This document shows, one piece after another, positions 1 through 64,000 of a DNA stretch of 64,000 bases (position 1 is its first letter; each line of letters starts with the position of its first letter). The notes beneath the pieces were generated by a model that saw nothing but the letters and a program-made list of their open reading frames with translations, was not told the DNA's origin and did not search any database. The stretch is from Ruminococcus difficilis (GTDB lineage: Bacteria; Bacillota_A; Clostridia; Oscillospirales; Acutalibacteraceae): assembly GCF_016680995.1 (NCBI RefSeq), contig NZ_JAEQMG010000163.1:138383-202382 (forward strand), in the 5' to 3' direction. A program made the translations under genes and the position numbers.

Positions 1-795
1 ATGCTCATCCAAGAATGTAATCGTTTTCAGTTTTGGGCAGTTCCGAATATAATAAAAGAGTACACCGTATCCATCGGGTTCAGCGGGTATCGTCAACGAG
101 GTCAGCTCCGGACAATCTTCAATCATCGTCGATGCCCTATCATAGACGAGAGGTTTGCCGTTGATATGATCGGGGATCTCGACGTCGCCGGTGATTCCCT
201 CTGCTCTTGTAAAATATAAATAGCCGTCATAATCCGAATAATAGAGTCTGCCGCCGTTGAGCTCGATGTAGCTTTCGTTCGAATCCGCCTCGTCCGGGGT
301 AGCGCTGCCGTGCTCTATCTCATAAGCTCCGTTACGACCGATGACCGTCTGCAATGCGGGGCATGCTTCCTTGAAATGATCGATATGATCCATGAAGCGG
401 TCAACACCGAAATTGCTGTACATCTGTGAAAAGTCGATCGAGGTGATCGGGAAATCTGTGTCGACAGTATCGAACGCGCTGTCAGCGAAATAGAATTTAT
501 CGCCGCCGTCAAAACAGACGTCATCCTTATAACCGATAAGGTATAACGGCAGCACCAGCTCACCGCTGACATTGTGAACCTCTGTGATCACGGACACGAT
601 CTCAGGCTTTTCCGACAGATCATCCTCCCAGATATACTCATTGCCGTTTTTGTCGGTATAGACATATTGATCGGCGTCTCCCGACGCGGCAGGATCGACC
701 CTTGCGGCTACAGCGCCGGATGGTACGGCAGCAACGGTACTCAGCGTCAGTATCAGCGCCAAGACCACGGATAAGATTTTCTTTTTGTTGTTCAT
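1..795 (-). CDS. Secreted leucine-rich-repeat (BspA-like) protein, C-terminus beyond window
   Basis: The frame is open from an ATG at 795 down to base 1 (265 codons, no stop), so the 3' end lies outside the window. A textbook AAAGGAGG ribosome binding site precedes the ATG. The N-terminus is a signal peptide (MNNKKKILS, then a hydrophobic stretch to about residue 28). Residues 30-190 are acidic, aromatic and unassigned. From about residue 200 the pattern GDVEIPDHINGKPL...IEDCPELTSLTIP...IRNCPKLKTITF matches the LRR_5/BspA repeat style of surface proteins in gut Clostridia. Function is probably cell-surface binding; the ligand is unknown. The LRR assignment is by motif only, and the repeat array is cut off by the window edge. 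Confidence 0.75.
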   Translation of the reverse strand, partial: MNNKKKILSVVLALILTLSTVAAVPSGAVAARVDPAASGDADQYVYTDKNGNEYIWEDDLSEKPEIVSVITEVHNVSGELVLPLYLIGYKDDVCFDGGDKFYFADSAFDTVDTDFPITSIDFSQMYSNFGVDRFMDHIDHFKEACPALQTVIGRNGAYEIEHGSATPDEADSNESYIELNGGRLYYSDYDGYLYFTRAEGITGDVEIPDHINGKPLVYDRASTMIEDCPELTSLTIPAEPDGYGVLFYYIRNCPKLKTITFLDEH

Positions 796-911
796 GATTT
801 CCTCCTTTAGTTGTTTGTGCTTAAATTGGCGAAAGAAGAACTTTTTCCGTTCTCACCAATAAAGATGCACGAAACAACAAAAAGGATCTACATTTTTTGA
901 TTTTTTTAAAT

Positions 912-2390
912 TTATCCGATGATGCCGTTATCATACAAATCCTGTTTATATCCCTGATCCAGAATGACAACCCAGAGTGTGCTTTCCGGCAAATGCGCAA
1001 TACCTACTTCGCCGCTTCTGTTAAACCTTTTTTCATATAGTTCACTCCCGTTCATTTCAACATATTCATCATAATCGGGTAAATCGTATTCCTGCCAGAA
1101 TTTCGCTGCGGCGTCCTGCGGTGTAGGAGCTTCCAAATGAAAATATATGACATCTCTTCCTTCGTTCATATCCAAATCAGTCTGTGTTTGAATATACCGA
1201 TCCTCGAGCTCATCCTTATACAACCCATCAGCAGGTCTCGGTTCCGATTGACGTAATCGATCATAATAAATCACACCATCCTGAGCGTGATCACACAGAA
1301 ATCTGGAGATCGTAAAAAGAGGCAAACCAGCCTCAATACGCATATTATTGATTTCATCAAACAGCTCTCTTTCCTGTTCGGATAGTATATCGCTCTCTTC
1401 TGTTTCGGATTGCGGCGGTTCTGTCACAGGCTTTTGGGATGAAACAGATTGAACACTATTTGAGATCTCCTCCCGATTGAGGTTTTGATTTTGTGCTGCT
1501 TCCTGTTGCTGACCCTGCGCCTGTCCGGAGCCTCCGTAGAAGCTGCCGCCCTTTTCTTCGCCGTTTCCGCCGCCTGACGCGATACCCGCGATCCCTGTCA
1601 CGGCGATCACACACGCCGCCGCTCCTGCCGCGAGCTTGATGATCAGCGAGGAACTCGCAGTCGTGAACACGCCCGCCGCGTAGCCTGCCGATCCCGAGGT
1701 GGTATAGATCGCCGGGAGGATCACTCTCCATGTTCTTTTCTTGCGGCGATTCTTCTTCGCGTCCTTTTGCAACAGCTGAACAAACACCTCGCCGAAGGGA
1801 GCCACGGCGACGCCGCGGAATTTCTCGCCGTACTTCTTCTCCCATTGCTCAACCTCTTTTTTAACTGAGGCACGCGCATAGCGCAGGCGGGATTTTGCCG
1901 TGCTCTCGCTGCAATCCATGATCGCGGCGATCTCCTTGAGCTTTTGCTGATGATAATAATACAGCACCAGTGTCTCGCGCTGTTCATAGGGCAGCTTCTC
2001 GATCATGCGGCGCAGCTGATCGGCGGTATCGCGCCGTTCCGCCATCGTTGCGGGCAGCATCGGCTCATCGCTTGACTGCTCCAACAGCTTCACATCGATA
2101 TCCTCGTCCGGAACAGGCAAATTCCTGCGCTTGCGCAGGATCATCAGCGCCTCATTGTTCGCGATCTTCATCATCCATGAAGAAAAGTTCCTGTCGTTTT
2201 TTAATGTAGACAGCTTTTGGAACACATGGATAAAGGTTAGCTGAACAGCGTCCTGCGCGTCGTCATAATTCTGCAACATGCCGTAAGTCAACGTATAGAC
2301 CGACTCGTAGTACTGATCATATAATTGTTCGTATGCCTCGGATTTTCCCGCTCGCAATCCATCTACTAATTCTTGCGATAGTTCTGTCAA
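912..2390 (-). CDS. ECF-type sigma factor fused to a membrane helix and a CAP/SCP-like domain
   Basis: 492 residues. Residues 1-185 are a complete ECF sigma factor: region 2 (about 20-90, with DAQDAVQLTFIHVF and NFSSWMMKIANNEAL) and region 4 (about 120-180, with LPYEQRETLVLYYY and a HTH of the form EIAAIMDCSESTAKSRLRYAR). A basic stretch (KKNRRKKRTWR, about 212-222) precedes a hydrophobic segment at about 249-271, predicting N-in/C-out topology. A Gln/Ser/Glu-rich linker (275-335) leads to a C-terminal domain (338-482) with LFDEINNMRIEAGLPLF and a late GEVGIAHLPES...WVVIL pattern, like CAP/SCP (cysteine-rich secretory protein) domains. The start is TTG at 2388-2390, preceded by GAGGGGGAG; no in-frame ATG exists before residue 38. 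No separate anti-sigma gene is next to it. The sigma part is secure; the CAP label is probable. Confidence 0.85.
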   Translation of the reverse strand: MTELSQELVDGLRAGKSEAYEQLYDQYYESVYTLTYGMLQNYDDAQDAVQLTFIHVFQKLSTLKNDRNFSSWMMKIANNEALMILRKRRNLPVPDEDIDVKLLEQSSDEPMLPATMAERRDTADQLRRMIEKLPYEQRETLVLYYYHQQKLKEIAAIMDCSESTAKSRLRYARASVKKEVEQWEKKYGEKFRGVAVAPFGEVFVQLLQKDAKKNRRKKRTWRVILPAIYTTSGSAGYAAGVFTTASSSLIIKLAAGAAACVIAVTGIAGIASGGGNGEEKGGSFYGGSGQAQGQQQEAAQNQNLNREEISNSVQSVSSQKPVTEPPQSETEESDILSEQERELFDEINNMRIEAGLPLFTISRFLCDHAQDGVIYYDRLRQSEPRPADGLYKDELEDRYIQTQTDLDMNEGRDVIYFHLEAPTPQDAAAKFWQEYDLPDYDEYVEMNGSELYEKRFNRSGEVGIAHLPESTLWVVILDQGYKQDLYDNGIIG

Positions 2391-2511
2391 TGGTTCTCCC
2401 CCTCTGCTTTTCTATTTATATGATGATAGAAAAACGAATTCGGATCTAAAATACAAAAAATTGTAATTATTTTGATACAGTTTATGATTATTATAAATCG
2501 TTAACGAAGAT

Positions 2512-2538
2512 AACACCATCGGCAGAACCGATGGTGTT
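2512..2538 (-). terminator. Hairpin just after cinA stop
   Basis: AACACCATCGG pairs with CCGATGGTGTT immediately downstream of the stop codon at 2541. On the minus strand only a short T-rich tract follows, so termination efficiency is uncertain. Confidence 0.45.
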
Positions 2539-2540
2539 GT

Positions 2541-3077
2541 TTACAGCTTCTCTGTTTCCTTGAGCGCGAAATACAAGGCGGCGGTGACGGCGAGTTCTCT
2601 GATCCGCTCACGGTCGGCGTTGTTCTCGCCGAGGAGCATCTTTTCGGTATGCAGACCCAGCTCGGTGCTGATGCCGATATAGACCAGTCCGACGGGCTTG
2701 TATATCGTACCGCCCAAGGGTCCGGCGATTCCGGTGGTGGAGATGCCGATATCCGCGCCCGCGAGCAATCGGACGCCGCGCGCCATCTCGGCGGCGGTGC
2801 GATCCGATACCGCGCCGTAGGTGGAGAGCGTCTCCTCGCGCACGCCGAGGATCTTGTGCTTGATATGATTCGCGTAGGTGCAAACGCCGCAGTCGAATAC
2901 GCCGGACGCGCCCGATACCGAGGTAAGAGCGCCGGATACCAATCCGCCGGTACAGCTCTCGGCAGTCGCGATGCGCTTTTTCTGCCTGGTCAATGCCGCC
3001 ACCAACAAATCGGACAGTTCCTTTTCGTCAATATGATCCTGAGCCAACAGCTCCAGTAATTCAGATGTTTTCATCAT
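2541..3077 (-). CDS. CinA C-terminal domain protein (PncC-type nicotinamide-nucleotide amidohydrolase)
   Basis: 178 residues. It matches the CinA C-terminal domain over nearly its whole length: RIATAESCTGGLVSGALTSV (about 36-55), SGVFDCGVCTYANHIKHKILGV, then the conserved STTGIAGPLGGT near residue 115. Family members with this domain deamidate nicotinamide mononucleotide to nicotinate mononucleotide in pyridine-nucleotide recycling. The N-terminal MoCF-like domain of full CinA is absent, so this is the short PncC form. Two ATGs are adjacent (3077 and 3074); GGAGG lies 2 nt from the first and 5 nt from the second, so the second may be the real start. It reads toward the sigma-fusion gene but a hairpin separates them. 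Confidence 0.88.
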   Translation of the reverse strand: MMKTSELLELLAQDHIDEKELSDLLVAALTRQKKRIATAESCTGGLVSGALTSVSGASGVFDCGVCTYANHIKHKILGVREETLSTYGAVSDRTAAEMARGVRLLAGADIGISTTGIAGPLGGTIYKPVGLVYIGISTELGLHTEKMLLGENNADRERIRELAVTAALYFALKETEKL

Positions 3078-3089
3078 AACCTCCGGGAT

Positions 3090-3246
3090 AATTAGTAATT
3101 AGGAGTTAGGAATTAGGAATTGATGGTGGGCTTCGCCCACACCCTTTTATATATTTAATAAAACGTTTCGTTCCAACAATATAGGAATCAAAACGCGGTC
3201 ACGCGTTTCCCGCAATTCCTCATTCCTAATTACTAATTCCTCATTA
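3090..3246. repeat. Heptad-armed palindromic element, family A copy 1
   Basis: Left arm reads as 7-nt units (TAATTAG, TAATTAG, GAGTTAG, GAATTAG) and the right arm as their inverted counterparts (ATTCCTC, ATTCCTA, ATTACTA, ATTCCTC). Between them lie a GGTGGGC-ttc-GCCCACACCC hairpin and an AAACGCG...CGCGTTTCCCG hairpin. A homologous copy in opposite orientation lies at 33241-33383. Confidence 0.85.
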
Positions 3247-3317
3247 TTATAAACCTTCTTCTCCCCTATTGCAATCCTCATCAAAATTTGTTAGAATTTG
3301 TTTACAAATACGGAATG

Positions 3318-3365
3318 TTGCGATTGCCGCGGGCTGACATCTATGTCGAGCCCTCGCAATGACTG
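3318..3365. repeat. Palindromic element, family B copy 1
   Basis: GCGATTGCCGC, inner stem GGGCTGACAT/ATGTCGAGCCC, then CTCGCAATGACT. It lies immediately before the rsmE ribosome binding site. Confidence 0.75.
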
Positions 3366-3380
3366 CACAACGGAGATAAC

Positions 3381-4109
3381 ATGGCTTGGTTTTTCGCGAA
3401 TGACGACCTTACAACCGAATACTATACCATCACAGGTGAGGATGCGTCGCATATCGCGCGGTCGCTCAGGATGAAGATCGGCGAAGCGCTGACCCTTTGT
3501 ACCCCCGACGGCAGACGGCATGAATGTGAGATCACCGAGATCACGCGTGACACTGTGACCGTGCGCATCCTGCGCTCGACCGAATGTGAGCAGGAGCCCG
3601 ATGTGCGCGTCAACCTGTTCATCGCGCTGATGAAGGGCGATAAGATCGACGACGTAGTGCAAAAGGCGGTCGAGTTGGGCGTAAGCGAGATCACACCGTT
3701 TCTCAGCGCGCGGTGCATCTCGCGCCCGGACGAAAAGAGCATGAGCAAAAAGCTCGCCCGGTGGCAGAAGATCGCCGATAACGCCGCCTCACAATCCCGC
3801 CGCGGCGTCATCCCGCGCGTCAACCCCTGCGTCAGCCTGCGCGATATCCCCGACATCGTCAAGGATACGGACATGTCAGTCGTCTTTTACGAATGCGGCG
3901 GTGAAAAGCTCGGCTCCCTGATCCGCGGCAAGCTCGGAACGCTCGCGCTGATCACGGGATCGGAGGGCGGCTTTGAGCAGGAGGAGATCGATTATCTCAC
4001 CGATCACGGCGTAAAGGTCGCCACATTGGGTAAGCGCATCCTGCGCGCCCAGACAGCACCCGTCGCGGCACTGTGCGCGGCGATGCTGCTGACAGGAAAC
4101 TTGGAATAA
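3381..4109 (+). CDS. rsmE: 16S rRNA (uracil1498-N3)-methyltransferase RsmE
   Basis: 242 residues, normal length for the family. The N-terminal PUA-like domain (1-75) contains EDASHIARSLRMKIGEALTLCTPDGRRHECEI broken into its usual strands, followed by a SPOUT methyltransferase domain with LFIALMKGDKIDDVVQKAVELGV, then ITGSEGGF (about 193-200) and the C-terminal LGKRILRAQTAPVAAL knot that binds S-adenosylmethionine. The enzyme methylates U1498 in the decoding region of the 30S subunit. The ATG at 3381 has a CGGAG site 5-6 nt upstream, directly after a family B palindrome, so the repeat forms part of the leader. In many Firmicutes rsmE follows prmA; here it stands alone between repeats. Confidence 0.95.
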   Translation: MAWFFANDDLTTEYYTITGEDASHIARSLRMKIGEALTLCTPDGRRHECEITEITRDTVTVRILRSTECEQEPDVRVNLFIALMKGDKIDDVVQKAVELGVSEITPFLSARCISRPDEKSMSKKLARWQKIADNAASQSRRGVIPRVNPCVSLRDIPDIVKDTDMSVVFYECGGEKLGSLIRGKLGTLALITGSEGGFEQEEIDYLTDHGVKVATLGKRILRAQTAPVAALCAAMLLTGNLE

Positions 4110-4111
4110 AA

Positions 4112-4243
4112 TCAGTGATTAGTGATCAGTGATTAGTGATCAGCAAATGGGCGGGCTCTGCCCGCACCCGATTGCTAATCATCGGAGCAAAGCGACCTGC
4201 GATACTGACCACTGACCACTAACCACTGAACACTAATACCGGA
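4112..4243. repeat. Heptad-armed palindromic element, family A copy 3
   Basis: Left arm is built of alternating ATCAGTG and ATTAGTG heptamers, right arm of ACTGACC, ACTGACC, ACTAACC, ACTGAAC, ACTAATA. The centre carries GGGCGGGC-tct-GCCCGCACCC. Same plan as the 3090 copy but with different heptamer sequence. Confidence 0.8.
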
Positions 4244-4251
4244 GGTATATT

Positions 4252-4947
4252 ATGTTAGGATTTATCTGCGCTCTCGGCATCGAGGTCGAGGGCATCGTCA
4301 AACTGATGGAAAACAAAGAAGAGACCACCATCGCCAAGATCACCTACCACAAGGGTGAGATCTACGGCAAAGAGGTCGTGTGCTGTGAATGCGGTATCGG
4401 CAAAGTCAACGCCGCCATGAGCACCCAGATCATGATCGACGCCTACCATCCCGATGTCATCATCAACAGCGGTATCGCTGGCTCACTGTCGGGCGATATC
4501 CGCATCGGCGATATCGTAATCTCCGACGACTGCGTCCAGCACGATATGGACGCTACCGAAATGGGCGATCCGCTCGGTCAGGTACAGTTCAACGATGAAA
4601 AACGCACCTACTTCCCTGCCGACAAGGCGACCGCCGATAAGCTGTATGACGCTTGTCAGACCATCGACGGCATCTCTGTGTTCCGCGGAAGGATCGCTTC
4701 CGGCGACATCTTCATCTCCGCTCACGACCGCCGCAGCCGTGTCGCGGATACCTTCAACGCACTTGCGTGTGAGATGGAGGGTGCGGCAGTCGGCACCGTT
4801 TGTTTCCGCAACGGCGTTCCGTTCGCGATATTGCGCAGTATCTCGGACGACTTCAACAACAACGAATTCATGGACTTCATGCAGTTCCGTGAGATCGCTG
4901 CCAAACGTTCGATCAAAGCGATCGAGGAATTCATCAAAAACGCATAA
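4252..4947 (+). CDS. mtnN: 5'-methylthioadenosine/S-adenosylhomocysteine nucleosidase
   Basis: 231 residues, typical length. Motifs in order: LGFICALGIEVEGI (the early Glu is the usual catalytic acid-base residue), CCECGIGKVNAAMSTQIMIDAY (about 43-64), INSGIAGSL (70-78), a nucleoside-binding stretch CEMEGAAVGTVCFRNGVPF (about 167-185), and RSISDDF, whose first Asp is the purine-protonating residue. It cleaves MTA and SAH to adenine plus the thioribosyl sugar, recycling methionine and purine and removing SAH from methyltransferase reactions. The ATG has GGAGG 6 nt upstream. It is monocistronic, with a repeat before it and a bidirectional terminator after it. Confidence 0.95.
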   Translation: MLGFICALGIEVEGIVKLMENKEETTIAKITYHKGEIYGKEVVCCECGIGKVNAAMSTQIMIDAYHPDVIINSGIAGSLSGDIRIGDIVISDDCVQHDMDATEMGDPLGQVQFNDEKRTYFPADKATADKLYDACQTIDGISVFRGRIASGDIFISAHDRRSRVADTFNALACEMEGAAVGTVCFRNGVPFAILRSISDDFNNNEFMDFMQFREIAAKRSIKAIEEFIKNA

Positions 4948-4961
4948 TAAATCTTATGCTG

Positions 4962-4998
4962 AAAGCGCCGTGTACCAACCGTACACGGCGCTTTTGCG
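4962..4998. terminator. Bidirectional terminator between mtnN and the FnIII/C39 gene
   Basis: AAAGCGCCGTGTAC and GTACACGGCGCTTT form a perfect 14-bp stem with a 5-nt loop and T-runs in both directions, between convergent genes. Confidence 0.9.
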
Positions 4999-5011
4999 TT
5001 GAATATTTGTA

Positions 5012-8000
5012 TTACTTATCGAACACCCAGTACTGGGTACCGGACGCGGAGATCTCGGACATCGTGAAGGTCGTACCGATATAGCCGTTCCACCCGTTGG
5101 GATCGTAGACGATGATCCTGCCGGAGGAGGTGATGCCGGCGAGCACGATGAAGTGACCGCCACGGGTGAAGATGCCCGTATCCTGAGCGCTGATGACATA
5201 CTTGCCCTGCTTCAGCGCGGATATCACAGCGTTCGTTTCATTGGAACCGAGCTGCCGTTCCATCGTGATACCGAAGTGATCGGAGGCGGCGCTGAAATAG
5301 CTCCAATAGGTGCCGACTCCCATCATATAGTACTTGTTGCCGCACCAGCTAACAGCATCGATCGGCGTGATCCTCCTGTCCTTTATGGTGGATGCGACCA
5401 TAGCGAAACAGGTGGGACCGCAGCCGGACCACGCGATGGTATCGTCGCCGTACGGATAACTATACTGGGTCTGGTCGTAGTAGTAGAAGTCGCCCGACGT
5501 ATCACCGCCGCCTTCCACGGTGATGACAAAGCCATCCGGGTCAAAGCCGCTGTAAAAATCGGTTCCCGCATAATTGATGACCCTGACCGTATAGGTATAG
5601 GTCTCGCCTGCCCATACGTCGGTATCGGTATAGCTGTTGGAGCTCGTATCACCGAGCCTGCTCCATGAACCGTTGATCTTTTTGTAGACGCGATATCGTG
5701 AAGCGCCGTTCGGGCTGTTCCATGTGAGCGTCACGCCGTCGGGATCGGCGTCGACGTCGATCAGCTTGGGAGCGGAAACATAGTAAATGCTCACACCGGT
5801 CGTGTCGCAGTCGGAGGTGAACGCCGTGCCGTCGGAGGTGATACACCGCACGGTATAACGATAGGAATAACCTGACGAAACGTCGGTGTCGATCACGGAG
5901 GTACCGGTCGTTTCGGTCAGCTTTGTCCATCCGCGGCTGCCGTAGTAGTAGACGCGGTATTTTTCCGCACCGGGAGACGCTTTCCACGAGATCTCGATGC
6001 CGTTTCTGGTAAAATCTGGTTCATACATAACAGGCATATAGGTAAACGGACACAAAACGCCGTCGTGGTTAAAATCGGAGGTGAAGCTGTTGCCGTCCGC
6101 CGAGATACAGCGCACGGTATAGCGGTAGGTATAGCCGGAGGCAACGTCGTCATCGATCACGGAGGTACCGGTCGTCTCGGTCAGCCGCGTCCAACCGTCT
6201 CTGCCGTAGTAGTAGACGCGGTATTTCGCGGCGCCCGCGGAGGGCTTCCAACTGATCTTGATACGGTTCTTATCACATTCCGCGCTGAGATTTTGCGGCG
6301 CGGCGATATAATGGAGCGATTTTCCCGTGCCGTCAAAGTCGGACTCGAACTGTGTTCCCTCCGCGTTGATACAGCGCACGGTATAGGTATAATCCCTGCC
6401 CGATTCGGCGTTGTGTACGAACGTGTTGGAGGTCGTCTCGCCGGCTTTTGTCCAGCCGCCGTCGGTCTTGTAATAGACGCGGTATTTTGTCGCGCCTTTG
6501 CTCGCGCTCCATGTGACTTCCACGCCCTCGGCTCCGCCTCTGACGCTCGTCAGCTTCGGCATCTCGACATAGCGCATGCTCTTGCCGGGATAGAAATCCG
6601 AAGTGAACTGTGTCGCCTCTTTGTTCAGACAGCGCACGGTATAGGTGTAGGTGTAGCCGGATTCGATGTCATCGTCCTCAAAGGAGGTCTGTGTCGTATC
6701 GGCGAGCTTTGTCCAGCCGTTCGCGCCGCGGTAATACACGCGGTACAGCTCGGCTCCCTCCACCGCGTCCCAACGGATGGTGATGCTCTTTTCGTTGCAC
6801 ACGAGCTCAAAATCAGGCGCGTTGATAAAGGTATGGGATACGCCGGGTCTGAACGAGCTCAGGAACGCGTCGCCCGCGTCGTTGACACAGCGCACGGTAT
6901 AGGTATAGGTGGCGCCGGACGCGACGTCGGTATCGACATAGGAGGTTTCGGCGGTATCCGTCATCCTCGTCCAGCCGTTTCTGCCGCGATAATAGACGCG
7001 GTATTTTTGCGCGCCGCCGACCGCATCCCAGCTGATACGAACGCCGTCCTCGGTATTGGTCAGCGAGGTAATAGTGGGGGCGGTGTAAAACCTGACGCTT
7101 TTGCCGGGACGATAGCTGCTGGTGAACTCGGTACCCTCCGCGTTGACGCAGCGCACGGTATAGGTGTAGTTGTAGCCGGATTCAACGTCGGTGTCCGTAT
7201 AGGAGGTATCGGTCGTATCGACCAGCTTCGTCCAGCCGCGGCTGCCGTAGTAATAGATACGGTATTTCTCCGCGCCTTGGACAGCCTGCCACGAGATATC
7301 GACGCCGTCCGTTCCGTTGCTGACGGAAAAATCGGGAGCATCCATATATGTCCCTTTGATACCGTCACGGTCAAAGGCACTGACATATTCGCCCGCCGCG
7401 TTCATACAGCATACGGTGTAGGTGTAGGTCACGCCGGAGCTCACTTCTTCATCCAGATACGAGGTATCGGTGGTATCCGCCATCCTTGTCCAGCCGTTTT
7501 TGCCGCGATAAAAGACACGGTATTTGTCGGCGCCGGGACATGCCTGCCACGTGATACGGATCCCGCTGTCGGTGCCGGTCGCGGACAACAGCACGGGCGC
7601 GGCGATATAGCGGATGGATTTTCCTGTTGTATCACAGTCGCTGGTGTAGCGCTCGCCGTCGGCGGTAACGCACCGCACGGTATAGGTATAGGTGTTGCCG
7701 GAGCGCACATCATCATCCAGCAGATAGTTGTTTTCCGTTGTCGCCATGCGCGTCCATCCGTTGGAACCGCGGTAAAACACACGGTAGCCTTCGGCGCCTT
7801 CGATCGCGTCCCACTTGAGCATCACGCCGCCTGCCGTGTTCTCGACACTCAGCACGGGTGCTCTCAGATACGCGTGGGTCAGCCCTGTTTCATCAAAATA
7901 ATCAAACATATACGCGCCGCTGCTCGTCAGCTCTCTGACGGTATAGCGGTAGCGGTTGCCGTAGGTAACGTTTTCATCCAGATAAGAGTTGTCGGAGGAT

Positions 8001-8518
8001 ACGGCGATCTGCTTCCACGCGTTGTTCTCCATACGCAGTACAGCCACCTTGCTGACGCCCGAAGCCTTGTTCCAGTAGATACGGATGCCCTCATCCGTTG
8101 TATCCGCACCGGTCAATACGGCGGGAGCGGAATAGGTGATCGTTTTTGTAGCGGTGGTGGTCATAACATCGTCGGAAGCGGTCATTCCGTAGAGGCGATA
8201 TCGATACGTGTTGCCCGAAACGACGGACGGATCGACATAATACAGCTGTGTCGTATCCGTCAGCCTTTGCCAGCCGCGGCCGTCGCTGTACCATTTGTCC
8301 ACACGATAATGATGGACGCCTGAGATCGTCTGCCACTCGATGCGGACGCCCTCCCGGTCGGAACGCATCGAAGTGATCACGGGCACACCTGCCCCGACCT
8401 CTGCTGCTGACGGCTCACCGTTTTCATCCTCCAGCTCAACGGCCGTTACGCTCAAAAATGAGGAAAGCATCAGAACCGCCAGCAATGCGGCAATCGTTTT
8501 TTGTAATACTCTTCGCAT
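5012..8518 (-). CDS. Secreted protein with 11 fibronectin-III modules and a C-terminal C39-like peptidase
   Basis: 1168 residues. A signal peptide (MRRVLQKTIAALLAVLMLSS...) is followed by about 11 fibronectin type III modules of about 85 residues (about 45-1000), each with GVxIxW...GAxKYRVYYRGxxGWT...D..V.SG.TYTYTVRC. Residues 1006-1168 are a Peptidase_C39_2-type papain-like domain: Cys1033 in SGCGPT, His1122 in GGHFIVL and Asp1139 in YDPN form a complete catalytic set. It is probably displayed or secreted as a long filament with an enzymatic tip; substrate unknown. There is no sortase motif, dockerin or transmembrane anchor at the C-terminus. The start ATG has AGAGGTGAT upstream and a consensus promoter at 8593-8621. 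Its modules are clearly paralogous to those of the gene at 10203. Confidence 0.9.
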   Translation of the reverse strand: MRRVLQKTIAALLAVLMLSSFLSVTAVELEDENGEPSAAEVGAGVPVITSMRSDREGVRIEWQTISGVHHYRVDKWYSDGRGWQRLTDTTQLYYVDPSVVSGNTYRYRLYGMTASDDVMTTTATKTITYSAPAVLTGADTTDEGIRIYWNKASGVSKVAVLRMENNAWKQIAVSSDNSYLDENVTYGNRYRYTVRELTSSGAYMFDYFDETGLTHAYLRAPVLSVENTAGGVMLKWDAIEGAEGYRVFYRGSNGWTRMATTENNYLLDDDVRSGNTYTYTVRCVTADGERYTSDCDTTGKSIRYIAAPVLLSATGTDSGIRITWQACPGADKYRVFYRGKNGWTRMADTTDTSYLDEEVSSGVTYTYTVCCMNAAGEYVSAFDRDGIKGTYMDAPDFSVSNGTDGVDISWQAVQGAEKYRIYYYGSRGWTKLVDTTDTSYTDTDVESGYNYTYTVRCVNAEGTEFTSSYRPGKSVRFYTAPTITSLTNTEDGVRISWDAVGGAQKYRVYYRGRNGWTRMTDTAETSYVDTDVASGATYTYTVRCVNDAGDAFLSSFRPGVSHTFINAPDFELVCNEKSITIRWDAVEGAELYRVYYRGANGWTKLADTTQTSFEDDDIESGYTYTYTVRCLNKEATQFTSDFYPGKSMRYVEMPKLTSVRGGAEGVEVTWSASKGATKYRVYYKTDGGWTKAGETTSNTFVHNAESGRDYTYTVRCINAEGTQFESDFDGTGKSLHYIAAPQNLSAECDKNRIKISWKPSAGAAKYRVYYYGRDGWTRLTETTGTSVIDDDVASGYTYRYTVRCISADGNSFTSDFNHDGVLCPFTYMPVMYEPDFTRNGIEISWKASPGAEKYRVYYYGSRGWTKLTETTGTSVIDTDVSSGYSYRYTVRCITSDGTAFTSDCDTTGVSIYYVSAPKLIDVDADPDGVTLTWNSPNGASRYRVYKKINGSWSRLGDTSSNSYTDTDVWAGETYTYTVRVINYAGTDFYSGFDPDGFVITVEGGGDTSGDFYYYDQTQYSYPYGDDTIAWSGCGPTCFAMVASTIKDRRITPIDAVSWCGNKYYMMGVGTYWSYFSAASDHFGITMERQLGSNETNAVISALKQGKYVISAQDTGIFTRGGHFIVLAGITSSGRIIVYDPNGWNGYIGTTFTMSEISASGTQYWVFDK

Positions 8519-8592
8519 AGGATCACCTCTTTCTGTCTTAAATATCTATGGGTTGGCCACAGTGGAACTGTGACATATAGTTGTCTACTCTA

Positions 8593-8621
8593 ATTATAAT
8601 TCTAAAAAAGCAATATGTCAA
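8593..8621 (-). promoter_or_regulatory. Consensus sigma-A promoter of the FnIII/C39 gene
   Basis: On the minus strand TTGACA (8621-8616), exact 17-nt spacer, TATAAT (8598-8593): a perfect consensus. The leader of about 70 nt contains the palindrome CACAGT-tcc-ACTGTG near 8559-8573. Confidence 0.85.
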
Positions 8622-8640
8622 CAACAAGAGAATTACATAT

Positions 8641-8669
8641 TTGCAATATTCTGCCTATTATGGTAGAAT
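8641..8669 (+). promoter_or_regulatory. Sigma-A promoter of the DUF3783/lipoprotein genes
   Basis: TTGCAA (8641-8646), 17-nt spacer ending in TATGG, TAGAAT (8664-8669). It is divergent from the promoter at 8593-8621, with only 19 nt between the two -35 boxes. Confidence 0.75.
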
Positions 8670-8723
8670 AAGGCAAAGGTCGAAAAAACCAATCATAGGG
8701 TAATACATGTCGGAGGTAAAGCG

Positions 8724-9101
8724 ATGAGCGAAGTTTTGATCTATAATCTCCCTCCCGAAAAGGACGCAAAGGTGAAAATGCTGTGCCGAAAGTTCGGATT
8801 TGCTTCGCGCAGTATCGAGAGAGCCGAGTTCGGCTATACGCTCGGATATCTGCTGGGGCTCTCACAGGATGATTCCGTCAGGGACGGCGATGATTTTGAC
8901 GAAGAGATGCTCTATCTCGCGGATCTCAGAGGCGGTATGCTCAATCTCTTTCTCGATCAGCTCCGCCGCAAAAAGCTGAGCGTCCCGCTCAAGGCGATAC
9001 AAACCGATCGGAACACCGGCTTCACATCCCGTGAGCTGTACCGCGAGCTGTGCGCCGAAAGAGACGCCATCGCGAGGGGAACGACACAACATCAGGGGTA
9101 G
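8724..9101 (+). CDS. DUF3783 domain protein
   Basis: 125 residues, cytoplasmic, no membrane segment. The N-terminus (SEVLIYNLPPEKDAKVKMLC) and the C-terminal LSVPLKAIQTDRNTGFTSRELYREL fit the DUF3783 family found across Clostridia; the family has no established function that I know of. A clear GGAGG lies before the ATG. The next gene, a lipoprotein, starts 29 nt downstream, so the two are probably co-transcribed from the promoter at 8641-8669. Confidence 0.75.
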   Translation: MSEVLIYNLPPEKDAKVKMLCRKFGFASRSIERAEFGYTLGYLLGLSQDDSVRDGDDFDEEMLYLADLRGGMLNLFLDQLRRKKLSVPLKAIQTDRNTGFTSRELYRELCAERDAIARGTTQHQG

Positions 9102-9130
9102 ATATCATGCGGAATACTCCGGAGGTTCAC

Positions 9131-10048
9131 ATGAAACGCTTTATACTTTTATTATTGGGCTGCCTGACCGCCTGCATCATTCTGGCAGGCTGCAGTGAAA
9201 AGCTCACACTCGATCAAACGCAGCTGGATATGACCGTCGGCGACAGCGCGGAGCTGTCCGCGGGAAAGGCGACGCGGGTGAGCTGGGAGAGCAATAACGA
9301 CGCGGTCGCCACCGTCAACGGCGGCGAGGTCAACGCCAAATCAGCAGGAGAAGCAATCATCACCGCTTCTCTCGAAAACGGCGAGACCGCCACCTGCCGC
9401 GTCAAGGTCTCCGATAAGCTGATCAACGAGATCACCCTGAGCGCCACCGGCGTCCGTATCGAGGTCGGCAAAACGATCCAGCTGGAAGCTGCCTACAAGC
9501 CCGCCGACGCGTCGCATGTCGTGCTGAGCTGGGAGAGCAGTGACCCGAATATCGCGACCGTCAACAACGAGGGCTTTGTTACGGGCGTTTTTGCGGGCGT
9601 CACCACGATCACCTGCAAAAGCGATAATGGCGTCAAGGCGTCCTGCACCGTCAACGTCGGCAGCGCCTCACAGCCCACCGCTGCTCCCACCCATCCTCCC
9701 GCGGTCATCAAGCCGACAGAAACGACCGCCGCGCCGAAAAGCACCGATCCTGCCGCAAGCAGTCAGTCGGGTTCCTCCGGCGGCATGCTGTTCCCCGATT
9801 CTTCCACCCGTTATCTGACGAACGACGAGATCGCGGCGAAGATATACAGCATGAGCGGAACGCCCCTGTCAAACAGCTTCGGGCAGGACGCGGTCAATGA
9901 GATCTACGCAAGGCACGGCTTTGTCTTTCGCACCGCGTCGATCCGATCCTACTACGAAGCCCAGTCGTGGTATCATCCCGATCCGGGCTACGACGGCTCG
10001 CTCAGCGCGATCGAACAGTACAACGTCGGCTTGCTCAGTCAATACTGA
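9131..10048 (+). CDS. Lipoprotein with two Big2 Ig-like domains and a C-terminal YARHG domain
   Basis: 305 residues from the ATG at 9131, which has GGAGG 5 nt upstream and begins a lipoprotein signal (MKRFILLLLGCLTACIILAGC, lipobox LAGC, lipidated Cys at about 21). Upstream in-frame starts lack this context. Two bacterial Ig-like (Big2) domains follow: LTLDQTQLDMTVGDSAEL...WESNNDAVATVNGGEV...GEAIITA and ITLSATGVRIEVGKTIQL...WESSDPNIATVN...G.TTIT. A Pro/Thr/Ser-rich linker (about 185-230) leads to a YARHG domain with NEIYARHGFVF and a later SWYHPDPGY. It is predicted to sit on the outer face of the membrane. YARHG domains are common on extracellular proteins but their biochemical role is unclear. 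Confidence 0.88.
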   Translation: MKRFILLLLGCLTACIILAGCSEKLTLDQTQLDMTVGDSAELSAGKATRVSWESNNDAVATVNGGEVNAKSAGEAIITASLENGETATCRVKVSDKLINEITLSATGVRIEVGKTIQLEAAYKPADASHVVLSWESSDPNIATVNNEGFVTGVFAGVTTITCKSDNGVKASCTVNVGSASQPTAAPTHPPAVIKPTETTAAPKSTDPAASSQSGSSGGMLFPDSSTRYLTNDEIAAKIYSMSGTPLSNSFGQDAVNEIYARHGFVFRTASIRSYYEAQSWYHPDPGYDGSLSAIEQYNVGLLSQY

Positions 10049-10144
10049 TAATTCATAATATGAAGAAGCATGATCGTCATATGTGACGGTCATGCTATTT
10101 TTTAATGAGCATGCTTTTATTTATAAAATGTTAATACATTCATC

Positions 10145-10173
10145 TTGTATTTGGTTTTTTATTAGTATATAAT
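10145..10173 (+). promoter_or_regulatory. Sigma-A promoter for the second FnIII protein
   Basis: TTGTAT (10145-10150), 17-nt spacer, TATAAT (10168-10173), about 30 nt before the ribosome binding site at 10194. Confidence 0.7.
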
Positions 10174-10202
10174 ACAATTATATTGACTCGGATTGGAGGA
10201 AT

Positions 10203-12329
10203 ATGATGAAAAGAAAAATCGTCAGCATCATTCTGACGCTTGCTCTCATCCTATCGGTCTGCGGGGTCGGCTGTATCGGCGCGTCCGCCGCGGATGACGT
10301 CGCCACGATCACGGTAGGCAACAAGACCATCACCGCGAAGGTAGGAGAGTACATCGAATACAGCATTGCGTTCCGTACCACGGGCGACAGTATCACAACG
10401 GCACAGGTCGAGCTTCCGATCGACTTTTCGGCGTTCAGCGGCTACAGTCAGGACGAGATCGCGACCCACATTCAGCGGATCGCGCCCACGACGGCGAATT
10501 CTTCTGTCGTAAGACGCTTTGACACCCCCAACACCTTCGGAATCACCGGCTATGTCATGAACTTCGCCAACGCGAACGGCTACTCCTTCAACACCGAGAA
10601 GCCTGTGTTGAAGCTGATCTTCGGCGTTGAAAAGGCAGGCTCCTATCACCTCGCCGCAAAGGTCAGGTATGTGAACGACATCAATGACAATGTCGTCATC
10701 GACAACGACTACAACCGACACAACGCCCGCTTCAGCTATGTCGAAAGCGTCGACGAGGCGGAGCTGGAGACACCTCAGCCGAACGCCGCTACCTATGCGG
10801 GCGGCGTCAGGATCACATGGGATCCCGTACCGGGCGCCAAGCTCTACCGCGTCTATGTCAAAACAGAAAGCAGCGGATGGGCGAGGATCGCGGAGACCGG
10901 CGAGACCTCTTACATCGATCCCAATGTTGTTTCCGGCAAACGCTATACCTACACGGTGCGCTGTATGTCGGCGGACGGTTCCCGCTTTATCAGCGACTAT
11001 GACCGCGACGGCGCGTCGGCAGTATACTACACCGCTCCCATCCTGCGGCTGAGCAACGCCGAGGACGGTGTACAGATCAGCTGGGACGCTGTGCCTCAGG
11101 CGGATTCCTACCGCGTCTACTATCGCGGCAGTAACGGCTGGACAAAGCTCGTCGATACCGAGGACACCTCGACAGTCGATTACGACGTCGATTCCGGCAC
11201 ACGCTACACCTACACCATCCGCGCGATGGATGAAAACGGCGATCATCTGAGCTGGTTCTATCCGGACGGCTTCTCGATCACCTTCCTGTCCGCGCCCACA
11301 TTCAGCCTGTCCAACGCCGCCGACGGCGTACAGATCAGCTGGGATAAGGTCGAGGGCGCTGAGAATTATCGCATCTACTACTACGGCAGCCGCGGCTGGA
11401 CAAAGCTCGCCGAAACCACCAATAACGCCTTCATCGATACCGACGTCAGCTCCAACCACACCTACACCTACACCGTGCGCTGCATCAACAAGGAAGGCAC
11501 CGAATTCACCAGCGACTACCGCCCCGGCAAGAGCATCAAATACTATGCCGCGCCGAAGCTGACCCTCTCCAATGAAGAGGACGGCGTTCGGATCAGGTGG
11601 GACGCTGTCGCGGGCGCGTCCAAATACCGCGTTTACTACAAGGGCAGTAACGGCTGGACAAAGCTCGAGGATACCACCGGTACCTCTGTACTCGATACCG
11701 ACGTTGCCTCCGGCACCAACTACACCTATACCATCCGCGCGATGGATTCAGATAATAACCACCTGAGCTGGTACTATACCGACGGCTTCCGTATCCAGTT
11801 CATCCGTGCGCCTGAGTTCAGCGTTTCCAACGAGGCTGACGGCGTCAAGATCAGCTGGGACAAGGTAGGCGGCGCAAAGAAATATCGTATCTTCTACTAC
11901 GGCTCCAAGGGCTGGACAAGAATGGTCGATACGACAGAGACCTCTTATATCGACAAGGATGTTTCTTCCAACCACACCTACACCTACACCGTGCGCTGTA
12001 TCACCGAGGACGGCTCCGCGTATACCAGCGACTTCCGCTCCGGCAAAAGCGTCAAATATGTCGAAGCGCCCAAGCTGACGCTCTCCAACACCTCAAGCGG
12101 CGTGATGATCCGATGGAATTCCGTTGCGGGCGCTTCCAAATACCGCGTCTATTACAAGGGCAGAAACGGCTGGACAAAGCTCACCGATTCCACCGGCACC
12201 TCCTTTGTCGATACCGACGTCAAGGACGGCACGCCCTACACCTACACCATCCGCGCGATGGACGCGAACAACAATCACCTGAGCTGGTTCTACACCGACG
12301 GCTTTACCATCACCTATCATAAATCATAA
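10203..12329 (+). CDS. Secreted fibronectin-III repeat protein with a beta-sandwich N-terminal domain
   Basis: 708 residues. A signal peptide (to about residue 30, ending ASAADD) is followed by a beta-rich domain (about 32-180) beginning ATITVGNKTITAKVGEYIEYSI, resembling cohesin-like or adhesin domains; this is uncertain. Six FnIII modules fill residues about 190-708. Modules 2, 4 and 6 share TYTIRAMD..N.HLSWFY.DGF, while 3 and 5 share NHTYTYTVRCI...TSDYRPGKS, so the array is a repeated two-module unit. No enzymatic domain, dockerin or anchor is visible. Two adjacent ATGs occur; GGAGG lies 3 nt from the first and 6 from the second. Probably an adhesin or scaffold; ligand unknown. Confidence 0.85.
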   Translation: MMKRKIVSIILTLALILSVCGVGCIGASAADDVATITVGNKTITAKVGEYIEYSIAFRTTGDSITTAQVELPIDFSAFSGYSQDEIATHIQRIAPTTANSSVVRRFDTPNTFGITGYVMNFANANGYSFNTEKPVLKLIFGVEKAGSYHLAAKVRYVNDINDNVVIDNDYNRHNARFSYVESVDEAELETPQPNAATYAGGVRITWDPVPGAKLYRVYVKTESSGWARIAETGETSYIDPNVVSGKRYTYTVRCMSADGSRFISDYDRDGASAVYYTAPILRLSNAEDGVQISWDAVPQADSYRVYYRGSNGWTKLVDTEDTSTVDYDVDSGTRYTYTIRAMDENGDHLSWFYPDGFSITFLSAPTFSLSNAADGVQISWDKVEGAENYRIYYYGSRGWTKLAETTNNAFIDTDVSSNHTYTYTVRCINKEGTEFTSDYRPGKSIKYYAAPKLTLSNEEDGVRIRWDAVAGASKYRVYYKGSNGWTKLEDTTGTSVLDTDVASGTNYTYTIRAMDSDNNHLSWYYTDGFRIQFIRAPEFSVSNEADGVKISWDKVGGAKKYRIFYYGSKGWTRMVDTTETSYIDKDVSSNHTYTYTVRCITEDGSAYTSDFRSGKSVKYVEAPKLTLSNTSSGVMIRWNSVAGASKYRVYYKGRNGWTKLTDSTGTSFVDTDVKDGTPYTYTIRAMDANNNHLSWFYTDGFTITYHKS

Positions 12330-12340
12330 GCATCATAAAA

Positions 12341-12376
12341 AAGCACTTCCGATCACGTTTTCGGAAGTGCTTTATA
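12341..12376. terminator. Bidirectional terminator
   Basis: AAGCACTTCCGA and TCGGAAGTGCTT form a 12-bp stem with an 8-nt loop between convergent genes, T-rich on both sides. Confidence 0.88.
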
Positions 12377-12377
12377 T

Positions 12378-12938
12378 TTATCTGTTTCCCGCGCGCGCCA
12401 TGATCAGACCGCCGTTTTCCTTGAGCCAGCGATTCCAACGATCATACGCGGGATAGACCGCGTACACCCGCTCATAAAACCGCGCGCTGTGGTTCATCTC
12501 AAACAGGTGACACAGCTCGTGCACCACCACGCTGTCGAGCACCTCGGGCGGGGTGAGCAGCAAGAGGATGTTGAAGTTCAGATTCTTCTTTGCTGAGCAG
12601 CTGCCCCAGCGGGTCTTTTGACACCGCAGGGTGATCCTGCCGTAGTGAGCGTCCATGATCCGCGCGTAATACGCGACCCTCTCGGGGATGACCTTTTTTG
12701 CCATCTGCGCAAGCGCGCGCAGCTCTTCCTCAGTGAGCTTCGGCACAGCTTGCTCTGTCGCCTTGCGCTCCGCGATCTGACCGCGCTTTTTGATGATCCA
12801 CGCTTCGTGCTTTTTGACGAATTCATCCGCCTCACGCTTTGTCGTGCGTTTGGGAGCGCGGACGATCAGCTCGTCCCCTCTCACCTCCAGCGAGATCGTC
12901 TTTCGTTTTGATTTGATCAAGGTGTATGCAAAGTCCAT
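12378..12938 (-). CDS. YgjP-like (DUF45) zinc metallopeptidase family protein
   Basis: 186 residues. The C-terminal half carries TRWGSCSAKKNLNFN (about 113-127), then the zinc-binding VVHELCHLFEMNHSARF (HELCH plus downstream NHS), the hallmark of the YgjP/WLM-type family. No signal peptide, so it is probably cytoplasmic. Members are predicted M48-like metalloproteins of poorly defined role, often near genes for restriction or DNA processing, which is not the case here. The ATG at 12938 has only a weak AGAG site. It shares a terminator with the FnIII gene on the opposite strand. Confidence 0.88.
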   Translation of the reverse strand: MDFAYTLIKSKRKTISLEVRGDELIVRAPKRTTKREADEFVKKHEAWIIKKRGQIAERKATEQAVPKLTEEELRALAQMAKKVIPERVAYYARIMDAHYGRITLRCQKTRWGSCSAKKNLNFNILLLLTPPEVLDSVVVHELCHLFEMNHSARFYERVYAVYPAYDRWNRWLKENGGLIMARAGNR

Positions 12939-12991
12939 TTTCTCTATGAGCCTACCATGTGTTTATTCAAACAGAGCGTCACATTATCGAA

Positions 12992-14707
12992 TCAATCATA
13001 AAAGCGGGTTTCGCCAACCGGGAATGCTACTTCCATACGAGCCAGTTTGCGCTGTAAAATCGTCACATCCGGCAGAGCAAGATCGCCGCTGTGATTGATA
13101 TCGCAGCGCTGTCTCATCATATCGTCCATGCTGTGATCCATCCTTGCCAGGATCCGCTGCATTTTTGTGATATCCGGCGTACTGATGGCGTCGTCACCGT
13201 TGGCGTCGCCGAGCAGATATTGTTCTCTTATCTTGAAATGGATGGTTCTTGTATTATTGAAATAATGAGCTTCCGTTGTTTGATGCTCCGCGTTGAACGA
13301 GGCAGTGATGGTATAATCGCCGACCGGCATGCTGCTCTTGATGCTGTCCTTATTATACCGCAAGCCCGCGGAGGCGGGGATCCTCAGACCGTGGTTGATG
13401 AAGTTCTTTGTGTATATCTCGTTCCCATGCGAGTCCTTCACCGAGATCCGCAAAAAGATATCGCCGTAATAATCCGCCTTGGCGCCGTTCATCATATACG
13501 GCTGATAATAGATTGTCGTATCCGGCGCAAAGGTCGTGACGGTACTGTAATCGTCGGGATCATCCGTCAGAACAAACGGATCGAGTTCGATATCGGGGTC
13601 GTTGATCATATCCAATGTCGCGTCCGGATCGGTCTCATAGGGTATCTCCTCGCTGAACGGCATAACCGTGACCGCCGACGAGATCATGGCGGTCTGCTTG
13701 CTCGTGATATTGAACCGATAGGTATTGATCTCTTCCTGCTCCTCCGGCTCCAGCGTATATAAGCTCATCCTGTCATCCGCGTCGCGTCGGTCCGTATCTC
13801 CCTGTACGCTGTATTTATCAGAATCGGAATCCGTGATAAAAACGCTTTGATAGTACTGTTTTGATGTGTTCGGATATCGAACGTCGGTCACAAAGCCCCA
13901 GCAGGTGACCGCGTGACTGCCTTCATACCCTGTGCTGTTGTAGATGTCCACACTCAAAGATACGCCGTATCCGTTTTTCAGCCTGTCAAAGACGGCCGCC
14001 AACTGCGCGGCGCAGTTTTGACGCAGATTGATCTCTTCTGCCAGATCTCTGTAATTATACTGCGGCAGGAAGCTGCCGGTTCCTTCCCGGGGCTGAGAGA
14101 GTGTGTTCACGGAAATGCCGTTGATGAACCACCCTGTCGCGATCCTGACGTTGCCTCCTCTGTTCTCAAACGCGTCGATATAGGTCTCAAACAGATCGTC
14201 GGCACTGTCAAAGCCCGCCTGAGCCGCCCATCCCGTATAGGTCAGGATGTTAGCGGTAGAAGCCGCCCAGCACATATAATCGTCACCCTCCCGTGTCTTT
14301 TCCGCGTCGATAAAACCGAGGTTTCTCAGATCAAAATTTCCGCCCCCGGTATAGCTTTCGATGATCGCCTGACGGATCTCGCTGACATTGTCCCGCGTCA
14401 AACCGGTCAGATACACCTGACTGGTGCTTTCCGGTATCATAAACTCAGCGGTATAGTAGCCGCTTGTCGAGCCATCGCCCAGCGCGGCAGTCGCTGCGGG
14501 TTCTTTGACACGCACCACCTCGAGAAGCGGGTGACCGTTATCGACGATAGTATAGCTCTGTTCGTCGAGCGCGGCAGCTGCGTCCGCCTTATCGATATCG
14601 ATGACCTGTTCCGCTTCGGGCGCTTCCTGCGCAAAGACAGCGGTCGACGTCATCATGCTCATGATCAATAATATACTCAGTATGGCTGCGATCGGTTTTT
14701 TCATCAT
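12992..14707 (-). CDS. Secreted dockerin protein with a papain-like (IdeS/C39-like) cysteine peptidase domain
   Basis: 571 residues. Signal peptide to about residue 27 (TSTAVFAQ). Residues about 125-330 have a papain-fold pattern: Cys146 in DDYMCWAASTANILTYTGW, His265 in GSHAVTCWGF and Asp293/Asp295 in ITDSDSD. The spacing and flanks resemble IdeS/Mac-type immunoglobulin-cleaving peptidases and their relatives, but the family assignment is tentative. Residues about 385-495 look like a CARDB-type beta-sandwich (ADYYGDIFLRISVKD...YTITASFNAEHQTTEAHYFNN). Residues about 497-571 are a type I dockerin with two Ca-binding repeats (GDANGDDAISTPD, CDINHSGDLALPD). The dockerin implies docking to a cohesin scaffold outside the cell. 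ATGATG start with GGGAG upstream. Confidence 0.82.
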   Translation of the reverse strand: MMKKPIAAILSILLIMSMMTSTAVFAQEAPEAEQVIDIDKADAAAALDEQSYTIVDNGHPLLEVVRVKEPAATAALGDGSTSGYYTAEFMIPESTSQVYLTGLTRDNVSEIRQAIIESYTGGGNFDLRNLGFIDAEKTREGDDYMCWAASTANILTYTGWAAQAGFDSADDLFETYIDAFENRGGNVRIATGWFINGISVNTLSQPREGTGSFLPQYNYRDLAEEINLRQNCAAQLAAVFDRLKNGYGVSLSVDIYNSTGYEGSHAVTCWGFVTDVRYPNTSKQYYQSVFITDSDSDKYSVQGDTDRRDADDRMSLYTLEPEEQEEINTYRFNITSKQTAMISSAVTVMPFSEEIPYETDPDATLDMINDPDIELDPFVLTDDPDDYSTVTTFAPDTTIYYQPYMMNGAKADYYGDIFLRISVKDSHGNEIYTKNFINHGLRIPASAGLRYNKDSIKSSMPVGDYTITASFNAEHQTTEAHYFNNTRTIHFKIREQYLLGDANGDDAISTPDITKMQRILARMDHSMDDMMRQRCDINHSGDLALPDVTILQRKLARMEVAFPVGETRFYD

Positions 14708-14728
14708 GATCTCCCTGACAGAAGGTCA

Positions 14729-14753
14729 GCGGGACACTGCTTTGGTGCCCCGC
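14729..14753 (-). terminator. Hairpin downstream of pyk
   Basis: GCGGGaCAC pairs with GTGcCCCGC between pyk and the dockerin gene. There is no T-run on the minus strand, so it may not terminate; it also lies in the leader of the dockerin gene. Confidence 0.3.
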
Positions 14754-14780
14754 AATAGTTGTGGTATAGTGATGTAGTGA

Positions 14781-16214
14781 TTAAACGATACGGATGTTCA
14801 GCGTATCGGTGCCGGAGGTCGGTACGGTCTTGTTGGAGCTGATGATCACAACGGTATCGCCCTTCTCCACGATGCCGGTATGCAGCGCCTTTTCGACCGC
14901 CTGCAGGGTGATCTCATCAGAGGTTTTCTTCTCCTTGCCCAGTACCGGCACAACGCCCCAACTCAGGCACAGTTTGCAGCATACCTGCTCGCCGGTGACG
15001 ACCGCGATGATCGGGCACGACGGACGGCATCGAGCCATCGCGCGCGCCACAGCGCCGGTCTTGCTCTCGGCAATGATCGCCTTCGCGCCGATATTCTCGG
15101 CAACGGTCTTAGCCGCCTCACAGATATTCTCACGGAACGCGGTCATATCGGTCTGTGTCGCCGACGCGCCGCGCAGCAGCATCAAATTCTCGTATTTCTC
15201 CGCCTCGGTACAGATATCATTGAGCGCCGCGACCGACTCGACGGGATACATACCCGCCGCGCTCTCACCGGAGAGCATTACCGCCGAGGTGCCGTCATAT
15301 ACTGCGTTGGCAACGTCGGAGATCTCGGCACGGGTGGGTCGGATGTTGGTAGTCATGCTGTCCAGCATCTGGGTCGCGGTGATGACATATTTGCCCGCCA
15401 GCACACACTTGCGGATGATCATCTTCTGGATCTCGGGCAGCTTGATAAACGGAATCTCAACGCCCATATCGCCGCGGGCTACCATCACGCCGTTACTGAC
15501 CTCGATGATGCGGTCGATGTCGTCCACACCGCTCTGGTTCTCGATCTTACTGATGATCTCAACGTCCTCGCCGCCGAGGCTGTCGATATAGTCGCGCAGC
15601 TTAATGACGTCGTCCGCGGAACGGACAAAGGAAGCCGCGATCACGTTCACGCCCATCTTCAGACCGAACTCGATATCGGCACGGTCCCTCTGGCTGATAT
15701 ACGGCATATTGATCGAATAACCGGGGATATTGATGCTCTTGCGGTTCGACAGTCTGCCGCCGGTGAGGATGCGCGTGACGATGCAATCCTCCTCTACCGA
15801 TTCTACACGAGCGGAGATCTTGCCGTCATCGAAGAGGATCACTCTGCCGATGCTGGTATTATCGCGGCGGAAGATATCGATCAGCTTGGGATATGAGAGG
15901 GATACGCCCTCGTTATCACCGTGACCTTCACTGGAATACAGGCGGTATACCTGACCCTCCTCCAGGATCACAGCCCCTTCCGCAAAGGTGCCGACGCGGA
16001 TCTCGGGACCCTTGGTATCGAGCAGGAGCGCTACGGTTTTGCCGCTTTTGGCGATCGCTTTCTTCACGGTGTTGAAGCGCTTTGCCATCTCGTCATACTC
16101 GCCGTGTGACATATTGAAGCGCGCGACGTTCATGCCCGCGTCGATCATCTTTACCAAAGTGTCGACGTTATCGCACGCTGGACCGATCGTGCATACTATC
16201 TTAGTCATTCTCAT
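14781..16214 (-). CDS. pyk: Pyruvate kinase
   Basis: 477 residues, the length of pyruvate kinases without the extra C-terminal PEP-utiliser domain seen in Bacillus. Motifs: KIVCTIGPACDNVDTLVKMIDAGMNVARFNMSHG (split over the first 40 residues), LLLDTKGPEIRVG (about 64-76), ISKIENQSGVDDIDRI (about 220), VARGDMGVEIP (about 243), the MLDSM and ISDVANAVYDGTSAVMLSGESA region (about 280-320) with the active-site loop. It converts phosphoenolpyruvate plus ADP to pyruvate plus ATP, the last step of glycolysis. The ATG at 16214 is preceded by a G-rich site, with a promoter at 16259-16287. Confidence 0.97.
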   Translation of the reverse strand: MRMTKIVCTIGPACDNVDTLVKMIDAGMNVARFNMSHGEYDEMAKRFNTVKKAIAKSGKTVALLLDTKGPEIRVGTFAEGAVILEEGQVYRLYSSEGHGDNEGVSLSYPKLIDIFRRDNTSIGRVILFDDGKISARVESVEEDCIVTRILTGGRLSNRKSINIPGYSINMPYISQRDRADIEFGLKMGVNVIAASFVRSADDVIKLRDYIDSLGGEDVEIISKIENQSGVDDIDRIIEVSNGVMVARGDMGVEIPFIKLPEIQKMIIRKCVLAGKYVITATQMLDSMTTNIRPTRAEISDVANAVYDGTSAVMLSGESAAGMYPVESVAALNDICTEAEKYENLMLLRGASATQTDMTAFRENICEAAKTVAENIGAKAIIAESKTGAVARAMARCRPSCPIIAVVTGEQVCCKLCLSWGVVPVLGKEKKTSDEITLQAVEKALHTGIVEKGDTVVIISSNKTVPTSGTDTLNIRIV

Positions 16215-16258
16215 GATAAAACCCCCGATTATGTTGATAATGTTTATTCATTATCACT

Positions 16259-16287
16259 ATAATAACAGTAAAACGAGGGGAAGTAAA
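16259..16287 (-). promoter_or_regulatory. Candidate sigma-A promoter of pyk
   Basis: On the minus strand TTTACT (16287-16282), 17-nt spacer, TATTAT (16264-16259), about 45 nt upstream of the start codon. Confidence 0.6.
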
Positions 16288-16333
16288 GGGTTTTTTCTGT
16301 TTTTTGCGCGACAATCATCGGAATATAGCAGAA

Positions 16334-16369
16334 AAACGGAGGAAAACAGATCCATGTTCTCCTCCGTTT
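16334..16369 (-). terminator. Terminator of the DMT transporter gene
   Basis: AAACGGAGGA and TCCTCCGTTT flank an extended loop with extra pairing (AAAC/GTTC); a TTTTTC tract follows on the minus strand. Confidence 0.8.
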
Positions 16370-16373
16370 CAGA

Positions 16374-17285
16374 TTATCCTTGTTTTGATTTTTCCGGTCG
16401 GTTCACCAGAATGATACCGACAGCGGTGAGCAAAATACTCACCATATACAGCGGTTCAAAGACGCGATCCTCGCCGAGGATCACGTAGGACCACAGCGCG
16501 CCCGTGACGGGGATCAGCATATTGAACACCAAGATCTGACCCGCTTCATGCAGGACAAGCAGCGCCGTCCACAGCGTAAATGCCGCCGCGGAGACAAAGG
16601 CGAGGAACAGCACGATCCCGACGCTCTGCCATGTCAGCGGAAACCGCCCGCCCATGATCAGCGCGATCACGAGGATCAATGATCCTCCGAGGCCCAGTTG
16701 ATAGGCGGTGCTCTCATAGACGATCCCCTTGGATACGCGCTTGCCGACAAAGGAGCCTGCCGTATTGAGCAGCATGGAGATCAGCACCAAGCCCTCCCCC
16801 ATGAACGAAAAACCGTCTAGCGCGGTGTTGTTCACAAGGAAGATCCCCGTCATGCCGATCAGCACGCCGACGACCTTCCACACCGTCAGGTGTTCGTCCT
16901 TGAAGAACAGCGGCGCGAACAATACGGCAAAGAACGCCGAAGCCGCCGTGATGATCGAGGTCTTGGTCGCCGTGGTATTGGCGACACCGATGTAGTTGAG
17001 GATGTACATCAACCCGGTCTGCAAAAAGCCGTACAGCAGCACGCCGCCGATGCGATCGCGCGGGATGACGGGCACGCGGCGATTTTTGCACCATGTAAAG
17101 ACGAACACCATCAGTCCCGCCAGCACAAAACGCACGCCCGCGAACATCAGCTTATCCGCGACCGAGGTGATCGCCATCACCTGATATCCGTATTTGATAA
17201 CAGGGTACGCCGACCCCCACAGCACGGTACACAGCACCGCCGCGAGCATCGCGACCCACTTTCGTTTCAATAGATTTTGTATCAT
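16374..17285 (-). CDS. DMT-superfamily (EamA) transporter
   Basis: 303 residues with about ten hydrophobic segments arranged as two EamA repeats (about 12-150 and 160-300). The first repeat begins LAAVLCTVLWGSAYPVIKYGYQ, the second contains GEGLVLISMLLNTAGSFVGKR and ends VTGALWSYVILGED...VGIILVNRPEK, all typical of drug/metabolite exporters. Substrate cannot be read from sequence. The start ATG at 17285 lacks a strong ribosome binding site. It lies downstream of citrate synthase on the same strand but is separated by a terminator and a family B repeat, so it is probably transcribed independently. Confidence 0.9.
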   Translation of the reverse strand: MIQNLLKRKWVAMLAAVLCTVLWGSAYPVIKYGYQVMAITSVADKLMFAGVRFVLAGLMVFVFTWCKNRRVPVIPRDRIGGVLLYGFLQTGLMYILNYIGVANTTATKTSIITAASAFFAVLFAPLFFKDEHLTVWKVVGVLIGMTGIFLVNNTALDGFSFMGEGLVLISMLLNTAGSFVGKRVSKGIVYESTAYQLGLGGSLILVIALIMGGRFPLTWQSVGIVLFLAFVSAAAFTLWTALLVLHEAGQILVFNMLIPVTGALWSYVILGEDRVFEPLYMVSILLTAVGIILVNRPEKSKQG

Positions 17286-17331
17286 TTAAGTGATTCCGAA
17301 TAAATTGTTTGAGAGTGTGAGGATTTGAACA

Positions 17332-17382
17332 GGTTGAGATTGCCACGTCGCTGAACACATGTGTTCGCTCCTCGCAATGACA
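17332..17382. repeat. Palindromic element, family B copy 2
   Basis: GGTTGAGATTGCCAC, inner palindrome around GAACACATGTGTTCGC, then TCCTCGCAATGAC. Confidence 0.8.
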
Positions 17383-17413
17383 ATTCGTATACGATAATGA
17401 ATAATAGTAAACA

Positions 17414-17440
17414 GAGCCGCGGTTTCCCACGGCTCACAAT
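17414..17440 (-). terminator. Terminator of citrate synthase
   Basis: GAGCCG pairs with CGGCTC with additional inner pairing (TGG/CCG), just after the stop codon at 17442 on the minus strand; a TGTTTACTATT tract follows. Confidence 0.65.
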
Positions 17441-17441
17441 T

Positions 17442-18800
17442 TTATCTGTCTTTCAGATCAACGTAGTCTTTTTCCTGACAAACGCTCATGTACGCGGGTC
17501 GGATGATCTTATTGACGTTCAGGAGCTCCTCGATGCGGTGAGCGCTCCATCCGGCAATGCGCGCTACGGCAAAGATCGGAGTATACAGCTCCTCGGGCAG
17601 TCCGAGCATCTTGTATACAAAGCCGGAGTAGAAGTCCACGTTAGCGGATACGCCCTTATACATCTTGCGGTGCTCCGCAATGACCAGCGGTGCCAAACGC
17701 TCAATACGGCTGTACAAGCCGTATTCTTCCGTCATGCCCTTTTCCTCGGCGAGCTGTTCGACAAAGCCCTTGAATACGCGGGCACGGGGGTCTGAGATGG
17801 AATAGACCGCGTGACCGATACCGTAGATCAGACCTCTGCGGTCGAACGCGTCCTTGGAGAGGATGCGGTTCAAATAAGCGGCGATCTCGTCGTCGTCTGT
17901 CCAATCCTTGACATTGTACTTGATCTCGTTCATCATGCCCATCACACGCTTATTCGCGCCGCCGTGCTTGGGACCCTTCAGCGAACACAGCGCCGCAGCG
18001 ATCGCGGAATAGGTGTCGGTGCCCGAGGAGGTGACGACGCAGGTGGTGAAGGTGGAGTTGTTACCGCCGCCGTGCTCCGCGTGGAGCATCAACGCCATAT
18101 CCAGTACCTCCGCCTCCAGCGCGGTAAATTGACGATCCTCGCGCAGGGTGCTCAAGAGGATCTCCGCCGTGTGCTCACAGCGCTCGGGATTATGGATGAA
18201 CAGGCTCTCGCCGTTGGAATAGTGGTTATACGCCTGATAGGAATACACGGTCAACAGCGGGAACAGAGAGATCAGCTTCAGGCACTGGCGCAGGACGTTG
18301 TCGATCTCGAGGTTCATGACGTCATTGTCATAAGAAGCCAAGGTCAGAACCGCCTTCGCCAAAGCGGTCATCATATCTTTTCCGGAAGCCTTGAGGATGA
18401 CGTCGCGCACAAAATGCTTGGGCAATACGCGCGAATCGGACAGCAGCTCCATAAAGCCGTCCAGCTCCTCACGGTTCGGCAGCTTGCCGAACAGGAGCAG
18501 ATAGGTCACTTCTTCAAAACCGAGGCGTTTGTCGCGGTGACAGCCCGCGATGATATCTTCGATATTCACACCGCGGTAAAAGAGCTTGCCGTCGGTGGGG
18601 ACAGGCTTGCCGTCTACGATCTTATTCTGGCGGATCTCGCTGATATCGGTCAGACCGGTCAGTACGCCGCGACCGTTGAGATCGCGCAGACCGATGTTGA
18701 CATTGTATTGGGAATAGAGGGCTTTCTCGATATTGTCGTTCTGAACACAGCTGGTCGCCAACTGCTGGATCCTTTCATCATTGGTACGAACCTGAGGCAT
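17442..18800 (-). CDS. gltA: Citrate synthase
   Basis: 452 residues. Core motifs of citrate synthase are present: LFYRGVNIEDIIAGC (about 74-88), FEEVTYLLLFGKLP, MALMLHAEHGGGNNSTFTTCVV with the first catalytic His (about 240), LKGPKHGGANKRVM with the second His (about 277), YGIGHAVYSISDPRA, and SANVDFYSGFVYKMLG with the catalytic Asp (about 390). It condenses acetyl-CoA and oxaloacetate to citrate, here most likely feeding 2-oxoglutarate/glutamate synthesis in an incomplete TCA pathway. It is somewhat longer at the N-terminus than the short bacterial form. AGGAAGTG precedes the ATG, and a strong promoter lies at 18853-18881. Confidence 0.95.
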   Translation of the reverse strand: MPQVRTNDERIQQLATSCVQNDNIEKALYSQYNVNIGLRDLNGRGVLTGLTDISEIRQNKIVDGKPVPTDGKLFYRGVNIEDIIAGCHRDKRLGFEEVTYLLLFGKLPNREELDGFMELLSDSRVLPKHFVRDVILKASGKDMMTALAKAVLTLASYDNDVMNLEIDNVLRQCLKLISLFPLLTVYSYQAYNHYSNGESLFIHNPERCEHTAEILLSTLREDRQFTALEAEVLDMALMLHAEHGGGNNSTFTTCVVTSSGTDTYSAIAAALCSLKGPKHGGANKRVMGMMNEIKYNVKDWTDDDEIAAYLNRILSKDAFDRRGLIYGIGHAVYSISDPRARVFKGFVEQLAEEKGMTEEYGLYSRIERLAPLVIAEHRKMYKGVSANVDFYSGFVYKMLGLPEELYTPIFAVARIAGWSAHRIEELLNVNKIIRPAYMSVCQEKDYVDLKDR

Positions 18801-18852
18801 TGCTTCACTTCCTTTATCTTCATTTGCGAATCAATATAATAGTATCCAGAAT

Positions 18853-18881
18853 ATTATACCTTATTTTTCGGGATTAGTCAA
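18853..18881 (-). promoter_or_regulatory. Sigma-A promoter of citrate synthase
   Basis: On the minus strand TTGACT (18881-18876), 17-nt spacer, TATAAT (18858-18853), about 50 nt upstream of the start. Confidence 0.85.
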
Positions 18882-18985
18882 ATCGATCCTGTAAAGGATG
18901 TATCGACCCGCACGATCCTTCAAACGGTACTGCCCGATATACTGATATAAAAGAATCCCTCGTTTTCACATAAACTCCCCTGTCC

Positions 18986-19003
18986 GTTCATAATTTGTTC
19001 ATA
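18986..19003 (+). promoter_or_regulatory. Pho-box-like direct repeat upstream of the polyphosphate polymerase
   Basis: GTTCATA-N4-GTTCATA, two identical 7-mers with an 11-nt period, the architecture of PhoB/PhoP sites. A possible -10 (TATACT, 19035-19040) follows. A functional link is inference only. Confidence 0.3.
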
Positions 19004-19080
19004 ATTCCAACAATTTACTCACACAAAGCCCCCGTATACTATAACCATAACATCAAGAGCACAAACAAATCCGATCGGAT

Positions 19081-19127
19081 GAGATCGCCACAGGCTTGAC
19101 ACGAGTGTCAAAGCCCTCGCGATGACG
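19081..19127. repeat. Palindromic element, family B copy 3
   Basis: GAGATCGCCACA, inner stem GGCTTGACAC/GTGTCAAAGCC, then CTCGCGATGAC. It would lie in the 5' leader of the VTC gene. Confidence 0.75.
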
Positions 19128-19152
19128 ATCGATAAAGGAAAGGAGAATCACC

Positions 19153-19860
19153 ATGGCTTTTACCTATATCTTCCAACGAGTCGAAAAGAAATACATGCTC
19201 ACTAAGGAGCAGTATGAATCACTGATCGAAGCGATCACCCCTTATATGGAGGTCGACAAATACGGCGAGACCGAGATCCGCAACATCTACTTCGACAACA
19301 CCGACGATGAGCTGATCGAGACCTCGCTGAGAAAGCCCACCTACAAAGAAAAGCTCCGCCTGCGCTCCTACGGCACACCCGACGGTGACAGCACCGTGTT
19401 CTTCGAGATCAAGAAAAAGTACCGCGGCATCGTCTACAAGCGCCGCGTTTCCATGACGCTGAATGAAGCGTATGAATACATCGAGGGCGGCAAGCTTCCC
19501 TCTCACATCAAGGGCAACATCCCCGCCGAGATCGACTACATGATGCGCCGCTACCGCTTAAGCCCCAAGGCGTTCATCAGCTACCGCCGCGTAGCATGGG
19601 CTGGTAAGGATAACCCCGATCTGAGGATCACCTTCGACCGCGACATCACCTCGCGCTACGACGACACCCGACTCGAGAGTGAGTCAGACGGTCACAAGGT
19701 GCTTGGTAAAGACACCTACCTGATGGAGATCAAGATCCCCGGCGCGATGCCCTTATGGCTGGCTCACGCGCTCAGCGAGAGAGGCATCTTCTCCCACAGC
19801 TTCTCGAAATTCGGCACCGCCCACGTTCAGCAGAAGATCAAGATGGCGTCAGGCTTCTGA
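19153..19860 (+). CDS. VTC-domain polyphosphate polymerase
   Basis: 235 residues, essentially one VTC domain. Visible hallmarks: RVEKKYMLTKEQYESL (basic substrate-binding start), IRNIYFDNTDDELIETSL, KEKLRLRSYG (about 68-77), VFFEIKKKYRGIVYKRRVSM (about 91-110), ISYRRVAW and a late YLMEIKIPGAMPLWLAHALS, the charged beta-barrel of the VTC4-like triphosphate tunnel fold that builds inorganic polyphosphate from ATP. The DUF4956 membrane protein follows after 55 nt, a pairing commonly seen in bacteria and suggesting a joint synthesis and translocation or anchoring role. GGAG precedes the ATG. Confidence 0.9.
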   Translation: MAFTYIFQRVEKKYMLTKEQYESLIEAITPYMEVDKYGETEIRNIYFDNTDDELIETSLRKPTYKEKLRLRSYGTPDGDSTVFFEIKKKYRGIVYKRRVSMTLNEAYEYIEGGKLPSHIKGNIPAEIDYMMRRYRLSPKAFISYRRVAWAGKDNPDLRITFDRDITSRYDDTRLESESDGHKVLGKDTYLMEIKIPGAMPLWLAHALSERGIFSHSFSKFGTAHVQQKIKMASGF

Positions 19861-19915
19861 TACCACATTCATCAACAAATAAACAACTTGGATATTATCA
19901 AAGGAGGAACAGATC

Positions 19916-20581
19916 ATGACATTCAACACCATTTTTTCAGGCGACAGCATCACCCTGACACAGGGACTCATCGCAGCAGGCACAGCGCTTCTGCTCGGAT
20001 TCATTTCATCCTACGTTTACCGCTTTAAGAGCTATTGCTCCAAGAGCTTTGCCGTGACACTCACCATCATCCCCACCATCGTCGCGATGCTGATCATGAT
20101 GGTCAACGGCCTGTCCGCAGGCGCGGGCATCGCGGTACTCGGCGTATTCTCACTGGTACGCTTCCGCTCTCAGCCCGGTTCCTCACGCGAGCTGCTTGCG
20201 ATCATGCTTTCCATGGCGATCGGTCTGGCGTGCGGTGGCGGTTATATCACCTTCGCGGTATTCGCGGCAGTGGTCGTATGCGTCGTATGGATCATCCTCT
20301 TCGCGACGCCCTTCGGCAACACCGCCAAGAAGGAACTGCGGATCGAGATCCCCGAGAACCTCGACTATGAGGGTCTCTTCGACGACATCTTCAAGGAATT
20401 CACCACCAAGAACGAGGTCATCACCGTCAAGACCGTCCAGATGGGCAGCGTGTATGAGCTCAGATACCATATCTCCATGAAAAAGGATAAGAATGAGAAG
20501 GCGTTCATCGACGCGATCCGCGCCCGCAACGGCAACCTGCCCGTATCCTGCGGCAGAGCCAAGAACGAAACCGAGCTCTGA
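19916..20581 (+). CDS. DUF4956 membrane protein, VTC partner
   Basis: 221 residues. Three or four hydrophobic helices in the first 130 residues (ITLTQGLIAAGTALLLGFISSYVY, FAVTLTIIPTIVAMLIMMVNG, GIAVLGVFSLVRFRSQPGSSRELL, GYITFAVFAAVVVCVVWIILF), then a soluble C-terminal domain of about 80 residues (LRIEIPENLDYEGLFDDIF...TVKTVQMGSVYELRYHI). The GVFSLVRFRSQPG motif is the family signature. Family function is not established; genome context with VTC polymerases is the main clue. AAAGGAGG precedes the ATG, and a terminator follows at 20705. Confidence 0.88.
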   Translation: MTFNTIFSGDSITLTQGLIAAGTALLLGFISSYVYRFKSYCSKSFAVTLTIIPTIVAMLIMMVNGLSAGAGIAVLGVFSLVRFRSQPGSSRELLAIMLSMAIGLACGGGYITFAVFAAVVVCVVWIILFATPFGNTAKKELRIEIPENLDYEGLFDDIFKEFTTKNEVITVKTVQMGSVYELRYHISMKKDKNEKAFIDAIRARNGNLPVSCGRAKNETEL

Positions 20582-20704
20582 TATCGCATCAAAACAAATT
20601 ACCTGATAACAACAGCAAAGCATGTTTTCTTCTTCATTTCATCACTCCGGATATCATCGACAGATACAAAAACCTAACCCTCTACTCCTCTAACGATATA
20701 TCCA

Positions 20705-20750
20705 AACAGGTAGCGGCGGCACTCATCGGGTGTCGCCGTTATCTGTTTTC
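20705..20750 (+). terminator. Terminator of the VTC-DUF4956 operon
   Basis: ACAGGTAGCGGCG pairs imperfectly with CGCCGTTATCTGT and is followed by TTTTC. Confidence 0.75.
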
Positions 20751-20775
20751 ATCAGCATAAATTCGGCAAAAAGCC

Positions 20776-20804
20776 TTGCGTCTGCTCTCTCAAACTCGTA
20801 TAAT
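20776..20804 (+). promoter_or_regulatory. Sigma-A promoter of the TetR gene
   Basis: TTGCGT (20776-20781), 17-nt spacer, TATAAT (20799-20804). Transcription would begin near 20811, which excludes the in-frame start at 20810 and supports 20855. Confidence 0.75.
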
Positions 20805-20854
20805 AGAAAGTGAGCCGGAGGTATACGGCTCAATTCATCCCCGCAGAGGTCCTT

Positions 20855-21400
20855 ATGTCACAGTTAACGCAAAAAGCCATCCATAATTCCTTTACCAAGC
20901 TGCTCGATAGCAAGCCCATCGACCGCATCACCATCAAAGATATCACCGATGACTGCGGTATTTCGCGCAACACCTTTTACTACCACTATGCCGACCTGCC
21001 CGCGCTGGTCGAAGAAATGCTGATGGAAAGAGCCGAGGAGTTGATCAAAGCCTATCCCTCGATCGATTCGCTGGAGGAATGTGTCAACGTCGGCGCGCAG
21101 TTCGTGCTGCAAAACAAACGCGCCGCCAACCATATCTACAACTCGTCCCACCGCTATATCTATGAGCGCTGCCTGATGAAGGTCTGCCGCGCGGTGGTCG
21201 CCGAATACTTTGAGATCGCGGTCCCGAAGGGCAGCTTCAGCGCCGAGGAACGAGAGCTGTTGATCGAATACTACAAGTGCGTCAGCTTCGGTATCATCGC
21301 CGACTGGTGCGACAAGGGTATGCGGGACGATTACTCCGATTCCTTCAAAAAGCTGCTCGATCTGCGCAGAAAGATGCTCGCGACTGATTACATCAAATAA
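20855..21400 (+). CDS. TetR-family regulator (DhaS-like)
   Basis: 181 residues from the ATG at 20855 (AGAGGT upstream, promoter at 20776-20804). The N-terminal helix-turn-helix reads RITIKDITDDCGISRNTFYYHYADLPALV (about 24-52), with the FYYHYxD signature of TetR regulators. The C-terminal part (EYYKCVSFGIIADWCDKGMRDD) resembles the TetR_C domain of DhaS-like regulators. It precedes an MMPL/RND transporter and an LxxG-repeat protein on the same strand; a palindrome at 21821-21849 in front of the transporter is a candidate binding site. The inducer is unknown. Confidence 0.9.
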   Translation: MSQLTQKAIHNSFTKLLDSKPIDRITIKDITDDCGISRNTFYYHYADLPALVEEMLMERAEELIKAYPSIDSLEECVNVGAQFVLQNKRAANHIYNSSHRYIYERCLMKVCRAVVAEYFEIAVPKGSFSAEERELLIEYYKCVSFGIIADWCDKGMRDDYSDSFKKLLDLRRKMLATDYIK

Positions 21401-21489
21401 AAAATCTCTTAAGTTGTGGAGGAACAAAAAACAGGAAACTTATTCCCACAGTTTTTAGACAATACGCTATAACACTTCTTAGGATAGGT

Positions 21490-21722
21490 TCCGCCTAAAC
21501 GCCTTCCCCTCGGGGGGAAGGTGGGCTTTTCGGCTCCAAATGAGCCGAAAAGGTCGGATGAGGGGCTGTCCTATCTGTCTTATCTATGATACAAAGAGTG
21601 AGTTGCTTCTCTGATATAACGGTCACGCTCAGCTGTAATTGACTTCGTCGCGATAGTTGAATCGTCTGCCTCTCATCAGTCAAGCAAAGCTTGACAGCTT
21701 CCCCCCGAGGGGAAGCCTTTTT
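21490..21722. repeat. Composite of two inverted family C elements between tetR and the MMPL gene
   Basis: Copy 1 (about 21498-21568) has CCTTCCCCTC/GGGGGAAGG and CTTTTCGGCTC/GAGCCGAAAAG hairpins; copy 2 (about 21671-21720), in the opposite orientation, has TCAAGC/GCTTGA and GCTTCCCC/GGGGAAGC hairpins. About 100 nt of non-coding sequence lie between, giving a composite with inverted ends. Confidence 0.7.
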
Positions 21723-21820
21723 TATTTTTTGCGCAAAAGTGCGGATATGCCCAAATTTTGGGCACAAAAAAATCTTTGCAAATGGTAATCGTTCTTTCCA
21801 TATTGTATTTTATATAAGTG

Positions 21821-21849
21821 GTATAACGCTGTGTAAAAGCGTTACATAC
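21821..21849 (+). promoter_or_regulatory. Candidate operator upstream of the MMPL transporter
   Basis: GTATAACGCT-N7-AGCGTTACATAC, an imperfect palindrome 18 nt before the MMPL start codon and downstream of a possible promoter (TTGCAA 21776-21781, CATATT 21799-21804). Size and place fit a TetR operator; not proven. Confidence 0.45.
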
Positions 21850-21867
21850 AGAATCGAAGGTGAAAGA

Positions 21868-23952
21868 ATGAAACTATCCAAAGCGATTGTAAAGCTGCGC
21901 GTCCCGATCGTACTGCTGACGCTGGTGCTGATGATCCCGGCGTTCATCTTTATGCTCAACACGCGCATCAATTATGATATGCTCACCTACCTGCCCGAGA
22001 GCATGGACACCGTCAAGGGTCAGAACATCCTGATGGACGAATTCGGCAAGGGCGCGTTCTCGTTCATTATCCTGGAGGATATGCCCGACAAGGATGTTGC
22101 CGCGCTCAAAGAAAAGGTCGAGCAGGTCGAACAGGTCGACAGTGTGTTGTGGTACAACGACGTCGCGGACATCTCCGTCCCCAAGGAGTTTTTGCCCGAT
22201 AAGGTGTACAACGCCTTCAACACCGACCACAGTACCGTGATGGCGGTCTTCTTCAAGACCTCTACCTCATCCGACGAGACGATGGACGCGATCCGCGAGA
22301 TCCGCTCCATCACGGGCGAAAAATGCTTTGTCTGCGGTCTGTCGGCACTGGTCACGGATTTGAAAGACCTGTGTGAGCGGGAAGAACCCATCTATGTCGG
22401 CATCGCCGTCGTCCTCGCGCTCGTCGCGATGATCGTCCTGTTGGACAACTGGCTGATCCCTCTTGTGTTCCTCGCCTCCATCGGCATGATGATCGTGCTC
22501 AATCTCGGCACCAACTTCTTCCTCGGCGAGATCTCCTACATCACCAAGGCGCTGTCCGCGGTATTACAGCTCGCCGTCACGATGGACTACAGCATTTTCC
22601 TGTGGCACAGCTACAATGAGCAAAAAGAGATCCACAGCGATAATAAAGAGGCGATGGCGGTCGCGATCCACCAAACCTTCCTCTCCGTCGTCGGCTCCTC
22701 CATCACCACGATCGCGGGCTTTATCGCGTTGTGCTTCATGACCTTTACGCTCGGCCGCGATCTCGGTATCGTCATGGCGAAGGGCGTGCTCTTCGGCGTG
22801 ATCGGCTGTCTGACCGTTCTGCCGTCACTGATCCTGATCCTCGACAAGCCGCTGTCAAAGCTCAACCATCGCTCGCTGATCCCGAGCATGAAGAAGCTCT
22901 CCGGCGGCATCGTCAAGATCTTCCCTGTATTCCTGATCGTCTTCGTCCTGTTGATCCCGCCGTTTTTGTACGGCTACATCCAGACCAACAACGAAGTTTA
23001 CTATGATATGGCAGAGTGTCTGCCCGAGGAAATGGATTTTGTCATCGCGAATACCAAGCTCAGCGAGGACTTCAACATCTCCTCCACCCATATGATCCTG
23101 ATGGACAGCTCCATCGACAACAAAGAAGTCAAAAAGATGATCGGCGAGATGGAACAGGTCGACGGCGTCAAGCAGGTATTGGGCATCGAAAGCCTACTCG
23201 GTTCCACCGTTCCCGAGGACATCCTGCCCTCCCATATCAAAGATATATTGGAGAACGACCGCTATGAGCTGATGCTCGTCAACAGCGAGTATCACAGCGC
23301 GAGCGACGCGGTCGGCGCTCAGATCGACTCCCTCAACGAGATCCTGCACCGCTACGATCCCAAGGGAATGCTCATCGGCGAGGCGCCGTGCATGAAGGAT
23401 ATGATCGACACCACGGGTCACGATTTTGAGGTCGTCAACCTGATCTCGATCATCGCGATCTTCGTCATCATCGCGCTGGTGGAACGCAGTATCAGCCTGC
23501 CGTTCATCCTGATCTCCGTGATCGAGCTGGCGATCTTCATCAACCTCGGTCTGCCCCACTACTTCGGCGAGTCATTGCCGTTCATCGCACCCATCTGCAT
23601 CAGCACCATCCAGCTCGGCGCGACCGTCGACTACGCGATCCTGATGACCACGCGCTACAAATCGGAGCGGATCTCGGGCGTGGAGAAAAAGGAAGCCATG
23701 CGCACGACCCTCACCGCCTCTATCCCCTCCATCCTCGTCAGCGGAATCGGCTTGTTCGCAGCGACCTTCGGCGTGGCGGTCTACTCCGACATCGACATCA
23801 TCAGCTCCATGTGTATGCTGCTCGCGCGCGGTGCCGTCATCAGTATGCTGATGGTCATCTTCATCCTGCCGGCGCTGCTGCTGCTCTGTGACAAACCCAT
23901 CTGCTACACCACGATGGGGATGCGCAAATGTGTCAGAAAAACGATCAAATGA
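21868..23952 (+). CDS. MMPL/RND-superfamily transporter
   Basis: 694 residues from the ATG at 21868 (GAAGGTGAAAG upstream; earlier in-frame starts fall in repeat DNA). Two homologous halves, each with one helix, a large extracytoplasmic loop and a cluster of about five helices. Signature proton-relay segments are TMDYSIFLWHSYNEQKE in the first half and TVDYAILMTTRYKSERI in the second, each after an LQLA/IQLGA turn. Typical of MmpL/YdfJ-type exporters of lipids, lipopeptides or drugs. The next gene (33 nt downstream) encodes a secreted LxxG-repeat protein, so the pair probably forms one envelope complex under the upstream TetR regulator. Confidence 0.93.
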   Translation: MKLSKAIVKLRVPIVLLTLVLMIPAFIFMLNTRINYDMLTYLPESMDTVKGQNILMDEFGKGAFSFIILEDMPDKDVAALKEKVEQVEQVDSVLWYNDVADISVPKEFLPDKVYNAFNTDHSTVMAVFFKTSTSSDETMDAIREIRSITGEKCFVCGLSALVTDLKDLCEREEPIYVGIAVVLALVAMIVLLDNWLIPLVFLASIGMMIVLNLGTNFFLGEISYITKALSAVLQLAVTMDYSIFLWHSYNEQKEIHSDNKEAMAVAIHQTFLSVVGSSITTIAGFIALCFMTFTLGRDLGIVMAKGVLFGVIGCLTVLPSLILILDKPLSKLNHRSLIPSMKKLSGGIVKIFPVFLIVFVLLIPPFLYGYIQTNNEVYYDMAECLPEEMDFVIANTKLSEDFNISSTHMILMDSSIDNKEVKKMIGEMEQVDGVKQVLGIESLLGSTVPEDILPSHIKDILENDRYELMLVNSEYHSASDAVGAQIDSLNEILHRYDPKGMLIGEAPCMKDMIDTTGHDFEVVNLISIIAIFVIIALVERSISLPFILISVIELAIFINLGLPHYFGESLPFIAPICISTIQLGATVDYAILMTTRYKSERISGVEKKEAMRTTLTASIPSILVSGIGLFAATFGVAVYSDIDIISSMCMLLARGAVISMLMVIFILPALLLLCDKPICYTTMGMRKCVRKTIK

Positions 23953-23984
23953 ATCGAGTTTAGATAGAGTAAAGGAGAGTTATT

Positions 23985-26201
23985 ATGAAAAGACTGATCA
24001 AACTGATGAGCATCATCCTTTGTCTGGCGATCGCGCTGTCGACCTCGCTGATGGGTGTATTCGCCCTGTCGCTCCAAGGCGTCAGCCTGAAATCCGACGA
24101 CGACAAGGCCACCGCCGATGAAGCGCCTCTCTACAAGGAAGAGACCGTCTATGTCATGGCGAAAGCCGACGGTACGGTCGACAAGATCATCGTCAGCGAC
24201 TGGATCAAGAACAATGACCATGCCGACGTCATCAAGGACGTCGCCGCGCTGGGCGATATCGAAAATGTCAAGACCGACGCGTCCTTCACGATGGACAGCG
24301 ACAATATGCGCGTATGGCAGACGAACGGCGAGGATCTGTATATTCAAGGCGAAGGCAACACGCCGTTGCCCGTTGATCTATCCCTCACCTACACCCTCGA
24401 CGGCAAGGTCGTCACACCCGACGAGATCGCCGGCAAGAGCGGCGACGTCACCATCCGCTTTGACTATACCAACAACCAATACGAAAATGTTGAAATAGAC
24501 GGCAAGGAAGAGCGCATCTATGTGCCGTTCTTCATGCTCTCTGGTCTGTTCCTCGACAGCTCCCAATTCAGCGACGTGCATGTCACCAACGGCAAGGTCG
24601 TTTCCGACGGCGACCGCATCATCGTCGCGGGTATCGCGTTCCCGGGCTTACAGCATGATCTGGGACTGAGCCGTGATACGGTCGAGATCCCCGATTACTT
24701 TGAGATCACCGCCCACACCGACAACTTTAAGCTCGGCACGACCGTCACCATAGCCGCGAACGGATTCTTTGATGAAATTGGCACGGACAAGATCGACAGC
24801 ATCGAGGATCTGAACGATTCTCTCGACAAGCTCGACTCCGCCATGTCGGCGCTGATCGACGGCTCGTCACAGCTGTACAGCGGTCTGAATACCCTGCTCG
24901 AAAGCTCCGGCACTCTGACGTCCGGCGTAGACGCGATCTATGACGGCTCCGTACAGCTCAACGACGGCGCAAAGCAGGTCAACAACGGCGCGGGCGCACT
25001 GGAAAACGGCGCGTCGACCCTGAGCGCGGGCAGCGTCACACTGGACAACGGCGCGCTGGATCTGTACAGCGGTCTGAATACTCTCGACCTCAATAGCTCC
25101 AAGCTGACCAACGGCAGTAACGCCACCTTCTCCGCTCTGCTCTCCACCGCGCGATCCTCACTCCAAAGCGCGGGTCTGGACGTTCCGGAGCTGACAAAGG
25201 ATAACTACGCCGCCGTACTCGATCAGCTTGTAAGCCAACTCTCCGACGATAATGTCAAAGCAAAGGCGACCGCCGCCGCAAAGGAAAAGGTCACCGCAAG
25301 CGTAGAAGCGAACCGTGACGCCGTCACCGCCGCTGTCACTGCCGCCGTCAGAGAAAATGTAGAAGCACAGGTCACAGCGAGCGTACACGATCAGGTCACC
25401 GCCGCCGTGATCGGCAATCTGGGCTACAGCGTAGACGAATACAATGCCGCCGTAGCCGAAGGGTTGGTCGATGAAGCGACGCAGGCGCAGGTCGCCGGCG
25501 CGATCGAATCACAGATGAATTCCGAAAGCACACAAAGCACCATCACCTCTCTCACCGACCAAAATATGCAGAGTGATGCGGTACAGGCGACTATCGCCTC
25601 TAACACAGACGCGAAGATCGCCGCGCTGATCGACGAGAACATGCAGAGCGAAGAGGTGCAAAAGGCGATCGCCGACGCGCTGGCAAGCGCCAAAGCCGGC
25701 AGAGAGAAGATCACGGCGCTGAAAGCTCAGCTCGACAGCTACGGCACCTTCGATTCCGGCTTGCAGGATTATACAAACGGCGTCGGCTCCGCGGCAGGCG
25801 GCGCGTCACAGCTCCACAGCGGCACCACAACACTGCGCAACGGAGCCGCCGATCTCAGTCTGGGCGCATCTCAGCTCCATTCGGGCACACAGTCGCTCAG
25901 CGACGGCGCTTCGGCACTGACCGACGGTATCCTCACCCTCAAGAACGGCGTTCCCGCTCTGACCGAGGGCGTGACGTTATTGCGCGACGGCGCGATGACG
26001 CTGAACGAGGGACTGAAAACCTTCAACACCGAGGGTATCAGCAAGATCACTTCTCTGAAGGACAGCGACCTGAGCAAGATCGCCACCCGCCTGAAAGCGA
26101 CCGCCGATGTCGCCAAGCACTACAAGTCCTACTCCGGTCTGACCGACGAGATGGACGGCGAAGTCAAGTTCATCTACAAGACCGAAGAGATCGAAAAATA
26201 A
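23985..26201 (+). CDS. Secreted LxxG heptad-repeat protein (YhgE/Pip-like), MMPL partner
   Basis: 738 residues with an N-terminal signal segment (LIKLMSIILCLAIALSTSLMGVFA). Residues about 45-270 form a beta-rich domain (VYVMAKADGTVDKIIVSDWIKN, GDVTIRFDYTN). Residues about 285-370 and 590-680 are classic x-x-x-L-x-x-G heptads (LYSGLNTLLESSGTLTSGV, LHSGTQSLSDGASALTDGI), the YhgE/Pip-type coil. Between them (about 395-575) is an Ala/Val/Gln/Asp-rich amphipathic helix region with recurring QMNSES, NMQSD and NMQSEEVQ units. There is no C-terminal membrane segment, unlike true YhgE. Pairing with an MMPL transporter suggests an extracytoplasmic tube or adaptor. AAAGGAGAG precedes the ATG. Confidence 0.85.
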   Translation: MKRLIKLMSIILCLAIALSTSLMGVFALSLQGVSLKSDDDKATADEAPLYKEETVYVMAKADGTVDKIIVSDWIKNNDHADVIKDVAALGDIENVKTDASFTMDSDNMRVWQTNGEDLYIQGEGNTPLPVDLSLTYTLDGKVVTPDEIAGKSGDVTIRFDYTNNQYENVEIDGKEERIYVPFFMLSGLFLDSSQFSDVHVTNGKVVSDGDRIIVAGIAFPGLQHDLGLSRDTVEIPDYFEITAHTDNFKLGTTVTIAANGFFDEIGTDKIDSIEDLNDSLDKLDSAMSALIDGSSQLYSGLNTLLESSGTLTSGVDAIYDGSVQLNDGAKQVNNGAGALENGASTLSAGSVTLDNGALDLYSGLNTLDLNSSKLTNGSNATFSALLSTARSSLQSAGLDVPELTKDNYAAVLDQLVSQLSDDNVKAKATAAAKEKVTASVEANRDAVTAAVTAAVRENVEAQVTASVHDQVTAAVIGNLGYSVDEYNAAVAEGLVDEATQAQVAGAIESQMNSESTQSTITSLTDQNMQSDAVQATIASNTDAKIAALIDENMQSEEVQKAIADALASAKAGREKITALKAQLDSYGTFDSGLQDYTNGVGSAAGGASQLHSGTTTLRNGAADLSLGASQLHSGTQSLSDGASALTDGILTLKNGVPALTEGVTLLRDGAMTLNEGLKTFNTEGISKITSLKDSDLSKIATRLKATADVAKHYKSYSGLTDEMDGEVKFIYKTEEIEK

Positions 26202-26210
26202 GGATAACCA

Positions 26211-26240
26211 AAAGAGGCTGCACTCCGCAGCCTCTTTTTT
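26211..26240 (+). terminator. Terminator of the MMPL operon
   Basis: AAAGAGGCTGC/GCAGCCTCTTT with a 5-nt loop and a T6 tail. Confidence 0.92.
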
Positions 26241-26272
26241 CGAAATAGACATTGATTTAGGAGCAGAGCGTT

Positions 26273-26335
26273 TTCGAGCCTCCCTCTGACGAGGGAGGTG
26301 CCGAGCAATCAAGCGAGGCGGAGGGGGCAGAATAG
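26273..26335. repeat. Palindromic element, family C copy 3
   Basis: GAGCCTCCCTC/GAGGGAGG hairpin, then GAGCAATCAAGC, then GGCGGAGGGGG. It lies exactly between two near-identical terminators. Confidence 0.7.
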
Positions 26336-26345
26336 TCTTTTCTGC

Positions 26346-26374
26346 AAGAGGCTGCGCAACGCAGCCTCTTTTTC
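26346..26374 (+). terminator. Second copy of the same terminator hairpin
   Basis: AAGAGGCTGC-gcaac-GCAGCCTCTT plus T-run; the stem is identical to the hairpin at 26211. Confidence 0.75.
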
Positions 26375-26412
26375 TTACAAAAAGATAACGATCCGCAAAT
26401 CCAAAAGCATGA

Positions 26413-26441
26413 TTGATTTTTGCACCCACGTATGGTAGAAT
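26413..26441 (+). promoter_or_regulatory. Sigma-A promoter of the DtxR-family gene
   Basis: TTGATT (26413-26418), 17-nt spacer ending in TATGG, TAGAAT (26436-26441). The -10 context TATGGTAGAATAAGG is the same as at 8660. Confidence 0.7.
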
Positions 26442-26485
26442 AAGGAAAAGTTTACCGCAGAGTATCGTATCATGGAGGTCATGAC

Positions 26486-26857
26486 ATGAAATTACAGGAA
26501 TCCGGTGAAATGTATCTGGAAACGATCCTGGTATTGACGCAGGAAAAGAGCTTTGTCCGCGCGATCGACGTCGGCGATTACATGGGTTATTCCAAGCCCT
26601 CTGTCAGCCGCGCGATCGGACTGCTGCGCAACGGCGGCTTTGTCGAGGTCGGCGACGGCGGCGGTCTGAGCCTGACCGAAACCGGTAAAGAGGTCGCCGA
26701 AAAGATCTATGAACGCCACAGATACCTCACCAAGATGCTGATGGAGATGGGCGTCGATGAAGAAACCGCCTCGCAGGACGCGTGCCGCATGGAGCATGTG
26801 GTTTCGGACAAGTCCTTTGCCGCCATCAAACAATACTTTCATTATAACGAAGCGTAA
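26486..26857 (+). CDS. DtxR/MntR-family metal-dependent regulator
   Basis: 123 residues. N-terminal winged helix: SGEMYLETILVLTQEKSFVRAIDVGDYMGYSKPSVSRAIGLL in its usual segments (about 5-46), then GLSLTETGKEVAEKIYERHRYLTKML (about 55-80) and EETASQDACRMEHVVSDKSFAAIKQYF, whose Cys/Glu/His pattern matches the metal site and dimer interface of iron- or manganese-sensing DtxR proteins. There is no SH3-like C-terminal domain, as in MntR. It probably represses metal-uptake genes when metal is plentiful, but no metal transporter is next to it here. GGAGG lies upstream of the ATG. Confidence 0.9.
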   Translation: MKLQESGEMYLETILVLTQEKSFVRAIDVGDYMGYSKPSVSRAIGLLRNGGFVEVGDGGGLSLTETGKEVAEKIYERHRYLTKMLMEMGVDEETASQDACRMEHVVSDKSFAAIKQYFHYNEA

Positions 26858-26867
26858 AGCAAAAAAT

Positions 26868-26898
26868 CACCCGCTGCGTCGATCACAGCGGGTGTCTT
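26868..26898. terminator. Bidirectional terminator between the DtxR gene and trxA
   Basis: CACCCGCTG and CAGCGGGTG stem between convergent genes. Confidence 0.82.
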
Positions 26899-26907
26899 TA
26901 TCATTGA

Positions 26908-27222
26908 TTATTTTGCTTTTGCGATCGCGTCGAGGATCGCGGTCTTGGGCTGTACGCCGATCATGCGCTCTGCCTCAGCGCCGTCCTTGAACACGATCAT
27001 AGTCGGGACGCTCATGATGCCGAAATCCATCGCGATATCGCCGCACTCGTCGATGTCGACCTTGTACACCGCGTAGGAACCGTCGCTCTCAGCGCCAATC
27101 TCCTCGACCGTGGGGGTCAGCATCTTGCACGGGCCGCACCATGTCGCGAAGAAGTCGACCAGCACAACGCCGCTCTTGATTTTCTCAGCAAAATTACTGT
27201 CATTCAAATGCTCAACTGCCAT
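26908..27222 (-). CDS. trxA: Thioredoxin
   Basis: 104 residues from the ATG at 27222, which has TGGAGG 9 nt upstream. In-frame starts further upstream lie within the promoter at 27253-27281. Contains VVLVDFFATWCGPCKMLTPTVEEI (split around residues 20-43) with the redox-active WCGPC, and the cis-Pro motif MSVPTMIVFKDG (about 71-82), a complete thioredoxin fold. It reduces protein disulfides (ribonucleotide reductase, peroxiredoxins) using electrons from the thioredoxin reductase encoded divergently 115 nt away. Confidence 0.96.
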   Translation of the reverse strand: MAVEHLNDSNFAEKIKSGVVLVDFFATWCGPCKMLTPTVEEIGAESDGSYAVYKVDIDECGDIAMDFGIMSVPTMIVFKDGAEAERMIGVQPKTAILDAIAKAK

Positions 27223-27252
27223 AATTTTTACCTCCATATAATTATTTAGCTG

Positions 27253-27281
27253 ATTATAGCATATTATATCCGCAAAGTCTA
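27253..27281 (-). promoter_or_regulatory. Candidate sigma-A promoter of trxA
   Basis: On the minus strand TAGACT (27281-27276), 17-nt spacer, TATAAT (27258-27253). A second TATAAT-like box lies 10 nt further upstream. Confidence 0.65.
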
Positions 27282-27337
27282 TCAATAATTTATGAACTTA
27301 TTCAAATAATAAAACAATCAATAAAGGAGTGTTGACT

Positions 27338-28321
27338 ATGTACGATCTGATCATCATCGGAGGCGGCGTCGCGGGCATGACCGCCGCGATCTACGCCGCG
27401 CGTTCGGGACTGTCCACGCTGATCATCGAGAAGGCGGGCTTCGGCGGACAGGCGGCGCTTACCGCTAAAATCGAAAACTATCCCTCTTACAAAGAGATCG
27501 ACGGTTTTCAGCTTGCCGCCGACATCAAGGCGCAGGTCGACGCGCTGGGTGTAGAGAGCCTTTCCGCGCAGGTACAAAGCCTGACGAAAGAGAATGACGT
27601 CTTCACCGTCACGACCGACAGCGACAGCTATCAGTCCAAGGCGGTCATCATCGCCAACGGCGTTCGCCGCAGAGAGCTCGGCATTCCGGGTGAGGACGAA
27701 TTCCGCGGACGCGGCATCAGCTGGTGCGCGGTATGCGACGGCGGCTTCTTCCGCAAGAAGAAAACTGCCGTTATCGGCGCGGGCAACTCGGCACTCGGTG
27801 ACGCGATCTATCTGTCCAATCTGTGTGAAGAGGTCTACCTCATCTTCCGCCGCGATTATCCCACCGCGACCAAGAGCTATATGGACAAGCTCGAGAACAT
27901 CGATAACATCCGCCTGATGCCCCGCCATATCCCGGTCGAGATCAAAGGCGATCGTCTTGTCACCACGCTGAAGATCAAGAACGTCGACAGCGGAGAGGAA
28001 ACCGATCTCGCCGTCAACGGCGTATTTGAGGCGATCGGTCTGATCCCCGACAACGATGTTTACGCCGACCTCGCCGAGCTGGACGACAACGGCTATATCC
28101 TCACCGACAGCGAGATGCGCACCAAGACCCCCGGACTGTTCGCCGCGGGCGACACGCGCCAAAAATCCCTGCGACAAATCGTCACCGCCTGCTCCGACGG
28201 CGCTCAGGCGGCTACCGCGGCGCACGACTATCTTTCGGATACTCGCTCACGCTCGAACATCGATACAATCCCTCAGTCACCTAACGGTGACAGCTCCCTT
28301 TCCCAAAGGGAGCCTAAGTAA
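27338..28321 (+). CDS. trxB: Thioredoxin reductase, C-terminus extended by a repeat
   Basis: 327 residues from the ATG at 27338 (AAAGGAG upstream). FAD-binding GGGVAGMTAAIYAARSG (near residue 8), the NAD(P)H site GAGNSALGDAIYLS (about 147-160), the redox motif WCAVCDGGFFRKK (here CAVC, about 132-135) and the C-terminal FAD motif GLFAAGDTRQKSLRQIVTACSDGAQAA (about 268-294). It passes electrons from NADPH to thioredoxin. The last 16 or so residues (IPQSPNGDSSLSQREPK) come from a family C palindrome fused in frame; the conserved fold ends before them. Confidence 0.94.
   Translation: MYDLIIIGGGVAGMTAAIYAARSGLSTLIIEKAGFGGQAALTAKIENYPSYKEIDGFQLAADIKAQVDALGVESLSAQVQSLTKENDVFTVTTDSDSYQSKAVIIANGVRRRELGIPGEDEFRGRGISWCAVCDGGFFRKKKTAVIGAGNSALGDAIYLSNLCEEVYLIFRRDYPTATKSYMDKLENIDNIRLMPRHIPVEIKGDRLVTTLKIKNVDSGEETDLAVNGVFEAIGLIPDNDVYADLAELDDNGYILTDSEMRTKTPGLFAAGDTRQKSLRQIVTACSDGAQAATAAHDYLSDTRSRSNIDTIPQSPNGDSSLSQREPK
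28268..28316. repeat. Palindromic element, family C copy 4, inside the 3' end of trxB
   Basis: CTCAGTCACC/GGTGACAG hairpin followed by GCTCCCTTT/AAAGGGAGC hairpin. It is translated as the trxB tail and its AAAGGGAG lies 9-12 nt before the next start codon. Confidence 0.85.
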
Positions 28322-29005
28322 ATGATGACGGCAATACAAAAGCGTTTGTTCCGCTTACAGGATAAGGACTATCAGGCATTTTCCGCAAAGCTGAATCCCA
28401 CGGTCGATCCCGAAACGATCATCGGCATACGGATCCCCGCGCTCCGAGCGCTTGCCAAGGAGCTGAAAGGATCGGACGAGGCGGCAGAGTTCCTCTCTGT
28501 CCTCCCGCATAAATACTTTGAAGAGTATCAACTGCACGCCTTTCTGATCGGATATGAAAAGGATTTTGACAAAGGACTGTCGGCAACCGAGCGCCTTCTC
28601 CCTTATCTCAACAGCTGGGCGCTGACCGATTCCATCCGTATCAAGGCGTTCGACAAAGCACCCGAAAAGCTCCTGCCGCATATCGAAAAGTGGCTCGAGG
28701 ACGACCACCCCTACACCGTGCGCTTCGGCATCCTCTGTCTGATGAACTACTTTCTGAATGATTGCTTTGCGACCCGCTATCCCGATATGGTCGCCGCGGT
28801 ACACAGCGAAGAATACTACGTCCGCATGATGCAGGCATGGTATTTCGCTACCGCACTCGCCAAGCAGTATGACTCCGTCCTGCCCTATCTGACCGGGCGT
28901 CGACTGGAACCGTGGGTACATAATAAAACGATCCAAAAGGCGGTAGAGAGCTACCGCGTCACCGCGGAGCAAAAAGCCTATCTGCGGACATTGAAAGTGA
29001 AATAA
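28322..29005 (+). CDS. DNA alkylation repair protein, AlkD-like HEAT-repeat
   Basis: 227 residues, all helical, in the pattern of AlkC/AlkD glycosylases: GIRIPALRALAKELKG (about 36-51), YEEYQLHAFLIGY-like segment (about 65-78), LNSWALTDSIRIKAF (about 96-110) with the Trp-Asp pair used at the lesion, and VRFGILCLMNYFL, VRMMQAWYFATALAK. It likely excises alkylated bases such as 3-methyladenine or 7-methylguanine without base flipping. It starts directly after the trxB stop (ATGATG at 28322), so translation is coupled to trxB; the only Shine-Dalgarno-like sequence is supplied by the repeat. Confidence 0.88.
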   Translation: MMTAIQKRLFRLQDKDYQAFSAKLNPTVDPETIIGIRIPALRALAKELKGSDEAAEFLSVLPHKYFEEYQLHAFLIGYEKDFDKGLSATERLLPYLNSWALTDSIRIKAFDKAPEKLLPHIEKWLEDDHPYTVRFGILCLMNYFLNDCFATRYPDMVAAVHSEEYYVRMMQAWYFATALAKQYDSVLPYLTGRRLEPWVHNKTIQKAVESYRVTAEQKAYLRTLKVK

Positions 29006-29021
29006 TCATAACGACAAACGA

Positions 29022-29076
29022 TCGGTTGAGATTACCACAGCCCCTTGGCACGCGCGTCAAGGGGCTTCGCAATGAA
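29022..29076. repeat. Palindromic element, family B copy 4
   Basis: GGTTGAGATTACCACA, inner stem GCCCCTTGGCACG/CGTCAAGGGGC, then TTCGCAATGA. Confidence 0.78.
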
Positions 29077-29091
29077 CATTCAAAAGACAAA

Positions 29092-29128
29092 ATCGGCGGT
29101 GAGTACAGCACTCACCGCCGATCATTTT
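29092..29128. terminator. Bidirectional terminator
   Basis: ATCGGCGGTGAGT and ACTCACCGCCGAT form a near-perfect 13-bp stem with a T-run, between convergent alkD-like and Na/Pi transporter genes. Confidence 0.9.
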
Positions 29129-29144
29129 TTTCAGTTATATATGA

Positions 29145-30794
29145 TCAGACAGCGGCGGTAATAACGCTCTTCTGTCTGTTCGGGATCGCGAACGCTACAT
29201 TGATCGCGTGGTCGCCGATACGCTCAATATCGATCAGCATATTCAGGAAGGTCGTGCCCGCCTCGGCGTTGCACTCACCCTTGTTCATGCGCTGGATGTG
29301 GTTCTGCTTGTAATCATCCTTGCAGTCATCCACACTGTCCTCCGCCTGGATGATGCGCTCGATCAGCTCGGGAGAACCGCCCTGCGCGTTGAACATTGCA
29401 AAGCTCAGCTCCATCAGGCTGCGGCACTTGTCGCTGATATCGCGCATCTCCCCCATCGCCGTATCGGAGAAGGAGAGGTTGTTTTCGATAATAGAACGCA
29501 CATATTCAACGATGTTCTCGGCATGGTCGCCGATACGCTCCAGATCCTGAATCGCGCTGTACATCGCCGCGACGATCTGTCTGTCGTGATCATCCAGATC
29601 AAGGGCGTTGATCTTGACAATATAGTCAGTGATCTCCTTGGAGAGATAGTCGATGACCTTCTCCCGGTCGATCACCTTGTCGATCGATTCCTTGTCCCGA
29701 TCGAAGAACGCGATCATCGCGCGGTTATAGTTCTTCTGCACCAGACGGCTCATGCGCGCGACTTCTTTTTCACACTGCAGCACCGCCATGGGAGGGGTGG
29801 TCAAGATACGGTTGTCGATATATTCGACCGCCATCTTGTCCTTTTCCGGATCCTCCTCGTAGGGCAGGATCTTCTGAGTCAGCTTGACCAGCAAGGACGC
29901 AAACGGCAGCAGGATGATCGTCATCGCCACGTTAAAGAAGATATGAGCGGCTGAGATCTGCGCCGCGGCACTGGCAGGCAACAGCTTTTGGATGGTATCC
30001 GCTACGGGGAGCAGCATCGTCAGCGGCGTCAGGATGATCACACCGGTCAGCGTGATCAGCATATTCAGGACCGCGACCTGCTTTGCGTTGCGCTTTGCGC
30101 CTGCGGCGGAAAGGAACGCCGGAACGGTCGCGCCGAGGTTCATGCCGAATACGATGAAGATCGCCTGATCGATATTGATCGCGCCTGCGGAAGCCAACGC
30201 CATCAGGATACCGACGGAAGCAGACGAGCTCTGGATCACAGCGGTGACCGCCGTGCCGAGCAGGATACCGACGAACGGATTATTGACGCTCGACAGGATA
30301 CTGTCGATCAAGCCGTTTTCATTCAGCGTCTTGAGCGCGCCGGACATCATATCCATACCGAAGAAGAGGATACCGAAGCCGGCGAGGATCTGTCCGTAAT
30401 ACTTATACTTGTTCTTCTTGGCGAACATCATCACGATAACGCCGAGGAAGATGAACAGCGGGACGATGCTCTTGATGTCAAACGACAACAGTACCGAGGT
30501 CACACAGGTACCGATCTTCGCGCCGAAGAGGATACCGACCGTCTGTGACAGTTCCATCAGACCCGCGTTGGTAAAGCCGACCACCATCGCGTCAGTCGCC
30601 GACGAGCTTTGGATCACGGCGGTGACAGCCAGACCGACCAACATACCGAGGAATCGGTTGGAGGTGATCTTTTCGAGCAGGGTACGCAGCTTATTACCTG
30701 CGGCAAGCTCCAGACCTTCTCCCATGTACTTCATACCGAGGAAGAAAAGTCCCAGTCCTCCGAGCACCTTGAATAAAGTAAACACTATACTCAT
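29145..30794 (-). CDS. Na/Pi cotransporter (NptA-type) with C-terminal PhoU domain
   Basis: 549 residues from the ATG at 30794; the GGAG 6 nt upstream lies inside the previous in-frame ATG codon context, which argues against the start at 30806. Two inverted Na_Pi_cotrans repeats carry QSSSATDAMVVG (about 62-73) and QSSSASVGILMA (about 184-195), the substrate-binding QSSS motifs of type II sodium-phosphate cotransporters. About nine helices end near residue 305. Residues about 340-549 are a PhoU-like helical bundle (EVARMSRLVQKNYNRAMIAF, IGDHAENIVEYVRSI, IGDHAINVAFAI). It imports phosphate with sodium; the PhoU part probably regulates it. Confidence 0.95.
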   Translation of the reverse strand: MSIVFTLFKVLGGLGLFFLGMKYMGEGLELAAGNKLRTLLEKITSNRFLGMLVGLAVTAVIQSSSATDAMVVGFTNAGLMELSQTVGILFGAKIGTCVTSVLLSFDIKSIVPLFIFLGVIVMMFAKKNKYKYYGQILAGFGILFFGMDMMSGALKTLNENGLIDSILSSVNNPFVGILLGTAVTAVIQSSSASVGILMALASAGAINIDQAIFIVFGMNLGATVPAFLSAAGAKRNAKQVAVLNMLITLTGVIILTPLTMLLPVADTIQKLLPASAAAQISAAHIFFNVAMTIILLPFASLLVKLTQKILPYEEDPEKDKMAVEYIDNRILTTPPMAVLQCEKEVARMSRLVQKNYNRAMIAFFDRDKESIDKVIDREKVIDYLSKEITDYIVKINALDLDDHDRQIVAAMYSAIQDLERIGDHAENIVEYVRSIIENNLSFSDTAMGEMRDISDKCRSLMELSFAMFNAQGGSPELIERIIQAEDSVDDCKDDYKQNHIQRMNKGECNAEAGTTFLNMLIDIERIGDHAINVAFAIPNRQKSVITAAV

Positions 30795-30936
30795 TTTGAA
30801 CTCCATTTTTTGCAGCTTTTTGCTGAGAAATAAAGCTGAAATGCGGGTATCGCAAGGGCGATACTCTATTCTTTTATATAGGGTGTTTTCAAATTACCCT
30901 ACGATAATAATACTAAATCGAAAAGTCAATTATTTT

Positions 30937-31521
30937 CTAAAAAGGAAAATAAAAAGAAAAATGCACAAAATCGGCAAAGTATACAATACTTCCCGCTTCT
31001 GTGCATATAAAATCACCAAAAACAATTTTATTTTTTGTTCTTTCATCCGTCACGATATGCTCGACCGCGTCGTGCTCCGTGCTTAGATGATCCTTTAAAA
31101 ACGTGGGATAGAATCGATAGCGATCCAGCTGATCGATCGGTACCCAAGTCATGCTTTCTTTATCGTTGAAGTGCGTATAGCTGTTGCTGTGCAGCTCCTG
31201 TGTGCCGCGCGGCTTCATCAAAAAGTAGAGCGATATCTCGTGACAGGATAAGCCTTTGTCATAAGCGCCGTCACCGTTCCAGAAATTCTCGTGAACAACG
31301 GCAAGCCGATCGATCTCATACCGAACGCCCGTTTCCTCGAACACCTCGCGCAAAACCGCCTGTCGAGCTGTTTCGCCGTGCCGGACGCCGCCACCGACGG
31401 AATAGAGATAATCTTCCTTTTCGTTTCCGACCAGCAGGACGCATCCGTCCTCAATGATGATCGCACCGACTCGGTATCGGAACCAATCTTTTCCCTCAGT
31501 AAAACAACAATCTTGATCCAT
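30937..31521 (-). CDS. NUDIX hydrolase
   Basis: 194 residues. The NUDIX box GGGVRHGETARQAVLREVFEETG... occupies about 47-69 with all conserved Gly and Glu residues. The N-terminus (WFRYRVGAIIIEDGCVLLVGNEKE) and later SCHEISLYFLM fit an ADP-ribose or (d)NTP pyrophosphatase; the substrate is not readable. The last 35 residues extend beyond the fold and end in an aromatic tail (YFADFVHFSFYFPF) of unknown role. AGGAGAAG precedes the ATG, and the gene begins 15 nt after rqcH on the same strand, so they are likely co-transcribed. Confidence 0.9.
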   Translation of the reverse strand: MDQDCCFTEGKDWFRYRVGAIIIEDGCVLLVGNEKEDYLYSVGGGVRHGETARQAVLREVFEETGVRYEIDRLAVVHENFWNGDGAYDKGLSCHEISLYFLMKPRGTQELHSNSYTHFNDKESMTWVPIDQLDRYRFYPTFLKDHLSTEHDAVEHIVTDERTKNKIVFGDFICTEAGSIVYFADFVHFSFYFPF

Positions 31522-31536
31522 GTTCTTCTCCTGTCG

Positions 31537-33225
31537 TCAGGAAGGTATGTGCGGCTTGACGTACACCGTGTTGTAACGCACGTAGATCACCTTGCCGGGC
31601 AGAGCGCCGTTGGGCTTGCTCACATTTTTGACGCGGGTGTAATCGACCGGCACTTGCGTGCTGTCCTTGCCCTTGCTGTGAGCGGCGGCGATCTGTGCCG
31701 CCTCCATGATCGCGGTATCGCTGATCTCTTTGCCCTCGGCGCAAATGATGACATGCGTGCCGTGGATGCCCTTGGTGTGCAGCCACATATCGTTCTTTTG
31801 CGCTGTTTTCAGCGTCAAATGATCATTCTGCTTATTGTTCCTGCCGACCAGAATCCTGAACCCGTCGGAGCTTGTGTATTCGATCGGCGGCAGGGGCTTA
31901 TCCTTGCGCTTGATATTCCCCTTTTGCGCCTTGATATATCCCTGTTCTCTCAGCTCCGCGCGGATCGCGGACAGCTCCGATTCCGTCTCACAGCGGGACA
32001 GCTCATCCTGCACGCCCTCGATATAGCTGAGCTCCTCCGTCGCCTTTTCGATCTGCTCGGTGAGCATCGTTTCACGCGTTTTCGCCTTGTTATACTCTTT
32101 ATAGAATCGCTGTGCGTTCATGGCGGGAGAGATCGTGGGATTGAGGCGGATCGTCATCGGCGCGTTGTCCTCGGCATAGAAGTTCTCTACCGTTACGGCA
32201 GTCGCTCCGCGCTCGACGCGGTACAGGTTCGCCTGCAACAGATCGCCCTTGATCCGCAGTTGTTCGCGGTCGGCGCATTTCTTCAGATCCGCTCTTTGCA
32301 GATTGATCTTGCGCGACAGGCGATCGATGGTATTGCTCAGCAGCTTGCCGATATCGGCGGATTTCGCCTTCATCCGCGCGATGCGGTCGCGGTCGGAAAA
32401 GAAGGTGTCGAGCAGCTCGCTGTAGGTATCGAAATGTCGGACATTCAGCGCGCCCTCGTACTGGCGCACATCCATAAAGCAAAAATCCATCGGCGAGCCG
32501 TCCGCCTTATCGATCAAGGTCGGCTCTCCCCTGCCCGACTCGACCATCTCTTTGAGCGCCTGCACCTGCGTGAGCATATCGCTTTGAGATGCGCGGAAAC
32601 AGATTTCGCGCGCGACCATCGGCGAAGTGCCTTGGATCGTGTTCAGCACCGCACGGTCATCGCCGCCCAGCGCCTCGATCCGTTCGACGATCTCTTCGGC
32701 CGTACATTCTTCGATACACAGCTTATCCTGCATACGCGGTAGCTCATACGGCATCTTCGGGAGCAATACGCGCTCCTCGGATACGGAAAAATCGATCCTT
32801 CTCACAGTATCGATCACCTTGTCCTCACCGTCGGTGAGCACGGCGTTGGAGTACCGTCCCATGATCTCAATATACAGCCGCAGCTGTTCACGGTCGCCGA
32901 TCTCATTGACCGCCTCAAAATGCAGGCACATCACACGCTCGTTCTTCGGCTGGGTGATATCGCTGAGCCTCGCGCCGCCGAGGCGCTTTCTGAGCAGCAT
33001 ACACAGCATCGGCGGTACGGGAGGATTCTCGATGGAACAGGCGGAGATATGCACGCGCGCGGAATCCGACAGGCGGATCAGCACCTTCTTTGTACCCTCC
33101 TGCGTGCGGAAGGCAAAGACCAGCTCGTCACGCGCCGGCTGATAGATCTGACTGACGCGCGAAGAAATCAGCACGTCGCTCATCTCGCGCCGCACCATCG
33201 TCATCATGATTCCGTCAAATGCCAT
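31537..33225 (-). CDS. rqcH: RqcH (NFACT-family) ribosome quality-control protein
   Basis: 562 residues, the standard NFACT layout: NFACT-N (about 1-190, MAFDGIMMTMVRREM start), helix-hairpin region (about 195-260), coiled coil (about 270-430, with IARMKAKSADIGKLLSNTIDRLSRK) and NFACT-R (about 445-562) with DMWLHTKGIHGTHVII and PVDYTRVKNVSKPNGALPGKVIY. RqcH binds stalled 50S-peptidyl-tRNA complexes and recruits tRNA-Ala to add alanine tails that mark the chain for degradation. Older annotations call this fibronectin-binding protein. GAGGTGAG precedes the ATG. It is followed 15 nt on by the NUDIX gene. Confidence 0.95.
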   Translation of the reverse strand: MAFDGIMMTMVRREMSDVLISSRVSQIYQPARDELVFAFRTQEGTKKVLIRLSDSARVHISACSIENPPVPPMLCMLLRKRLGGARLSDITQPKNERVMCLHFEAVNEIGDREQLRLYIEIMGRYSNAVLTDGEDKVIDTVRRIDFSVSEERVLLPKMPYELPRMQDKLCIEECTAEEIVERIEALGGDDRAVLNTIQGTSPMVAREICFRASQSDMLTQVQALKEMVESGRGEPTLIDKADGSPMDFCFMDVRQYEGALNVRHFDTYSELLDTFFSDRDRIARMKAKSADIGKLLSNTIDRLSRKINLQRADLKKCADREQLRIKGDLLQANLYRVERGATAVTVENFYAEDNAPMTIRLNPTISPAMNAQRFYKEYNKAKTRETMLTEQIEKATEELSYIEGVQDELSRCETESELSAIRAELREQGYIKAQKGNIKRKDKPLPPIEYTSSDGFRILVGRNNKQNDHLTLKTAQKNDMWLHTKGIHGTHVIICAEGKEISDTAIMEAAQIAAAHSKGKDSTQVPVDYTRVKNVSKPNGALPGKVIYVRYNTVYVKPHIPS

Positions 33226-33240
33226 GTTCTCACCTCGATT

Positions 33241-33383
33241 TAATTAGGAATTAGGAATTGCGGGAAACGCTTCGCGTTTTGGATTCTAACAGCGGGGATT
33301 GAATCGTTACAGTTCCTTTTATCAATGGGTGTGGGCTCTGCCCACCATTCATTCCTAATTCCTAACTCCTAATTCCTCATTAT
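33241..33383. repeat. Heptad-armed palindromic element, family A copy 2
   Basis: Same element as 3090-3246 in the opposite orientation: heptamer arms TAATTAG/GAATTAG and ATTCCTA/ACTCCTA, hairpins CGGGAAACGC/GCGTTTTGG and GGGTGTGGGC-tct-GCCCACC. It fills the gap between rqcH and rlmH. Confidence 0.88.
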
Positions 33384-33859
33384 TTATGGTATTTTGTCCC
33401 CTTACTGATCTGGAACGCGCGGTAGAGCTGTTCGAGCAGCATTACGCGGCACAGCTGATGCGGAAAGGTCATCTTCCCCATGCTGAGCTTCATATCCGCG
33501 CGCGCTTTAAGCTCATCGCTCAGTCCCCAGCTGCCGCCGATGATCAGGTCGATCGTGCTGTGCGTCAAGCAGGTTTCTTCGATCCTCTGTGACAGCTCCT
33601 CGGAGCTGATGTTCTTACCCTCCACGCACATCGCGATCACATAGTCGCCCTTGCCGAGCTTCTGCAAGATCCGCTCACTTTCGGCAGTGATCGTGTGCCT
33701 GATCTGCGCGTCGGACGGATCATCGCCCATGCGCTCTTCACTGAGTTCCACGATATTCAGTTTGCACAGCGGCTTCATCCGCTTGCTGTATTCTTCGACC
33801 GCGTCGCGCCAATACCGCTCCTTGAGCTTGCCGACGCAGATGATATTGATCGTAAGCAT
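33380..33859 (-). CDS. rlmH: 23S rRNA (pseudouridine1915-N3)-methyltransferase RlmH
   Basis: 159 residues, exact family length, from the ATG at 33859 with AGGAG 8 nt upstream (an upstream in-frame start at 33964 is unsupported and crosses repeat DNA). Motifs: MLTINIICVGKLKERYW start, YSKRMKPLCKLNIVEL (about 24-39), IAMCVEGKNISSEELSQ (about 73-89), LIIGGSWGLSDEL (about 103-115) and the C-terminal knot MTFPHQLCRVMLLEQLYRAFQI. It methylates Psi1915 in helix 69 of the 50S subunit on assembled ribosomes. It lies between family A and family C/D repeats. Confidence 0.96.
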   Translation of the reverse strand: MLTINIICVGKLKERYWRDAVEEYSKRMKPLCKLNIVELSEERMGDDPSDAQIRHTITAESERILQKLGKGDYVIAMCVEGKNISSEELSQRIEETCLTHSTIDLIIGGSWGLSDELKARADMKLSMGKMTFPHQLCRVMLLEQLYRAFQISKGTKYHK

Positions 33860-33865
33860 TGGGAT

Positions 33866-34000
33866 CACTCCTGTAGGGCGGGGGCTTGCTCCCGCCGAAC
33901 CCTTTATAGGTTTTGTTATATACGGTACGCTTATCAGCCTCCCTTTTCTAAGGGAGGTGGGCAATTTGCCGTCTGAGGCAAATTGGTCGGAGGGTTGCCT
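33866..34000. repeat. Family D hairpin followed by a family C element
   Basis: TGTAGGGCGGG-ggcttg-CTCCCGCC (33872-33898), then CCTCCCTTTT/AAGGGAGG and CAATTTGCC/GGCAAATTG hairpins (33937-34000). Nothing coding is seen here. Confidence 0.7.
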
Positions 34001-34050
34001 TCTCTCGAAAGACTACCTTCTGCTATATGATATATCACCGTACCCTGCCA

Positions 34051-34839
34051 TCAAATAATCACGGATTTTCCGTTGGTGACGACGGGTGCGACGTCCAGCG
34101 TATAGTCGGCGTTCAGCACCATTCCCGCGCGGTTGAGCGAATCGACCGTTTCATTCAGCGCGAGGTGCGGCGTGTTGTTCTCCTCGCTCAGATGTCCGAG
34201 GATGATCCGCGTAAGTCCCGCGCCGACAAAATCGGGCATCGCCTCCGCGCAGGCGGCGTTGCTCAGGTGTCCGTTATCGGACAGGATCCGCTTCTTCAAG
34301 ATATACGGATACATCCCCTCGCGGAGCATATCGATATCGTGGTTGGATTCAACGACCGCGAGATGGGAGCGGGAGATCGCCGTGCGCGCGTCATCGGTCA
34401 GATAACCCGTGTCGGTCACGACGCTCACCCTCCTGCCGTCGGGTGTGGTGATGAAGTAGCCGCAAGGCTCCGCCGCGTCATGCGAGGTTGCGACGCGCTG
34501 TACGCGAAAGTCATCTGTTTCGATCATTTCCTCGATCACGTTCAGGCTTGCCGTCGCGGGCACCTTGTCGTTTTGCGCCAGATATTCGAGCGTACCGCGG
34601 GAGGCATAGAGCGGGATATCATAGCGCTTGAGCAGCACCTTGAGCGCGCTGATGTGATCGGAATGTTCATGCGTGACAAAGATCGCACCGACGTTGCGCA
34701 GTGAAAGATCGTTCGCGGAAAGCGCCAGCTCGATCTGTTTGAGGTTGCGGCCCGCGTCGATCAAAATCGCGGAGCCGTTGCCCTGTATGTAATAGGAATT
34801 GCCCTTGCTCGACGAGAAGAGCGGTACGATTTTAGCCAT
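34051..34839 (-). CDS. MBL-fold hydrolase, YycJ/WalJ type
   Basis: 262 residues. Metallo-beta-lactamase fold with the zinc motif VTHEHSDHISAL (about 56-67), DAG near residue 29, TSHDAAEPCGYFI (about 118-130), TDTGYLTDD (about 142-150), ESNHD (about 164) and LGHLSEENN (about 212-220). The Cys-free LSSSKGNSYYI start and SNHDIDML are typical of YycJ (WalJ), a DNA-associated exonuclease-like protein usually encoded in the walRK operon. Here it is alone, without walRK. The ribosome binding site is weak (AGGGAT, about 14 nt upstream of ATG). Function is inferred from the family. Confidence 0.88.
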   Translation of the reverse strand: MAKIVPLFSSSKGNSYYIQGNGSAILIDAGRNLKQIELALSANDLSLRNVGAIFVTHEHSDHISALKVLLKRYDIPLYASRGTLEYLAQNDKVPATASLNVIEEMIETDDFRVQRVATSHDAAEPCGYFITTPDGRRVSVVTDTGYLTDDARTAISRSHLAVVESNHDIDMLREGMYPYILKKRILSDNGHLSNAACAEAMPDFVGAGLTRIILGHLSEENNTPHLALNETVDSLNRAGMVLNADYTLDVAPVVTNGKSVII

Positions 34840-34867
34840 TGATAAAAATATCCCTTCAAAAATCTTT

Positions 34868-34935
34868 CAATCGGGTGCGGGCACAGCCCGCCATTCATTT
34901 TTCAGTATTCTTTATTCCGTATTCATTACTCATTA
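34868..34935. repeat. Partial heptad-armed element, family A copy 5
   Basis: GGGTGCGGGC-aca-GCCCGCC core followed by a right arm of 7-nt units (ATTCATT, TTTCAGT, ATTCTTT, ATTCCGT, ATTCATT, ACTCATT); the left arm is missing. Confidence 0.65.
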
Positions 34936-34936
34936 G

Positions 34937-34962
34937 AAAAGCCACCCTGAGGTGGCTTTTTC
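34937..34962 (-). terminator. Terminator of murA
   Basis: AAAAGCCACC-ctga-GGTGGCTTTT, T-runs on both strands, 10 nt after the murA stop. Confidence 0.9.
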
Positions 34963-34972
34963 AAATCTTTGA

Positions 34973-36265
34973 TTAAGCTGTTGTCGCGATGTGCTTGTGA
35001 TCGGGAAGATAGATCTTCTTGATATCCGCGCCCAAGCTCTGGAACTTGGTGACCACATCCGAATAGCCGCGTTCGATGTAATTGATGTTCGAGATGCTTG
35101 TGGTGCCGTCTGCCACCAGTCCGGCGATCACCATCGCCGCGCCGGCACGCAGGTCGGTCGCCTTGACCGGAGCACCGGTCAGCTTACCGCCCTCGATAAT
35201 CGCGAGTCTGCCCTCGACAGAGATCTTCGCTCCCATGCGAACGAGCTCGCTGACATACTGATAGCGGTTATCCCACACGCTCTCATTCACGATGGAGGTT
35301 CCCTTGACGGTGGACAGCAGCGCGACAAACTGCGGCTGGCAGTCGGTCGGGAAACCGGGGTGAGGCATCGTCTTGATATTGACGCGGTTGAGCGGACGCT
35401 TGGTCGCGTCTACGATGACCGCCTCATCATATTCTTCGATCTCACAGCCCATCTCCATGAGCTTGGAGCTGATGCTCTCAAGATGCTTCGGGGTGATGTT
35501 GCGGATCGTGATCTTGCCTCTGGTCGCGGCGGCGGCAGCCATATAGGTGCCCGCCTCGATCTGGTCGGGAATGATGGAATAGGTAACGCCGCGCAGGTAA
35601 TCCACGCCGCGGATCTTGATAACGTCGGTACCGGCGCCGCGGATGTTGGCGCCCATAGAGTTGAGGAAGTTCGCCAAATCAACGATATGCGGTTCCTTGG
35701 CGGCATTCTCGAGGATGGTCTGACCCTCCGCCTTGACAGCGGCGAGCATCAGGTTGATGGTCGAGCCGACCGATACGGTGTCGAAATACACTCTCGCGCC
35801 GTGGAAGGAGCCGGAGGTGGTGCTCTCGATGACCGCGCCGTTGACGAGCTCATTGTGCGCGCCCATCATCGCAAAGCCCTTGAGGTGCTGGTCGATGGGA
35901 CGCACGCCGAAGTTACAGCCGCCGGGCAGAGCGACCTTTGCGTTATGGAATCGTCCCAAGAGCGCGCCTAACAGATAATAGGACGCGCGCATACCGCGCA
36001 CCGCGTCATGGGTCGCCTCCCAAGTGTTGATGGGTCTGGGATCGATATCCAATGTGTTCTTATCGACGCGGCGCACCATCGCGCCCATATCCTGCAGGAT
36101 ATTCGCGATCAGCGACACGTCGGAAATGTTCGGGATGTTTTCGATGCGGCAGGGCTCGTCACACAGCACTACCGCGGGGATGATCGCAACCGCCGCGTTT
36201 TTCGCGCCGCTGACAGTTACTTCGCCGAATAAGGGCTTACCGCCGTTAATAACTATCTTTTCCAA
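34973..36265 (-). CDS. murA: UDP-N-acetylglucosamine 1-carboxyvinyltransferase
   Basis: 430 residues. [31 protein letters not shown] start, [18 protein letters not shown] with the catalytic Cys (the residue alkylated by fosfomycin, about 117), [22 protein letters not shown], then [18 protein letters not shown] and [18 protein letters not shown] (about 300-318), ending with [18 protein letters not shown]. First committed step of peptidoglycan synthesis: enolpyruvyl transfer from PEP to UDP-GlcNAc. The start codon is TTG at 36265 with AGGAAGTG upstream; no ATG is available nearby. A leader of several hundred nt precedes it. Confidence 0.96.
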
Positions 36266-36634
36266 ATCTGTACACTTCCTAACAACTTCTCTTTAGTTTC
36301 TGTTTTTGCGCTCCGATCCTATTCTCGCAAAAGCGAAAACCCGAGCGGAGACTCCGAATATATGTCACACGACAAAGCCGTGTATGAATCAAAATATAGG
36401 TTGAAATCGGGCGTGTTTCTCACGCACCTATCCTATTCTGCTTATACAATACGATAATACAAAGACCGCGCAAAGTCAACCGAAAAAATGTTTTGTAATC
36501 TTTTTTAGTGATTTTGTATGTTTTTATCCTTGCCGTCTGTATGCTTTTTCTATATTTATTATTCTTTTATGTAATTATTTTGTAATCAAATTCCGCTTAT
36601 TTTCCGCACTTCCGCAATTTTGCTTTTTCCCGGC
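36266..36634 (-). other. Long non-coding leader upstream of murA
   Basis: No gene seen. On the murA strand it holds several small hairpins (CGTG-agaaa-CACG near 36428, ACACG...CGTGT near 36375, TCTCGC/GCGAGA near 36325), then AT-rich DNA rich in TTTT/TAAT. It could be an mRNA leader with attenuation; I recognise no known riboswitch. Confidence 0.3.
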
Positions 36635-36663
36635 TTGCACAGTCCGCTCAAATCGACTATAAT
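36635..36663 (+). promoter_or_regulatory. Sigma-A promoter of the NapH-like gene
   Basis: TTGCAC (36635-36640), 17-nt spacer, TATAAT (36658-36663), 33 nt before the start codon. Confidence 0.82.
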
Positions 36664-36695
36664 GATGGAGCAAATCCCCTGAAAGGATCCGTATT

Positions 36696-37517
36696 ATGAA
36701 GAAATATCTTCCCGTTTTGATCATTTTCGCCGTATTCGAGACGATCGCGATCACCCTGTGGCTGACGATGGACAACCTGTTCTATCTGTTCAACTTCTCC
36801 TACATCGGCATCTGTATCGCGGTTGGACTGGCGCTGTATATCGCCGGTTGGAAGCACGCGCGGCGATTCGTCCAGTTCGCGGTGGGCAGCTATATGCTGG
36901 TCTATCTCGGTCTGATCTGCAACGAAAACATGCAGATCGAGGGCTTTTGGTACTATCTGTTTACCGGCGTCTTTGAAGCGGCGACCATCCACTATGCCGT
37001 CGCCAAGATCTTCGGCCCGCTGATCTTCGGACGCGGCTGGTGCGGCTATGCCTGCTGGACAGCGATGATCCTCGACCTGCTGCCCTATAAGACCCCGCAG
37101 GCTCCTCGCAAAAAGCTCGGCTTCATCCGATACATCACCTTTGCCCTGTCGCTGATCCTTGTCGCGGCGCTGTTCCTGACGCACGTCGGCAACCTCGAGC
37201 GCATTATGTTCTGGCTGTTCCTCGGCGGCAACATCCTGTATTATGCCGTCGGCGTCATTCTGGCGTTCGCCTTCAAAGACAACCGCGCGTTTTGCAAATA
37301 CATCTGTCCGATCACGGTTTTCTTAAAACCGATGAGCTACTTTTCCCTGATCCGCGTCAAGTGCGACGAGAGCAAATGCGTCCACTGCGGCAAGTGCAAA
37401 AAGGTCTGTCCCATGGACGTCGAGGTCGACAACAACAGCCGCAAGCGCAAAAACGCCACCGAATGTATTCTATGCTACGAATGTACCAAGGTATGCCCGA
37501 AAAAAGCGCTGAAATAA
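36696..37517 (+). CDS. Membrane 4Fe-4S protein, NapH/MauN-like
   Basis: 273 residues. Five or six helices; between them FGRGWCGYACWTAMILDLLPYK (about 110-131) and FCKYICPITVFLKPMSYFSLIRVKC (about 198-222) contain the paired CxxxC/CxxxCP motifs of NapH-type polyferredoxins. The C-terminus has two classic ferredoxin clusters: CVHCGKCKKVCPMDV (about 229-243) and CILCYECTKVCP (about 256-267). It probably accepts electrons at the membrane and passes them to an unknown reductase; no catalytic partner lies next to it. AAAGGAT precedes the ATG and a strong promoter lies upstream. Confidence 0.88.
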   Translation: MKKYLPVLIIFAVFETIAITLWLTMDNLFYLFNFSYIGICIAVGLALYIAGWKHARRFVQFAVGSYMLVYLGLICNENMQIEGFWYYLFTGVFEAATIHYAVAKIFGPLIFGRGWCGYACWTAMILDLLPYKTPQAPRKKLGFIRYITFALSLILVAALFLTHVGNLERIMFWLFLGGNILYYAVGVILAFAFKDNRAFCKYICPITVFLKPMSYFSLIRVKCDESKCVHCGKCKKVCPMDVEVDNNSRKRKNATECILCYECTKVCPKKALK

Positions 37518-37520
37518 CAA

Positions 37521-37559
37521 GAGGCAAGACTGCAAACACTGCGGCCTTGCCTCATTTTT
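37521..37559. terminator. Bidirectional terminator
   Basis: GAGGCAAG and CTTGCCTC stem with inner GC/GC pairing and a T6 tail, between convergent genes. Confidence 0.85.
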
Positions 37560-37933
37560 TATCTCTTTCCTTCCTTGATGAACGCGATCAGCTTTTCAAC
37601 GTTATCAAAATGATCGTAGTCACCGACGATGCCTTCACAGTGATAAGCGATACCGTTTTTCTCGTTACGCTCAAGACAGTTCAGCAATTCCTCTTCTCCG
37701 TAACGCTTCGCGAACAGCGTGAATCCGTAAGGCTTGAGTCTTAAGAGCAAACCCTTACGGCAGTCCTCCTGACATTCATAGCAGTGAGCTAGGCCCTTTT
37801 CCATCGAGCATTTCAGATTCTCACACCAATCCTTATCGGGACACTCTCCCAAGGCACAGCCGTTACAATGTTTGTTTTCGCTGCACAGGCAACAGGCGAG
37901 TCCGCAGCGGGCGATCCCCAACTCTCTTTTCAT
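37559..37933 (-). CDS. DUF3795 cysteine-rich protein
   Basis: 124 residues. The N-terminal half is rich in Cys: IARCGLACCLCSENKHCNGCALGECPDKDWC then CSMEKGLAHCYECQEDCRKG, the signature of DUF3795, presumed to bind zinc or an iron-sulfur cluster. The C-terminal half (LKPYGFTLFAKRYGEEELLNCLERNEKNGI) is typical of the family. Function unknown. A strong AAAGGAGG lies upstream of the ATG. It is encoded next to yifB on the same strand. Confidence 0.82.
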   Translation of the reverse strand: MKRELGIARCGLACCLCSENKHCNGCALGECPDKDWCENLKCSMEKGLAHCYECQEDCRKGLLLRLKPYGFTLFAKRYGEEELLNCLERNEKNGIAYHCEGIVGDYDHFDNVEKLIAFIKEGKR

Positions 37934-37947
37934 TTGCTTTTCCTCCT

Positions 37948-39471
37948 TTACTCATGCCAGTATTTTCTGTCGAGCGATCGATACTGGATCGCCTCGCTGA
38001 TGTGCGGCGCGCGGATGACCTCGCTTTGGTCGAGGTCGGCGATGGTACGCGCTACCTTCATGATGCGGTCATAGGCGCGGGCGGTCATGCCGAGCTTATC
38101 GAACGCCGCCTTGAGCATCCGATCCGCCTTGTCGTCGATCTGACAAACATCCTCGAACATCGCTGCCTCGATATGGGCGTTGCACTTGGTTTTTGACTGC
38201 CGAAAACGCTCGGTCTGGATCGCGCGCGCGGCGTTGACGCGTTTGCGGATAGAGGCGGATGGTTCCTCACCGCCCTTGGCGGTCAGATCGTCATACTCCA
38301 CCGGCGGGACCTCGATATGGATGTCGATACGGTCGAGCAAAGGTCCCGACACACGGTTGAGGTATTTATGCACCGCCGCGTCCGAACACGAGCAATGCTT
38401 TTTGGGATGATTATAGTAGCCGCAGGGACAGGGATTCATCGCGGCGATCAGCATGAATTCAGAGGGATAAGTATAGGTGCCGTGCGCGCGGGAGATCGAC
38501 ACGACGCCGTCCTCAAGCGGCTGGCGCAGCACCTCCAGCGCCGTGCGCTGGAACTCGGGCAGTTCGTCGAGGAACAGCACACCGTTATGCGCGAGCGAGA
38601 TCTCGCCGGGCTTGGGCGTGGTACCGCCGCCCGTCATGCCTACCCTCGTGACGGTATGGTGCGGTGAGCGGAACGGCCGCATCGTGATCAGCCCCGATCC
38701 CTTTGGCAGCGTGCCCGCGATGGAATGTATCTTGGTCGTTTCGATGGTTTCCTCAAAGGTCATCTCGGGCAGGATCGTCACCATGCGTTTGGCGAGCATA
38801 CTTTTGCCCGCGCCGGGTGAGCCGATCAACAGGACATTATGTCCGCCCGCGGCGGCGATCTCCAACGCGCGTTTTGCCTCCGCCTGACCCTTCACCTGCG
38901 AAAAGTCAAGCGTGCTGTCGGGCAGCTGATCGCTGCTTTGAAAAACGGCAGGCTCGATCTGTCTGCGTCCCGCGAGATGATCGATCAGCTCAAAGATATG
39001 CGTCACCGGATAGACCTCCAGCCCGTCCACCACCGCGCCCTCATTGGCATTGACAGCGGGGACATAGAGCTTCTTCAACCCCAGCTCCCTCGCGGCGATC
39101 GCCATCGGCAGCACGCCGTTGACGCCGCGCAGCTCACCCGAAAGCGACAGCTCGCCGATGAACGCGCTGTCATCGGTATTGGCGTTGATCTGACGCGTCG
39201 CCTTGAGCACCGTGATCAATATCGGCAGATCATACAGCGGCCCTTCCTTCTTGATATCCGCGGGCGCGAGGTTGAGGATCAGGCGCGAATTCGGGAATTC
39301 AAAGCCGCAGTTTTTCATTGCGGAACGCACACGATCCCGACTCTCCTTCACCGCCGTATCGGGAAGTCCGACGATATCAAACGCCGCCATCCCGCGCGAG
39401 AGATCCGCTTCTATCTCGATTGCATAGGTATTCATTCCGAATAATCCCAGGCTGTTGCATTTTACTACCAT
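37948..39471 (-). CDS. YifB/ComM-family Mg-chelatase-like AAA+ ATPase
   Basis: 507 residues, normal length. ChlI-like N-terminal domain (1-165: MNTYAIEIEADLSRGMAAFDIVGLPDTAVKESRDRVRSAM in segments, and RLILNLAPADIKKEGPLYDLPI), AAA+ module with Walker A GSPGAGKS (about 215-222), Walker B GVLFLDELPEF (about 292-302), AMNPCPCGYYNHPKKHCSCS zinc-like finger (about 342-361) and the C-terminal Mg-chelatase extension (FDKLGMTARAYDRIMKVARTIADL). ComM-type proteins are helicases that aid branch migration in natural transformation. Adjacent to a DUF3795 gene downstream. Confidence 0.93.
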   Translation of the reverse strand: MVVKCNSLGLFGMNTYAIEIEADLSRGMAAFDIVGLPDTAVKESRDRVRSAMKNCGFEFPNSRLILNLAPADIKKEGPLYDLPILITVLKATRQINANTDDSAFIGELSLSGELRGVNGVLPMAIAARELGLKKLYVPAVNANEGAVVDGLEVYPVTHIFELIDHLAGRRQIEPAVFQSSDQLPDSTLDFSQVKGQAEAKRALEIAAAGGHNVLLIGSPGAGKSMLAKRMVTILPEMTFEETIETTKIHSIAGTLPKGSGLITMRPFRSPHHTVTRVGMTGGGTTPKPGEISLAHNGVLFLDELPEFQRTALEVLRQPLEDGVVSISRAHGTYTYPSEFMLIAAMNPCPCGYYNHPKKHCSCSDAAVHKYLNRVSGPLLDRIDIHIEVPPVEYDDLTAKGGEEPSASIRKRVNAARAIQTERFRQSKTKCNAHIEAAMFEDVCQIDDKADRMLKAAFDKLGMTARAYDRIMKVARTIADLDQSEVIRAPHISEAIQYRSLDRKYWHE

Positions 39472-39712
39472 AATCTACCCTTCTTTTTTCTCACTCGTTG
39501 ATAATCAGCAACATTCCTTTTGCCTTCATCTTGCCCGATTCTAAGCAAAAATCGCTCCTCGTATCTTTGTTCGATTTCCTTCATTTGCATTATACCATAC
39601 TTCTTTACGGTTGTAAACCAAAATTATGGAAAAATACTGTTTATTGTGCACAAATTATTCCGTATTGTGAATAATTTGTCATTCTTTGGCGCCACTGTTT
39701 TTGAAAAACCTG

Positions 39713-39741
39713 TTGACTTTTGGCGGGTTATTTATTACAAT
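39713..39741 (+). promoter_or_regulatory. Sigma-A promoter of the SigH-like gene
   Basis: TTGACT (39713-39718), exact 17-nt spacer, TACAAT (39736-39741). A start near 39748 rules out translation starts before that point. Confidence 0.85.
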
Positions 39742-39771
39742 TTACATAAAGATAATCTATTGTGAGGTGCT

Positions 39772-39801
39772 ATGTCTGAACGATCCTACCGCGCGCCGTG
39801 A
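39772..39801 (+). CDS. Possible 9-codon leader peptide (MSERSYRAP)
   Basis: ATG at 39772 follows GAGGTG and reads nine codons to TGA at 39799-39801; the sigma gene's ATG at 39803 begins 1 nt later. It could couple translation by termination and re-initiation. Too short to judge by content. Confidence 0.35.
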   Translation: MSERSYRAP

Positions 39802-39802
39802 G

Positions 39803-40363
39803 ATGCGGCAGACCGACGAAGAACTCCTGCGTGATTTTTTGTCGGGGAACGACGATGCGTTCGATATGATCGCGTCAAGGTATTTGGGGCTGATCTCAAC
39901 AGCCGCAAAGAAATACCGCGGTATGGCAGCGGACTTAGACGACAGCGATATGATACAGGAAGGCATGGTGGCTCTGCTCTCAGCCTGCCGCACCTATGAC
40001 GGCGACAAGGGCATGAGCTTCAAGAACTACCTGATGACCTGTGTCGAGAACCGCTATCGCTCGATGATGCGTTCGATCCTGCGACAGCGCGCTGTTCCAT
40101 CCCGCAATATGATTTCGCTTGAGGATGACCCGCAAGCCACCTTTGACCCGACCGAGGCCTCGCTTTCCGAGCTGGTGGAAACAAAGGAGTACATCAACAG
40201 CCTGCACCGCATCCTCAAAAACAGCCTCTCAAACCTCGAGTACAAAGTAGCGATTTTGCACCTTTCCGGCTATACGTACAAAGAAATAGCACAGCGGCTG
40301 AACATTTCCCTAAAATCAGTTGACAATGCACAGACCCGTATACGTCAAAAGCTTTCTAGGTAA
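39803..40363 (+). CDS. Sigma-70 family factor, SigH-like
   Basis: 186 residues from the ATG at 39803 (MRQTDEELLRDFLSGNDDAFDMIASRYLGLI). An in-frame GTG at 39767 is an alternative start; anything earlier precedes the promoter. Region 2 reads DSDMIQEGMVALLSACRTYDGDKGMSFKNYLMTCVENRYRSMMRSILRQ (split at about 42-92), region 4 is the HTH LEYKVAILHLSGYTYKEIAQRLNISLKSVDNAQTRIRQKL (about 148-186). This is the SigH (Spo0H) pattern that in Bacillus and Clostridium starts sporulation, although sequence alone cannot separate it from related early-stage sigma factors. No ATG-proximal strong ribosome binding site. Confidence 0.85.
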   Translation: MRQTDEELLRDFLSGNDDAFDMIASRYLGLISTAAKKYRGMAADLDDSDMIQEGMVALLSACRTYDGDKGMSFKNYLMTCVENRYRSMMRSILRQRAVPSRNMISLEDDPQATFDPTEASLSELVETKEYINSLHRILKNSLSNLEYKVAILHLSGYTYKEIAQRLNISLKSVDNAQTRIRQKLSR

Positions 40364-40438
40364 TACACCCCGAATAGAATTCAGACGGTGCAACTCCGCC
40401 GCGGGGTAAAATATATACCAAAAAGTGAGGTACACGCT

Positions 40439-40735
40439 ATGTACGAAGACAAGATTCTCCGTTGCAAGGACTGTGGAAACGAGTTCGTATTCACAGCCGG
40501 CGAGCAGGAGTTCTACGCAGAGAAAGGTTTCGTCAACGAACCCCAACGCTGCAAGGACTGCCGTATCGCTCGCAAGAATGCAATCAGGGCTAATCGTGAG
40601 ATGCACACTACCGTGTGTGCAGACTGTGGCGGCGAAGCAAAGATCCCATTTAAGCCGATGGAAGGCAAGGATTACTATTGCAGCGAATGTTTTGCAAAGC
40701 GCAAAGAGGCCGAAGAAGCGGCTCAAGCTGAATAA
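40439..40735 (+). CDS. Small zinc-ribbon protein
   Basis: 98 residues from the ATG at 40439 (GTGAGG upstream). Three Cys pairs, CKDCGNEF (about 9-13), CKDCRIAR (about 38-41) and CADCGGEAKIPFKP plus CSEC, form a probable zinc-ribbon/zinc-finger pair as in the small zf-trcl proteins widespread in Firmicutes. No catalytic motif; role unknown, perhaps nucleic-acid or ribosome binding. It lies just downstream of the SigH-like gene, with a terminator after it. Confidence 0.82.
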   Translation: MYEDKILRCKDCGNEFVFTAGEQEFYAEKGFVNEPQRCKDCRIARKNAIRANREMHTTVCADCGGEAKIPFKPMEGKDYYCSECFAKRKEAEEAAQAE

Positions 40736-40755
40736 TAAAAGTAATATAATTGCTT

Positions 40756-40783
40756 ACAGCGTCCGATCAGGGCGCTGTTTTTC
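40756..40783 (+). terminator. Terminator of the zinc-ribbon gene
   Basis: ACAGCGTCC-gatca-GGGCGCTGT, T5 tail. Confidence 0.8.
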
Positions 40784-40810
40784 AATGCAAAAATCTATTG
40801 ATCGTTCCCG

Positions 40811-40850
40811 ACTCCCTGTAGGGACGAGCATTGCTCGTCCGCTGCCTTTC
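40811..40850. repeat. Family D hairpin
   Basis: CCTGTAGGGACGAGC-att-GCTCGTCCGC. Confidence 0.6.
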
Positions 40851-40881
40851 TGAATGATCCGCGTATTTGTTTCAACAACAA

Positions 40882-40911
40882 GGAGCCCTGCTTTCGCAAG
40901 GCTCCGTTTTT
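40882..40911 (-). terminator. Terminator of the M23/lectin gene
   Basis: GGAGCCCTGC and GCAAGGCTCC with a TTTC loop, downstream of the stop codon at 40949 on the minus strand; also T-rich on the plus strand. Confidence 0.72.
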
Positions 40912-40948
40912 GATCATATGATCATTATCGATCCATATTGAAGGGTAT

Positions 40949-43900
40949 TTACTTTTTCTGTCCTATCGCATAAGGCGTTTGCTGTCTTGCGAGATAGCGC
41001 TGGATATAGGTCGCGTCGGTGATCTCCAAAAGACCGTTTCCGTCAACATCGGCATTCATCATAACGTCTTTGTCGATACCGGTGCTGATGTGCGCGCACG
41101 AACGCATGATCTGCGTCACATCGATCGCAGCGATCTCACCGTCACCATCTGCATCACCGAGGTTAGCGAGATCAGATTCCACCTGAAAACGGGCAGTAGT
41201 TTTATCAGCGGAGGGATCGGGCGCATCTGTCCATCCGCTATCCTTGACCCACTTATAATAAATGATCTCTTTTTTGTTCTGATAGACATACATCTTATAC
41301 CATGCTTTGGAACGTTGACCGTGAGAACCCCACGCCCCGTCACAGGTTACACCAGACTGACAGTAAACCGTACTGCCGTCTCCCCAGTGCAATACATAAA
41401 CAGTATGACCGTTATCATCGCCTGTCCATGCTACGCTGACCTGTGACGAACTGACAGAGTCAAAATGTCCAAAGCTTCCGCTTTGTTCATAGTTCGCCTC
41501 TGAGTTGATACCCGATCCCGGAATACAGAAGTGATAGTAATAATCATATTGCAGCACACGGGTATTTGAAGTAGACAACTCCCACATAGATTCATAAGGA
41601 CTGCCGTCATTGACATATTCTTTATGGTCGACGCCCTTATTCACCCAACCGTCACCGGGAGAATTGGTTTGCACTTTCTGTGAATAATTGTGATACTGTT
41701 TGATGTATTTATCATTATTCTTGATCAAATTGGGAAGTTTTGAAGAACCGTCGGAAGGCGTATACCAACCGTCATGATAGTCCATGTAGTTATCCTTGTA
41801 GGAATCGCCGCACTTTGAGCATTTATGGAGAATATATCCTTGTTCCCCGTCAGCGGGAGCCTCTACAAATGACTCGGTTATCTCATGGTCGCAGTCAGCA
41901 TGATTGTATTCGCAGATGAATCCTAACTTGATATTTTTGATATCATTCCAAGTACCATCCGTGTATAGCTCGCCGTAATCTTCACACAGCATATAGTTAT
42001 TAGGTTCTTCCGATTTCCAGTTAGCGTAGGAAACTTGTCTGCCGTAAATATCCGTCCAGATACCTTCCTGTTCTAAATCAGAAAGGCCCAACCAAATCGG
42101 ATCGGAGATCATTTCTTTCATCTTTTGATTCTCTGAAGCGTTATCGATAATAATAAGGTGACCGCCTTTGGCTTCACAAACAGATTTGGCTGTTTCCCAC
42201 GTTACCGCAGTATTATAATACTCATAGGTCGTACCCTGATAGGTAATGGTTTTACTCGGCGTATACGAGCTTCCATCCGGCTCGGTATTATCGTATTCAC
42301 AAATGAAGATCGGTACGTGGCTCGAGTAATCATTCGGTAAATCGTTCCATTTACCGGTATTGTACATCTGGAGATAATGCTCCGTAGAATTCGCATTGTC
42401 AGGCTGACTGCTGTTCCAGTTTTTATATGAAAACGCCTCGTCGGTTATCCATGTCCAATTCCCTTCGCTCCGTTCATCGCTCGCGCCAAGCCAGAGATAA
42501 TCCGTGTCGGAATTTGGGTTCCATGTGCTAAGGACAAAGTCATTTTCCTGCTGTGAAGAAATCGTAACTAAATGCCCGCCTAATCTCGCACAGGTTTTGT
42601 AAGCCAGTGCCCACGTAGTATTGATATCATAAACCTCATAGGTATGACCATTATAGGTCTGTGTCGCCACAGGCTGCAGATCGGTATATTCAACCGTAAA
42701 ATACTGGGCGTTTGATCCGTTGTCCTGATAATCCCGAATGTTCGTTCCTGCCGCAAAAGTTCCGCCGGCGACGTCCATTGCGGAAGCAGTATTGCATTTG
42801 GGAATAAACGTGATACCGTATGTTTGTAACTTCAAGTACCACTTTTGGGCATTGGAATCGTTATCGGAATATACCTGAATATTTTCACCGAAATTTGCCG
42901 TTCCTCCCGCCAAATCCAAACTTTTGCCCTGTCCGACGTTCGAAATACGATAGCTGCCGTCGGAATTGCGTTTAAAATGCCATTTCTGGTTATCGCTGCC
43001 ATCACGAGTCTGTACAGATACATTTCCCGAATCATCTGCGCCGATCGCTAAACCATCCTTGGCGGCAATGATCTTGGCATAAAAATCATTGCCGATATTT
43101 ATGGGGCGGAAAACTTTAAAAGAGACTCTTCCCGAATCGGCGCTTCCACCTGAACCGTGCGCGGTAACATATGCCGAATAACTGCCGGGAGTATCAAAGG
43201 TATACGTTTTTCCCGAAGAAATGTTTTCGGTGATAACTCTGCTTCCGTCACGGTCGATACCGATCGTAAAGCCGGTCGCGTTATTCGCGCCGCACGTAAA
43301 GGTTACGCTTCCACCAGATGGAATCTGACTTTGTGATACGTTTATCCAGATATTAGTAGGGATTGAACTGCCAGATTGATTATAGTTATAGGTTTCATTT
43401 TGAGGATTAACAATTCCATATAACCACCACGATGAACTTGTGCTTATTTGAAAATGAAGATGAGGACCAGAAGAATTGCCCGTGCTACCAACTCTTCCTA
43501 TAGTTTGTCCTGCTTCAACACGAGCACCATAATATATTTTATCTGTTGGAATACTACCAGCCTGCATGTGAGCATAATTATAGTATCTTCCATCATCGCC
43601 GTGTATTACCAACCCATGTCCATTTCCTGAACAGCAAGACGGCATTGGATCACTGGTTCCATAATGATTATTACTGCACAACCAAATACTGGTGACTGTT
43701 CCTCCTATTGCCGCTCTAACAGTTGCTCCGTTAATACTACCATCACAAATATCAATTCCATTATGTCCTCCTCCGTATCCTCGACTTAATGAAGTGTGAC
43801 CATAAACAGGCCAATATAGCGTCACACCAGTGTCCGCTACATCAACTTGTGCTGCTACATCTGCCGCCCTGATTTCTGCTCCGTCATCCGCAACGTCGAT

Positions 43901-44008
43901 CTGTGCACTTTCATCCGACGTATCGATTTCCGCTGCGTGGAAGGTCACGGCGACTGCCGACAGCAACAATGCAGCAGTCAGTAAAACTGATAAGACTTTC
44001 TTTAACAT
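40949..44008 (-). CDS. Secreted M23 peptidase with ricin, two C-type lectin domains and a dockerin
   Basis: 1019 residues. Signal peptide (1-26); an Asp-rich stretch with QIDVADDGAEI and QVDVADTGVTL repeats (32-63); M23 metallopeptidase (about 64-190) with His82/Asp86 in GHNGID, YAHM and PHLHF (His183/His185), all zinc ligands present. Then an Ig-like domain (about 220-300), a ricin-type trefoil (about 305-440) with QKW motifs, C-type lectin 1 (about 452-572) and 2 (about 588-702) with WLGASD/WLGLSD and FICEYD/FICEYN, a C-x2-C pair (730-733), an unassigned Tyr/Trp-rich domain (about 745-940) and a type I dockerin (947-1019; GDADGDGEIAAID, ADVDGNGLLEITD). It probably cuts peptidoglycan or a cross-linked host peptide while bound to glycans. 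AAGGAGG precedes the ATG. Bases about 41600-43850 are visibly more A/T-rich than neighbours. Confidence 0.93.
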   Translation of the reverse strand: MLKKVLSVLLTAALLLSAVAVTFHAAEIDTSDESAQIDVADDGAEIRAADVAAQVDVADTGVTLYWPVYGHTSLSRGYGGGHNGIDICDGSINGATVRAAIGGTVTSIWLCSNNHYGTSDPMPSCCSGNGHGLVIHGDDGRYYNYAHMQAGSIPTDKIYYGARVEAGQTIGRVGSTGNSSGPHLHFQISTSSSWWLYGIVNPQNETYNYNQSGSSIPTNIWINVSQSQIPSGGSVTFTCGANNATGFTIGIDRDGSRVITENISSGKTYTFDTPGSYSAYVTAHGSGGSADSGRVSFKVFRPINIGNDFYAKIIAAKDGLAIGADDSGNVSVQTRDGSDNQKWHFKRNSDGSYRISNVGQGKSLDLAGGTANFGENIQVYSDNDSNAQKWYLKLQTYGITFIPKCNTASAMDVAGGTFAAGTNIRDYQDNGSNAQYFTVEYTDLQPVATQTYNGHTYEVYDINTTWALAYKTCARLGGHLVTISSQQENDFVLSTWNPNSDTDYLWLGASDERSEGNWTWITDEAFSYKNWNSSQPDNANSTEHYLQMYNTGKWNDLPNDYSSHVPIFICEYDNTEPDGSSYTPSKTITYQGTTYEYYNTAVTWETAKSVCEAKGGHLIIIDNASENQKMKEMISDPIWLGLSDLEQEGIWTDIYGRQVSYANWKSEEPNNYMLCEDYGELYTDGTWNDIKNIKLGFICEYNHADCDHEITESFVEAPADGEQGYILHKCSKCGDSYKDNYMDYHDGWYTPSDGSSKLPNLIKNNDKYIKQYHNYSQKVQTNSPGDGWVNKGVDHKEYVNDGSPYESMWELSTSNTRVLQYDYYYHFCIPGSGINSEANYEQSGSFGHFDSVSSSQVSVAWTGDDNGHTVYVLHWGDGSTVYCQSGVTCDGAWGSHGQRSKAWYKMYVYQNKKEIIYYKWVKDSGWTDAPDPSADKTTARFQVESDLANLGDADGDGEIAAIDVTQIMRSCAHISTGIDKDVMMNADVDGNGLLEITDATYIQRYLARQQTPYAIGQKK

Positions 44009-44057
44009 ACAGAATCCTCCTTGTCATCTGATATAAAAATCAACATTGATTTTAAAT

Positions 44058-44088
44058 CGGGAGGAGCAAACCCCCTCCTACACAATAC
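44058..44088. repeat. Family D hairpin upstream of the M23/lectin gene
   Basis: CGGGAGGAGC-aaacc-CCCTCCTAC, in the 5' leader of the gene. Confidence 0.6.
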
Positions 44089-44340
44089 ACAAAAAGACAT
44101 ATAACCCGCAAGCTGCACGCCATAAAAACACACGTTCCAAATCGTTTCAAACATTTATACAGAAGCATAAACATTTGATGTTATAATTCTATCATATCCC
44201 CATTCGTTAGGCAATCCAAAATATGCGCCCTCTTTTTATGCAGTTTGCACATCCGGCTTTTGAAAAACGAATTTCCGCTATTGTTTTTTTGAGATCGGTG
44301 TGTTATAATCGGCTTGTCAATGTACAGACTATATTTGATT

Positions 44341-44427
44341 TGCGACGGCAACCCTCCGGCTCGGTTTCTCACAATGACGATTGACTTAGGTTGAGATTGC
44401 CACGGCACAAAAGTGCCTCGCAATGAC
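44341..44427. repeat. Tandem family B elements (copy 5 and a degenerate copy)
   Basis: 44389-44427: GGTTGAGATTGCCAC, inner stem GGCAC-aaaa-GTGCC, TCGCAATGACT. Immediately before it (44341-44379) a degenerate copy reads GGCAACCCTCCGGCTC...TCTCACAATGACG. Confidence 0.75.
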
Positions 44428-44446
44428 TATTTTTGGAGGTAATATT

Positions 44447-44641
44447 ATGATCACAAAAGACGCTATCATCGGCGATGTACTGGATAAGTATCCGTCTACC
44501 GCACCCCTGTTTTTACAGATGGGTATGCACTGCCTTGGCTGTCCCGCGTCCCGCGGCGAGAGCATCGAGGAAGCGTGCATGGTACACGGCGCCGACGCCG
44601 ATAAGCTCGTCGACGCGCTGAACAAGGCTGTCGGCGCGTAA
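44447..44641 (+). CDS. DUF1858 domain protein
   Basis: 64 residues from the ATG at 44447 (TTGGAGG upstream). ITKDAIIGDVLDKYPSTAPLFLQMGMHCLGCPASRGESIEEACMVHG carries the conserved CxxC (here HCLGC) of DUF1858, a small domain found alone or with hybrid-cluster and sulfur-transfer proteins. Binding of a metal or persulfide at the Cys pair is inferred. The stop codon overlaps the ATG of trmK (TAATG), so the two are translationally coupled. Confidence 0.85.
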   Translation: MITKDAIIGDVLDKYPSTAPLFLQMGMHCLGCPASRGESIEEACMVHGADADKLVDALNKAVGA

Positions 44642-45303
44642 TGTCAATACTCAAACCTCATGGGCGGCTGTCGCTTTGCGCCGATTTTGTGCGCGAAGGC
44701 AGCCGCCTTGCGGATATCGGGACAGATCACGGCTATCTGCCGATCGCGCTGTGCCAAATCGGAAAAATCCCCTCGGCGATCGCCTGCGATATCAACCCTC
44801 TTCCCCTGCGATCGGCTGAAGAGAATATTGCAAAGTTCGGTTTAAGCAAGATGATAAAGACGCGTCTTTCGGATGGGCTCAAAGCGCTTGCGCTCGACGA
44901 GGTGGACGACATCGTGATCGCCGGTATGGGCGGTGAGTTGATCCGCGATATCCTCGCAGCCGCGCCGTGGGTAAAAGATGAGGCAAAGCACCTTGTGCTC
45001 CAGCCGATGACACACCACGACGACCTGATCCGATGGCTGTATGAAAACGGCTTTGACATCGAGCGGCAGGCGGCTGTCCGCGACGACGGAAAGGCTTATA
45101 CCGTCCTGTCAACACGTTTCACGGGCGATAAAACCGACTGCGATCTTTACACCGCCATCGTCGGAAAGCTCGATCCGCGTGACGAAAATAGCCGCGGATT
45201 TCTCAGCCGCAGTCTGCAAAATCTGCGCAACAAAAGCAAGGGCGATCAATCGCTTTTGCCTGTCGTACAACAATTAGAGGAGGCGCTTTATGAAGCTGAG
45301 TAG
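44641..45303 (+). CDS. trmK: tRNA (adenine22-N1)-methyltransferase TrmK
   Basis: 220 residues. Rossmann-fold methyltransferase: ADIGTDHGYLPIALC (about 24-38), AIACDINPLPLRSAEENI (about 46-63), IVIAGMGGELIRDIL (about 92-106) and LVLQPMTHHDDLIRWLYENGF (about 118-138), all signatures of TrmK/YqfN. It methylates A22 in the D-arm of bacterial tRNAs. It overlaps DUF1858 by 1 nt and Nif3 by 14 nt, so these three form one coupled operon. Confidence 0.93.
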   Translation: MSILKPHGRLSLCADFVREGSRLADIGTDHGYLPIALCQIGKIPSAIACDINPLPLRSAEENIAKFGLSKMIKTRLSDGLKALALDEVDDIVIAGMGGELIRDILAAAPWVKDEAKHLVLQPMTHHDDLIRWLYENGFDIERQAAVRDDGKAYTVLSTRFTGDKTDCDLYTAIVGKLDPRDENSRGFLSRSLQNLRNKSKGDQSLLPVVQQLEEALYEAE

Positions 45304-46033
45304 CATCATCGCGTTCGCGCAACAAATCGCGCCGTTTGAATCGGCGGCGGAATGGGATAACGTCGGACTGTTGGTCGGCTCGCCGGAGTGGGAGATCGAC
45401 CGCGTTCTGCTGGCGCTGGACATCACCCCCGACGTCGTCAGGGAAGCGCACCAAAAGGGCGCGCGGCTGATCATCAGCCACCACCCCGTCATCTTCTCAC
45501 CCCTACACACTCTCGATCCCGATCACGCGGAATATCTGCTCGCGAAATACGACATTGCGGCACTGTGTCTGCACACGAATCTCGACCGCGCCGAGCAGGG
45601 CGTGAACACCGCTTTGGGAGCGGCATTGGAGCTGAAAAACACCACCCTTTATCCCGAGGATTTTTTGCTGGTCGGAGAGTCGGCTGAGCCATGCTCCGCC
45701 GAGGCATACGCCGCGTTCGTCAAAGAAAAACTGCACGCGCCTTCGGTACGGTTCACCGAGGGCAAGGTCACCCGCGTGGCGGTATCCTCCGGAGGCGGCG
45801 GTGAGGGCGTGGAGCTCGCCGCAAAATACGGCTTTGACGCCTTTGTGACAGGTGAGCTGAAGCACCACCAATACCTGTACGCAAAGCAGCACGGTATCGC
45901 CGCGTTTGACGCGGGGCATTTTCCGACCGAGGATGTGGTGATCGCACCGCTTAGGGATCTGCTTGCCGCAAAGTTCCCCGAGGTCGAGTTTGTCATCAGT
46001 GAAAAGAACAGCTGCCCGTACCGTGCGGTTTGA
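45290..46033 (+). CDS. Nif3-like dinuclear-metal protein (GCH type 2 / DUF34)
   Basis: 247 residues. Nif3 hallmarks: WDNVGLLVGSPEW (about 22-34), LLALDITPDVVREAHQKGARLIISHHPVIF (in sections about 40-70, with HHP metal ligands), LHTNLDRAEQGVNTAL (about 93-108) and HFPTEDVVIAPLRD (about 204). Metal-binding hydrolase-like fold whose role is still debated. The frequent pairing with trmK, seen here with a 14-nt overlap, is conserved in Firmicutes. Confidence 0.9.
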   Translation: MKLSSIIAFAQQIAPFESAAEWDNVGLLVGSPEWEIDRVLLALDITPDVVREAHQKGARLIISHHPVIFSPLHTLDPDHAEYLLAKYDIAALCLHTNLDRAEQGVNTALGAALELKNTTLYPEDFLLVGESAEPCSAEAYAAFVKEKLHAPSVRFTEGKVTRVAVSSGGGGEGVELAAKYGFDAFVTGELKHHQYLYAKQHGIAAFDAGHFPTEDVVIAPLRDLLAAKFPEVEFVISEKNSCPYRAV

Positions 46034-46050
46034 CATGATATTTTGAGAGA

Positions 46051-47622
46051 ATGAAAATAGAGAGAAAACGATCGAAAAAGCTGACGGATCTATTTAACGC
46101 CGGCTTTTTTTGGACATTCATCGTGCTGTTCGCTCTGGTGGCAGTCATCGGATACTTTTTGGTATCTGTTTACGGAGAAACGGGCGAGGGCATTCCGGCG
46201 CCGTTCTTGAGCGTATTTCTACAGCATTTATCGATCCTGCTGTGCTTTGCGGCGCTGACTGCGGTATTCGTTTTGTGCGCTCATCATCTGCGCTCCGGAC
46301 AGCTGAACAGCCGTTTCAAGCCGTCATTTACCGCCACGGTGATCACGGCGGTCGCCCTGATGCTGGCGGTACAGCTGACATTCGCGTACCTTCTGCGGAT
46401 GAATCCGATCACCGACGTATCGCGCATCGATACCTACGCGCAAAAGATCGTCACGGAAAACTCCTTTGACTGCATCCGCGACGGCTACAACGATTATTAC
46501 ATCGTCCGATATCAAAACAACCTACCTTATCTGCTGATCGTCACGCTGTTCTACAAGATCACCTATCTGATAACGGGGAGCTTTTCACGCGCGCCGATCA
46601 TTGTATTTAACGTGCTGTGTATCAACATCGCCGTGCTGCTGACCGTACTGTTATCGCGCAGGATCTTCGGCAAGCGAAAAGCGATGCTGACGCTGTTGTT
46701 CTGCCTGTTGTTCGCACCGTACTACACCTTCGCGCCCTATTTCTATACCGACTCCTTTTCGATTCCGTTCACCGTCGGCGCGGTCTACGCCTTTGTCGCG
46801 GCGATCCGGAGCAGCGGCAAAAAGAAGCTGCTTTTGCTTCTTGTGTGCGGATGCGTCTGCTGTATCGGCTTCAAGATCAAGGGCAGTCTGATCATCCTGA
46901 TCCCGGCATTCATCATCTATCTGCTGCTGCAATACGGCTTCAAGCGCTGTCTGAAAATGACCGCGGCGTTCCTGCTGAGCTTTGTGATCCTGCTCGCGTC
47001 ATATGCGGGCGTCGTCAAAGCGTCGAACATCATCCCCGAGGATGTCTCACAGCGTTGGCAATACCCCTATACACACTGGCTGATGATCGGGCTGAACGAC
47101 TACGGCGCGTATACGCTCGAGGACAACCAGTTCACCTACGAGTATGAGGGGATCGAAGCGAAAGAACAGGCGAACCTCGAAGAGATCCGGCGCCGCTTTG
47201 AGCAAAAGGGCTTTTTTGGCACTGTCCTCCATGTCGGTATCAAGGCGGTATGGACACACATGGACGGCACCTACTATATCGCCAACTACTTAGAGGATTA
47301 TCAGGAGCGGTGCGCCTTGCACAGCCTGTTGTTGTATGAGGGCAGGTTCCATCCGGTTTTCTACGCCTACAGCTGCGGGTTCCAGCTCTTTTTGCTGTTC
47401 ATTATGGCGTATTCGGCAAAGCGCGCATGGAAACAGCATGAGCACAACGTCACCACCCTCTTTCGGATTGCCGTGTTCGGGATGTTCCTGTTCTTCCTGA
47501 TATGGGAAACCAACGCGCGTTATCCGTATAATTTCACACCCTTATACCTGCTGGTCGCGACCGACGGCACAATAAAACTGGCGGAGCACTTCACCGAGCG
47601 CCGCCGCACAAAAACAAAGTGA
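46051..47622 (+). CDS. GT-C type membrane glycosyltransferase
   Basis: 523 residues with about 11-12 hydrophobic helices. The loop after the first helices contains NPITDVSRIDTYAQKIVTENSFDCIRDGYNDYYIVRYQNNLPYL (segments around 120-160), the acidic-loop style of ArnT/PMT-like, lipid-linked sugar transferases. A large extracytoplasmic C-terminal part (about 330-440) precedes two last helices. Donor and acceptor cannot be read. It follows Nif3 by 17 nt with only a weak ribosome binding site and is followed by a terminator, so it may end the DUF1858-trmK-nif3 operon. Confidence 0.78.
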   Translation: MKIERKRSKKLTDLFNAGFFWTFIVLFALVAVIGYFLVSVYGETGEGIPAPFLSVFLQHLSILLCFAALTAVFVLCAHHLRSGQLNSRFKPSFTATVITAVALMLAVQLTFAYLLRMNPITDVSRIDTYAQKIVTENSFDCIRDGYNDYYIVRYQNNLPYLLIVTLFYKITYLITGSFSRAPIIVFNVLCINIAVLLTVLLSRRIFGKRKAMLTLLFCLLFAPYYTFAPYFYTDSFSIPFTVGAVYAFVAAIRSSGKKKLLLLLVCGCVCCIGFKIKGSLIILIPAFIIYLLLQYGFKRCLKMTAAFLLSFVILLASYAGVVKASNIIPEDVSQRWQYPYTHWLMIGLNDYGAYTLEDNQFTYEYEGIEAKEQANLEEIRRRFEQKGFFGTVLHVGIKAVWTHMDGTYYIANYLEDYQERCALHSLLLYEGRFHPVFYAYSCGFQLFLLFIMAYSAKRAWKQHEHNVTTLFRIAVFGMFLFFLIWETNARYPYNFTPLYLLVATDGTIKLAEHFTERRRTKTK

Positions 47623-47663
47623 CGCGTGTTTCATCCCGCCGCTCTGTCACATCAACCATGTCA

Positions 47664-47700
47664 AAAAGCGTTTTCTTGATGAAAGCGCTTTTATTTTTTT
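47664..47700 (+). terminator. Terminator after the glycosyltransferase
   Basis: AAAAGCGTTTTC-ttgat-GAAAGCGCTTTT followed by a T-run. Confidence 0.82.
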
Positions 47701-47793
47701 GAAAAAAGCCAACTGTTTTTGTTTTCAAGATTAACAAACTGTAAATTTTGAGCGGAAAAGATAAAATAATTGCTATATATATGTAAAAAACAA

Positions 47794-47822
47794 TTGCAAA
47801 AACCACAAGCGTTTGTTATAAT
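47794..47822 (+). promoter_or_regulatory. Sigma-A promoter of trmB
   Basis: TTGCAA (47794-47799), 17-nt spacer, TATAAT (47817-47822); the leader is about 130 nt. Confidence 0.8.
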
Positions 47823-47957
47823 GTTGTAGTATATATAACTATATCATGTGATAGTATGGGATTTATGGGGTTTTTCTGAAAGCGCGCCGCCCGCAACTTT
47901 CGGCGCGTGTCCGTAAAACCGTTTTCCCATGAACTGTCATCAAGACAGGCAGGAACA

Positions 47958-48611
47958 ATGAGAATCAGAAAGAAGAAATGGGCGGAGCCGGAGCTCGCCG
48001 AATGTCGCTACTATATCAACGAGCCCGAACAGTACCGCGGCCGCTGGAAAGAGTTCTTCGGCAATGAGAAACCGATCGAGCTGGAGATCGGCTGCGGCAA
48101 ATGCACCTTTTCCGCCGAAAAAGCGATACGCGATCCCGACAAAAACTTCATTGCCCTGGATATCAAGAGCGATATGCTGGGCGTGGGCAGGCGCAACGTG
48201 GAGCGGATCTTTGCCGAAAACGACAGGTCGCCCGACAATATCGCGCTGGTGCGCTGTAACGTCGAACAGATCGACAAGGCGTTTTCCGCTGATGATCACA
48301 TCGCGGTGATGTACATCAACTTCTGCAATCCGTGGCCGCGTGAAAAGCACAAAAAGCGCCGACTGACCTATCCGAGAAAGCTCAAAATGTACCGCGATTT
48401 TCTCACCGAGGACGCGGTGATCTACTTCAAGACCGATGACGACGAGCTGTTTGAGGAAAGCATCGGTTATTTCGAGCAAGCGGGCTACACCATCCGCTTC
48501 ATCACCCGCGACCTGCATCACAGCGAGGTCAGGGACAATATCATGACCGAACACGAAAAGATGTTTTCCGACGAAGGCATCCCGATCAAATATCTGGAAG
48601 CGACGGTCTGA
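47958..48611 (+). CDS. trmB: tRNA (guanine46-N7)-methyltransferase TrmB
   Basis: 217 residues from the ATG at 47958 (CAGGAAC upstream). MRIRKKKWAEPELAECRYYI start, the SAM motif LEIGCGKCTFSAEKA (about 42-56), FIALDIKSDMLGVGRRNV, then INFCNPWPREKHKKRRLTYPRKL (about 122-144) and VIYFKTDDDELFEES, all typical of TrmB/TrmI. It puts m7G at position 46 of tRNA variable loops. An upstream in-frame start at 47907 is unsupported. Confidence 0.95.
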   Translation: MRIRKKKWAEPELAECRYYINEPEQYRGRWKEFFGNEKPIELEIGCGKCTFSAEKAIRDPDKNFIALDIKSDMLGVGRRNVERIFAENDRSPDNIALVRCNVEQIDKAFSADDHIAVMYINFCNPWPREKHKKRRLTYPRKLKMYRDFLTEDAVIYFKTDDDELFEESIGYFEQAGYTIRFITRDLHHSEVRDNIMTEHEKMFSDEGIPIKYLEATV

Positions 48612-48662
48612 TCCCTTGCACTATCTGACGCTAACCTAATCCAACAAGGAGGCAAACGAAAC

Positions 48663-49985
48663 ATGAGGCTACAGCGAATCCTTGCCGCCGTCATCGTCAC
48701 GGCGCTGCTCTTATCCGGCTGTGCCTCTCTGGGTTTCGGCAAATCCGAGATCCTCACACCTCCCAAAGCCTCGGGTATCCGCGCCGAAGTACAAAAGCTG
48801 ATCGAGACCGACGCCGGCGGCGCCTACTCGCTGATCTACCCCACCGACGGCGCCAACAAAAGCGGTTTGTTCCTGCATGACGTCAACAACGACGGCATCG
48901 AAGAAGCCGTTGCGCTGTATGCCACCGCCGACAACACCCCTCGCGTTCTGATCGCGCAGCAGCATGACGACGCCTTCCGACTCTTAGGAAGCGCCGACAT
49001 TTATTCCACCGACGTATCTGAGCTGAGCTTCATCGACTTTGACGGCAACGGCAGAGAGGAACTCCTGTTGGGATTCTCGATCGGCACCCGCCATGCCGTG
49101 CTGCAAACCTTCCTGATCGCCGACGGCGTGACAACGTCCAATACGGAAGAAGGCTTCGTCGATTATGTCACGGGCGATTTTGATAAAGACTCGTCGACCG
49201 ACATTTTGCTGATGATGACGCCTGAGAGCGCCTCCACTGCCAAGGCGAGGCTGCTGAGCTTTTCCGAAAAGGGCTTCAGCGAAAAATCCTCCTGCGAGAT
49301 CGATCCCGCTGTCATCTCCTACACCGGACTGCGCTTCGACAAGCTCAGCGGCGATCTTTACGGTGCGGCGGCAGACGGAAAGCTCGGCGAGGGCGAGTAT
49401 ACGACCCAGCTCATCTACTATGATTCCGCCGCAAAGCTCCTGGTCAATCCGCTGTACATGAACAGTAACTATAAACGAACCACCCGCACCTCCGCCGTCA
49501 CCTGTATGGACATCGACGGCGACGGAGCGATCAATATCCCGCTGAGCTCTTTGATGGATCACACCAAGGACGAGGACACAAGCACCGTGTGCAACGTCGC
49601 GCGGTGGAACGACTATGACCCCGAACAGATGGGGCTGTCCTTCAAGAAAGACGCCGTCCTGTGTGAGAAGCTGAATTTCATGCTGTTGTTCGGTACCGAT
49701 AAGCTCAAGACGGTCACCGCCCGCTACTCCGCGGACAACGCCGTGACCCTGTACAACATCAGCTATAAAAACAGCGAGCCTGTATTGGGCAAGGAACAGC
49801 TGACCGTCTACCGCTACGATAAAGCAAGCTACGACAGCAGTCTGACGGCACAGGCACAGCTTTATGAAACAGCGGAATACACCTATACCTATATCCTCAG
49901 CGAGGATTCCGGTTTTTCTCACGATGATATCAAGGACAGCTTCATGCTGCTCTCCGGTGATGAAAAAGCATCTTCAAAAAAGTAA
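48663..49985 (+). CDS. Lipoprotein with FG-GAP/EF-hand-like repeats
   Basis: 440 residues, lipobox LLSGC at about 16-20 after a short signal. Four scattered acidic loops (DVNNDGIEEA, DFDGNGREEL, DFDKDSSTDIL, DIDGDGAI) have the calcium-binding D-x-D/N-x-D-G look of VCBS/FG-GAP repeats, suggesting a beta-propeller-like outer-membrane-face protein. No enzyme motif. A terminator separates it from the two-component system downstream, though they are near neighbours. AAGGAGG precedes the ATG. Confidence 0.82.
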   Translation: MRLQRILAAVIVTALLLSGCASLGFGKSEILTPPKASGIRAEVQKLIETDAGGAYSLIYPTDGANKSGLFLHDVNNDGIEEAVALYATADNTPRVLIAQQHDDAFRLLGSADIYSTDVSELSFIDFDGNGREELLLGFSIGTRHAVLQTFLIADGVTTSNTEEGFVDYVTGDFDKDSSTDILLMMTPESASTAKARLLSFSEKGFSEKSSCEIDPAVISYTGLRFDKLSGDLYGAAADGKLGEGEYTTQLIYYDSAAKLLVNPLYMNSNYKRTTRTSAVTCMDIDGDGAINIPLSSLMDHTKDEDTSTVCNVARWNDYDPEQMGLSFKKDAVLCEKLNFMLLFGTDKLKTVTARYSADNAVTLYNISYKNSEPVLGKEQLTVYRYDKASYDSSLTAQAQLYETAEYTYTYILSEDSGFSHDDIKDSFMLLSGDEKASSKK

Positions 49986-49990
49986 ATCAT

Positions 49991-50030
49991 CAGACAGGCG
50001 CGTGATCCCTGCGTCACCTGTCTGTTCATT
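49991..50030 (+). terminator. Terminator of the FG-GAP-like lipoprotein gene
   Basis: CAGACAGG and CCTGTCTG stem with inner GTGA/TCAC pairing, then a T-rich tail. Confidence 0.8.
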
Positions 50031-50069
50031 TTCAATCCTGTAATATACATCCTGAACGGAGGTTAAATT

Positions 50070-50774
50070 ATGAAAAAGATTCTGGTATGCGAGGACGAAG
50101 CCGCGATCCGCGACTTTGTGGTAATCAATCTCAGAAGAGCCGGCTATGACGTAGTCGAAGCGGACTGCGGCGAGATGGCGCTCGAGAAGTACGAGGAACA
50201 GGGCGGCGACTTTGACGTAGCCATCCTCGATATCATGATGCCCGGTATCGACGGTCTGCAGGTCTGTAAGGAACTGCGCAACAAGAACTCCGGTATCGGT
50301 ATCATCATGCTGTCGGCACGTACACAGGAGATGGACAAGGTCACCGGTCTCATGCTGGGCGCCGACGACTATATCACCAAGCCCTTCTCCCCCTCTGAGC
50401 TGACCGCGCGCGTCGACTCACTGTATCGCAGAGTATCTCTCTCCGAGCAGCGCAGTGAGAACAACTTCAAGGAGGAGCTGCAGAGCGGCATCTTTACCCT
50501 GAACCTGAGAAACCGCGCGCTGATGAAGAACGGCAAGATGATCGAGCTGACTCAGGTCGAGTTCCAGATCATGGAATACTTCTTCTCTAATCCCGGCGTT
50601 GCGCTCGACCGTACCGATATCCTCAACCATGTATGGGGCGAGGCGTATGTCGGCGAGGAAAAGATCGTCGACGTTAACATCCGCCGTCTGCGCATGAAGG
50701 TCGAGGACGAACCCAGCAACCCCAAGTACATCGTTACCGTATGGGGTCTGGGCTATAAGTGGGACACGGTGTAA
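50070..50774 (+). CDS. OmpR/PhoB-family response regulator
   Basis: 234 residues. Receiver domain 1-120 with phosphorylation site Asp54 (FDVAILDIMMPG) and the conserved Lys in YITKPF. C-terminal winged helix (about 135-232) with ELTQVEFQIMEYFFSNPG, VWGEAYVGEEKIVDVNIRRLRMKVE and YIVTVWGLGYKW. CGGAGG precedes the ATG. The likely partner kinase begins 295 nt downstream; the gap is filled by repeats. Targets unknown; overall look is ResD/PhoP/WalR-like. Confidence 0.96.
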   Translation: MKKILVCEDEAAIRDFVVINLRRAGYDVVEADCGEMALEKYEEQGGDFDVAILDIMMPGIDGLQVCKELRNKNSGIGIIMLSARTQEMDKVTGLMLGADDYITKPFSPSELTARVDSLYRRVSLSEQRSENNFKEELQSGIFTLNLRNRALMKNGKMIELTQVEFQIMEYFFSNPGVALDRTDILNHVWGEAYVGEEKIVDVNIRRLRMKVEDEPSNPKYIVTVWGLGYKWDTV

Positions 50775-50784
50775 ACCGCGAGCG

Positions 50785-50938
50785 GTTTACAATGAATACT
50801 GAAGATTGAAGACTTAAGAATGAAGAATATAGGGAGGGCTGCGCCCTCACCCGGTTAAAATTGATCGAGCGAAGCGAGTAACCTTCATTATTCATTATTC
50901 ATTATTCATTATTCATTTTTCAGTTTTCAGTTTTAATA
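50785..50938. repeat. Heptad-armed palindromic element, family A copy 4
   Basis: Left arm of AATGAAT, ACTGAAG, ATTGAAG, ACTTAAG heptamers; core GGGAGGGC-tgc-GCCCTCACCC and GAGCGAAGCGAG; right arm of ATTATTC repeated four times, then ATTTTTC, AGTTTTC. Confidence 0.82.
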
Positions 50939-50952
50939 TCAAAATAATTGGG

Positions 50953-51055
50953 GTCCCCGAAAAGCCCCTGCTTTTTGGGGAGACGAGGAACCGTCACACG
51001 AGCACGATAGTAATTTCCTCTGCGAAATTGCTATCAGCGAGTACGACGAGTGACG
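50953..51055. repeat. Nested palindromic element before the histidine kinase
   Basis: GTCCCCGAAAAGC/GCTTTTTGGGGAGAC (50953-50984) followed by CGTCAC...GTGACG enclosing GATAGTAATTTC/GAAATTGCTATC (51006-51035). Its 3' end abuts the kinase ribosome binding site. Confidence 0.78.
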
Positions 51056-51069
51056 AGGAGGTGACAGCG

Positions 51070-52545
51070 ATGTTCAAAGGTATCAGTAAGCGATGGTTGA
51101 TCAATACCTTCGGTGTTGTATCGGCGATCGTTGTTCTGCTGATCATCTTCATATCCGTCGCTGTTCACTCGCTGTGTTATTCTACGGTAGAAAACGAGCT
51201 GCTCAACCAGACAAAAAAGCTCAACGACATATTCCCGAACGGTATCTCGGAGAGCGCCGAGACCTTTGAGTCCCGCGCGTCCGCCTATGCCACGGATTTT
51301 TCGGATAAGGACGAGATGGAGGTACAGATCCTCAACGCCTCGGGGCGTGTGATCACGACCTCCGCCGGATTCGGCGCTGAGACGGAGAATATCCCCGACT
51401 ATGTACAGGCGCAATCATCCGAGAACGGCTTCGGACGATACAAGGGGCGCAGTGATTCGGGCGAAAAGATCATGGCGGTCACCACGATCATCAAAAGCCC
51501 GCAGGGTACGGAGCTGGGCGCGGTGCGCTATGTCACCTCACTGCGCAAAGCCGACGCCAAGGTGCTGATCTACACGATCATCGCGATCATCGTCGGACTG
51601 ATGATCATCGCGGTCGTCGCGTTGTCGGGCTACTACTTTATCCGTTCGATCGTCCGACCCGTCCGCGAGATGACCGAGACCTCACGACAGATCGCGCAAG
51701 GTGATTTCACCGCCAAGGTCGATAAAATGTATGACGACGAGATCGGTGAGCTCAGCGACAGCATCAATGAAATGGCAAAGGAGCTCGACGCGAACGAAAA
51801 GCTCAAAAACGACTTTATCTCGCGGGTATCTCACGAACTGCGCACTCCGCTGACCGCCATCAAGGGCTGGGCGGAGACCATGCAGTACGGCGTGCCCGAC
51901 CGCGTCACACTGGAAAAGGGCATGAGCGTCATCGTCAAAGAAAGCTCGCGCCTGACCTCTCTGGTCGAAGAGCTGCTCGACTTCTCCAAGCTCCAGAGCG
52001 GTCGACTGACCATGCAGATGGAGCGCATGGATATCCTCGCCGAGATCGACGAGGCGGTCTATATGCTCAAGGAACGCGCCCTGTCGGAGGGCAAGCATCT
52101 CTTATATGACGACCCCGAAGAGATGCCCATCATCTACGGTGATAAGAACCGACTCAAGCAGGTATTCCTCAACGTCATCGACAACGCGCTCAAGTATACG
52201 CCCGAGGGCGGCATGATCGGCGTACAGGTCTATCAGGATTATAAAGAACACACCATCAAGGTCGTGGTCGCCGACAACGGCTGCGGCATCAAGGCAGAGG
52301 ATCTGCCCAAGGTCAAGGATAAATTCTATAAAGCGAATCAAAAGATCAACGGCTCCGGCATCGGATTGGCGGTAGCCGACGAGATCATCAAAATGCACAA
52401 GGGCTCGCTCGATATCGAGAGCTCGCCCGAGGTCGGTACCACCGTCACCATCACCATCCCGATCTATAACGAAGCCGCGGCGCTGGATGACGATACCCAG
52501 CCCTTAGGCGGAATGAATCCGCCTGTTCAGCCGCCTACCCCGTAG
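51070..52545 (+). CDS. Sensor histidine kinase
   Basis: 491 residues from the ATG at 51070 with GAGGAGGTGA upstream. Transmembrane helices at about 14-36 and 165-190 enclose an extracytoplasmic sensor of about 130 residues. HAMP (about 190-245), HisKA with His255 in SHELRTPLTAIKGW, then HATPase with NVIDNALKYTPEGG (N box), DNGCGIKAEDLPKVKDKFYK (G1/F region) and GSGIGLAVADEIIKMHKG (G2). Pro-rich tail (PPVQPPTP). It is the probable kinase of the upstream response regulator; signal unknown. Unusually for such pairs, a 295-nt repeat-filled gap lies between them. Confidence 0.95.
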   Translation: MFKGISKRWLINTFGVVSAIVVLLIIFISVAVHSLCYSTVENELLNQTKKLNDIFPNGISESAETFESRASAYATDFSDKDEMEVQILNASGRVITTSAGFGAETENIPDYVQAQSSENGFGRYKGRSDSGEKIMAVTTIIKSPQGTELGAVRYVTSLRKADAKVLIYTIIAIIVGLMIIAVVALSGYYFIRSIVRPVREMTETSRQIAQGDFTAKVDKMYDDEIGELSDSINEMAKELDANEKLKNDFISRVSHELRTPLTAIKGWAETMQYGVPDRVTLEKGMSVIVKESSRLTSLVEELLDFSKLQSGRLTMQMERMDILAEIDEAVYMLKERALSEGKHLLYDDPEEMPIIYGDKNRLKQVFLNVIDNALKYTPEGGMIGVQVYQDYKEHTIKVVVADNGCGIKAEDLPKVKDKFYKANQKINGSGIGLAVADEIIKMHKGSLDIESSPEVGTTVTITIPIYNEAAALDDDTQPLGGMNPPVQPPTP

Positions 52546-52555
52546 GAGGATCGAT

Positions 52556-52768
52556 ATGAACCCGATCAAAAGAACACTGATCGAATGTCTGATCGGCATC
52601 CCGATCGTATTCGGCTTAGCCGCCTTGTTTGACTTTCTCTACCAAACAGTGCTCCAACAAAACACCTATACGTTCAACCCCTCCACACCCCTGTTCTGCT
52701 TAGGCGTATGGATCATCATAGAGATCGTCACCCTTGTCATCCGCAAGAATAAAAAAGAGAAATCTTAG
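52556..52768 (+). CDS. Small two-helix membrane protein
   Basis: 70 residues, not recognised. Two hydrophobic helices (about 10-30 and 47-62) joined by a polar loop, and a basic C-terminus (RKNKKEKS). TAGGAGGA precedes the ATG, 10 nt after the kinase stop, so it is translated from the kinase operon and may be a small accessory of the kinase. No known family assigned. Confidence 0.7.
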   Translation: MNPIKRTLIECLIGIPIVFGLAALFDFLYQTVLQQNTYTFNPSTPLFCLGVWIIIEIVTLVIRKNKKEKS

Positions 52769-52807
52769 AATATATCAAGATGAAAAAACCAATGGATCTT
52801 GGACGAT

Positions 52808-52868
52808 GATACTCATTCCGGGTGCGGGTTTCCCGCCATAAACCCTTCATCGTTCACCATTCACCAAA
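52808..52868. repeat. Partial heptad-armed element, family A copy 6
   Basis: GGGTGCGGG-ttt-CCCGCC core and TTCATCG, TTCACCA, TTCACCA units. Confidence 0.5.
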
Positions 52869-52882
52869 TAAAGAAGGTATTT

Positions 52883-53884
52883 ATGAAAAAACAGGACAAA
52901 AAACAACAAAAGCGCATCACCTCCATCGGCGGCTCCGCCCTGATCGAGGGTATCATGATGCGCGGACCCAAGCGCACCACCGTCGCGTGCAGGGTCGATA
53001 AAGACACCATCTACACCGAGGACATCGAAGTCAAGCCGCTGTTCAAGGCGAAGTTCTGGAAGCTCCCTCTGATCCGCGGACTCGCGGGCATGATCGACAG
53101 CATGCGCCTGAGCTACAAGGCGCTGGGACTGTCCGCCGACAAGGCGATGGAAGCGGGGCTGGTCGAGGAAGAAGAACCCTCCAAGTTTGAAAAATGGCTG
53201 GAAGATAAATTCGGCGACAAGCTGATGAACGTCGTCATGGTCATCGCGTCCATACTGGGTATCGCGCTGGCGATCGGCTTGTTCGTCGTACTGCCGTCGA
53301 TGCTGTTCACATGGCTGATCAAGCCGCTTCTCACCGATTGGAGCGAATCCTCTGTCAGGATCCTTCAATCCGCCTTTGAGGGCGTATTGAAGATCGCCCT
53401 TTTCCTCAGCTACCTGTCACTGGTATCCCTGATGAACGATATGAAGCGCGTGTTCCAGTATCACGGCGCTGAGCATAAAACCATCTTCTGTTATGAAAAT
53501 GACGAGGAACTGACCGTGGAGAACGTCCGCAAGCAGACCCGATTCCATCCCCGCTGCGGTACCTCGTTCTTAGTCGTCACCCTGCTCGTGAGTATCTTTG
53601 TCGGCTTGTTCATCCCGACCTTCCCGAATCTCCCGATCCTGCGTCCGGTTCTCAGACTGCTTCTCGTGCCGGTCATGGTCGGTCTGGGCTATGAGTTCAT
53701 CAAGCTCTGCGGCAAATACGACAACAAGCTCACCCGCATCCTCGCTACGCCCGGACTCTGGGCACAGCGCATCACCACCAGAGAACCCGCCGACGAGATG
53801 ATCGAATGTGCGATCGAAGCCATGACGGCGGTCATCCCGGACGACGGCTCCGATATCATCAATGACTGTTCCTGCGCTCAATAG
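52883..53884 (+). CDS. DUF1385 membrane protein
   Basis: 333 residues from the ATG at 52883 (AGAAGGT upstream; an in-frame start at 52799 lies in repeat DNA). Starts with a Lys-rich N-terminus, then GGSALIEGIMMRGPKRTTVACR (about 16-37), the DUF1385 signature, and about five helices; YHGAEHKTIFCYENDEELTVENVRKQTRFHPRCGTSFLV (sections about 192-232) is the conserved YHGAEHK and HPRCGTSF pair. Often encoded beside prmC, rho or ribosomal-protein genes; here it overlaps prmC by 23 nt. Function unknown, probably a metal-binding membrane protein. Confidence 0.88.
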   Translation: MKKQDKKQQKRITSIGGSALIEGIMMRGPKRTTVACRVDKDTIYTEDIEVKPLFKAKFWKLPLIRGLAGMIDSMRLSYKALGLSADKAMEAGLVEEEEPSKFEKWLEDKFGDKLMNVVMVIASILGIALAIGLFVVLPSMLFTWLIKPLLTDWSESSVRILQSAFEGVLKIALFLSYLSLVSLMNDMKRVFQYHGAEHKTIFCYENDEELTVENVRKQTRFHPRCGTSFLVVTLLVSIFVGLFIPTFPNLPILRPVLRLLLVPVMVGLGYEFIKLCGKYDNKLTRILATPGLWAQRITTREPADEMIECAIEAMTAVIPDDGSDIINDCSCAQ

Positions 53885-54713
53885 CGCCGTCAAAAGCCTG
53901 TTGACGCGCGCGGGCGTGGAGACTCCTGCCGGCGATACGCTGGAGATCCTCTGCGCCGTTTTGCACTGCTCGCGCACGGAGCTGATATTGCGAAACGATG
54001 ACCTCCCCGAAGAAATGACGAAAAAAGCCCTTGCGATGGCGCGCCGCCGTATCAGCGGCGAACCCATCCAGTATATCCTCGGCTCATGGAGCTTTATGGG
54101 GCGCGACTACAGGGTCGGCGAAGGTGTGCTGATCCCCCGCGACGATACCGAGGTGGTGGTGACGGAGGCTTTGCGCTTATCCGAAAACACCCCCGATCCC
54201 GTGATCGTCGATCTGTGCGCCGGCTCGGGCATCATCGCGGTCACACTGGCAAAGGAACTGCCGAACGCCACCGTGTATGCGGTCGAGAAAAGCGACGCCG
54301 CGTTTTCCTATCTGACGGAGAACATCGCGCTCAATCAGGCGAATATCCGCGCGATCCATGCCGATCTGCGGGACTGCTTCAACGATTTCGCGGACGGCAC
54401 GCTGGATATGATCGTATCCAACCCGCCCTACATCCGCTCGGATGAGATCGCCGACCTGCAAAAGGAAGTGCAGTACGAGCCGCGTCTTGCGCTGGACGGC
54501 GGTGAGGACGGATACGATTTCTACAAAATGATCCTTTCCCTGTGGACGCCGAAGCTCAAAAACGGCGGCTCGATCGCCTTTGAGATCGGCGAAGGTCAAT
54601 TTGACGCCATCGCCGATATGCTACGCACCGCAGGTTATACCGATATCAACGGCACCCCCGATATCCAAGGCATCACCCGTGCCGTGACAGCTGAGAAGAA
54701 CCGTCTTTTGTAG
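53862..54713 (+). CDS. prmC: Release-factor glutamine methyltransferase PrmC
   Basis: 283 residues. N-terminal helical domain (about 1-75), then IQYILGSWSFMGRDYRVGEGVLIPRDDTEVVV (segments about 68-100), the SAM motif VDLCAGSGIIAVTLAKELP (about 115-133) and the catalytic NPPYI (about 186-190), the hallmark of PrmC/HemK. It methylates Gln in the GGQ loop of RF1 and RF2. It overlaps the DUF1385 gene by 23 nt. A family D hairpin and a terminator follow. Confidence 0.95.
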   Translation: MTVPALNSAVKSLLTRAGVETPAGDTLEILCAVLHCSRTELILRNDDLPEEMTKKALAMARRRISGEPIQYILGSWSFMGRDYRVGEGVLIPRDDTEVVVTEALRLSENTPDPVIVDLCAGSGIIAVTLAKELPNATVYAVEKSDAAFSYLTENIALNQANIRAIHADLRDCFNDFADGTLDMIVSNPPYIRSDEIADLQKEVQYEPRLALDGGEDGYDFYKMILSLWTPKLKNGGSIAFEIGEGQFDAIADMLRTAGYTDINGTPDIQGITRAVTAEKNRLL

Positions 54714-54740
54714 GGGAGGGGCTTGCTCCTCCCGCGGTAG
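54709..54740. repeat. Family D hairpin after prmC
   Basis: TGTAGGGGAGG-ggcttg-CTCCTCCCGC; the TGTAGG includes the prmC stop codon region. Confidence 0.6.
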
Positions 54741-54768
54741 AAACGCAGCCATCTTATCTGCGTTTTCC
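54740..54768 (+). terminator. Terminator of the DUF1385-prmC operon
   Basis: GAAACGCAG and CTGCGTTTTC with a 9-nt loop and short T-run. Confidence 0.6.
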
Positions 54769-54853
54769 GCATAACGGTAACGGAAGAAACAAATCGTTCC
54801 CCTTGCCACATTATGAAAAGATAACCAAAATTAGAAAATCCGTTCGAAAAAAC

Positions 54854-54882
54854 TTGCTTCTTTCAAACATATATGCTATAAT
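54854..54882 (+). promoter_or_regulatory. Sigma-A promoter of recA
   Basis: TTGCTT (54854-54859), 17-nt spacer, TATAAT (54877-54882). I see no clear Gram-positive LexA box around it. Confidence 0.78.
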
Positions 54883-54898
54883 ATGATCAATGAATCAT

Positions 54899-54941
54899 CG
54901 GTTGAGATTGCCACACCGCCATGCGGCGGTTCGCAATGACC
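54899..54941. repeat. Palindromic element, family B copy 6
   Basis: GGTTGAGATTGCCACA, CCGCC-at-GCGGCGG, TTCGCAATGACC, in the 5' leader of recA. Confidence 0.8.
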
Positions 54942-54975
54942 GGTTGTATCACAGAAACCAAAGGAGAAAATGATT

Positions 54976-56094
54976 ATGGCTCTTGATAAAAACAAAGCAC
55001 TGGAAACAGCGTTATCACAGATCGAAAAGCAGTTCGGTAAAGGCGCCGTCATGAAGCTCGGCCAGAACACCCATATGAACGTCGAACATATTTCGACCGG
55101 TTCGCTGAGCCTCGATATCGCGCTGGGGATCGGCGGTCTGCCCCGCGGCAGGATCGTCGAGATCTACGGACCGGAAAGCTCCGGTAAAACCACCCTCTCC
55201 CTGCACTGCATCGCCGAAGGTCAGAAGAACGGCGGCAACGTCGCCTTCATCGACGTAGAGCACGCGCTTGATCCCGTCTATGCTTCCGCGCTGGGCGTCG
55301 ACGTCGACAGCCTTTTGGTATCACAGCCCGATACCGGTGAAGACGCGCTCGAGATCGCCGAAGCGCTGATCCGTTCCGGCGCGATCGACGTCATCGTCAT
55401 CGACTCCGTCGCGGCGCTTGTTCCCAAGGCTGAGATCGAGGGCGAGATGGGCGACAGCCATGTCGGTCTGCACGCGCGCCTGATGTCACAGGCACTGCGC
55501 AAGCTCGCCGGCGCGATCAACAAGTCCAACTGCGTCGCCATCTTCATCAACCAGCTGCGTGAGAAGGTCGGCGTCGTCTACGGCAACCCCGAGGTCACCA
55601 CCGGCGGCCGCGCGCTGAAGTTCTACTCCTCTGTCCGTATCGACATCCGCCGCATCGAGACCCTTAAGTCCAACGGTGAAATGGTCGGTTCGCGCACCAG
55701 AGCGAAGGTTGTGAAAAATAAGATCGCTCCCCCCTTCAAGGAGGCGGAGTTCGATATCATGTACGGCGAGGGCATCAGCCGCGTAGGCGAGCTGATCGAT
55801 CTTGCCGTCAAGGCGGACGTTATGCAAAAGAGCGGCGCATGGTTCTACTACGGCGAGACCCGTCTGGGTCAGGGCCGTGACAACGTTAAGGAGCTGCTCA
55901 AAAATGACGACGCGCTGCGCGAGAAGATCGAAAAGAATCTGTGGGATAACGTCGACAAGCTGACCGCCCGCCCCAAGAAGACCGCCAAAGCAGCGGCAAA
56001 AGCGGCTCCCGCTCCTGCACCCGCACCCGCTCCCGCAGACGCGGCGGATAAAAAGAAAAAGAACGCTAAGATCGACATTCTTGTCGAAGACTGA
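54976..56094 (+). CDS. recA: Recombinase RecA
   Basis: 372 residues from the ATG at 54976; GGAG lies 9 nt upstream, better spaced than from the ATG at 54970, and [13 protein letters not shown] is the family start. Walker [10 protein letters not shown] (about 65-73), LIIIDSVAAL-type Walker B ([18 protein letters not shown]), [52 protein letters not shown] in order; C-terminal Lys/Ala/Pro-rich tail. Central enzyme of homologous recombination and SOS signalling. The stop overlaps the recX start by 1 nt. Confidence 0.98.
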
Positions 56095-56708
56095 TGCAGA
56101 TCACCGCGATTGAGCCCCGCCGAAAGGGGCTCTCCGCTCTCTATATCGACGGCGAGTTCGCGATGAAGCTCGACACCGAGGTGATCCTCGCCCATCGCTT
56201 TGACGTAGGGCGCGAGATCGACGATGAACAGCTCCACGCCTGTGTCCTCGACTCGGACAGAAAGCGCTGTAAGGACAAAGCCTTGTGGCTGATCTCTTAC
56301 CGCGACCACTCGCGCCGCGAGCTGTTCGACAAGCTCAAAAAGGATTACGGCGAAGAAAGCTGTAAGGCGGCGCTCTGCCGCATGGAGGAGCTCGGGCTCA
56401 TCGACGACGGACGCTATGCCCGCCGTTATGCCGCCGATCTGTTCAATATCAAGCACCTGTCCGAACGCGGCGTCCGCCAAAAGCTCTATGAAAAAGGCAT
56501 TGACCGCGACCTGATCGACGAGGTGCTCGACGAATTCACTGTTGACGAGGATGAACAGATCCGGGCGATCATCGAGAAAAAATACGCGCGCTCCCTGACA
56601 GATGACAAGGGGCGCCGTCGCTGCGCTAACGCGCTTGCGCGGATGGGCTTTTCTTACAGCAGCATCCGCAGCGTGATGCGCGAATATACTGAGATCGAGG
56701 ATGAATAG
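56094..56708 (+). CDS. recX: RecX regulatory protein
   Basis: 204 residues. RecX repeats: WLISYRDHSRRELFDKLKKDYGEE (about 62-85), LGLIDDGRYARRYAADL (about 95-111) and a third tandem helix set (YARSLTDDKGRRRCANALARMGFSYSSIRSVM, about 163-194). RecX binds and restrains RecA filaments. Starts at the final A of the recA stop (TGATG), the usual recA-recX coupling. Confidence 0.93.
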   Translation: MQITAIEPRRKGLSALYIDGEFAMKLDTEVILAHRFDVGREIDDEQLHACVLDSDRKRCKDKALWLISYRDHSRRELFDKLKKDYGEESCKAALCRMEELGLIDDGRYARRYAADLFNIKHLSERGVRQKLYEKGIDRDLIDEVLDEFTVDEDEQIRAIIEKKYARSLTDDKGRRRCANALARMGFSYSSIRSVMREYTEIEDE

Positions 56709-56786
56709 CTCCGACAGGATCGGGGTGAGGCCGCGCCTTTCTCCCACCCGTCTGTATTCGTTACTAACCAACAAAGGATTGAAAAT

Positions 56787-58118
56787 ATGCCAAGCGTAGG
56801 AATCGTTTCCCTCGGCTGCGCGAAAAACCGCGTCGACGCCGAAATGATGATGTACCAACTGAATCAGGCGGGTTTTCAGCTCAAGGAAGACCCCGCCATG
56901 GCTGACGCCGTGATCGTCAACACCTGCGGCTTCATCGAATCCGCCAAGCAGGAAAGCATCGATGAGATCCTCGAGCTTGCCCTGCTGAAAAAGGAAGGCA
57001 AGATCAAGGCGATCATCGTCACAGGCTGTCTTGCCGAGCGCTATAACAGCGATATCATGAAGGAACTGACCGAGGTGGACGCCGTCATCGGCATCGGCAA
57101 AAACGCCGATATCGCCGCCGTGGTGAAACAGGCGCTTGACGGAAACAAGGTCGAGGACTTCCCCGATAAAATGCTCCTGCCCATGGAGGGCGGCCGTGTC
57201 CAAAGCACCGAACCCCACTGGGCGTACCTGAAGATCGCTGACGGCTGTGACAACTGCTGTACCTACTGCGCTATCCCGCTGATCCGCGGCTCCTTCCGTT
57301 CCCGCAAGATGGAAACGATCGTCGAAGAAGCCGAGCGGCTGGTGCGCAACGGCGTCAAGGAAATCAACGTCATCGCGCAGGACACCACGCGCTACGGCGA
57401 GGACAACTACGGCAAGCTGATGCTGCCCGAGCTGCTCCGCCGACTGTGTAAGATCGAAGATCTGCACTGGATCCGCGTGCTGTACTGCTATCCCGACCGC
57501 CTAACAGACGAGTTGCTCGACACGATCCGTGAAGAGGACAAGATCGTCAACTATATCGACCTGCCGCTCCAGCACTGCGACGGCAGAGTGCTGCGCGCGA
57601 TGAACCGCCGCGGCGACAAAGAGAGCCTGATAAAGCTCGTACAGCATATCCGCGAGAAGATCCCCGGTGTGATCCTGCGCACCACCCTGATCACCGGATT
57701 CCCCGGCGAGACGGACGAGGAATTTGAGGAGCTGAGCGATTTTGTCGCGCAGACGAGCTTTGAGCGCCTCGGATGCTTCGCGTACTCACAGGAGGAGGAT
57801 ACTCCCGCCGCCCTGCTGCCCGATCAGATCGACGAGGACGTCAAAAAACGCCGCGCCGAGATCATCACCGAGCAGGAAGCGCTGATCATGGACAAATGGT
57901 GTGAGAGTATGGTCGGCAAAGAGATCGAAGTGCTCACCGACGGCTTTGACCGCTATGCGGACTGTTTCTTCGGACGCTCCGCCTTTGACGCGCCCGAGGT
58001 CGACCCCTGCGTATTCTTCACCGTCACCGACCGCAAGCCGCGATCGGGCGAGATCATACGCGTCCGCATCACCGACCACATCGACTGTGATCTGGTCGGC
58101 GAAATGATCGAATCATAG
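56787..58118 (+). CDS. rimO: Ribosomal protein S12 methylthiotransferase RimO
   Basis: 443 residues. N-terminal MTTase domain: SLGCAKNRVDAEMM (Cys at 11), VNTCGFIESAKQES (Cys at about 47) and TGCLAERY (Cys at about 80) ligate the auxiliary cluster. Radical SAM motif CDNCCTYC (about 153-160, CxxxCxxC) then IPLIRGSFRSR; TRAM-like C-terminus (VLTDGFDRYADCFFGRS). It adds a methylthio group to Asp in ribosomal protein S12. AAAGGATTG precedes the ATG. A pgsA gene follows. Confidence 0.96.
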   Translation: MPSVGIVSLGCAKNRVDAEMMMYQLNQAGFQLKEDPAMADAVIVNTCGFIESAKQESIDEILELALLKKEGKIKAIIVTGCLAERYNSDIMKELTEVDAVIGIGKNADIAAVVKQALDGNKVEDFPDKMLLPMEGGRVQSTEPHWAYLKIADGCDNCCTYCAIPLIRGSFRSRKMETIVEEAERLVRNGVKEINVIAQDTTRYGEDNYGKLMLPELLRRLCKIEDLHWIRVLYCYPDRLTDELLDTIREEDKIVNYIDLPLQHCDGRVLRAMNRRGDKESLIKLVQHIREKIPGVILRTTLITGFPGETDEEFEELSDFVAQTSFERLGCFAYSQEEDTPAALLPDQIDEDVKKRRAEIITEQEALIMDKWCESMVGKEIEVLTDGFDRYADCFFGRSAFDAPEVDPCVFFTVTDRKPRSGEIIRVRITDHIDCDLVGEMIES

Positions 58119-58119
58119 G

Positions 58120-58146
58120 ATGAAGGGGGAAATGACTCCCCCTACT
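58120..58146. repeat. Family D-like hairpin between rimO and pgsA
   Basis: AGGGGG-aaatgac-TCCCCCT. Confidence 0.5.
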
Positions 58147-58169
58147 CTAACACACTGAAAGGTCATACT

Positions 58170-58766
58170 ATGAAAAAGATGAACCTACCCAATAAACTGA
58201 CGCTCCTGCGTATCATACTGGTCCCGGCGGTCATCGCCGCGATCCTGATCGAATTCCCGTATCACTTCCTGATAGCGGGACTGCTCTTCGGCGCCGCCGC
58301 GATCACCGACGCGCTGGACGGCAAGATCGCCCGCCGCGACAACCTAATCACCGATTTCGGCAAATTCGCCGATCCGCTCGCTGATAAGATCCTCGTGATC
58401 TCCGTGATGGTCTGCTTTGTCAAGCTGAATCTGTGCGGCGCGATCCCGCTGATCATCATCATCTTCCGCGAATTCACCGTCACCTCGATCCGTCTTGTCG
58501 CCGCCGCGAAGGGCAACGTCATCGCCGCCAATATGTGGGGCAAGGTCAAGACCGTGACCCAGATCGTCGCGATCGTTTCGGTGTTTCTCATGCAGTTCGT
58601 CTACGAGATCCTCGAGCGCACCATGACCGACCCCATCGCGCTGGTCGGCATCTATGACATCTTCAATATCATCGGACAGGTCATGTTCTGGATCGTCGCG
58701 GTCATCACCGTGATTTCCGGCGTCATCTATCTCAAAGACAACAAAGACGTCATCAGCGATATGTAA
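58170..58766 (+). CDS. pgsA: CDP-diacylglycerol-glycerol-3-phosphate 3-phosphatidyltransferase
   Basis: 198 residues. CDP-alcohol phosphotransferase signature DALDGKIARRDNLITDFGKFADPLADK (about 46-72, form D-x2-DG-x2-AR-x8-G-x3-D-x3-D), all catalytic Asp present, in a protein with about five helices. It makes phosphatidylglycerophosphate, the committed step to phosphatidylglycerol and cardiolipin. The usual neighbour pairing with rimO in Firmicutes is kept. CTGAAAGG precedes the ATG. Confidence 0.95.
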   Translation: MKKMNLPNKLTLLRIILVPAVIAAILIEFPYHFLIAGLLFGAAAITDALDGKIARRDNLITDFGKFADPLADKILVISVMVCFVKLNLCGAIPLIIIIFREFTVTSIRLVAAAKGNVIAANMWGKVKTVTQIVAIVSVFLMQFVYEILERTMTDPIALVGIYDIFNIIGQVMFWIVAVITVISGVIYLKDNKDVISDM

Positions 58767-58810
58767 TGATGTTACTCGCCGACTTTTGTCGGCTCAAACA
58801 TCAATGCAAT

Positions 58811-58863
58811 CCATCAGTCGTCCAACACGTATCGGACGACAGCTCCTTTACCAAAGGGAGCCA
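58811..58863. repeat. Palindromic element, family C copy 6
   Basis: CAGTCGTCC/GGACGACAG hairpin, then GCTCCTTTA/AAAGGGAGC hairpin. Confidence 0.7.
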
Positions 58864-58873
58864 AAAAAAATAG

Positions 58874-58902
58874 TTGCAAAATCGAAAGCAATCGTATATA
58901 AT
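58874..58902 (+). promoter_or_regulatory. Sigma-A promoter of the cysE-cysS T-box leader
   Basis: TTGCAA (58874-58879), 17-nt spacer, TATAAT (58897-58902). Confidence 0.82.
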
Positions 58903-58914
58903 ATGGTAGATATC

Positions 58915-59313
58915 AAAAGGCTGTGAACAGGAAAAGTAGCTTTACGGATGCTAACAGAGAGGACGGCAATACTAATTCCAAATAAAACTCGTTAAATAGG
59001 TATTAGCGTAGAATTTCGCATAACGCGGCGGACGACGCAGGCAGGGTCACCCCCTGTCAAGGAGTCCAACAAAGCTATGCGGAATTATACGAAATAGATA
59101 TTAACAGTATTTATTTGAAATTAGTATATAGCTGGAAGCCGTCTTAGCGGAAGTTCAGTGAAATGCGCCTGTGAGCTGACTGCAGGAAATGGCAGTCCGT
59201 CAGTCCGCGTTAAGGACGATAGCTTATTTATGAGCTTCAAAGAGCGTATTATACGCTGAACTTGGGTGGAACCACGGCGCTGTCGTCCCCTCGGACGACG
59301 GCGCTTTATTATT
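58915..59313 (+). ncRNA. Cysteine T-box riboswitch, with an insertion in stem I
   Basis: Stem I elements: AGTA near 58936, CAGAGAG (about 58955-58961), the apical hairpin GACGGC...GCTGGAAGCCGTC, and a specifier loop GTGAAATGC with specifier codon TGC (Cys) at 59164-59166. The T-box TGGGTGGAACCACGGCG is at about 59263-59279; the intrinsic terminator GCGCTGTCGTCC/GGACGACGGCGC plus TTTATT lies at about 59277-59310. Uncharged tRNA-Cys would pair with TGC and the T-box and allow read-through into cysE and cysS. The apical loop is split by an element of about 157 nt at 58971-59127. Confidence 0.92.
58971..59127. repeat. MITE-like inverted-repeat element inside the T-box stem I loop
   Basis: ACTAATTCCAAATAAA at the left end pairs with TTTATTTGAAATTAGT at the right end; the long imperfect inverted repeat (about 50 nt each side) encloses a CAGGG-tcac-CCCTG core. 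It is flanked by TA on both sides and contains no gene. Confidence 0.75.
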
Positions 59314-59397
59314 TCTCATGAATTGTTTGCAATTTAATTCACGGAGCACGATCATCGATTTTTCCGATATAGATGTCACCTCTACCAATCAGGTTCA

Positions 59398-59440
59398 CCT
59401 ACTGAAATTCCTCATTCCTAACTCCTAATTCCTAATTTAT
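59398..59440. repeat. Isolated arm of family A repeat in the cysE leader
   Basis: ATTCCTC, ATTCCTA, ACTCCTA, ATTCCTA, ATTT: four 7-nt units, ending 13 nt before the cysE start. Confidence 0.55.
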
Positions 59441-59453
59441 AAAGGTTGATATT

Positions 59454-60155
59454 ATGTTTGACACACTGAGAGCCGATCTGGACGCCTATTTACAGCGCGA
59501 CCCCGCGGCACGCAACAAGATGGAGGTATTCTTCCTCTACTCGGGCTACAAGGCGGTACGCAAATACCGCCGCGCGCACTGGTTCCAGATCCACAATATG
59601 AAGTTTATCGCACGCTGGCTGAGTCAGCGCGCGCGCAACAAAACCGGCGTCGAGATCCATCCCGGCGCGACCATCGGCAAGGGGCTGGTGATCGACCACG
59701 GCATGGGCGTCGTCATCGGCGAGACCACCGTGATCGGCGACAACTGCCTGATCTACCAAAACGTCACCCTCGGCGGTACGGGTAAGGATCAGGGCAAGCG
59801 CCATCCCACCCTCGGCGACAACGTGATGGTCGGCTCGGGCGCGAAGGTGCTCGGACCGTTCAAGGTCGGCGACAACTCCCGCATCGCGGCGGGCGCCGTC
59901 GTACTCACCGAGATCCCGCCCAACTCCACCGCGGTCGGCGTACCGGCGCGCGTCGTGCGCGTCAACGGCGTAAGACCCGATCTGCTCGACCAGATCCACT
60001 ACTCCGATCCCGTGGCGCAGGAGCTCTGCCGTATGCATAACGAGATCCAGCAGCTCAGCAACGAGGTGCGCTATCTGGAAAAGAACGTCAGTCAGGCGGT
60101 CGAGCTCGCCGCGACCTCTCACAATGATTCATCACAGAAAGGAAGTCAATCATGA
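59454..60155 (+). CDS. cysE: Serine O-acetyltransferase
   Basis: 233 residues. Short form lacking most of the long N-terminal CysE domain, with left-handed beta-helix repeats from GVEIHPGATIGKGLVIDHGMGVVIGETTVIGDN (segments about 65-97) with the catalytic His/Asp (IDHGMG), then NVTLGGTGKDQGKRHPTLGDNVMVGSGAKVLG and VPARVVRV. The C-terminal tail after about 185 is a coiled region (LCRMHNEIQQLSNEVRYLEKNV). It makes O-acetylserine, the precursor of cysteine. Expression is controlled by the T-box and it overlaps cysS by 4 nt. Confidence 0.96.
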   Translation: MFDTLRADLDAYLQRDPAARNKMEVFFLYSGYKAVRKYRRAHWFQIHNMKFIARWLSQRARNKTGVEIHPGATIGKGLVIDHGMGVVIGETTVIGDNCLIYQNVTLGGTGKDQGKRHPTLGDNVMVGSGAKVLGPFKVGDNSRIAAGAVVLTEIPPNSTAVGVPARVVRVNGVRPDLLDQIHYSDPVAQELCRMHNEIQQLSNEVRYLEKNVSQAVELAATSHNDSSQKGSQS

Positions 60156-61609
60156 TTCTGTATAATACACTCGGCGGTACCCGACAGGAATTCATCCCCC
60201 ACGAAGAGGGCAAGGTGAAGATGTACACCTGCGGCCCCACCGTCTACCACTACGCTCATATCGGCAACCTGCGCACCTACATCATGGAGGATGTGCTCGA
60301 AAAATACCTGCGCTATGCGGGCTACGACGTACTGCGCGTGATGAACATCACCGATGTGGGACACCTCAGCTCCGACGCGGATACCGGCGAGGATAAGATG
60401 CTCGCGGGCGCTAAGCGTGAGCACAAGAGCGTCATGGATATCGCGCGGTTCTACACTGACGCGTTCTTCTCCGACGCTGAGAAGCTCAACATCAAAAAGC
60501 CCGACGTCATCGAACCCGCCACCAACTGCATCCCCGAGTTCATTGAGATGGTGCAGACCCTGATCGACAAGGGCTATGCCTACCTTGCGGGCGGCAACGT
60601 CTATTTCGATACCTCAAAGCTCGATAACTACTATGTTTTCGGCAACATGAACGAGGACGAATTGCAGGTCGGCGTGCGTGACGATGTCAACGAGGACAGC
60701 AACAAGCGCAACAAGAACGACTTCGTCCTCTGGTTCACCCAGAGCAAGTTTGAGGATCAGGCGCTCAAATGGGAATCCCCGTGGGGTCTGGGCTATCCCG
60801 GCTGGCATATCGAGTGCTCCGCGATCTCCATCAAGCACGCGGGCGAATACCTCGACATCCACTGCGGCGGCGTGGACAACGCCTTCCCTCACCATACCAA
60901 CGAGATCGCGCAGAGTGAAGCCTATCTCGGGCATCAGTGGTGCCCCTACTGGTTCCATGTCCTGCACCTGCTTGACAAGCGCGGCAAGATGAGCAAGAGC
61001 AAGGGCGGCTTCTTGACCGTATCTCTGCTCGAAGAAAAGGGCTATGATCCCCTTGCCTACCGCTTCTTCTGCCTGCAGTCCCACTATCGCAAGCCGCTGG
61101 TATTCTCCTTTGAGAACCTCGACAACACCGTGCAGGCGTACAATAAACTGGTCGCGAAGATCGCAAAGCTCAGTAAGGAAGGCGAACCCGATCTTGATGC
61201 CGCAAAGCCGTATCAGGAAAAATTCAAGGCGGCGCTGGACAACGATCTGAACACCTCCCTCGCCATCACCGCGCTCTATGATGTGCTCAAGGGCAAGCTC
61301 GACGACGCGACCAAGCGTTATCTGATCGCCGATTTCGACCGCGTACTTTCCCTCGGACTGATCGAAGCGGCTGACGCGGAGATCGAAAAGGCGGCACAAG
61401 CAGAGGCGGAGAAAGCGACACAGCAGCTCAAGCTCCTTGAAGAAAAAGGCATCTCCAAGGACTGGGTCGACGAGCAGATCGCGGCGCGCGCCGCGGCAAA
61501 AGCCGACAAAAACTGGGCGGAAGCCGACCGCATCCGTGACGAGCTTTTGGAAAAAGGCATCGTCATCAAGGACAGCAAAAACGGCGCCACCTGGGAGATC
61601 AAAGTATAA
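60152..61609 (+). CDS. cysS: Cysteinyl-tRNA synthetase
   Basis: 485 residues. Class I synthetase: MYTCGPTVYHYAHIGNLRTYI (HIGH motif as HIGN, zinc Cys at about 26), FVLWFTQSKFEDQALKWESPWGLGYPGWHIECSA with the zinc-binding region, HCGGVDNAFPHHTNEIAQSEAYLG, KMSKSKGGF (KMSKS, about 281-287). C-terminal anticodon-binding helical domain including a charged segment AEIEKAAQAEAEKATQQLK. It charges tRNA-Cys, and starts at ATGA overlapping the cysE stop. Confidence 0.97.
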   Translation: MILYNTLGGTRQEFIPHEEGKVKMYTCGPTVYHYAHIGNLRTYIMEDVLEKYLRYAGYDVLRVMNITDVGHLSSDADTGEDKMLAGAKREHKSVMDIARFYTDAFFSDAEKLNIKKPDVIEPATNCIPEFIEMVQTLIDKGYAYLAGGNVYFDTSKLDNYYVFGNMNEDELQVGVRDDVNEDSNKRNKNDFVLWFTQSKFEDQALKWESPWGLGYPGWHIECSAISIKHAGEYLDIHCGGVDNAFPHHTNEIAQSEAYLGHQWCPYWFHVLHLLDKRGKMSKSKGGFLTVSLLEEKGYDPLAYRFFCLQSHYRKPLVFSFENLDNTVQAYNKLVAKIAKLSKEGEPDLDAAKPYQEKFKAALDNDLNTSLAITALYDVLKGKLDDATKRYLIADFDRVLSLGLIEAADAEIEKAAQAEAEKATQQLKLLEEKGISKDWVDEQIAARAAAKADKNWAEADRIRDELLEKGIVIKDSKNGATWEIKV

Positions 61610-61619
61610 TATAGAATCA

Positions 61620-61652
61620 ACAGCCCTTCCTCTCGGAAGGGCTGTCACTTTA
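61620..61652. terminator. Bidirectional terminator after cysS
   Basis: ACAGCCCTTCC-tctc-GGAAGGGCTGT, perfect 11-bp stem between convergent genes. Confidence 0.9.
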
Positions 61653-61661
61653 TCATATAGT

Positions 61662-62888
61662 TTATTTCTTAGAAGGATAGGTATCCTCATCCACATACTC
61701 TGTAGACATCAGGATCGTTTTGCCATCCTGATAAAAGAATTTTCCATCATCAACACAGACAAGTATATGTTCTTCATCACCCTCAACCTCCGGACGTTCT
61801 TTCAGCTCTGTGCCATCATAATAATAATCGATTATGCCAACGTCCATGACGTTTGCGTTGAGAATATACGCGTCGCCGATCTTGTAATCAAAATGACTTT
61901 TTCGGGTATCAAGCAGCTTATGCGCCGGCTGAGTATCGGATACTGCCCACAGCGAGTGATCATCAAAATCTGCAGCTTCTTCATATACGACCGTACCGTT
62001 AACGATAATGTGAAGCCACGCTTCTTCGGGAATCTTTACATACTCTTCAGGTGAATCAGTCTGCGGATCCAGCCGATATACGGTGTTGTTGCTTTCGAAA
62101 TACATCACATCATGATCCACACGGACTATGTTAGATCCCGTTATCCGACAGATCTCCTTCTGCTCCTTGGTGTCAAGATCATAGCAGCACAGGGCAGTTT
62201 CGTCATCCTCCCTGTCTGACATATCCTGGAAATAGAGTTTTCTACCAATGGTCATAATCATATGGCAGTGCGAAACGATTTGCGTTATTTCTCCTGTATT
62301 GAGATCCAAGGTGTTTATGCTATCTCTCACAACACCTTCCGTATAATACAAAAGACCATTGTCAATGAACAAAGGATCGGAATAACCTTTTGCAAGAGTC
62401 AGTTTGGCACGACGGGAACAATCCGCAAGCACTGCCCAGATCTCACTTTGTTCCTTATCTTTGTCTAACACAGCATATAGGATCACCGAGTCATTTATCG
62501 AAAAATAACGGATATATTCATCGGAATACGGTTTATCTCCACCCTTACCGTCATAGATTTTACCATTCGTATACAACAAGCCGTTGTGATACAGCATATG
62601 GCAGTCATTATGACCTGATACAAAGTCCTCTGCGCTCAACTCAGGCAGATCCATCATCAATTCATTAACATCAACGCTCTCGGGTGCTGTAAAACCGTCG
62701 TTTTGAGCAACTTCATCCTGAGTGGCAACATCGACCGCTTCATCATGAGTGGCAACATTGACTGCCTCATCCTGAGTAGCTTCAATCGAAACCTCATCCG
62801 GTGAAGATGATTTTTCTTTTGTTTGACAGCCTGCAAACGTAGATACTGCCATCACCAATACTATCATCAGACTAAAAATTTTCTTCAT
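61662..62888 (-). CDS. Lipoprotein with DUF5050-like beta-propeller
   Basis: 408 residues, lipobox FAGC (Cys at about 20). After it come three tandem 9-residue units (EATQDEAVN, VATHDEAVD, VATQDEVAQ) in an acidic linker of about 40 residues. The rest has repeated short strands such as LLYTNGKIYDG, GLLYYTEGVV, RKLYFQDMSD, DVMYFESNNTVYRLD and GKFFYQDGKTI, the style of DUF5050/TolB-like propellers. It is probably a surface sensor or binder; function unknown. GGAGG lies before the ATG, and GCTCAGATCATCTGAAGC (62915-62932, plus strand) is an 18-nt near-palindrome upstream. Confidence 0.78.
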   Translation of the reverse strand: MKKIFSLMIVLVMAVSTFAGCQTKEKSSSPDEVSIEATQDEAVNVATHDEAVDVATQDEVAQNDGFTAPESVDVNELMMDLPELSAEDFVSGHNDCHMLYHNGLLYTNGKIYDGKGGDKPYSDEYIRYFSINDSVILYAVLDKDKEQSEIWAVLADCSRRAKLTLAKGYSDPLFIDNGLLYYTEGVVRDSINTLDLNTGEITQIVSHCHMIMTIGRKLYFQDMSDREDDETALCCYDLDTKEQKEICRITGSNIVRVDHDVMYFESNNTVYRLDPQTDSPEEYVKIPEEAWLHIIVNGTVVYEEAADFDDHSLWAVSDTQPAHKLLDTRKSHFDYKIGDAYILNANVMDVGIIDYYYDGTELKERPEVEGDEEHILVCVDDGKFFYQDGKTILMSTEYVDEDTYPSKK

Positions 62889-63029
62889 AAGATAACCTCC
62901 TTGGTTTTGCTCAGATCATCTGAAGCGCTTACTATTATATACCCATATTCCAACGATTTGTGACAGAATAATAAACAATTATTACGGAATAATATCAATC
63001 GTTATTTCATACCATATATCGGTGATGGT

Positions 63030-63797
63030 ATGACGTTTGTGGTATTGACAAAGAAAAAGCTGATGATCCTGTTCTCCTGTGTGCTGATCGGCGTCGCGGC
63101 GATCGCGGTCGCCTCCGATACAGCGGGCAAGGCGGTCTACACCGCGAACGAACCGCGGCAGATCCCGATCTACTACGTGGATACCGACGAAAAGGTCTGC
63201 GCCATTTCCTTTGACGCGGCATGGGGCAACGAGCAGACGGATACCTTGCTCGAGATCCTCGACAAATACGAGGTCAAAAGCACCTTCTTCCTCGTCAAGC
63301 AGTGGGTCGACAAATACCCCGACGACGTCAGGGCGATCGCTGAACACGGTCACGACGTCGGCAATCATTCCTCCACCCATCCGCATATGGCGCAGCTGAG
63401 CTCCGACGAACAGCAAACCGAGATCGGCGACTGCAACGACGCGATCGAGGCGCTGACAGGCACCGCGCCGACTCTGTTCCGCGCGCCCTACGGCGAATAT
63501 GACGACAAGCTCGTTACCAATCTCAAAGACCGTGACATGTACTGCGTGCAGTGGAACATCGACAGCCTCGACTGGAAGGATCCCGCGCCCGACGAGATGG
63601 TCAGCCGCGTCAAAAGCAAGCTGTGTCCCGGCTCGATCATCCTCATGCACAACGGCGCGAAGAATACGCCCGAGGCGCTCCCGAAGATCATCGAGATGAT
63701 ACAAGGCGAGGGCTACATCATCGTCCCCATCTCACAGCTGATCCCCGAGGGCGATTATTACACCGACCACGAGGGCAAGATGATCCTGAACGAATAA
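63030..63797 (+). CDS. Polysaccharide deacetylase, PdaB/NodB type
   Basis: 255 residues. N-terminal membrane anchor (LMILFSCVLIGVAAIAVAS, about 11-29). NodB homology domain from about residue 55: VCAISFDAAWGNEQT (catalytic Asp), GHDVGNHSSTHPHM (metal-binding His-x3-His), LFRAPYGEYDDK, WNIDSLDWKDP and ILMHNGAKNT. The FDAAWG variant is typical of sporulation protein PdaB, which acts on spore-cortex peptidoglycan; other secreted chitin or peptidoglycan deacetylases cannot be excluded. GGTGATGGT precedes the ATG. Confidence 0.92.
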   Translation: MTFVVLTKKKLMILFSCVLIGVAAIAVASDTAGKAVYTANEPRQIPIYYVDTDEKVCAISFDAAWGNEQTDTLLEILDKYEVKSTFFLVKQWVDKYPDDVRAIAEHGHDVGNHSSTHPHMAQLSSDEQQTEIGDCNDAIEALTGTAPTLFRAPYGEYDDKLVTNLKDRDMYCVQWNIDSLDWKDPAPDEMVSRVKSKLCPGSIILMHNGAKNTPEALPKIIEMIQGEGYIIVPISQLIPEGDYYTDHEGKMILNE

Positions 63798-63814
63798 AAC
63801 AGCTACATATATTA

Positions 63815-63846
63815 AAAATCCAACGGCTTAGCCGGTGGATTTTCTT
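63815..63846 (+). terminator. Terminator of the deacetylase gene
   Basis: AAAATCCAACGG-cttag-CCGGTGGATTTT, T-rich tail. Confidence 0.8.
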
Positions 63847-63874
63847 ATGCGCCTTAAAGGCTATTGTATTAGCC

Positions 63875-63888
63875 GCGCCTTAAGGCGC
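63875..63888. repeat. Perfect 14-nt palindrome
   Basis: GCGCCTTAAGGCGC; a related copy GCGCCTTAAAGGC lies 26 nt upstream. Confidence 0.4.
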
Positions 63889-63912
63889 ATTGCGGTCCGA
63901 CACTTGCGACTG

Positions 63913-64000
63913 TTACTTGCTACCCGTGAACGGGTCGTCCCAACCTCGTATCGTCATTTGATCGTTGATTTGATCTTCTTTGAGTTGGTTTTGGATATAT
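63913..64000 (-). CDS. Possible 3' end of a minus-strand gene
   Basis: An open frame runs from the window edge to TAA at 63913-63915, ending QMTIRGWDDPFTGSK. Only 28 codons are visible, so it may be chance; no family recognised. Confidence 0.25.
   Translation of the reverse strand, partial: YIQNQLKEDQINDQMTIRGWDDPFTGSK

Follow-up and report, generated by a model that had tools for sequence, protein, structure and literature searches.

How does a cysteine riboswitch fare when its tRNA-contacting loop has been interrupted? The question is raised by the leader of a cysE-cysS operon in a 64,000-nt stretch of Ruminococcus difficilis DNA (hereafter the window, meaning the whole stretch that was analysed). 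All parts of an RF00230 T-box with a long stem I and an interdigitated double T-loop were found in this leader, which differs from such a T-box by 159 extra nucleotides in the distal loop of stem I. According to passages of PMC7583486, the tRNA elbow is contacted by two interlocked T-loops with the consensus sequences AGAGA and UGxRA. The same passages state that a transcriptional T-box whose double T-loop is disabled binds tRNA much less strongly and is compromised in function, and that insertions occur in every domain of the T-box, where they are curious and of unexplained function. We conclude that a MITE-like palindrome has very probably been inserted in the distal loop with the recognition motifs uncut, and that the switch should still fold and probably works.

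Relatives of the insert were sought in 39 genomes around the nearest genome and in ten genomes chosen through their cysE loci, some of the ten being probably the same assemblies as in the other genome set. Eighty-eight T-boxes were found in 11 genomes, and 30 of them were examined as loci. The distal loop was scanned in 111 sources, comprising the window, these 30 T-box loci and 80 cysE loci. For the repeat family, 114 non-overlapping profile hits were reduced to 67 non-redundant full-length copies by excluding partial hits, copies less than 30 nt from a locus end and copies sharing 20-nt flanks. Some of these copies, such as L004 and L017, look mutually orthologous, but they are few. Covariation was assessed in 30 copies, picked mostly for diversity, with RNAalifold and pair counts.

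The features of the leader and operon are listed in Table 1. Every T-box part named in the earlier note on this DNA (AGAGA, the apical stem, the specifier TGC, the T-box sequence and the terminator) is present, as is the UGxRA T-loop. The cysE product scored 231.8 bits with TIGR01172, above the cut-off, and 232.4 bits with NF041874 (EpsC, serine O-acetyltransferase). It is 100% identical across 233 aa to that of locus L061 (JAHKVW010000006.1, 'bacterium isolate bin172'), and the promoter -10 region has the same letters in L061 and in L062 (uncultured Ruminococcus sp. RUG10988). Two minor features of the region were recorded. A short internal repeat, CATTCCTAACTCCTAATTCCTAAT (59413-59436), lies just 5' of the cysE start and is kept in L061, L062 and L065. 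The terminator tail (59306-59315) reads TTATTATTTC in the window and TTTTATTC in L061, and the T-tract of the window is possibly weaker.

Table 1. Features of the interrupted cysE-cysS leader and its operon (positions in the window).
Feature	Position	Strand	Basis
Sigma-70-like promoter of the leader	58874..58902	+	TTGCAA, 17 nt, TATAAT; consensus scan
Interrupted T-box leader of cysE-cysS	58915..59313	+	Region scores 55.4 bits with RF00230
AGAGA, first of the two elbow-binding T-loops	58956..58960	+	Sequence and AGAGA consensus (passages of PMC7583486)
Apical stem I helix, 5' strand GACGGC	58962..58967	+	Pairs with 59138-59143
Left flank CAA, at the position of the family's TNA triplet	58967..58969	+	Differs from the right flank
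Inserted palindromic repeat, family unit ATACTAA...TTAGTAT (159 nt)	58969..59127	+	Family matches, fold, absence in kin
Right flank TAT, at the position of the family's TNA triplet	59127..59129	+	Differs from the left flank
TGGAA, second of the two elbow-binding T-loops	59133..59137	+	Consensus UGxRA (passages of PMC7583486)
Apical stem I helix, 3' strand GCCGTC	59138..59143	+	Pairs with 58962-58967
Specifier codon TGC (cysteine)	59164..59166	+	GAAATGC context common to relatives; putative role, from position
T-box sequence GGGTGGAACCACG	59264..59276	+	Sequence, RF00230
Intrinsic terminator stem, tail TTATTATTTC	59276..59305	+	Stem and tail
cysE, serine O-acetyltransferase, 233 aa, intact	59454..60155	+	ORF, NCBIfam models
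cysS, cysteine--tRNA ligase, 485 aa	60152..61609	+	Start overlaps the cysE end; TIGR00435, 447.6 bits (above cut-off)

An Rfam scan of the whole window returned nothing at gathering score. Scored alone, the leader region remained below the RF00230 gathering score of 93 bits and stem I was misplaced; the low score is due to the insert. The orthologous leaders L061, L062 and L064 (Ruminococcaceae bacterium UBA4306) reached 115.1, 113.9 and 117.4 bits, respectively. Over positions 58800-59500, Rfam gave only the T-box match, the misplaced 5' end of which enters the insert, and three chance-level matches outside the insert. The insert had no match in the plasmid and phage collections. No ORF of at least 30 aa lies wholly within it, and a 39-aa frame on the opposite strand overlaps only its last bases.

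The uninterrupted state of the leader can be read from close relatives. The insert is absent from L061, L062, L064 and L065, and the two closest leaders (L061 and L062) are normal T-boxes with an 11-nt distal loop, ATAGGCTGGAA in both; the loop of L064 is AAATGCTGGAA. When the 159-nt unit is removed from the window, an 11-nt loop, AATAGCTGGAA, remains. L061 is identical to the window at 54/54 bases to the left of the insert and at 97.3% of 183 to the right, and between 58915 and the last base of the terminator stem the two differ at three loop positions and four others. Among the 67 distal loops that were parsed out of the 111 sources, which are not independent (some leaders are present twice, from two collections), 50 were 11 nt, six were 12 nt and nine were 13 nt long; the others were the 170-nt loop of the window and a 59-nt loop (L131) that is a misparse and is 11 nt by eye.

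The earlier note had placed the insert at 58971-59127, which is correct to within two bases: the family unit begins at 58969, and the element proper without its 3-bp target (TACTAA...TTAGTA) spans 58970-59126, or 157 nt. Its location in the distal loop of the elbow-contacting hairpin also stands, with the refinement that the segment separates the apical stem from the second T-loop. It occupies the 5' side of the loop, where the bases differ between relatives, ahead of the UGxRA T-loop; therefore, both T-loops and the apical stem are uncut. The long inverted ends described earlier are real. The outer arms (58969-58995/59101-59127) are 81% complementary over 27 nt, and the inverted arms span nearly the full length of the element, the best predicted fold having 60 pairs. 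The fold of 58969-59129 has an energy of -56.2 kcal/mol, compared with -28.2 (sd 3.7) for 200 dinucleotide shuffles, none of which was as good (z -7.5).

The leader was folded with and without the insert, as had been proposed in the earlier note. For naked RNA without tRNA, the partition function predicted 0.02 pairs between the insert and the T-box, and the unpaired probabilities outside the insert in the two folds were correlated at 0.993, with a largest single difference of 0.26. We propose the following model. A non-autonomous MITE-like palindrome of about 157 nt would have entered the distal loop of stem I on its variable 5' side, moved by a transposase probably supplied in trans. Both T-loops (AGAGA and UGGAA in the transcript), the specifier, stem II, the antiterminator and the terminator are uncut. 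Since its ends are complementary (about 60 predicted pairs), the insert should emerge from the loop of the transcript as a separate, long side arm. The T-box would still fold and switch, and binding of the tRNA elbow would possibly be weaker or slower. Most likely, the segment was inserted recently and is tolerated as an independent side hairpin. On balance, the interrupted riboswitch probably still works, and tRNA sensing would be retained, perhaps altered. We propose more tentatively that the mobile arm of a working T-box might shift the affinity or kinetics of tRNA binding and thereby the degree of starvation at which cysteine synthesis is switched on, and that mobile palindromes might feed T-box insertions.

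It is conceivable, though we rather doubt it, that the insertion cripples elbow recognition: the arm would distort or block the double T-loop, antitermination would fall and cysE-cysS would be under-expressed in cysteine starvation. The insert does lie in the distal loop, home of the UGxRA T-loop, although it leaves both T-loops uncut and occupies bases that vary among relatives. According to passages of PMC7583486, tRNA affinity can drop by as much as 60-fold when the motif is disrupted. In the predictions for naked RNA, the apical stem forms with a probability of 0.74 with the insert and 0.99 without it, whereas the insert itself is predicted to fold independently. For the rest of the T-box to be so well preserved, this explanation takes the insertion to be too recent for decay; with only four non-loop differences from L061, the leader has indeed had little time to decay.

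A different fate of the side arm would be cleavage. By analogy with the Correia elements of Neisseria, a double-strand RNase of the RNase III type might cut the long, near-perfect stem and leave a nicked, two-piece T-box or a destabilised leader. Passages of PMC10969869 report that RNase III cuts Correia-containing transcripts and that ERIC shows RNase E effects. The stem of the insert is interrupted by mismatches, however, and we regard cleavage as unlikely.

The identity of the insert is given by its relatives. The search for other copies suggested in the earlier note found many in the genomes of relatives, and its description of the insert as a MITE-like, multi-copy palindrome was borne out. 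Copies occur in 8/39 genomes around the nearest genome, namely in 8/24 of the genus (G001 included) and in 0/15 of the order's other families, and in 9/10 of the genomes chosen through cysE loci, with up to 45 per genome among the matches listed. Carrier genomes of the genus have from one to several tens of copies. The 67 full-length copies are 147 to 178 nt long, mostly 158-159 nt, and the family has the marks of a MITE, being short, noncoding and dispersed in multiple copies with terminal inverted repeats. Among the matches listed, the highest identity to the insert was 81% (G078 and G077), and the best-scoring copy had 75% identity in the L061 genome and 74% in G001. No near-identical source copy was thus found among the matches listed from the relatives' genomes.

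The earlier suggestion of a TA target was not upheld, as the family duplicates a 3-bp TNA. The next-but-one base beside the unit is T on the left in 61/67 copies and A on the right in 62/67, the intervening base being free, and the flanks thus read TNA-[TACTAA...TTAGTA]-TNA. TNA is found at both flanks in 58/67 copies. The triplets on the two sides are identical in 48/67 copies, compared with 26% agreement in random left-right pairings, and every identical triplet is a TNA (22 TTA, 16 TAA, 7 TGA and 3 TCA). The window copy has CAA and TAT, that is, no intact duplication; just one other copy likewise has TNA at neither flank. Its net gain over the 11-nt loop is 159 nt, against the 160 nt expected from 157 + 3. 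The event or its aftermath was therefore not textbook. The insertion may itself have been atypical, or the duplication may have changed since; the 159-nt gain fits both.

The lack of an intact duplication could also point to an assembly artefact in which a repeat was misplaced between the halves of one T-box, and many contigs of these metagenome assemblies do end in family copies. Such errors normally join two different loci, whereas the flanks here are the correct, ordered halves of a single T-box with near identity to L061. A repeat-joined chimeric contig is therefore unlikely, and we consider an artefact quite improbable.

The arms of the hairpin covary strongly across the family. In the 30 aligned copies, 29/46 pairs changed on both sides (170 cells, compared with 50.6 in shuffles), and 96.2% of cells were paired, compared with 84.0% in shuffles and 33-43% when the arms were slid; the covariation extends to the hairpin tip. 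In the RNAalifold structure, G-U pairs were by eye far commoner than A-C mismatches, an excess that is biased, since RNA energies had guided the choice of that structure. A strand-neutral self-alignment of the 67 copies without wobble preference gave 223 GT and 229 AC; per copy, GT exceeded AC in 19 and fell below it in 23, the others being equal. In majority Watson-Crick columns of the 30 copies there was a weak lean toward GT (32 cells in 13 columns, and 13 AC cells in 8 columns). Selection on the hairpin at the RNA level was rejected, as the strand-neutral count has no strand-specific wobble excess, and selection on the RNA form is therefore not claimed; maintenance of a palindrome at the DNA level or arm-against-arm correction would give the same covariation. 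That the hairpin is an ancestral T-box domain or a lineage-specific extension of stem I, to which its covarying arms and the unexplained T-box insertions in passages of PMC7583486 might lend colour, is extremely improbable, since the same sequence family stands at dozens of unrelated sites and, in keeping with the insertion favoured in the earlier note, no other parsed leader or examined T-box of a relative has it.

An autonomous parent was sought through the family's ends and through transposase genes. The family-end patterns, run in five and seven genomes (the first, in five genomes, caught mainly another repeat family), gave facing ends with an outer span of about 160-280 nt and no pairs 1-2 kb apart among the matches listed. 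A PF01609 search of nine genomes gave seven matches in five genomes, and no parent was found beside the six matches other than L214, which were scanned for TACTA-type ends only. IS5-family groups include ones with TNA targets. These groups have the 3-bp TNA duplication in common with the repeat family, but the single transposase unit examined next to a copy (L214) carries different ends, GGGCTTGTTTAA. In this insertion sequence (L214:1066-1932, in G082), two overlapping frames together encode a PF01609-type transposase; its ends are GGGCTTGTTTAA/TTAAACAAGCCC, and it is flanked by a TA duplication. It lies within the right end of a repeat copy, and it was rejected as the parent on account of its different ends and of this position inside a copy.

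A second repeat family was also observed, with ends TNATACTAAACTCTGA..TAAAA in facing pairs about 70-160 nt apart (G077:C171:4377-4538, G018:C42:1884-2046, G084:C53:4833-4994 and G013:C12:67950-68019). The TACTAA terminus and TNA flanks are common to both families.

ERIC and Correia elements target TA. The present family differs from them in its TNA target and in being a sequence family of its own, the insert having no Rfam family. It is like these elements, as they are described in passages of PMC10969869, in being short and palindromic, in lacking a long frame, in reaching tens of copies in some genomes and in lying mostly between genes. In the pneumococcal trp operon, a BOX element lies between two T boxes, and regulation there is still functional, as its authors conclude from RNA-seq (passages of PMC3049150). 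The two cases are alike in that a repeat is co-transcribed with T-box riboswitches; the BOX element separates two whole T-boxes, whereas the window repeat lies within one, in the elbow-binding loop. In the open-licence literature (titles and abstract starts), no mobile insertion inside a T-box or riboswitch was recognised, the BOX element being the nearest case, and the searches on cysE T-boxes and on MITEs in Ruminococcus gave nothing on the subject; no paper on the repeat family was found in the open-licence literature. The T-box and the type of element are already known; as far as searched there, an insertion inside the elbow-binding loop is undescribed.

The leader amounts to a natural insertion experiment on a riboswitch tip whose RNA-RNA recognition is well studied, and it has an uninterrupted counterpart in strains that differ at few other leader positions. 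Mobile palindromes with pairing ends offer a concrete, testable origin for the T-box insertions left unexplained in passages of PMC7583486; if this is true, the window would hold an early-stage case of a mobile palindrome becoming a T-box insertion. The leader also draws attention to a repeat family of uncultured bacteria, many of them from ruminant or other animal guts by their record titles.

Copies of the family are mostly intergenic. Frames open for 60 codons on both sides were interrupted by 2/67 copies, compared with 47% of 1340 random TNA sites within the same flanking DNA. A preference for hairpin loops as targets was considered and rejected: 22/67 empty sites lay in predicted loops (either strand), compared with 37% of 996 control TNA sites, and there is therefore no sign that the T-box loop was targeted for being a loop. 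Copies adjoining terminator-like hairpins are over-represented, T-box terminators included (for example L012 and L070). Terminator-like stems end within 16 nt of 14/67 copies, compared with 45/665 control TNA sites in non-coding DNA (odds ratio 3.6, Fisher p 0.0004, with orthologous-looking copies counted separately). The copy in L070, 147 nt long with TTA on both sides, lies within the T-tract of a cysE T-box terminator.

None of the 30 T-box loci had a family hit inside the T-box, and two of them (L221, G081:C53, and L245, G018:C60) have a hit that directly adjoins it. For the other 58 T-boxes, coordinates compared by eye gave no overlap with family copies among the matches listed. The first 22 bases of a copy lie about 40 nt downstream of the T-box in G077:C7, at the contig end. 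In the linker of a cysE T-box, L073:2308-2339 is a 32-nt hairpin with TACTAA/TTAGTA ends and flanks TTA/TAA, which may be an internal-deletion derivative of the family. The cysE T-boxes of L113 (1940-2227) and L116 have a much enlarged stem II loop, of about 70-80 nt. Stem II of L113 (TATACTAA...CAGTAT) was rejected as a second T-box insertion, as L116 is comparably extended there and the L113 genome has no family match. Cobalamin riboswitches were seen downstream of two copies, at 7 nt in L003 (1074-1459) and at 25 nt in L203 (1282-1658).
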